Shown here piece by piece: positions 1-20,832 of a DNA stretch of 20,832 bases; the first letter of the stretch is position 1, and every line of letters begins with the position of its first letter. The DNA lies in IMG/VR virus record IMGVR_UViG_3300037264_009496, positions 1-20,832 of that record. One strand, 5' to 3'. Both the position numbers and the translations under genes were made by a program. The notes under the pieces were generated by a model. That model was not told the origin of the DNA. It did no database searches and saw only the letters and a program-made list of their open reading frames with translations. The stretch is from a virus.

Positions 1-711
1 GCCGGGAAGCCTGTTGTTATCAGCGCGGCCGCGCTTACCGTGGGTGCCGCGGAAAAGATTTTTGCGATTGAGGGGCCGAATGTGGGCTTTGCAGGAAATG
101 GCGCGATACAGACCCTTACTCTGACCTCCACGTCAGCGGAGGATGCCCCGGGCGGGGTGGGGGCTGAGTCAATTATTCTGGATTATCTGGATGCGGTGCT
201 GGCCCCGGTTAGTGAGACAGTGACTTTGAATGGGACATCAGCTTCGGCGCCGACCGCAGTAGCGGCTTTCAGGCTCAACCGGGCCAGGGTTGGAGGGGCC
301 GGAGTGCTGGCTGTGCGCAAACCAGCCGGGCTGATACGTATTAAGCACTCCATATCAGCCCTCCTGCTGGGGAGGATTGAGAAGCCGTGGAGGGAGTTGA
401 GGAACGGGGTTTATACAGTTCCGGCCGGGCAATCGGCAAGGGTTGTCGGTATTTCTGTAAGGCTCTACGGGGGTGTCTTGAACTCCGGGTGTGTGATTCG
501 GATTTACACCCGAACCGGGATTGATTTGCTCCCGGTCCCGGGGCCGGGGGTTCTGCAAAAAACCATGAACTTCAACCTCTCCAACCCGGGTTTGGACAGG
601 CAGATTTCGATTCCGGTCGTGGCCCAGAAGTCGGATATTTGGATGACGATTCAGGCTTCGTCGGGTGGGGGGTTTGCGGCTTCGGCTGAACTTTATATTG
701 TTCTTAGCTGA
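1..711 (+). CDS. C-terminal part of an unknown plus-strand protein, possibly a virion protein
   Basis: The reading frame is open from the first base and ends with TAG at 709-711, so the 5' end lies outside the window. A GTG at 40 is an unlikely true start because the upstream codons read as ordinary protein in the same frame. The visible 236 residues are rich in Gly, Ala, Ser, Thr and Val, with alternating hydrophobic stretches typical of beta-structured proteins. The last 120 residues look like a beta-sandwich (for example VYTVPAGQSARVVGISVRLY), as in phage tail or receptor-binding proteins. I do not recognise a family. It is one of only two plus-strand genes here and it ends just before a strong terminator facing the minus-strand block, which fits the end of a late structural operon. 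The virion role is inference. Confidence 0.6.
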   Translation, partial: AGKPVVISAAALTVGAAEKIFAIEGPNVGFAGNGAIQTLTLTSTSAEDAPGGVGAESIILDYLDAVLAPVSETVTLNGTSASAPTAVAAFRLNRARVGGAGVLAVRKPAGLIRIKHSISALLLGRIEKPWRELRNGVYTVPAGQSARVVGISVRLYGGVLNSGCVIRIYTRTGIDLLPVPGPGVLQKTMNFNLSNPGLDRQISIPVVAQKSDIWMTIQASSGGGFAASAELYIVLS

Positions 712-731
712 TTTAGGCCCTGGTCCAAAGG

Positions 732-763
732 AAAAGGCGGTCCTGGGGTGAGGACCGCCTTTT
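732..763. terminator. Bidirectional hairpin terminator between convergent transcription units
   Basis: The arms 732-744 and 751-763 are perfect 13-bp inverted repeats (AAAAGGCGGTCCT and its complement) around a 6-nt loop. A-tract and T-tract are part of the stem, so the hairpin ends in a U-run when read from either side. It lies 20 bp after the plus-strand stop at 711 and downstream of the last minus-strand gene (918), where convergent operons meet. Confidence 0.9.
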
Positions 764-917
764 CGGGCTGGGATGGGATGGAAGGAAAGAGCGGTTGGGA
801 AACCGCTGTTACAGGGACAGGAAACTTGTATTTGCGGACTCTTCCGAGTCCTCATCCGCCCCGACACTTTCAACTCTATCACAACCCCGGGCAAAGGGGC
901 AAGGAAAAAAAAACAGG
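764..917. other. Non-coding spacer with two further small hairpins
   Basis: No convincing gene is seen. The stretch holds a perfect 7-bp stem with 4-nt loop at 790-807 and a 6-bp stem with 4-nt loop at 836-851. On the minus strand a long U-rich run (complement of the A-tract near 903-911) follows directly after the stop of the gene at 918-1283. Together with the 732-763 hairpin this looks like the 3' untranslated end of the long minus-strand operon. The function is inferred from position. Confidence 0.5.
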
Positions 918-1283
918 TCAAATAACAGACTTGGCCAACCCCAGAATAATCCCGCCCAGGATGCGCTTTTTGGCTTCCTTGATCTCTTTCTTGAACTTTA
1001 TCACTTCAGTAAGGACATCGGCGTGGATGATGTTGAACGCTCTGGAAGCCTCTTCCATGTAGCTCACCCCGGGTTCGGGGTCCGGCATCAGGAGACCCTT
1101 GATGATGAACAGGGATGCGTTCTTTACGGCTCTGCGGGCGCGGCGCTTCCCCGCCGTGTCCATCCCGATCCAGGCATCGCCGGCCATTTCCTGAAGCATG
1201 GTGATGAGTTCAAGGGCCAGGTTTTCGGAGATGGCCGAGAGAAATGTGTCTTCCGCACCCCTTGATATTACTGGTGTCGGCAT
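918..1283 (-). CDS. Hypothetical protein, 121 aa
   Basis: ATG start at 1283, 3 bp after the stop of the lipoprotein gene, so it is co-transcribed as the last gene of the leftward operon. The Shine-Dalgarno site is weak (a G-run about 11 nt upstream). The protein is predicted largely helical. A basic stretch GKRRARRAVK lies around residues 45-54, a charged helix (FKKEIKEAKKRI) around 96-108, and a hydrophobic C-terminus (GGIILGLAKSVI) could form an amphipathic or short membrane-associated helix. I recognise no family. Position next to a lipoprotein and a holin-like protein allows a role at the envelope or in lysis, but nothing in the sequence proves it. Confidence 0.65.
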   Translation of the reverse strand: MPTPVISRGAEDTFLSAISENLALELITMLQEMAGDAWIGMDTAGKRRARRAVKNASLFIIKGLLMPDPEPGVSYMEEASRAFNIIHADVLTEVIKFKKEIKEAKKRILGGIILGLAKSVI

Positions 1284-1286
1284 GGG

Positions 1287-1640
1287 TTAAAGACCCCCGG
1301 TTTCTTTGACAAGATCCTGAATGGCCTCAAGCTCATCAACACGGTTCTGGAGGATGTCAGTGGAGATGCGGTATTTCTCTCCGTAAAGGCCCTTTGCTTT
1401 GTTTTCCTGATCCCGGCGGTATATGCTCATCGCCGAAGCCCCGGGATCGCCGTCCGGGGAGTCCTCGCCATCTTCGAGGATGAAGGCGGAGACGGGCTTG
1501 GGAAAGGGTTGGGTTACGCAGGAGGCCAGGATCAGGGTCAGGAAGGTTGCGGCCATGACGGAGAGAAGGAAAATAGAGCCGAATTTTGATGCGGTGTTGT
1601 TCAGAGCGTTTGCCGGGTTTCTTGTGATTGTTTTGTTCAT
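1287..1640 (-). CDS. Small phage lipoprotein, 117 aa
   Basis: A hydrophobic segment at residues about 22-41 (GSIFLLSVMAATFLTLILAS) ends in a lipobox, L-A-S-C, with the modified cysteine at residue 42. This predicts signal peptidase II processing and anchoring to a membrane of a Gram-negative host. The mature part is short and starts Pro-rich, then is acidic (EDGEDSPDGDPG), and ends in a charged helix with possible coiled-coil character. The gene is 4 bp downstream of a two-helix holin-like gene. Small lipoproteins next to holins are often outer-membrane spanins (Rz1 type), but this one is longer than most Rz1 proteins and no inner-membrane partner is visible, so the spanin idea is only a possibility. 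The ATG at 1640 has an AGGAG 12 nt upstream, a long spacing. Confidence 0.7.
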   Translation of the reverse strand: MNKTITRNPANALNNTASKFGSIFLLSVMAATFLTLILASCVTQPFPKPVSAFILEDGEDSPDGDPGASAMSIYRRDQENKAKGLYGEKYRISTDILQNRVDELEAIQDLVKETGGL

Positions 1641-1644
1641 GGCT

Positions 1645-1935
1645 TTATTTGACTCCTGTTCCCTTCATCTTGTCTTCCAGGCGCACGATTGCGGCGCGAT
1701 CACCGAAAACAGTCCCGGCCGCGAGCAGAACATAGGATATGAGTTCCCACAACCCGCTCCCGGCTTGAATAGCGGAATCCACGACAACTTGGATTTTGTC
1801 CGGGTCGGTGAGGGCGCCGGGGGCTTCGATGCCGGATTTTCGGCTCAAATATGCGATAACAAAAACAGCCAGCCCGGACAGCTTTAGGGTTGCGCCCTTG
1901 CCTTTGCCGAACAGGTTTTTGAGATAGGTAAGCAT
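1645..1935 (-). CDS. Holin-like two-helix membrane protein, 96 aa
   Basis: Two hydrophobic segments are visible, around residues 18-31 (LKLSGLAVFVIAYLS) and 62-76 (GLWELISYVLLAAGTVF), joined by a polar loop. A basic N-terminus and a charged C-terminal tail (RLEDKMKG) complete the outline. Size and topology match small phage holins, which form the membrane lesion for lysis, but such proteins are very divergent and no endolysin gene lies in the window. A Shine-Dalgarno-like AAGGA lies about 10 nt before the ATG. The gene sits between a Pro-rich protein gene (3 bp spacing) and the lipoprotein gene (4 bp spacing), consistent with one transcript. It could also be a membrane protein unrelated to lysis. 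Confidence 0.6.
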   Translation of the reverse strand: MLTYLKNLFGKGKGATLKLSGLAVFVIAYLSRKSGIEAPGALTDPDKIQVVVDSAIQAGSGLWELISYVLLAAGTVFGDRAAIVRLEDKMKGTGVK

Positions 1936-1938
1936 TGG

Positions 1939-2460
1939 TTATTGTTCCTTTTCCCCCTCTTTTTCGGATTCGGAGGTGATGACATCCACGGGAGAGGGGC
2001 CGCGGAGGGTTTTGGGTTTCTGATCCCGGTAGTCCAGAGGGTGATATGGATCTTGGGCCGGGGCGGTTTTTTGCTCCTCCACCCCGCCGGATTCGTGTCC
2101 GGATTCATCATAACCCGGGTCGGGTGGATAGTCACCATCCGGCTCTGGCTGAGGCGGGGGCGATGGTTGAATTTTGACCGGGGATGCGGAAGCTCCTCTG
2201 GTTGCCCCGGAGAAAACACCCATCGCGGCATTCAGGATCATTTTCATCAGTTCATCCCATCCCGGAGCCTTGATCCCGGGGCCTTGCGGGGAGACGTGGT
2301 GGTTGCAGTGGAGAGCGCCGGTCTTTCGGTGGAAGGTGATGGTGATTATGATAATCTCATCCCCCGGGCCGGAAGTGGACTCCGTGACAGGAAGCTGGGG
2401 GGGAGTGGGAGGCTGCTGTCGGCGAATCTGAATCTGTCTAAGAGGGTGAGTCCTGTTCAT
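1939..2460 (-). CDS. Proline-rich hypothetical protein, 173 aa
   Basis: ATG at 2460 is preceded by a good GGAGG Shine-Dalgarno site 9 nt upstream, which supports this strand over a longer opposing frame. The first 35 residues are basic and Pro-rich. Residues about 36-60 contain a beta-like segment (EIIIITITFHRKTGALHC), and residues about 70-90 a short helix (WDELMKMILNAAMGVF). The C-terminal half is low-complexity, rich in Pro, Glu and Asp (for example QPEPDGDYPPDPGYDES), ending in an acidic tail. It is probably mostly disordered. I recognise no family. It lies between the regulator-like gene (3 bp upstream) and the holin-like gene. Confidence 0.6.
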   Translation of the reverse strand: MNRTHPLRQIQIRRQQPPTPPQLPVTESTSGPGDEIIIITITFHRKTGALHCNHHVSPQGPGIKAPGWDELMKMILNAAMGVFSGATRGASASPVKIQPSPPPQPEPDGDYPPDPGYDESGHESGGVEEQKTAPAQDPYHPLDYRDQKPKTLRGPSPVDVITSESEKEGEKEQ

Positions 2461-2463
2461 GCC

Positions 2464-2961
2464 TTATTTCCTCCCTCGGGGGTTGATTTTCTTTTTGGCC
2501 AGGCGCTTTGGGTTGGCGGGTGCGGGGGTTGGAGCCGGAGCGGGCTTTTTCCTCTTCATAGGGCTGGGAGATGGGACCGGATTGGGATCGGGGTCCGCGT
2601 CATTTTCCGGTTTGTCGGCATTGCCGCCCTCTCCATCCCCGAACGGGGTGAATTTTTCCGGGCGCGGCTTCCTCGAAACAGGGGCCGGATTGATCGCTTT
2701 GGCTACGTAATAGAGATACAAATCGCCCATCGAAATCCCAGTCACTTCGGAGATGGCGTAGAGCAGGCGCATTCCGATGGAGCTTCGGCCGGAGCGGGCG
2801 CGGGAGATCTGGGTTTCAAAGCAGGGGAAGCCGGCTGAGATGAGGGCCGTGGTCAGGGATTTGCAGGACAGGGTGTCCATGTAGGAAGTTACTGACTGGA
2901 GCGGGCCGGGGTAGATGCGGTCTTTTTGGAATGTTCGGCTTTCTCTTGGTTCGGCTGGCAT
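2464..2961 (-). CDS. Cro/YdaS-like helix-turn-helix regulator with a long basic tail, 165 aa
   Basis: Residues about 28-85 read as a small helical DNA-binding domain. A helix around SLTTALISAG is followed by a turn and a putative recognition helix (ETQISRARSGRSS), then LLYAISEVTGISMGDLY. That last segment matches the family signature of Cro/YdaS-type regulators, where AIE-x-x-TGG-x-V-x-x-x-x-L follows the helix-turn-helix. The C-terminal half is low-complexity Pro, Asp and Lys (PDPNPVPSPSP, then a Lys/Arg-rich end), which could hold DNA or partners non-specifically. The match is from memory of the family pattern, not a search. It may act on the inverted or tandem repeats near the promoters of this block, which is inference. 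The Shine-Dalgarno site is weak (AAAGG 14 nt upstream). Confidence 0.55.
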   Translation of the reverse strand: MPAEPRESRTFQKDRIYPGPLQSVTSYMDTLSCKSLTTALISAGFPCFETQISRARSGRSSIGMRLLYAISEVTGISMGDLYLYYVAKAINPAPVSRKPRPEKFTPFGDGEGGNADKPENDADPDPNPVPSPSPMKRKKPAPAPTPAPANPKRLAKKKINPRGRK

Positions 2962-2987
2962 TTTTTTTGTTTAACCTTTCTTTTTTG

Positions 2988-3410
2988 TTATTCTGAATCA
3001 GAATCAGTATTACCCTTGCCGGGCTTGAACAGTATGTAGTTGCTGCTGCTCTCACGGGAGGCCAATTCCATGAATTTGGCGATTTTGGGCGGGGCCAGGT
3101 TCATGGAAGCGAGGGTTGCCCGGCACTGGTCCGCCCCGGCCATGATGGTGCGGGTTTGGCTGACGCGGGTAAAGGAACCCAAGTCGGCCCGGCGGATTGT
3201 TTTTTCGACGCCGATCTCCTCCATGAGGATTTCGATTTCCTCGCCTATCAGTTTCTTTCTGGCTTCCAGTTCCCGCATGGATTTGAGAGTGGCGCTGATT
3301 TCGGCCATTTCCGCGAGCCTGGAGTGGAGGCGCCGGGCTTTGTCGGCAGGAACAACTCCCCCTCTGTCTCCCGGGCCTTCGAGATTGAGGATTTCAACTC
3401 CTCCTGGCAT
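2988..3410 (-). CDS. Coiled-coil hypothetical protein, 140 aa
   Basis: Residues about 25-68 form a long charged helix with heptad-like hydrophobic spacing (LHSRLAEMAEISATLKSM, then ELEARKKLIGEEIEILMEE), a likely coiled coil. It is followed by a compact segment starting GVEKTIRRADLGSFTRVSQ. Helical N-terminus plus a short beta-like domain containing G-x-F is a layout I associate with small early phage proteins of the Gp157-like kind, but I cannot assign it. ATG at 3410 has AGGAGG 13 nt upstream, a long spacing. The gene follows the polymerase gene by 48 bp and precedes the regulator-like gene, so it is probably part of the same transcript. Confidence 0.6.
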   Translation of the reverse strand: MPGGVEILNLEGPGDRGGVVPADKARRLHSRLAEMAEISATLKSMRELEARKKLIGEEIEILMEEIGVEKTIRRADLGSFTRVSQTRTIMAGADQCRATLASMNLAPPKIAKFMELASRESSSNYILFKPGKGNTDSDSE

Positions 3411-3458
3411 TTGTTTTGTTTATCCTCCTGTTGCCTTTCGGTTGGATTATTGGCTGAT

Positions 3459-6215
3459 CTACTCAGCCTGTTGTTCCGGGATACCATAATACTCTGATTT
3501 TTCTTCATCGTCAATGTTAAATTCCGGTATTTCGTATTTTTCCAGTTCACCCCAGGATTGGCCGATTTCAGCATCCACAGTTATGGGAACCCTTAGTTTG
3601 ACGGAATACTTCATGGTTTGAGCCAGCCTGGAGGCGAATAAGGAAGCCTCGTTGTCCGATACTTCAAACATAAGAGCGTCGTGGATTTGCAAGAGGGGAT
3701 TGCAGGTCCAGCCATTTCTGCGGAACCCGGTGACAACGGAAGCCATGTCCCGCATGGCCCGCTTTGTGGCCCCGGCCGTCCCACCCTGAATGACGGCATT
3801 ACAGGCCGCTCTCTCAGCCTCAGCCCGGCAAAAGGAATCCGGGGAGTTGACGCCGGCCAGCCATCGGATCCGCCCAAAACAGTCCCGGGCATAGCCGGTT
3901 CTTCGGACTTCGGCTATCACGGAATCGAAGAAAACTCTCACTCCCCGGAATACGGTGAACCACTCCCGGATCAAATCCTGGCATCGTTCCTTGCTCCACT
4001 CGCCCGGGTCGCATTTTTGACTGAGCAGGAGGTCACGCAGACCTTCAGCGGTCAACCCGAAGGCTACTCCGAATCCGACGGTTTTGGCCGGGAGGCGGTG
4101 CTTGTATTTGTCCTGATCTTCGGGTTTGACTCCGAAAATTCTCAGGGCTGTTTGCTGGTGAATATCCTCTCCGGCCCGGAAAATGCGGGTCATTTCTGGA
4201 TCCCGGGAGCAGTGGGCCATGATGCAGAAGTCCATCTTGCCGTAGTCGGCATGGACTATTTTTGAGCCGGGAGAGGCGCGGAAGCAGGCGCGGATTAAGC
4301 GGCCGTTGTCAGATCGGACAGGCATGGCCAGGAGGTTTGGGTTGCGGCTGGTCATGCGGCCGGTGAGAGTGCCAGTGGTTTGGAGGTTGGCGTGAATGCG
4401 GTTGTCGGGGCTAAGGGCTGAGTGCTCGATCAGGGGGAGGATGAAGGCGGAGAGGAGCTTTTCGCGCTCGCGCCAATCGAGGATTTTTTGAACAACCGCG
4501 GCTTGCGGGGCGAGCCGGGAGAGGAAGCGGCTGTTGGTTGAGTTGAAGTTCTTTTTCTTTTCCGGGCGGGCGAGGGAGAGTTTTTTATAGACCAGATCGG
4601 AAACATGGACCCAGGAACCGGGGTTGATGTAAGTCCCGGCCAGTTTGTTGATTTCCAGCCCGAGTTTCTCCCTCTCCCGGGCTAGGCGGGTTGAGAGGGA
4701 TGAAAGGCGTTTTTGACTCACACCCATCCCGGCCTTTTCCATTTCCAGAACCAAACCCTGGGCGCCGGTGTCGGTTTCAATCGTCTCTTCAAGGCTGAGG
4801 GATTTGATCCTGGCCAGAAGGGGCTGATGGATTCGGAGAGTTGCGTCAGCGTCCCGGCAAGCGTAGTTGATAGCGGCCCTGCGGGATTCCGGTCCGGCTT
4901 CATACATATCCCCAAGCCATCCAGGGTGAAGGGGGCCGAGGACTTTTTCCACTTCGGCCCGGCCCTCGTCAGGGCTGATGTTGGTCCACCTTTTCACAGG
5001 GTCAGCGCCTTTTTTGTCCGTGTCGTCCAGGATTTTTTTGACCCGGGCGGTGATGTTTTTGGGCTGGCGGAATCGGGGAACAAAAATCCCGGAGCCTGAT
5101 TTTTTGTCCGGCTCCATTACCATCTGCATGGGAGGGTTGGGCCAGGTTCGGCTGAGGATGGATTCGAGGTATTGAACGGCTTTTTCCACAGTGACTTCGG
5201 CTGTCACTGTCTCATACCCCTCCATCTCCATCCCGCACAAACGCCAGGCCAGCGCCTTCAACCCTCCCGGGACGGTTTGGATGGCGCGGGCAAGGATGAG
5301 GGAGTCGAGGATTTTGGCGGGGCGGATTCCGAGGGATTCGAGGCGGGGGATGTCGAATTGGGCGTTATGGATGAGGGTTGTCACGCCCGGGTTGGAGAGG
5401 ATTTGGGAGAGGCGCTTGAGAGCGGGTTTGGATGAGGGGGTGTTGCGGATTAGAAATCCGGTCCCGGGTTTTGCGCTGAACTGGACTGACCATGTTTCCC
5501 AGGATGGGTCGGAGCCTGATTTTTCGGCTTCCGTGTCCACGGCGATGATTTTGGCCCCGGCCAGTCGAGCGGTAAGAATATCCGGGCTGGTTATTTCCTT
5601 GTAAGTTTCTCTCCCTATTAAGTTATCAAGACGGGAATGATCCAATGGGCGCACCGGGCCTCCGAGGGTGCGCTCAAGAGCCTCAAAATCCTCCACGATT
5701 AGTTGATACATGTTTTGCTGATGCAGACCTGCGGCCGGGTGATAGCAGGGGTGGACTATAATGCCGTCGGATCGGAGGAAGGGGATGCCGTGCTGTAATT
5801 CCAAACTCCTGGGGGCGTTGAGGGCTTCCAGGGCAAACTTCCCGAGGGTGACGATGATTTTGGGCTTGAAGAGGGTTATTTCCTGAGCAAGAAACCCGGA
5901 GCAGGCTTGAATTTGTTCGGGGCGCGGGTCGTGATTGTCCGGGGGGCGGCATTTGACGGTGTTGGTGATGTGGCAGCGCCAGCGCTCAACCCCGGCTCTT
6001 TTTAAGTGGGAATCCAATTCCTGTCCGGCTTTGCCGGTGAAGGGTTTGCCGGTCATGTCTTCCTGATAGCCGGGGGCTTCGCCGACCAGCATGATTCCGT
6101 TGAAGTGGCGGGAAGGGGGGGAGTTGAAAGGCACCGGGGCTTTGCATCCGGCTCTCAGGGAGCAGGATTGGCAGGAGAGGATGGAGGATTTAAGAGCGGG
6201 AGAGTTGTCAATCAT
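3459..6215 (-). CDS. Uracil-DNA glycosylase / 3'-5' exonuclease / family A DNA polymerase fusion, 918 aa
   Basis: Three enzymes in one chain. Residues 1-180 are a family 4-type uracil-DNA glycosylase: C15 and C18, C89 (TVKCRPP) and C105 match the four Fe-S cysteines. Motif GEAPG (45-49) with GKPFTGKAG (56-64) and HPA (159-161) are present. Residues about 215-465 are the proofreading exonuclease, with D227/E229 (VDTE), N284/D288 (HNAQFD) and Y451/D455 (YACRD). Residues about 490-890 are the polymerase: TGRMTSRNPNL (618-628), motif A around D657 (HADYGKMDF), motif B R707-K711-F715-F719, and motif C around D846 (QIHDAL). The start is uncertain because no Shine-Dalgarno site is seen, but ATG at 6215 overlaps the upstream stop by 8 bp, suggesting coupling. 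Phage SPO1 polymerase is known to carry a similar N-terminal glycosylase-like domain. Odd points are Asp662 at the usual Glu steric-gate position and Ala847 after the motif C Asp. This is the likely replicative polymerase. Confidence 0.95.
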   Translation of the reverse strand: MIDNSPALKSSILSCQSCSLRAGCKAPVPFNSPPSRHFNGIMLVGEAPGYQEDMTGKPFTGKAGQELDSHLKRAGVERWRCHITNTVKCRPPDNHDPRPEQIQACSGFLAQEITLFKPKIIVTLGKFALEALNAPRSLELQHGIPFLRSDGIIVHPCYHPAAGLHQQNMYQLIVEDFEALERTLGGPVRPLDHSRLDNLIGRETYKEITSPDILTARLAGAKIIAVDTEAEKSGSDPSWETWSVQFSAKPGTGFLIRNTPSSKPALKRLSQILSNPGVTTLIHNAQFDIPRLESLGIRPAKILDSLILARAIQTVPGGLKALAWRLCGMEMEGYETVTAEVTVEKAVQYLESILSRTWPNPPMQMVMEPDKKSGSGIFVPRFRQPKNITARVKKILDDTDKKGADPVKRWTNISPDEGRAEVEKVLGPLHPGWLGDMYEAGPESRRAAINYACRDADATLRIHQPLLARIKSLSLEETIETDTGAQGLVLEMEKAGMGVSQKRLSSLSTRLAREREKLGLEINKLAGTYINPGSWVHVSDLVYKKLSLARPEKKKNFNSTNSRFLSRLAPQAAVVQKILDWREREKLLSAFILPLIEHSALSPDNRIHANLQTTGTLTGRMTSRNPNLLAMPVRSDNGRLIRACFRASPGSKIVHADYGKMDFCIMAHCSRDPEMTRIFRAGEDIHQQTALRIFGVKPEDQDKYKHRLPAKTVGFGVAFGLTAEGLRDLLLSQKCDPGEWSKERCQDLIREWFTVFRGVRVFFDSVIAEVRRTGYARDCFGRIRWLAGVNSPDSFCRAEAERAACNAVIQGGTAGATKRAMRDMASVVTGFRRNGWTCNPLLQIHDALMFEVSDNEASLFASRLAQTMKYSVKLRVPITVDAEIGQSWGELEKYEIPEFNIDDEEKSEYYGIPEQQAE

Positions 6216-6396
6216 TGTGATTTGTGAACAGCCACTTAATTAAAAGAAACAGAGCAAGAAAAACCCACAGCGGGGATGATGCTATTAGTATAACAAAAAC
6301 CCAGGGTAAGGTCAAAACAAACCCTGATCTTACTCCCAACAGGATTCCTGAAATCAAACCCCAGGTAAATAACAAAGCCGCTTGTCTTGCCTTCAT
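6208..6396 (-). CDS. Small membrane protein with two helices, 62 aa
   Basis: ATG at 6396 overlaps the methyltransferase stop as ATGA, and the gene's own stop overlaps the polymerase start by 8 bp, so it is translationally linked at both ends. A longer reading frame exists upstream to 6507 but it is a shadow of the methyltransferase. Residues about 7-22 and 25-56 are strongly hydrophobic (for example VFLALFLLIKWLF), predicting two transmembrane helices in a hairpin with a short basic N-terminus. There is no recognisable family. Its place inside a DNA-replication operon is unusual; it could tether replication proteins to the membrane or have an unrelated host-takeover role. Both are guesses. 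Confidence 0.65.
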   Translation of the reverse strand: MKARQAALLFTWGLISGILLGVRSGFVLTLPWVFVILIASSPLWVFLALFLLIKWLFTNHND

Positions 6397-7508
6397 TGAT
6401 TTATACCTCTTTTTCTTTCCACTTCCATAATCCTCTCCCCAATCCAGGCCATGACAGGCACGGCCATCGCATTGCCTATGGCTCTGTATCTTGGCCCGTC
6501 CGGGCATTTGTCAGCGGGCCTGCCGCGCCAGGGTATTTGGGTCCAATCATCAGGGATGCTTTGAAGGCGCTCGCACTCCCGGGGGGTGAGGCGCCGAACA
6601 CCGGACCCGCTGCCAATGCCGTGTTGTGCGCCGGATTGGAGAGTGAACATGGGATCCCCGGGGTTGCCTATCCCCATACCGGCCCTGGGGTCGGTTGTGC
6701 TTTTTCCTGTTCTCTTGCCGACTTCGAGCAGTGGGATTGGGCTGTTTGTGATAACAAGGGCCTGGGTGCAGTCCGAGTCCGGGCCTTTCCCGACCCTCTC
6801 CTGCAAGCATGGGGAGATGCTGTGGGTTACAATCAGCGGATCCTGCCCCCGGCTCTCCCCTGCTCTGGCTGTTCCTCTGCCGCTGCCGCTAAGGCACGGC
6901 GCAATTCTTCGGGAAGATGCTTGCCGCGCCTTTCCGCCCTTGCCAGGATTCCCCTGCAAGCAGCCACGCTCAAATAAAACCTCCCCGGGACACTTCCACT
7001 CTCTTCCAGAATATCCGACAAGGAACACTCTTCGGCGCCGTTGCGGGACTCCGAAGTATTGAGCGTCCAGCACCCTCCAGGCCAGCCGATACCCGAGTTT
7101 CCCCATTTCCCCGAGGAAGGCTCCAAATGCCCTTCCTCCGTCCTGCGACAAAACTCCGGGAACATTCTCCCATACAATCCACTTAGGCCGGGGTTCAATC
7201 CTCCCAGCCAGGCGAGCAAATTCGAGAGTGAGATTGCCCCGGGGATCGGACAAGCCTTTTCTTTTGCCGGCCTGGGAGAAGGATTGGCAGGGGGTTCCGG
7301 CCGCGAGGATGTCAATAGGTTTGAACTGGCGCAAGTGCCGCGATTCAATGGAGGGGAAGTCTCCGAGGTTGGGGATGGAGGGGAAGCGGGTTTGGAGGAT
7401 TTCATTGCAGAAAGGGTCCGTTTCGGCAAACCAGGCCGGGGTCCAGCCGAGAGGAGTCCATGCGAGGGAGGCGGATTCAAGCCCGGAACAAACCGTGGCG
7501 AAGATCAT
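6393..7508 (-). CDS. DNA (cytosine-5) methyltransferase, 371 aa
   Basis: It transfers a methyl group from S-adenosylmethionine to C5 of cytosine in a specific DNA site. Motifs are in the standard order: I (FATVCSGLESASLAW, 3-17), IV with the catalytic cysteine in GTPCQSFSQ (Cys74), VI ENVPGVL (114-120), VIII QRRRRVFLVG (156-165), and X with YRAIGNAMAVPV (341-352). The segment between about 170 and 305 is the variable target-recognition region. The start is ATG at 7508, which overlaps the nuclease stop as ATGA; 97 in-frame residues further upstream only mirror the nuclease gene. No partner restriction endonuclease is visible, so it is probably an orphan phage enzyme that protects viral DNA from host restriction. 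Specificity cannot be read from the sequence. The C-terminal region has a phage-type PMFTLQSGAQHG segment. Confidence 0.93.
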   Translation of the reverse strand: MIFATVCSGLESASLAWTPLGWTPAWFAETDPFCNEILQTRFPSIPNLGDFPSIESRHLRQFKPIDILAAGTPCQSFSQAGKRKGLSDPRGNLTLEFARLAGRIEPRPKWIVWENVPGVLSQDGGRAFGAFLGEMGKLGYRLAWRVLDAQYFGVPQRRRRVFLVGYSGREWKCPGEVLFERGCLQGNPGKGGKARQASSRRIAPCLSGSGRGTARAGESRGQDPLIVTHSISPCLQERVGKGPDSDCTQALVITNSPIPLLEVGKRTGKSTTDPRAGMGIGNPGDPMFTLQSGAQHGIGSGSGVRRLTPRECERLQSIPDDWTQIPWRGRPADKCPDGPRYRAIGNAMAVPVMAWIGERIMEVERKRGINQ

Positions 7509-8275
7509 ATTTTGTTCCGTCTGAACTCGCTGTTCTCTTCGGTAAATATCCTCTCCATCATCTCCGCTCTCTTCCTTCCAACCCCCTTCAAATTCTTCAG
7601 GGATGCGGCTTTCATGCCGACCAGCTTTTTCAGGCTTGGCACGGCTTGCGCAATCCCCCGGGCCAGTTCGGGGCCTATGCCGCTGATGGATGCCGCAGTC
7701 CGGATGAACTGATTGGGAGGGTTTATGGAGGGGCTGATGGATGGGTATGGGTTGAATTTGTGATGGCTTTTGTGCGATTCCCAGGGTTTGGTCCACCATG
7801 AATGAAGGTGAAGAATGCGGTTGCAGGTGTCTTGAATGTCGTCAGTGAACAAAACCCTCACCCCGAACATTTCCTGCATCATAATAAGCGAGCCGTCAAA
7901 GGCTTCAGCAGTCATCCCTTTGGATCCGGACAAGCGGGCCTTGCGGCTCCCCGTCCCAAAATCCAGCCCGGATTGGATCAGGATGTCCGAAGCCCCGGAT
8001 TGAGTTGTTCGGAATATGGGGCCTTCGATGATGATATATGGAGCCCCGCAGGATTGCGCAAGCCCCGGGAGTTGATGTCCTGTCAGGCGCCCGGAAGAAA
8101 GGGAGTCGGCGTAATCCGGGACGGTTTTGCGCTCAATCCCTATCCAAATAACCCCGGCCGGACCGTTCCCGGAAAAGGCCGCGTCTCCGTATTCAAGCCT
8201 GGTCAGGCTGCATAACTCCGGGGGCATCAGGGGCAGGAGTTCTTTAGACCCGGATCTGTCGTCAATAAGAATCAT
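7505..8275 (-). CDS. ERCC4-type (XPF/Mus81-like) structure-specific nuclease with HhH domain, about 256 aa
   Basis: The catalytic signature ERK-x3-D is present (IERKTVPDYADSL, E48-R49-K50...D54), preceded by IDDR near the N-terminus (residues 4-7), as in ERCC4 nucleases that cut branched DNA. The C-terminal part, about residues 192-245, carries tandem helix-hairpin-helix motifs (ISGIGPELARGIA and LKGVGRKRAEMM) that bind the DNA backbone. I chose ATG at 8275 because family members usually begin close to the IDDR strand; a TTG at 8293 in the same frame is the alternative, and neither has a good Shine-Dalgarno site. The stop overlaps the methyltransferase start by 4 bp. A Pro/Ser/Asn-rich linker (about 165-190) separates the two domains. 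In a phage it probably resolves recombination or replication intermediates. Confidence 0.9.
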   Translation of the reverse strand: MILIDDRSGSKELLPLMPPELCSLTRLEYGDAAFSGNGPAGVIWIGIERKTVPDYADSLSSGRLTGHQLPGLAQSCGAPYIIIEGPIFRTTQSGASDILIQSGLDFGTGSRKARLSGSKGMTAEAFDGSLIMMQEMFGVRVLFTDDIQDTCNRILHLHSWWTKPWESHKSHHKFNPYPSISPSINPPNQFIRTAASISGIGPELARGIAQAVPSLKKLVGMKAASLKNLKGVGRKRAEMMERIFTEENSEFRRNKI

Positions 8276-8445
8276 CGGTATTACAAAAACCAATCATGGC
8301 GCGGCCGCACATAGGCGGGGTTGGTTGGACAAACAGGCCCGGCCCCGGTTTCCAAAGCCGAACCTGATTTTATGAGCGGCCGCTCAACCGGCTTGCCGCC
8401 GGAGGTGGGATACGGCCGCGCCATGACTTTTCAGAGCGGGTTGGT
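8276..8445. repeat. Intergenic region with 14-bp inverted repeats and a central GC palindrome
   Basis: The arms TCATGGCGCGGCCG (8294-8307) and its exact complement (8413-8426) are 105 bp apart. Between them lies a 14-bp perfect palindrome TGAGCGGCCGCTCA (8373-8386). A short imperfect direct repeat (GGCGGGGTTGGTT near 8313-8325, GCGGGTTGGTTT near 8435-8446) flanks the structure. No gene is seen in the interval. It separates the lipoprotein-like gene from the nuclease gene and could be a terminator, a regulatory site, a recombination site or part of an origin. The sequence shows the symmetry only. Confidence 0.6.
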
Positions 8446-9000
8446 TTAGGGCGCCGGGGCCGGATCCGGGATGGGTTCGGGTTCCGGGATCGGCTTGTCC
8501 GCCTCGATTTGCGCCTTCTCAACATCCCCGTAAGTGTCAATTCCTTCCACAGTGACATCAGACAAAAACTCAAAAAGGGCTTGGAAGAACCGGGTCCAGA
8601 ACCAGAACTTCACTGCGGCAATGCCCGCCTTCTCAATAGTCTGCATCTGGCGATCCTGATCGGTTGTTCTATGCAAGTGAACCGTCCCGTCCGGGCCGGT
8701 ATAGACATTTTCCTCAGCATTGCTGAAAAAATTCCAGGCTTTGTATCGGACATCGAAGGTTGCCGGTTCTGTTACTGTTTTGTCATGGCTCAGGTCCGAG
8801 AAAGAATAGGGTCCGGGGTTCCCGTCAGCATAGCCCTGGTCTGATACGTTGACGGCGCTGGCGATTTCGTGATAGACCGGCCCGCGCCCGGTGTAGGTCA
8901 GGTTGGTTGTGGAGCAGGCGAGGGACAGGAGGAGAAGGGCCGGAACAGTTGGTTTCGCGCATGGGATGGAAACAGGTTTGTTCCGGCCCGGTTTGGTCAC
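8446..9000 (-). CDS. Probable lipoprotein, 184 aa
   Basis: After a basic N-terminus, residues about 18-28 form a hydrophobic core (VPALLLLSLA) followed by Cys29, a near-lipobox S-L-A-C in which positions -3 and -2 are unusual. This suggests export and possibly lipid anchoring, less certain than for the protein at 1287-1640. The mature part has no family I recognise. It contains a Trp/Phe-rich segment (KFWFWTRFFQALFEFL, about 129-144) that may be an amphipathic or membrane-associated helix, and ends in a Pro/Glu repeat tail (PIPEPEPIPDPAPAP). ATG at 9000 overlaps the upstream stop as ATGA. It could modify the host envelope, for instance in superinfection exclusion, but that is inference from export alone. 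Confidence 0.7.
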   Translation of the reverse strand: MTKPGRNKPVSIPCAKPTVPALLLLSLACSTTNLTYTGRGPVYHEIASAVNVSDQGYADGNPGPYSFSDLSHDKTVTEPATFDVRYKAWNFFSNAEENVYTGPDGTVHLHRTTDQDRQMQTIEKAGIAAVKFWFWTRFFQALFEFLSDVTVEGIDTYGDVEKAQIEADKPIPEPEPIPDPAPAP

Positions 9001-9266
9001 GGCTCAATCTCCAGAAGCAGGGGCGGCAACCCACCCGCGCCTGGTAATTCGGTGAGCGCGGATTCCCCGCTATTTTTCAACGCGGTATCCAAACCGCACC
9101 CGAATATCTTACAAAGCCCTCTTGCCGCCCTGAGAGCGCCTTTGGATTCCGGGTGCGCTTCCGGCGGGATGATCGTTTCCCCGTTCGGCGCGATAATGGA
9201 GAACCTCCACTGGCCGTCAGCACCGGGTTTGATTTTGAGCGTGTGCATTTTTCGTGGTCTGCCCAT
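8997..9266 (-). CDS. DUF1508/YegP-like small protein, 89 aa
   Basis: Residues about 9-50 read as one YegP-type unit: a strand with WRFSIIAPNGETI, then a helix with SKGALRAARGL. This matches the family pattern W-x-F-x-(L/I)-x-x-x-NG-x-x-(I/L) followed by S-K-x-x-A-x-x-x-(I/V). Members usually carry one or two such units; the biochemical role is unknown. A good AGGAAGGA Shine-Dalgarno region lies upstream of the ATG at 9266. A promoter-like sequence at 9297-9324 lies just before it, so it may start its own transcript as well as being read from upstream. The stop overlaps the next gene by 4 bp. The family assignment is from pattern memory. Confidence 0.65.
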   Translation of the reverse strand: MGRPRKMHTLKIKPGADGQWRFSIIAPNGETIIPPEAHPESKGALRAARGLCKIFGCGLDTALKNSGESALTELPGAGGLPPLLLEIEP

Positions 9267-9296
9267 TGCTCTGTCCTTCCTTCCTATCCTGTCTTC

Positions 9297-9324
9297 ATTA
9301 TACTCCGGGCTGATGCCGGATCAA
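9297..9324 (-). promoter_or_regulatory. Candidate sigma70 promoter
   Basis: On the minus strand TTGATC (9324-9319) is followed after 16 bp by a perfect TATAAT (9302-9297). The predicted start point is near 9290, about 24 bp before the ATG at 9266. It would drive the DUF1508-like and lipoprotein-like genes separately from the upstream replication genes. Confidence 0.5.
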
Positions 9325-9326
9325 AT

Positions 9327-9422
9327 CTATTCAATTACTGCCAGTCCTTCAGTGCGACGAACAAAGACGATCCCATCATGGTCATCCGCAATCTTCCATC
9401 GCTCTGTTATCGGGTCGGTCAC
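9327..9422 (-). CDS. Very small coupled gene, 31 aa
   Basis: A GTG start at 9422 overlaps the preceding stop as GTGA, and AGGAGTGGGAG lies immediately upstream as a Shine-Dalgarno site. The 31 codons end in TAG at 9327-9329. The product starts MTDPITERWKIADDHDGIVF and ends VRRTEGLAVIE, a composition and strand pattern (W-x-I, GIVFVRR, GLAVIE) that looks like a compact beta-structured peptide rather than a random frame. I know no family. The gene fits the coupled style of this operon, which is the main support; the short length keeps confidence moderate. Confidence 0.5.
   Translation of the reverse strand: MTDPITERWKIADDHDGIVFVRRTEGLAVIE
9334..9349. repeat. 16-bp direct repeat, copy 1 (copy 2 at 9693-9708)
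   Basis: ATTACTGCCAGTCCTT occurs at 9334-9349 and 9693-9708, the same orientation, 359 bp apart. Allowing one inserted base, similarity extends to about 20 bp (TTCA before the core). In copy 2 the sequence encodes the last residues of the ATPase (KDWQ-stop) and the TAATG junction; in copy 1 it lies in a different frame near the end of the 31-codon gene. It bounds the two small genes 9327-9694 on both sides. Confidence 0.7.
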
Positions 9423-9694
9423 GACTCCCACTCCTGTAGGCTCTTGCATACACGCAGCATCGCAACCACGTCGCCCTCGATCATGGCCTTGCTGGCAGTA
9501 TCAAGGTCGGCGCGCATCATTGCAGCCGCAAAAGCACCTGACGGTCCGATCTCCAAATAGGTGGGGAGAATCTCGTCTCGGACGCGAGCGATCTGTCGTG
9601 GTAGTTCATCACCAAGAGTAACTGTGGAATTTAAGGTCATGGCTGTTTCTCCTATCTGTCCGGCTTTTCTGTCAATAAGCTCTTCTCTGTTCAT
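9419..9694 (-). CDS. Small phage protein of unknown function, 91 aa (or 73 aa)
   Basis: The first ATG at 9694 overlaps the ATPase stop as TAATG. A second ATG at 9640 has a proper AGGAGA Shine-Dalgarno site 8 nt upstream and begins MTLNSTVTLGDELPRQIARV, which looks like a natural N-terminus, so either start is possible. The protein is helical and acidic, with a segment (GAFAAAMMRADLDTASKAM) followed by GDVVAMLRVCKSLQEWE. I associate this with a widespread small phage protein found in replication or recombination operons, function unknown, from memory only. The downstream 31-codon gene overlaps its stop. Confidence 0.7.
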   Translation of the reverse strand: MNREELIDRKAGQIGETAMTLNSTVTLGDELPRQIARVRDEILPTYLEIGPSGAFAAAMMRADLDTASKAMIEGDVVAMLRVCKSLQEWES

Positions 9695-9708
9695 TACTGC
9701 CAGTCCTT
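9693..9708. repeat. 16-bp direct repeat, copy 2 (copy 1 at 9334-9349)
   Basis: Exact second copy of ATTACTGCCAGTCCTT. It covers the end of the ATPase gene and the start codon of the next gene. Confidence 0.7.
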
Positions 9709-10584
9709 TTTCTCCGACCCCTGAATAATCTCACAGGCCACGCTCGCAAAATCCGCCTCCCCATCGGCCTGATGAAATTCCGTCCCGGTCAGGTTGGGGC
9801 GGGCGCGGCACGAAACAATCTGAATATAAAAACCCTCACCCTTCCCGGCCCGTTTTGCCTCGATAGGGTCACGGTTGCAATAAACAACGGCTTGGGCCTC
9901 GAATGGAGCATCCTTCCAGCCTTTGGGTTCCAATTTCCCTGACGGATTGGACTTGCCTTCCGAGTCCGTTACATACTCTTTCCCGGCCCGCTCAATAAAC
10001 ACCACATTGCAAGTCTTCTGCTCCCGGGCCTTTGCCATAACCCAGCGCATTTCCGCGTTCGGCCGGGTGTATTGAAGCTGGGTTGCGTTCTTGCTGCCGT
10101 CAAAATGCGCCCCCCTGGCCAGATCCCAAAGGTGGGTGCCGGTATCAATGATGACGGTTTTTGCATTGGCCAGGGCGTAGATGTAGTCTTTGCGGAACTC
10201 TTCCAGTTCCCGCATGGCCCGGGAGCCGTCGGACTCGTTCCCGATTCGGACCGAATAGCGTTTTTCCAGAATTTCCTTCGCGTCCTTCCCTGCCTTGATG
10301 AATTTGTTCACCATGACTTCCAGGCCGTCGTCAAAGTTGAATATAAAAATCGGCCCCGGGCCGGTCAGGGCGAAGTGGGTTTTGCCGCACTTCTCCGGGC
10401 CATAGGCCATGATAACGAGGCGCTTTGGGCGAGAGGGTTTGACCGGGCTAAATCCATGCTCTTCGGGCGGGGCGGTTGTGTTGACGGACTCAGCCCGGGT
10501 GAATGCAGCCGCGTCCACGTCATTTGGGCGCCCCTTCCCCTTTCCCCCGCCGGGGTTGAGAACTCTTCCCATCGTGACTGCCAT
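9694..10584 (-). CDS. Sak4/RecA-like AAA ATPase, 296 aa
   Basis: A Walker A motif GPEKCGKT (62-69) follows a strand (RLVIMAY). PIFIFNFDDGLE (78-89) and a Walker B strand TVIID (143-147) complete a compact RecA-like core, the layout of phage Sak4/AAA_24 single-strand annealing and strand-exchange ATPases. The N-terminal 50 residues are low-complexity. The start is ATG at 10584, which overlaps the nuclease stop as TAATG; an upstream frame to 10653 is a shadow. Sak4 proteins are known to work with a cognate ssDNA-binding protein, and here a candidate lies two genes upstream with a nuclease in between, which supports a recombination module. The last residues include the 16-bp repeat. Confidence 0.85.
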   Translation of the reverse strand: MAVTMGRVLNPGGGKGKGRPNDVDAAAFTRAESVNTTAPPEEHGFSPVKPSRPKRLVIMAYGPEKCGKTHFALTGPGPIFIFNFDDGLEVMVNKFIKAGKDAKEILEKRYSVRIGNESDGSRAMRELEEFRKDYIYALANAKTVIIDTGTHLWDLARGAHFDGSKNATQLQYTRPNAEMRWVMAKAREQKTCNVVFIERAGKEYVTDSEGKSNPSGKLEPKGWKDAPFEAQAVVYCNRDPIEAKRAGKGEGFYIQIVSCRARPNLTGTEFHQADGEADFASVACEIIQGSEKKDWQ

Positions 10585-11396
10585 TATTTCCCCTTTCCTT
10601 TCGCCGGGTTTAGCAGATTTTTGTCTCCGGCATATTCCAGAATTGTGTTCCAATTTTCCCTGATCTCACCCGGGGTGAACTCTATTTTCCATGATTTCAG
10701 GATAGGAAAATTCCCTCTATAGTCTCCATTAACAAAAAAGACCATCAGGAAACAGACAAGAGGGGCAAAGTCAGGGCCGGCTGTTTTCAAAGACCGCAGA
10801 GCCATAAGATAGCTTTGGATCTGGGCCTTGATCTTCCACTCCCTCTCCGGGTCGAAGTTGAGGGCTGATTTCCAGCGGAGCTTGTATTCCAGCAGGGCGC
10901 CGGTTGGCTGCTCCCCGCAGGCCGGGATAAACCCGTCCGGGGAGCATATAATCCCGGCCCTGGTTATTTCCTTTGGGCGCACGGCAAGCCCCAGCCCGGG
11001 GATCCCGGTTACTCTGGCAAATTCAGCCGACCTCTCCGCAAAAGCCATCTCCAGCATGGACTCGAATACAAATCCGGCTTCCCAGAGGGAAGTGAGCCTG
11101 TCTCCCGGGTATGGGGGATCGTCTTTGCGGAACTGTCGGACAGCGTAAGTGGACAGGGTTTTATTAGCCCCTTTTAGCATACTGCCAAATATGTCCTCTT
11201 CCATAAGACTGAGTATTTCGGACAGGTGGATTCTTTTGCCGGATCTGGGAAGCCCGGAAGAGCCGAAGCCCTTGTGGATTGAGGATATTGCTTTGATGTT
11301 CATTTGAAAACTTGGCCGGGTTTGTTTGGGCGGACCGGCCATGCCGCCTGAGATTGGCTGATGATGAGACTGAAACGAAAAATAGCTGAGGATCAA
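10584..11396 (-). CDS. RecB/Cas4-like PD-(D/E)XK nuclease, up to 270 aa
   Basis: The catalytic core is visible as an upstream acidic residue (E112 in GFVFESMLE), D154 (CSPDGFI), E170-x-K172 (LLEYKLRWKS) and a QxxxY motif (Q192 to Y196, QIQSYLMAL). These are the hallmarks of RecB-type exonucleases such as Cas4 and phage recombination nucleases. No Cas4-type C-terminal Fe-S cysteine cluster is evident. The first possible start is TTG at 11396, overlapping the upstream stop by 4 bp with AGGAGG almost touching it; ATG at 11342 (residue 19) or 11303 (residue 32) are alternatives. The core begins near residue 55, so the choice does not affect function. With the ssDNA-binding-like protein and Sak4-like ATPase on either side it probably prepares DNA ends for recombination. 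Confidence 0.88.
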   Translation of the reverse strand: MILSYFSFQSHHQPISGGMAGPPKQTRPSFQMNIKAISSIHKGFGSSGLPRSGKRIHLSEILSLMEEDIFGSMLKGANKTLSTYAVRQFRKDDPPYPGDRLTSLWEAGFVFESMLEMAFAERSAEFARVTGIPGLGLAVRPKEITRAGIICSPDGFIPACGEQPTGALLEYKLRWKSALNFDPEREWKIKAQIQSYLMALRSLKTAGPDFAPLVCFLMVFFVNGDYRGNFPILKSWKIEFTPGEIRENWNTILEYAGDKNLLNPAKGKGK

Positions 11397-12385
11397 TCCT
11401 CCTGGTAGGCTTCTCTGGAGAACAACTCCCCATTCTCCTCAACCCACTGCTCCTCTCCAGCCCCGGCAGCAATGAACTTCCGGCCCTCTTTGGTCAGAGG
11501 GTTCAGGAGTGTCGTGACAGCATCCCTGGTTTCCTGGTCAATCTTTTTGCCCAAGTGGCGGATGACTTCGGCCGCAGCGTCCTTGATCTTCACGCCTTTT
11601 CCCTTCGCCGCCCATGCCGAATCCACAATCTTCCTGAGAGTGGAAGTTGTGACATCTTCCGGGCTTGGGTTGTCCTCATCATCCTCACCGGCTTCCGGTT
11701 CAGGCTCCGGTTCAGGCTCCGGGGAGGGCTTTCGGCGCTTGAGAGCGGCAGAGGGAGGAGCTTCAACCACACCCTCGCCCTCATCCTCACCATCTTCATC
11801 CTCACCGGCCTCCGCTGCTTTCCCGGCCCCGATAATCCGAACCGGGATGGAAGTCCAGGTTTTCTGAAGCCCCTGGCGCTCGATGCAAGCGGCCTCGAAC
11901 TCGAACTCCAACCCTTCCAGAGCCTTGATCCCGGCTTTGTGCAGGCTCTTCATGTCGAACCCGGACTTGCTGAGGGCGGCGAGGAAGTAGTCCAGGTTGG
12001 TGCCGGAGGCGATCCCGCGGATTTTCTGGGCTTTTTCCCCAACCTTGACAAGGTTGTTGCCGTCGTCCGAGGGGCGGAAGTTGTCCGCGTTTCCGGCCTT
12101 GTAGCGTTGCGGCCGGGCGAGTGTTTCCCGGGTCTGAGGATCCTGGAGAGTCAGGAGCAGGGCCGGGTAGGAGGGGAGTTCCGGCTTGTTGTCATAGACG
12201 CACATGTCGAAATGGGCCGAAGCGATGATGAAATTCCCCTCCGGGACGGACGGGAGTTCCTGAACATCCTCCCGCATAAGAGAGACTACGCCTTCCCCGG
12301 TCTTGCCGGGTTTGGCGGATGCTGACGGGCGGGATTTTCCTCCGCCGGTTTCGCGCCCTGTCGGCGCTGATGCGGTTCTGGGCAT
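11393..12385 (-). CDS. Probable ssDNA-binding-like recombination protein with acidic linker, 330 aa
   Basis: AGGAGGG stands 9 nt before the ATG at 12385, the first gene after a strong promoter. After a low-complexity N-terminus, residues about 45-190 form a mixed strand domain with NFIIASAHFDMCVYD, then PALLLTLQDPQT, FRPSDDGNNLV and LEGLEFEFEAA. This order resembles phage proteins predicted to be ssDNA-binding and often encoded near Sak4 ATPases; the match is from memory and no OB-fold search was possible. Residues about 205-250 are an acidic, Pro/Glu-repeat linker (SPEPEPEPEPEAGEDDED), and a helical C-terminal domain follows (about 255-305). Acidic segments are common partner-binding parts of ssDNA-binding proteins. 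It precedes the nuclease with a 4-bp overlap. Confidence 0.6.
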   Translation of the reverse strand: MPRTASAPTGRETGGGKSRPSASAKPGKTGEGVVSLMREDVQELPSVPEGNFIIASAHFDMCVYDNKPELPSYPALLLTLQDPQTRETLARPQRYKAGNADNFRPSDDGNNLVKVGEKAQKIRGIASGTNLDYFLAALSKSGFDMKSLHKAGIKALEGLEFEFEAACIERQGLQKTWTSIPVRIIGAGKAAEAGEDEDGEDEGEGVVEAPPSAALKRRKPSPEPEPEPEPEAGEDDEDNPSPEDVTTSTLRKIVDSAWAAKGKGVKIKDAAAEVIRHLGKKIDQETRDAVTTLLNPLTKEGRKFIAAGAGEEQWVEENGELFSREAYQED

Positions 12386-12412
12386 TTGTTAAAGCCCTCC
12401 TGTCTGATTGTG

Positions 12413-12433
12413 ATAAAGGCTTTATGCCTTTAT
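12413..12433 (-). promoter_or_regulatory. Perfect inverted repeat at the promoter start point (operator or leader hairpin)
   Basis: ATAAAGGC and its complement (12413-12420 and 12426-12433) flank a 5-nt spacer, giving an 8-bp perfect stem. It begins 2 nt after the predicted start point of the 12442-12470 promoter and ends 27 bp before the ATG. As DNA it is a good operator; as RNA it would form a 5' leader hairpin. Confidence 0.6.
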
Positions 12434-12441
12434 ATCTATCC

Positions 12442-12470
12442 ATTATAAACATATTGGCTGTTATAGTCAA
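12442..12470 (-). promoter_or_regulatory. Strong sigma70-type promoter
   Basis: On the minus strand TTGACT (12470-12465) and TATAAT (12447-12442) are separated by exactly 17 bp, 11 of 12 consensus positions. The stretch is AT-rich in a GC-rich genome and lies in the 88-bp gap between the helicase stop (12474) and the ATG at 12385. It should drive the recombination genes. Confidence 0.85.
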
Positions 12471-12473
12471 CTG

Positions 12474-14063
12474 CTAATTTTCAAAATTGATGGGCCTGGG
12501 TGGGGTGTTGGTAATGTTTATCCGCTTCCAAAATGACCTCGAACCCAGGCCCAGATTCACCGCCTTTGCCCTGATCCAGAGGAAGTTGGCGTCAAGGATG
12601 ATGGTTTCGCACCAGTCACTGACACTTCTCACCCCGCGCCCGGCCCCCTGCTCAAGGATTTTCATGCCTTCGCATATCCCGAAATTTTTGTCGGCCCCGG
12701 CCCGAACCGAAGCCGGAAACTCCCGGGTATCGGGAAAGGGGAATTTAACCCAGATAATGCAGCGGCAATCCTCGTCTTTCAAGTCGGCACCCTCGGTCAG
12801 GGAGGGAGAGGCGAGGATTGCGTTCGGTATAGATCGAAATTCAGCAAGAGCCTTTGCCGAACCGCCTTTGGCATGGGTCAGAATAGAGGAAGCCCAGGCT
12901 GAGGTTTCGGCTATCCTGGTCATCCTGGCGTAGGAGCCGGCGTGAATGAGGATTCGGCGGTCACGGCGTTTGCGGATTTCGTTATCCAGGGCCTCCATCA
13001 TCCTCGCCCAACCTGTTTCATCCGTCCGAAAATCCATTCGGACCACTGGATAGACATGGATGGGCGCTCTTGACGGGTTGAGGGTGTCCGGGGCGGAGAA
13101 GTAGTCAGCCGCTCCGGCCTGGTTTGCGTCGTGAAGGCTGAGGGTTGCCGACATTATGAGGCAGGTTTTGGCCCGGGAGAAGAGGAGCTTTGGGGCAAGG
13201 TGCTCCGGGGTGATTGGGGAAATCATTACAGTTTTTTCCCTTGCCACAAGGGTCTCCCACTTAATACCGGATTTCAGGGATTCCCGGCATCTTGCGGCGG
13301 ATCGGAGCTTTGCCTTGATAATGGCAAGAGCGGACCGGGCGAATTTTTCAGAGGATTTTCCGCCGTTCTCCAACAATCCTTTAAGCCTTTCCTCTTCCAG
13401 CTTCAGAACCTTTTCAGCCTGATCCAGAGCTTGGCCGGTCGGTATGCTCTTTTCGGAAAGGGGGAGTTTGAAAACCTGCCCTGTTTCCTGCATATCCACT
13501 TCGGCCGCGGATTCGAGCCAGCGCCCGGCCGTGTGCCACTCATCGCAAATCAGCACATCAATCCCGTCAAACCCCTTCTCACCCTCATGGGCCAGGAAAC
13601 AGGCGTAGTTGGTGACAACTATTTTGGATGAGGCGGCGCGGCGGAGGGCTGAGAAGTAAGCGCACCCGGATTGCTTGAGGGGGCATTTGTATCCGGTGTT
13701 GCATGGGGCGTCCGCGGCTGAGAAGCGGGCGTCCAGATCGCATTTGTAGTTGGACTTGCCTTTGAGGGTTGTCATGCCGTCACCCCGGAAGCTCTCCATT
13801 ACCTGGTCCTGGAGTTGGCGGGTGCCGGTCAGGTAGAAAATGCGGCCGGAGGGGGCCTGGTTTTTTTTCTTTACCCCAAGCAGGCGGGCCGCAAATTCCA
13901 TCGCGGCCAGGCTTTTGCCTGAGCCTGTTTGGGCCTGAAGGGCGAGGGTGAGGGTGAGGGTTGCAGGGACCGGGGTGCGGTCTGCCGCCTTGTCCAGGTG
14001 ACGGATGATGGTTTCCTGGACCGGGCGGAGGGTTGAGAAGGCTGAGAAAACGGAATCAGTCAC
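12474..14063 (-). CDS. DinG/XPD-like Fe-S DNA helicase, 529 aa
   Basis: A superfamily 2 helicase. Motif I is AQTGSGKS (44-51). Cysteines 108, 121, 127 and 134 sit between motifs I and II in the position of the Fe-S cluster of XPD/DinG helicases. Motif II is DEWH (174-177) instead of the usual DEAH, motif III is SAT (305-307), and motif VI is QGAGRGVR (472-479). Such enzymes unwind DNA 5' to 3' and often resolve unusual structures. Start: GTG at 14063 with AAGGAAC about 7 nt upstream, overlapping the preceding gene by 8 bp. A charged helical insertion at about 205-265 corresponds to the arch-domain region. At 529 residues it is shorter than E. coli DinG (716), as phage versions tend to be. It is probably the helicase of the replication module. 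Confidence 0.9.
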   Translation of the reverse strand: MTDSVFSAFSTLRPVQETIIRHLDKAADRTPVPATLTLTLALQAQTGSGKSLAAMEFAARLLGVKKKNQAPSGRIFYLTGTRQLQDQVMESFRGDGMTTLKGKSNYKCDLDARFSAADAPCNTGYKCPLKQSGCAYFSALRRAASSKIVVTNYACFLAHEGEKGFDGIDVLICDEWHTAGRWLESAAEVDMQETGQVFKLPLSEKSIPTGQALDQAEKVLKLEEERLKGLLENGGKSSEKFARSALAIIKAKLRSAARCRESLKSGIKWETLVAREKTVMISPITPEHLAPKLLFSRAKTCLIMSATLSLHDANQAGAADYFSAPDTLNPSRAPIHVYPVVRMDFRTDETGWARMMEALDNEIRKRRDRRILIHAGSYARMTRIAETSAWASSILTHAKGGSAKALAEFRSIPNAILASPSLTEGADLKDEDCRCIIWVKFPFPDTREFPASVRAGADKNFGICEGMKILEQGAGRGVRSVSDWCETIILDANFLWIRAKAVNLGLGSRSFWKRINITNTPPRPINFEN

Positions 14064-14535
14064 GATTTTGTTCCTTTGCCCCGGACCCTGGCCGGCTCAT
14101 TCTGAAATTGTCTTTCAGGTGGGCCTTCCTTACCAATTCCACCATCACCTTTTCCCCGCACTGAAAAGTTTTCCTCTTAAGCCAATCCCCTGGCTTTTGG
14201 CTGTGTAGTTTGAGGAAGGCTTGTTCCGCGCCCTCTTCAACAACAACCCATGCCGGGAGCAACTGTTCGCTCAGGTTGACGCGCTTGGCTGTTATGTTAA
14301 ACGAAACAAGCAATCCACCCCCGACGGACCGGGATCCTCCGGTGCTGGCCACGAGTAGATTGGTTCCGGTTTTCGTGGGGCGAAGGCGCCTTGACCCGTC
14401 CGAGACGGTGATGATTGTGTTGTCCTGCATAAGCCATACGTCGCAGTTGTCGAAGGATGCGAACCCGGCGCATTTTTCCTTTAGGAGAGGGATGAGGATC
14501 TCGCGGAAGGCTTGTGATTCCTGAATTTCGCTCAC
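14056..14535 (-). CDS. Hypothetical protein, 159 aa
   Basis: The GTG start at 14535 overlaps the upstream stop as GTGA, with GAGGAAAAA just before it as ribosome site; an earlier in-frame ATG at 14571 would overlap the neighbour by 40 bp and is less likely. The N-terminus (residues 1-25) is a helix, followed by mixed strands (CDVWLMQDNTIITVSDGS, GGGLLVSFNITAKRV, PAWVVVEEGAEQAFLKL). The basic C-terminal part (WLKRKTFQCGEKVMVELVRKAHL) is followed by a polar tail. It looks like a small globular alpha/beta protein. I do not recognise it. It is immediately upstream of and overlaps the helicase gene by 8 bp, so a helicase-linked role is possible. Confidence 0.7.
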   Translation of the reverse strand: MSEIQESQAFREILIPLLKEKCAGFASFDNCDVWLMQDNTIITVSDGSRRLRPTKTGTNLLVASTGGSRSVGGGLLVSFNITAKRVNLSEQLLPAWVVVEEGAEQAFLKLHSQKPGDWLKRKTFQCGEKVMVELVRKAHLKDNFRMSRPGSGAKEQNRD

Positions 14536-15479
14536 TTTTTCCTCACCCCCCTTTCCTTCTCTCCAACCCAATGCCCAAACTCACTCAAAAACCTTTGGGT
14601 ATAAAACACTCTCCACCTGTCCTCCGGGATTTTTTCCAATTCTTCATACATGGCGCCTATTTGCACCCTGACCTCCTCTTCCATGCCCATTGCCGATAAT
14701 TCCCTCACCATTTCCCGGACCGACTCAAACACTTCGGTAAATTTGGACCTGAAAACCGAGTCCTGAGCGGCCCGAATAATGATATTGGCCTGTCTCAGGG
14801 TTGAGGGCATCCGCGGATCCAAATCCGAAAGCCACATCAAGTGCCTGAGAGTTGCATGTCGGAACAAATCACCTTTGGTCTTGTAGGGGAAGATGTCCCT
14901 GGATATGACGACGGAAACGATTTGGGAGAGGGCGGGCATCATTTGAAACCACTCCCGGCTCGATTGCCCGCCGGTGTCCTTTGCCGGCACAAGGAAATCC
15001 CTGTCCGCCCAATACAATCCCCCGGGGGCTGAGGATGAAGATAAAGAGGGGAGCATGAAATCCCCGGGAGTCAGGTCATCAACAGTATTTCCCCCGTCCC
15101 GGGCTTTGCCTTTGGGCCGGGCTGTTTCAGTGGATTCTGATCGGATTCCAATTGGATTCTTATTGGATTCTTTTTTGACGGCCGGGGTTGGGGTTTCACC
15201 CTTGAACATCCGAAGCACATCTTCAGCCCTGGCTTGGATGATCTTGCGGGTCTTGAACCGCCTCTTCCCGCCCTGCCTTGCCTGCTCCGGGTCAGGTTCG
15301 GGTTCAGGGGAGGCTTCCGGGTCGGATATGGGTTCGGGTTCACGGTCGGTCCGGGTCAGGTCCACGTATTGAGAGAGGATGTCCCGGGCTTTGTTGGGGT
15401 TTGGGCCGGAGTCGGCATCAGGCTGGGCCGGGCGTCTCCTGACTGGTTTTCGCCTGAGAACTTTATGAGTTTCCGCCAC
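14532..15479 (-). CDS. Hypothetical protein with disordered N-terminus and helical C-terminus, 315 aa
   Basis: GTG at 15479 has GGGGAGAG about 6 nt upstream and overlaps the previous gene by 17 bp. Residues 1-150 are low-complexity and charged: a basic patch (RRKPVRRRPA), a Pro/Glu/Asp repeat (DREPEPISDPEASPEPEPDP), then Lys/Arg-rich stretches. Residues about 155-310 look folded and mostly helical, with segments WFQMMPALSQIVSVVISRDIF, RHATLRHLMWLSDLDP and FESVREMVRELSAMGMEE. I recognise no family. The layout suggests a DNA- or protein-tethering tail on a helical domain. It lies in the run of unknown genes ahead of the helicase. Confidence 0.7.
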   Translation of the reverse strand: MAETHKVLRRKPVRRRPAQPDADSGPNPNKARDILSQYVDLTRTDREPEPISDPEASPEPEPDPEQARQGGKRRFKTRKIIQARAEDVLRMFKGETPTPAVKKESNKNPIGIRSESTETARPKGKARDGGNTVDDLTPGDFMLPSLSSSSAPGGLYWADRDFLVPAKDTGGQSSREWFQMMPALSQIVSVVISRDIFPYKTKGDLFRHATLRHLMWLSDLDPRMPSTLRQANIIIRAAQDSVFRSKFTEVFESVREMVRELSAMGMEEEVRVQIGAMYEELEKIPEDRWRVFYTQRFLSEFGHWVGEKERGVRKK

Positions 15480-15897
15480 TGGTTCTCTCCCCGCTCTTAT
15501 TTATAAACTTTTCCAGCCGGGCTGAGAGGGCTTTCAGATCGAACTCCCCCCGCATAATCTTCCCTGCCAGGTCGTGTTCATCCTTTACCCCAAGAGTTGC
15601 TTCCGCCTCCTGTTTTGCCTTTGGGGATACCCGGGCAATCATCATGTATCTTTCGCCGGACATTCCCCTGTCCAACCCCCAGGAAACAACCCGACGCTTC
15701 CGAACAACCTCCATAATCCTCCCCCCGGCCTCGGTGTTAATAACCATCCGGGCCAATTTCAGCGCCTCCGTGCCGCGCAAATCCAGCGGGCGGGCCAGAA
15801 TGCCTTCTGAAATGCGCAGGATCTCCCGGGCCATGATGCGGCGGCTGGTTCGCAGGCAGCGCATTCGCGCTTTGGGGGTGCGGGCCGGGAGAGTCAT
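15463..15897 (-). CDS. Basic hypothetical protein, 144 aa
   Basis: ATG at 15897 overlaps the upstream stop as ATGA; a longer frame to 16014 is a shadow of the upstream gene. The N-terminal 25 residues are strongly basic (ARTPKARMRCLRTSRRIMAR). They are followed by helices (EILRISEGILARPLDL, TEALKLARMVINTEAG), a strand-rich middle (RVVSWGLDRGMSGERYMMIARV) and an acidic helical C-terminus. The overall basic, helical character would suit a nucleic-acid-binding protein. No family is recognised. Confidence 0.68.
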   Translation of the reverse strand: MTLPARTPKARMRCLRTSRRIMAREILRISEGILARPLDLRGTEALKLARMVINTEAGGRIMEVVRKRRVVSWGLDRGMSGERYMMIARVSPKAKQEAEATLGVKDEHDLAGKIMRGEFDLKALSARLEKFINKSGERTSGGNS

Positions 15898-16136
15898 AAA
15901 GACTCCAAAGATGCGACCGCTATGCGGTTCATGCCTTCCCGAATTTCCCAGGCCAGGCAGGTAGTGCTGAACCTGGCTACGCCGGATATACCCGTTGTGT
16001 TGTTGTGCATCCACATACCTGTCTCATCCCTGTGTGGCTGCGGGTCAAAAAAACCATCAACCAACCGGCAGTGAACGCACACCAAGCGGGCCGCGGCTTC
16101 CATGCCGTCCAGATATTCGCTGCTGTGGTTAATCAT
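15894..16136 (-). CDS. Small putative zinc-binding protein, 80 aa
   Basis: ATG at 16136 overlaps the previous gene's end by 8 bp; a longer frame to 16238 is a shadow. Cys20-x2-Cys23 (VCVHC), His44 in GMWMHNN and Cys60 in STTCLAWEIRE could form a C-C-H-C zinc site, and a second His (H35) lies nearby. The pattern C-x2-C, then W-x-H, then C-x-A-x-x-I-R is one I associate with small zinc-knuckle phage proteins of unknown function. No clear Shine-Dalgarno site is seen, so expression probably depends on coupling to the upstream gene. Confidence 0.65.
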   Translation of the reverse strand: MINHSSEYLDGMEAAARLVCVHCRLVDGFFDPQPHRDETGMWMHNNTTGISGVARFSTTCLAWEIREGMNRIAVASLESL

Positions 16137-16767
16137 GGTGTATTGTTCTTTTGTTTGAGTTGTTATTTCCGGTTGGGAGTTTTTTCTTTGGGCGGGGGCG
16201 GGCTGGTTGTTCTTCCTCCCCACTCTCTTCACCCTCATCCGGCGGTATAGCAGCTTGAATCATATCCCAAATCTGCTTGTTCACGACCCCTATACAAGTC
16301 CCGCCATTCCCACCCCTGTCCAAACCAGCCCCGGGTCCGGCCAAAGGATCCAAAATCCACACCCCGGCCCTGTCCCGGCCAAACATATCCCATGAGGGCG
16401 CCCACGACGGGCGGATTGCCTGGGCCGGGGTGAACAACCGCTCAAAATCCGTGAGATTCATGGCGGAAAGCCTTTGGGCCGCGGCTGACAGGAGCTTGCG
16501 CGTCAAATCCTTGTCAGGGTTGGGTGAGTCGGGGATTGCCTGGATTTTCTCATTACACACAACCCGCCCGGATTTGGCGTGAACAACCGCGCCGAAAAGA
16601 CCTTTGGTTCCAGAGAACAAAATGCAGGCTATGAACAAATGGTCAGGCCATAGCTTGAACCGGAAGGGGGTGCCGGAAGCGGATATGCAGGATTCAATAT
16701 AAACTGCGGACCCGTCCGGGTGGTCCGGGAAGGCTTTTTCCCACTTTTCATCCATCCCATTCGCCAT
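16129..16767 (-). CDS. Hypothetical protein, 212 aa, first gene of the long leftward block
   Basis: ATG at 16767 follows CTGGGG and a run of 14 G; ATG at 16755 (residue 5) is an alternative. Residues about 20-80 form a strand-rich domain (SAVYIESCISASGTPFRFKL, HLFIACILFSGTKGLFGAVV), followed by helical segments, then a Gly-rich part and an acidic-to-basic low-complexity tail (EGEESGEEEQPARPRPKKK). I recognise no family. As the first gene after a promoter and leader with repeats, it is likely expressed early, which makes a host-takeover role possible but unproven. Confidence 0.68.
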   Translation of the reverse strand: MANGMDEKWEKAFPDHPDGSAVYIESCISASGTPFRFKLWPDHLFIACILFSGTKGLFGAVVHAKSGRVVCNEKIQAIPDSPNPDKDLTRKLLSAAAQRLSAMNLTDFERLFTPAQAIRPSWAPSWDMFGRDRAGVWILDPLAGPGAGLDRGGNGGTCIGVVNKQIWDMIQAAIPPDEGEESGEEEQPARPRPKKKLPTGNNNSNKRTIHHD

Positions 16768-16773
16768 CCCCAG

Positions 16774-16787
16774 CCCCCCCCCCCCCC
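16774..16787 (-). repeat. Homopolymer of 14 G in the mRNA leader
   Basis: Fourteen C on the plus strand, read as G14 in the transcript, six bases before the ATG at 16767. The tract lies exactly where the ribosome site should be. Such runs slip easily in replication and also in sequencing. Confidence 0.9.
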
Positions 16788-16804
16788 GCTATACCTGAAT
16801 AAAG

Positions 16805-16826
16805 GCCCGCGCAAAGCCCGCGCAAA
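16805..16826. repeat. Two adjacent 11-bp direct repeats in the divergent intergenic region
   Basis: GCCCGCGCAAA occurs twice head to tail (16805-16815 and 16816-16826), one helical turn apart. It lies between the promoter at 16851-16879 and the gene start at 16767, in the 164-bp gap shared by two divergent genes. A pair of operator sites for a regulator is the simplest reading. Confidence 0.7.
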
Positions 16827-16850
16827 ACCTTTGCCCTTCAACACCCTTCC

Positions 16851-16879
16851 ATGATAAACCAAAAAAAGCCCGGGCGCAA
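16851..16879 (-). promoter_or_regulatory. Candidate promoter of the long leftward block
   Basis: On the minus strand TTGCGC (16879-16874) is followed after 17 bp by TATCAT (16856-16851), five of six -10 positions but only three of six at -35. The predicted start near 16844 gives a leader of about 76 nt that includes the tandem repeats and the G14 run. No equally good promoter was found for the divergent plus-strand gene. Confidence 0.45.
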
Positions 16880-16931
16880 TAAGATTCGATGAATGATCTT
16901 TGCCTGATGCAGCCAGGGCCGGAGAGTCATT

Positions 16932-17825
16932 ATGCCTTACTCGCAATTACCCTCATCGCCCCTGCCCGGACTCGGACCCGTATCCCGGGAGCGCAAAACC
17001 CGGGACGGAGAGGATTCCAATTCCAGCCCGCCCAAGCCCGTCATGGGCCGCAACCCCGGGGAAATGAGGATATTCGCTGAATATGCCGCTCTTGGCCCCG
17101 GGCGGTCGGCTGAGGGTTTGAGCATGGCCTTGAGGGGCGGACCTTTGGCCCGGAGCGCGGGCGAGCTTGAAAAAATCATAGCCAAGTGCGGTTGGAATGA
17201 CCTTTGCCGGGCTTCGGTTGACTCGAAGGTTGCGGAGATTGTGTGTGAAAAGCTCGCCGAAAGCTCGGCCGGGAAGATCGCGGAAATGCTCACCCGCACG
17301 GATACCCTTATTGACGCCGGATTCAAATGGCTTGAGGGCATGGCCGGGAGCGGAATGGGGTTGCCTGTTAGCATTGCCGATTTGGAAAAGCTGGTCAAGA
17401 TGAGGCTTTGGCTCGGCAAGCATGATGAGAACGGGATGGAAAGGGGTTCTGGATCATCCGGCCCGGGATCAGGGGCCGGCTCCGGTGCCGGGGCGCAGGG
17501 GAATGAGGGTTCGAGACAACTTGTCATTGCCATAAACAACTTGTTTCAAAACAATCAGGCCGGGCATGGCGGGCATGGCGGGCGCGGATCCGCCGCTCTC
17601 CCGCCCCCAGGCCCGGGCGCTTCGAGTGAGATCAATATCCTCGGGGCCAATCCCGAAGGGCTTACTCTCCGGCAGCTTTTGGGCCGATTGGAAGAGCCTT
17701 TGGGCATTACAGAATCGGCACCATCCACGGTGCGGGATTCTGAACCTCAAAGTATTGAGGTTCCCCGCAAAGCACCTTCCCGGGCGGGCGCAAAGGCCCG
17801 AAAAGAATCCTCGGGTCGGAAGTGA
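16932..17825 (+). CDS. DNA-binding protein resembling small terminase subunits, 297 aa
   Basis: ATG at 16932 is preceded by GGAGAG 6 nt upstream. Residues about 36-90 contain EMRIFAEYAALGPGRSAEGL and later KIIAKCGWNDLCRASVD. The combination of F-x-x-Y-x-x-LGPGRS with a downstream W-x-x-x-x-R/D segment is a pattern I know from small-terminase and related helix-turn-helix phage proteins. A helical central domain follows (about 90-165, with LIDAGFKWLEGMAGSGMGLPVSI in two parts). The C-terminal half is Gly/Ser-rich and basic at the end. Small terminases recognise the phage DNA for packaging. No large terminase gene follows inside the window; instead it converges on a minus-strand gene, so the assignment is tentative. 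Confidence 0.6.
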   Translation: MPYSQLPSSPLPGLGPVSRERKTRDGEDSNSSPPKPVMGRNPGEMRIFAEYAALGPGRSAEGLSMALRGGPLARSAGELEKIIAKCGWNDLCRASVDSKVAEIVCEKLAESSAGKIAEMLTRTDTLIDAGFKWLEGMAGSGMGLPVSIADLEKLVKMRLWLGKHDENGMERGSGSSGPGSGAGSGAGAQGNEGSRQLVIAINNLFQNNQAGHGGHGGRGSAALPPPGPGASSEINILGANPEGLTLRQLLGRLEEPLGITESAPSTVRDSEPQSIEVPRKAPSRAGAKARKESSGRK

Positions 17826-18072
17826 GCACACCCGGCCCCGGGCGGGCGATAATTCTCAAACAATAAACCTTTCCCCCTTTTGACGCCATAGCCGTAAGCG
17901 GAAAATTCCAGGGAACGAAAATTTCCTCCCGGGGTTCGTCATTACCACTGCCAATGGGCGGGAAAAATCTTAGCCTCCGCCCCCGGGTCGGGTAGGTTGT
18001 CCCGTCGGAAGCCGTCAGAAAAAACCTTTCCCTCGCCCCCTCAGCCCCCTCGCCCGTGGTTTTCGTTTTCAT
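17707..18072 (-). CDS. Hypothetical protein, 121 aa, overlapping the convergent gene
   Basis: ATG at 18072 overlaps the upstream stop as ATGA; a longer frame to 18213 is a shadow. The first half reads naturally, with strands (RERFFLTASDGTTYP, RLRFFPPIGSG, EEIFVPWNFPLTA, KVYCLRIIARPG). The last 39 codons overlap the plus-strand gene by 119 bp and may be dictated by it, so the true end could have been reshaped by drift. It looks like a small beta-rich protein. No family is recognised. Confidence 0.55.
   Translation of the reverse strand: MKTKTTGEGAEGARERFFLTASDGTTYPTRGRRLRFFPPIGSGNDEPREEIFVPWNFPLTAMASKGGKVYCLRIIARPGPGVLTSDPRILFGPLRPPGKVLCGEPQYFEVQNPAPWMVPIL
17711..17763. terminator. Two back-to-back hairpins inside the convergent gene overlap
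   Basis: Hairpin A (17711-17741) pairs AGAATC with GATTCT and GCACC with GGTGC around a 6-nt loop, with a small mismatch between the stems. Hairpin B (17742-17763) is a perfect 9-bp stem GAACCTCAA/TTGAGGTTC with a 4-nt loop. Neither has a T-run, so intrinsic termination is uncertain; they could block convergent polymerases or protect 3' ends. Confidence 0.4.
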
Positions 18073-18380
18073 ATATCCACAATCCCCCCTTCCCGGCCGA
18101 ACATGATGCCGGCCAATTTCCCCCCGGCCCCGCCGGATTTCCAGTAAAGGTTCAAAAGCCGGTTCCACGTCCGGCCCTCGCCCCGATCCGGAATGACTAC
18201 GGGTGGGTAGCACTGATCGCCTTTACATACCATGCCTGCGGCCGTGATGGTATTGCCCGACGGCAGGATCAGAATCCTTTCTTCCAGGATTATCCGAACC
18301 CCCGGGCCGTCCAAAAGGCGGAAGGTGACGGGGCGGCCGGGCTTTGACGCGGGCCTCAATTTCAGTTTTTCGATGCTCAT
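18069..18380 (-). CDS. Hypothetical protein, 103 aa
   Basis: ATG at 18380 overlaps the stop of the 55-codon gene as ATGA, and GAAAGGACC lies upstream as ribosome site, the same 13-base leader found before the gene at 20218. The protein has a basic N-terminus (EKLKLRPASKPGRP), then alternating strands (VTFRLLDGPGVRIILEERILILPSG, AAGMVCKGDQCYPPVVI) and a helix (TWNRLLNLYWKSGGAGGKLA). A pair of cysteines (CKGDQC) sits in the middle. I recognise no family. Confidence 0.68.
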   Translation of the reverse strand: MSIEKLKLRPASKPGRPVTFRLLDGPGVRIILEERILILPSGNTITAAGMVCKGDQCYPPVVIPDRGEGRTWNRLLNLYWKSGGAGGKLAGIMFGREGGIVDI

Positions 18381-18544
18381 TTTAACCTTTGGTCCTTTCT
18401 ATAATATATTATTATATTGTCTATGACATACACGGGGCTGATTGTGATGAGTGCGGTTGCTTGATTGTGCATTGTGCGCAGTGCGTAATTGCACGGTTGC
18501 GCAGTGTGCGCATAAGGTTTGATTTTGCCTTTGCCTTTTTTCAT
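18377..18544 (-). CDS. Small coupled gene, 55 aa
   Basis: ATG at 18544 overlaps the upstream stop as ATGA, and its TGA overlaps the next ATG as ATGA, so it is linked at both ends exactly like neighbouring genes. This is the strongest support for it. The product starts with a Lys/Gly-rich basic region (MKKGKGKIKPY), has Cys and His residues in the middle, and ends with a hydrophobic segment (PVYVIDNIIIYY) plus a basic tail. Base composition differs sharply from the surroundings: the C-terminal codons are an AT run, and the middle is full of TGCGCA units. It may be recently acquired or may double as a binding region. No family is recognised. Confidence 0.5.
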   Translation of the reverse strand: MKKGKGKIKPYAHTAQPCNYALRTMHNQATALITISPVYVIDNIIIYYRKDQRLK

Positions 18545-19293
18545 GGGCGCCCGGCCAATTTGAGCAACTCTCCCATTTTTGCCAGCATATTGGCCCTTAT
18601 TCCCTGAATAAAAGGGTGATCCTCGTGGGTTGCCCAAACCCATTCAGTAGTATGGTTAAGCTCATCCGCCGCAACCATGAGCAGCCCTTCCCTGCCCGCG
18701 GAGCCTTTGGGAGAGAGCTGAAATAATTCAAGGGTCTTTTCCGCTTCCGCCAGATTGCCGGGGGAGTAGTTGAAAAAAGAGGGGAAATCCGGGTCAACCG
18801 GACACTGCCCGCGGAAAGTAAATTCATCCGCCAGTTCCAGAGCATCATTGACCATTGAGCAATCCCAGACTGTCATAATCCGAAACCCGGTCCAGATTTT
18901 GTCAATATCCACCAGCCCGGACCAGATAGCATCCCCCACTCTGACTTCATGCTCCCGAGGAATGGCCATAATGGATTCCGGTGCTATCCCGCTCCCGACA
19001 AAGGCTTTGATCCTGGCCCGGGGCCAGCGGTTGCATGGTTTCCACGAAAGAACATCCTCAACGGTTATCAATCGGCCAGGGCCCGGTTGCCAGGGTTCGG
19101 TTCCGGTTTTTCCTTTGCATCCCTCCCGGGGCGGGGATTCCAGTTCAATCCCGGTCGCAACACAATCCGGGCAGGTTAGAAGCCGCGGCCGGGCCGGGAC
19201 AAAATCATTCCCGCAATGGGAGCATGAGATATAGGATTCTTCCGGGCTTTCGTATTCCCTTTCCCGCTCGATTTGAGACTTGCAAGGTATCAT
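18541..19293 (-). CDS. Zinc-ribbon hypothetical protein, 250 aa
   Basis: ATG at 19293 follows GGGGGAAAGGAAAA as ribosome site. Cys24-x2-Cys27 (CSHC) and Cys41-x2-Cys44 (CPDC) form a zinc ribbon near the N-terminus. From residue 75 the sequence runs RLITVEDVLSWKPCNRWPRA and later DAIWSGLVDIDKIWTGFRIM. This resembles a group of uncharacterised phage and metagenome proteins with an I-T-x-x-D-V-L opening and a helical, Trp-rich, alanine-rich C-terminal part; this is from memory. Function is unknown. The zinc ribbon suggests nucleic-acid or protein binding. Its stop overlaps the 55-codon gene. Confidence 0.72.
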   Translation of the reverse strand: MIPCKSQIEREREYESPEESYISCSHCGNDFVPARPRLLTCPDCVATGIELESPPREGCKGKTGTEPWQPGPGRLITVEDVLSWKPCNRWPRARIKAFVGSGIAPESIMAIPREHEVRVGDAIWSGLVDIDKIWTGFRIMTVWDCSMVNDALELADEFTFRGQCPVDPDFPSFFNYSPGNLAEAEKTLELFQLSPKGSAGREGLLMVAADELNHTTEWVWATHEDHPFIQGIRANMLAKMGELLKLAGRP

Positions 19294-19329
19294 TTTTCCT
19301 TTCCCCCTTTTCCTTTCTTTTCAAAAGAA

Positions 19330-19380
19330 CCGGGGCCGGTTTTTCCTTTGCCCTTACAGGCTTGATTGATCCGGCCCCGG
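19330..19380 (-). terminator. Inverted repeat in the gap between two accessory genes (possible terminator or attenuator)
   Basis: CCGGGGCCGG (19330-19339) and its exact complement (19371-19380) flank a 31-nt loop. On the minus strand the second arm is followed by TTCTTTTG, a weak U-run. The element lies in the 98-bp gap before the ATG at 19293 and may stop part of the transcripts reaching the zinc-ribbon gene. Confidence 0.4.
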
Positions 19381-19391
19381 GGTTTGGATAA

Positions 19392-19703
19392 TCAGTCCCG
19401 GCCCTCTATGCCGTTTTCCGTTCTTTCCACAAGGCCGGGGTCCGCCTGAACTTTCTCATAGCAGCGGTAATCAGCAAGGACTTCCCCTTCGCCCAAAGCC
19501 CCGGCGCTTTCATTGTCATAATCCACGATCATAAGCTCAACCGCCCCCGGCCGGTCCGCAACCGCCCCGTTGAAAGCCCCGCCGCGGATATAAACAATAA
19601 CCTTTACCGGGCTTGAATGGGGAGCGTATGGGGCTTCCCGTTCTTCCTCGACCGTCGGGCCTAAAACAGCCCCCGGCGGGTAATTTAGTGAAGTATTAAA
19701 CAT
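19392..19703 (-). CDS. Small hypothetical protein, 103 aa
   Basis: ATG at 19703 with AAAGG about 10 nt upstream; a TTG two codons earlier is possible but less likely. The core PVKVIVYIRGGAFNGAVADRP and AVELMIVDYDNESAG fits a pattern I associate with small phage and plasmid proteins: I-V-x-I-x-GG-x-x-x-x-V-x-(S/A)-D-x-P followed by V-x-V-x-D-(F/Y)-DN. The N-terminal 30 residues are low-complexity, and the C-terminus is acidic. The family's function is unknown to me. It lies between two structured intergenic segments. Confidence 0.68.
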   Translation of the reverse strand: MFNTSLNYPPGAVLGPTVEEEREAPYAPHSSPVKVIVYIRGGAFNGAVADRPGAVELMIVDYDNESAGALGEGEVLADYRCYEKVQADPGLVERTENGIEGRD

Positions 19704-19734
19704 ACTCAAACAACCTTTCCCTGATTCAATTTCC

Positions 19735-19822
19735 GGGGCTTAAAGCCCCCCGCGATGCCGCCCCCCGCCGGGTTCGGATAAACCGGGCCGGGACAAGGGA
19801 GCGGCACGGGCGCGGGGCTTTA
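19735..19822 (-). ncRNA. Intergenic stem-loop element (candidate structured RNA or terminator)
   Basis: On the minus strand AAAGCCCC just after the stop at 19820 pairs with GGGGCTTT near 19743-19750. After a 2-nt bulge GCG pairs with CGC, and after a small internal loop TGCCGC pairs with GCGGCA, giving about 17 paired positions around a GC-rich loop. The same region also holds a perfect alternative hairpin, GGGGCTT/AAGCCCC at 19735-19749, which competes for the same bases. Mutually exclusive stems are typical of attenuators. No T-run follows directly. Confidence 0.4.
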
Positions 19823-20218
19823 ATCCCTTTCCTCCGCTTCCACGCTTTCCGCCCTTTCGCGCATAACCCGGGCGGATTCCTCAAATCCAAACCAGGCTAG
19901 AGTGTTTTGATTGATACACTCCAGGGCCAGCGGGTCCGATCCTTTCCAATTCTTGAACAAGAATTGCGGGCTTTCCCCGGTATCCTCAAGCAACTCGGCC
20001 AGAATTTTGTTTATTCCATCCTTGTGTCGCTTATAGAAAGCTTCTGTTTCCGAGTAATAAACCAACCCGGAAACCATCCCGGAAATACAACCGTGCGATT
20101 CCAGGTCTTTTAGCCACTTGGCAAGGCTCTCCGGGCCTTCATCCTCATTGTTGCTTTGAATCAGGGCCACAACTTCCCTTTCTAGGTTGGTTTGTGGTTT
20201 TAACTTAATCGGTTTCAT
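19820..20218 (-). CDS. Conserved phage/plasmid protein of unknown function (DUF7222-like), 132 aa
   Basis: ATG at 20218 has AAAGGACC upstream in a 13-base leader shared with the gene at 18380. The protein matches from memory a widespread family with the order: N-terminal helix (LEREVVALIQS), LKDLESHGCISGMVSGLVYYSETEAFY in two parts, then LAELLEDTG, SDPLALECINQNTLAWFGFEESA. The strongly conserved pieces (GC-x-SG-x-V-x-x-L-x-YYS-x-T, and DPLA-x-x-x-x-N-x-x-LAWF-x-FEE-x-A) are all present, so I am confident of the family pattern though not of its catalogue number. Such proteins are common in phage and plasmid accessory regions; no function is known to me. Confidence 0.8.
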   Translation of the reverse strand: MKPIKLKPQTNLEREVVALIQSNNEDEGPESLAKWLKDLESHGCISGMVSGLVYYSETEAFYKRHKDGINKILAELLEDTGESPQFLFKNWKGSDPLALECINQNTLAWFGFEESARVMRERAESVEAEERD

Positions 20219-20245
20219 ATCTTTGGTCCTTTCCCTTTCCCCCTG

Positions 20246-20587
20246 TTAGAGCCGGGCCGGGATATACCCGGCGCCGGCGTCATTGATTTTGCGGGCAATC
20301 TCCCCCGCTTTCCGTTCGGCCCGCAAGTCCGCGGCCGGATTAGCCTTTAGGGGTTTCAACCCCCAAAATTCCCGGTGCCGGTTTTTCAATTCAACGGCAA
20401 TCAGGCTTGTGCGGATAAGGGATTCCGGCCGCACGTCATAAAGGCCGAACTTTTCCAGGTGATAGTCCGGCGCGTCGGCCGGGTTCCACCCGTCATATTC
20501 CAAGACCGGGATTGCCCACTGACCCCCGACCCGGGAATAAACCAGGCCGGTTTCCCGGTCAACCGCGAACCGGATTGATTTAGGCAT
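20246..20587 (-). CDS. Hypothetical protein, 113 aa
   Basis: ATG at 20587 overlaps the upstream stop by 8 bp; a longer frame to 20827 is a shadow of that neighbour. The N-terminal half has strand pairs (IRFAVDRETGLVYSRVGGQW, AIPVLEYDGWN) as in small modifier-like domains, then a helical middle (LIRTSLIAVELKNRHREFWGLKP) and a charged helical C-terminus. I recognise no family. It is co-transcribed with the partial gene at the window's right edge. Confidence 0.65.
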   Translation of the reverse strand: MPKSIRFAVDRETGLVYSRVGGQWAIPVLEYDGWNPADAPDYHLEKFGLYDVRPESLIRTSLIAVELKNRHREFWGLKPLKANPAADLRAERKAGEIARKINDAGAGYIPARL

Positions 20588-20832
20588 GGACGGTTTCCGC
20601 CTTTCCCGCCTCAACCGCGGCCGCGCCCGCAATCCCCGGGACAACGTGTTCCCCGGGTTCGGGATAAAGGGCATCCTCCGCGTCATTCCAGGCCATTGAT
20701 TGCAACCACTCCCGGACCGGCCACAAGCCGTCCGTTTCCCTGATATGCCCGCGGCACGGCTTGAACCGGGCGCCCATGATGTATTCGCCGGCGAACCACG
20801 GGGTTTGCATTTTTTCCGCATCCTCAATGGCC
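20580..20832 (-). CDS. C-terminal part of a hypothetical protein, cut by the window edge
   Basis: The frame is open to the right edge (AIEDAEK precedes the first ATG at 20810), so the gene probably starts outside the window; an ATG start at 20810 is the alternative. The visible part contains MQTPWFAGEYIMGARFKPC, then GLWPVREWLQSMAWNDAEDA and an Ala/Gly-rich acidic tail. It ends at 20580 and overlaps the next start by 8 bp. No family is recognised. Confidence 0.6.
   Translation of the reverse strand, partial: AIEDAEKMQTPWFAGEYIMGARFKPCRGHIRETDGLWPVREWLQSMAWNDAEDALYPEPGEHVVPGIAGAAAVEAGKAETVHA

Follow-up and report, generated by a model that had tools for sequence, protein, structure and literature searches.

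Phage DNA polymerases that combine, in this order, a uracil-DNA glycosylase (UDG), a 3'-5' exonuclease and a family A polymerase (PolA) domain are known from the SPO1 gp31 group and from PMBT14, Serbin, Lebethron and ctfzr933, with HDA or HDS in motif C. These polymerases are about 23% to 28% identical to the protein described here and retain both the steric-gate Glu and the conserved Arg of motif A. Most of the named phages with such fusions also carry thymidylate synthase (TS)-like and dCMP deaminase genes, and UDG-PolA phages of 40 kb contain Sak4 and nuclease genes nearby. Several UDG structures are still labeled "Phage SPO1 DNA polymerase-related protein", so a link of this UDG family to the SPO1 polymerase was noted long ago. 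UdgX, an enzyme close to family 4, holds the uracil by Asn91 and His178, and its motif A residue Glu52 has a part in catalysis (PMC10359453). Work on Taq (PMC9738464) and Bst polymerases shows that sugar discrimination depends on the gate Glu, which excludes the 2'-OH, and the E658A variant of Bst polymerase, one of the Foldseek matches, was crystallized with rCTP (PDB 4dqq). The polymerase of Thermus phage Tt72, which contains no UDG and keeps the gate Glu, has naturally lost the motif C Glu (HDS) and is active; its S616A mutant keeps 76% of the activity and the gate mutant E389A 35% (PMC9324360).

The locus studied here is located on an IMG/VR virus record, and the window, by which we mean the whole stretch of DNA analyzed, is a fragment of 20,832 bases; the whole claim rests on this one assembled metagenomic contig. 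A single uninterrupted open reading frame of 918 codons encodes a UDG, an exonuclease and a polymerase in one chain, inside a phage replication cassette.

3459..6215 (-), UDG, 3'-5' exonuclease and family A DNA polymerase, 918 amino acids (ORF, Pfam, NCBIfam, AlphaFold)
5661..6215 (-), family-4 UDG domain, amino acids 1-185 (TIGR00758 above cut-off; best solved match 4zbx)
4806..5585 (-), 3'-5' exonuclease region (D227/E229, N284/D288 and Y451/D455 all present)
3546..4760 (-), family A polymerase domain, amino acids 486-890 (Pfam; Foldseek to Bst and Klenow)

Pfam assigned residues 41-167 to UDG (5.7e-27), 211-333 to DNA_pol_A_exo1 (1.1e-14) and 502-890 to DNA_pol_A (3.4e-90). The AlphaFold model, based on 32 aligned sequences, had a mean pLDDT of 86.4 and a pTM of 0.80, matched the Bst and Klenow polymerases in Foldseek with a target TM of about 0.88, and confidently predicts a Klenow/Bst-like fold. 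The polymerase domain contains the family A residues D657, D846, K711, R707 and F715, and the exonuclease region holds an insert of 80 to 90 amino acids that is common to the clade. Judging from the alignments, the catalytic residues of all 3 domains are intact. The fold and the equivalents of D705, K758, R754, F762, Q849, H881 and D882 are shared with the E. coli, Bst and Taq Pol I enzymes, from which the protein differs by the equivalents of E710D, R712C, Y766F and E883A and by a UDG instead of the 5' nuclease. The DpoZ (2-aminoadenine) polymerases are also phage PolA proteins with an exonuclease, but membership of this family was ruled out by a score of 94.2 bits against the NCBIfam DpoZ cut-off of 500.

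For comparison, we aligned 95 non-redundant UDG-fused phage polymerases, which together with 52 polymerases without UDG gave a set of 147 sequences for the motif analyses, non-redundant at 90%. The UDG-PolA fusion is a common phage architecture and nothing special in itself. Scans for single proteins with exact peptides, in viral and in genome collections, gave no match to the window protein, nor did a scan of genome contigs with the P0001/L044 alignment. It was also noted that residues 15-109 of PDB 9qhs chain A, a "putative DNA polymerase I" of 1,142 amino acids, match the UDG of the window, and a structure of a UDG-PolA protein may already exist in this entry. Furthermore, 2 phage contigs, L041 (7083-9356 and 9485-11830) and L048 (7071-9356 and 9494-11815), each contained 2 different, full-length-looking UDG-PolA genes in tandem.

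The UDG domain scored 130.5 to 135.5 bits against the NCBIfam model for family-4 UDGs (TIGR00758), above the curated cut-off of 125.3 bits, and its best solved relatives were Sulfolobus 4zbx (4.2e-34) and Thermus 1ui0. As in these enzymes, the 4 Fe-S cysteines, the GE(A/G)PG motif, the Asn of the TN motif and the HP motif were all found.

6162..6173 (-), Fe-S cysteines C15 and C18 (sequence; aligned with 4zbx)
6069..6083 (-), UDG motif GEAPG, G45-G49 with E46 (family-4 motif GE(A/G)PG, PMC10359453)
5961..5963 (-), N85 in TNTV, equivalent of the uracil-contacting Asn (4zbx alignment; role according to PMC10359453)
5901..5951 (-), Fe-S cysteines C89 and C105, at the ends of the stretch (sequence; aligned with 4zbx)
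5733..5741 (-), UDG motif HPA, H159-P-A161 (sequence; 4zbx alignment)

The alignment with 4zbx thereby confirmed the original prediction that C15, C18, C89, C105, GEAPG and HPA have been kept. The intactness of the UDG had also been thought to set this protein apart, which did not hold: the 4 cysteines were kept in 55 of the 61 UDG-fused phage polymerases in our first set, so that a UDG without such losses is typical of them. What distinguishes the domain from the family-4 UDGs is its fusion to a polymerase and a His where UDG motif B has its DNA-binding Arg, a replacement common to the clade of the window protein. In the relative L044 (8097-10745), the UDG has lost the Fe-S cysteines and contains NPA instead of HPA while the exonuclease and the polymerase persist, which suggests that UDG catalysis may be dispensable. 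Such retention of the domain without the Fe-S cysteines or the His motif, in L044 and in the SPO1-group polymerases, and the His in UDG motif B would fit a domain that serves as a non-catalytic sensor of uracil or template, or as a structural tether, with polymerization being what counts. We consider this unlikely for the window protein, since its catalytic and Fe-S residues are all intact, like those of most relatives, and since Sulfolobus 4zbx itself has a Tyr in place of the motif B Arg. Excision of uracil in cis is, from the residues present, the likely activity of the domain.

The polymerase domain differs from E. coli Pol I in each of the 3 motifs.

4218..4253 (-), motif A, HADYGKMDFCIM, with catalytic D657, gate residue D662 (4230-4232) and C664 replacing Arg (4224-4226)
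4053..4097 (-), motif B, RLPAKTVGFGVAFGL, with R707, K711 and F715 kept and F719 (4059-4061) replacing E. coli Tyr766
3666..3692 (-), motif C, LQIHDALMF, with D846 kept and A847 (3675-3677) replacing Glu883

The gate Glu is generally considered almost universal among family A polymerases, although it does not define the family; in the window protein, the position is occupied by D662. Glu was present in 143 of the 147 comparison polymerases, a frequency that is an estimate for this sample only because relatives were sampled via conserved peptides. The 4 exceptions (L155, L157, L158 and L159) form a single clade with the motif DLxRADL[FQ], and among the sampled enzymes the gate Asp was thus seen only in the window and in 1 unrelated UDG-PolA lineage. 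Within a stricter set of 141 polymerases, the Arg corresponding to position 664 was kept in 135 of the 138 enzymes with a gate Glu and in none of those with a gate Asp, the window protein included; every sampled enzyme with an Asp gate also lacks this conserved Arg 2 residues further on. The altered motif A, with the Glu gate changed to Asp662 and the Arg to Cys664, was confirmed. Two motif A searches with the gate Asp, the second of which added closer relatives through another pattern, revealed no further enzyme of the window's type with an Asp gate. A literature search for the UDG-PolA fusion or for E615D/E710D found no direct report in the openly accessible literature, and no report of a Glu-to-Asp gate change was found there; removal of the gate to Gly or Ala is not equivalent to Asp. 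The genes of the second lineage are located at 2326-4653 (L155), 7947-10442 (L157), 7902-10517 (L158) and 7953-10451 (L159), and encode HGTNYGG in motif B and, where covered, HDS in motif C.

The other 2 motifs turned out to be less exceptional. The substitution of the motif B Tyr by F719 is real but not unique, since a Phe was recorded in 7 of the 95 UDG-fused polymerases and is recurrent. The residue after HD in motif C was Ser or Ala in 73 of the 95 UDG-fused polymerases, and HDA, originally predicted to be unusual, is therefore normal for this architecture; as Tt72 Pol is also naturally HDS, the motif was dropped as a special feature. The motif C Glu is more often lost where a UDG is fused, being present in 11 of 95 UDG-fused polymerases versus 37 of 52 without UDG, an association strongly confounded by ancestry. 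Alignment with phage PolA proteins, as proposed in the original prediction, thus left motif A as non-standard, whereas motif C was ordinary and the Phe in motif B recurrent. The gate Asp combined with the loss of the Arg is the rare element in the alignments, the UDG fusion and HDA being of a known type, and the gate change is the sole part likely to surprise a specialist.

The dependence on a single metagenomic contig raises the question of whether the gene is degenerating or was misassembled at motif A. We consider either very improbable. The 918-codon frame is intact, the structural model is confident, and the window protein keeps 21 of the 25 polymerase columns with at least 85% conservation; that only 4 are broken (E662D, R664C, Y719F and D815G), 3 of them within motifs A and B, speaks against general decay, and D815G is common to the clade. 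Motif A (gac tac ggc aag atg gac ttc tgc) also contains several linked changes, which do not resemble a sequencing slip. A frameshift at this position was ruled out by the codons and by the flanking frame, which is continuous on both sides, with IMAH.SRD matching E. coli Pol I.

The closest relatives were L186 (38% identity in the best segment), L126, L127, L187, L188 and L044, followed by L189, L020, L023, L031 and L129. In the trees, the window protein was placed among these UDG-PolA phages, beside bacterial and HDE-type phage polymerases and outside the large HD[SA] group of UDG-PolA proteins, with weakly supported branching within its own clade. All 11 relatives contain the gate Glu, which assigns the change to Asp to the branch of the window itself, whereas the residues in motif B (Y, F, N or M) and motif C (E, D, S or A) vary within the clade. 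The polymerase genes are interrupted in L020 (10193-10476), L023 (1634-2193) and L189 (5443-5981), directly before motif A in the former 2; no known intron was matched by Rfam in these split genes.

The distribution of the gate residue bears on a reading in which the protein is an ordinary high-fidelity phage polymerase, with Asp662 doing the job of the Glu in a re-packed pocket. Asp is the most conservative substitute for the gate Glu, retains the carboxylate, and may keep ordinary selectivity. The Arg at 664 was likewise replaced in the second lineage, which makes Asp with Arg loss look like a compatible combination that can recur, and the position of the motif B Tyr varies among the clade members. 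Against this, the presence of Glu in 143 of 147 comparison polymerases and in all 11 clade relatives indicates a strong constraint on the position, and the window protein has neither the gate Glu nor the Tyr of motif B. These 2 residues are in mutual contact in Pol I structures, and the window has thus altered both partners. We regard a neutral or compensated gate as a serious possibility, to which we would give somewhat less than even weight.

The genes surrounding the polymerase gene were examined for conservation in the relatives.

7505..8293 (-), ERCC4-type nuclease with helix-hairpin-helix (PF02732, 1.4e-11; common to L044, L126 and L127)
9694..10653 (-), Sak4-like AAA ATPase, cassette gene (PF13479 and phrog_124; shared with relatives)
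10584..11396 (-), conserved protein of the cassette, resembling PD-(D/E)XK by motif alone (37% identity over 161 amino acids to L044 2654-3418; no Pfam match)
12474..14063 (-), DNA helicase, cassette gene (L127 match, e-53)

The cassette of helicase, Sak4-like ATPase, ERCC4 nuclease and UDG-PolA is common to L127 and L044, and partly to L126. The ERCC4-type nuclease gene is located upstream of the polymerase gene in the cassette and is its immediate neighbor in several relatives; ERCC4-like ORFs, judged by eye, precede the polymerase in L020, L031, L129 and L189. A gene for a C5-cytosine DNA methyltransferase was identified beside the polymerase at 6393-7799, with a relative adjoining the polymerase in L126; it probably starts close to 7510, outside the ERCC4 gene.

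The methyltransferase was the only base-modification gene identified in the window, which bears on the suggestion that the phage has modified-base DNA like SPO1, its UDG-polymerase serving a genome with replaced or hypermodified thymine. Across the wider group there is a connection with such nucleotides: of the 38 UDG-PolA records, 18 contained a member of the thymidylate synthase family and 20 a dCMP deaminase, whereas among the 14 records without UDG the numbers were 0 (p = 0.0009) and 1 (p = 0.004), p values that are indicative only, as the records are mutually related and not phylogenetically independent. Since 7 of the 38 were deliberately chosen named phages, the metagenomic records were also considered alone (thymidylate synthase in 11 of 31, p = 0.01; dCMP deaminase in 14 of 31, p = 0.016). 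In named relatives, the TS-like genes adjoin the polymerase gene. However, no thymidylate synthase or similar dUMP hydroxymethylase gene was found in the window or in L044 (51 kb), L188 (61 kb), L189 (46 kb) and L127 (21.5 kb), all of which are fragments, and neither dCMP deaminase nor dUTPase was found in L044 or L127. The UDG fusion accompanies dU-nucleotide genes in many phages, with no sign of this in the fragments from the present lineage. The parallel drawn with SPO1 is further weakened by the SPO1-group polymerases, which themselves lack the Fe-S cysteines, unlike the window protein, and a modified-base phage of this kind is highly unlikely here.

The domain architecture, the intact catalytic residues, the rarity of the gate and the conserved cassette are apparent from the sequence and the predicted model. 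The best explanation is probably an active phage replication or repair polymerase that clips uracil and has a possibly loosened sugar gate. It is favored by a UDG above the family-4 cut-off, the confident fold, the conservation of the cassette in relatives and the activity of Tt72 Pol with HDS; against it stand the degenerate UDG of L044, the His at the UDG motif B Arg in the clade and the single contig. According to this explanation, the N-terminal family-4 UDG would excise uracil from DNA being copied or newly made by the same enzyme, and the resulting AP site would be processed by a host nuclease or possibly by the ERCC4 protein of the phage cassette. The exonuclease domain would proofread, and the family A domain would make DNA via its 2 catalytic Asp residues, D657 and D846; as both are kept, the loss of the motif C Glu should not disable the polymerase, and polymerase activity is very likely. 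With Glu changed to Asp at the gate and Tyr to Phe in motif B, the carboxylate would stay but the pocket would be loosened, probably reducing the exclusion of ribonucleotides to some degree. Weaker sugar discrimination than in the Glu enzymes is a tentative prediction, for which we see a nearly even chance.

The gate Glu is a classical engineering target for polymerases that accept RNA or 2'-modified nucleotides. It would be a long shot that nature has made a similar change, in a polymerase with an Asp gate that tolerates ribonucleotides (or 2'-modified nucleotides) or even incorporates them on purpose into the phage DNA, with the tethered UDG policing uracil, and that the same gate arose twice, the other time also in a UDG-fused lineage. 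A natural Glu-to-Asp gate in 2 unrelated UDG-fused lineages, always with loss of the Arg, provides a ready-made test of the natural relaxation of sugar discrimination.
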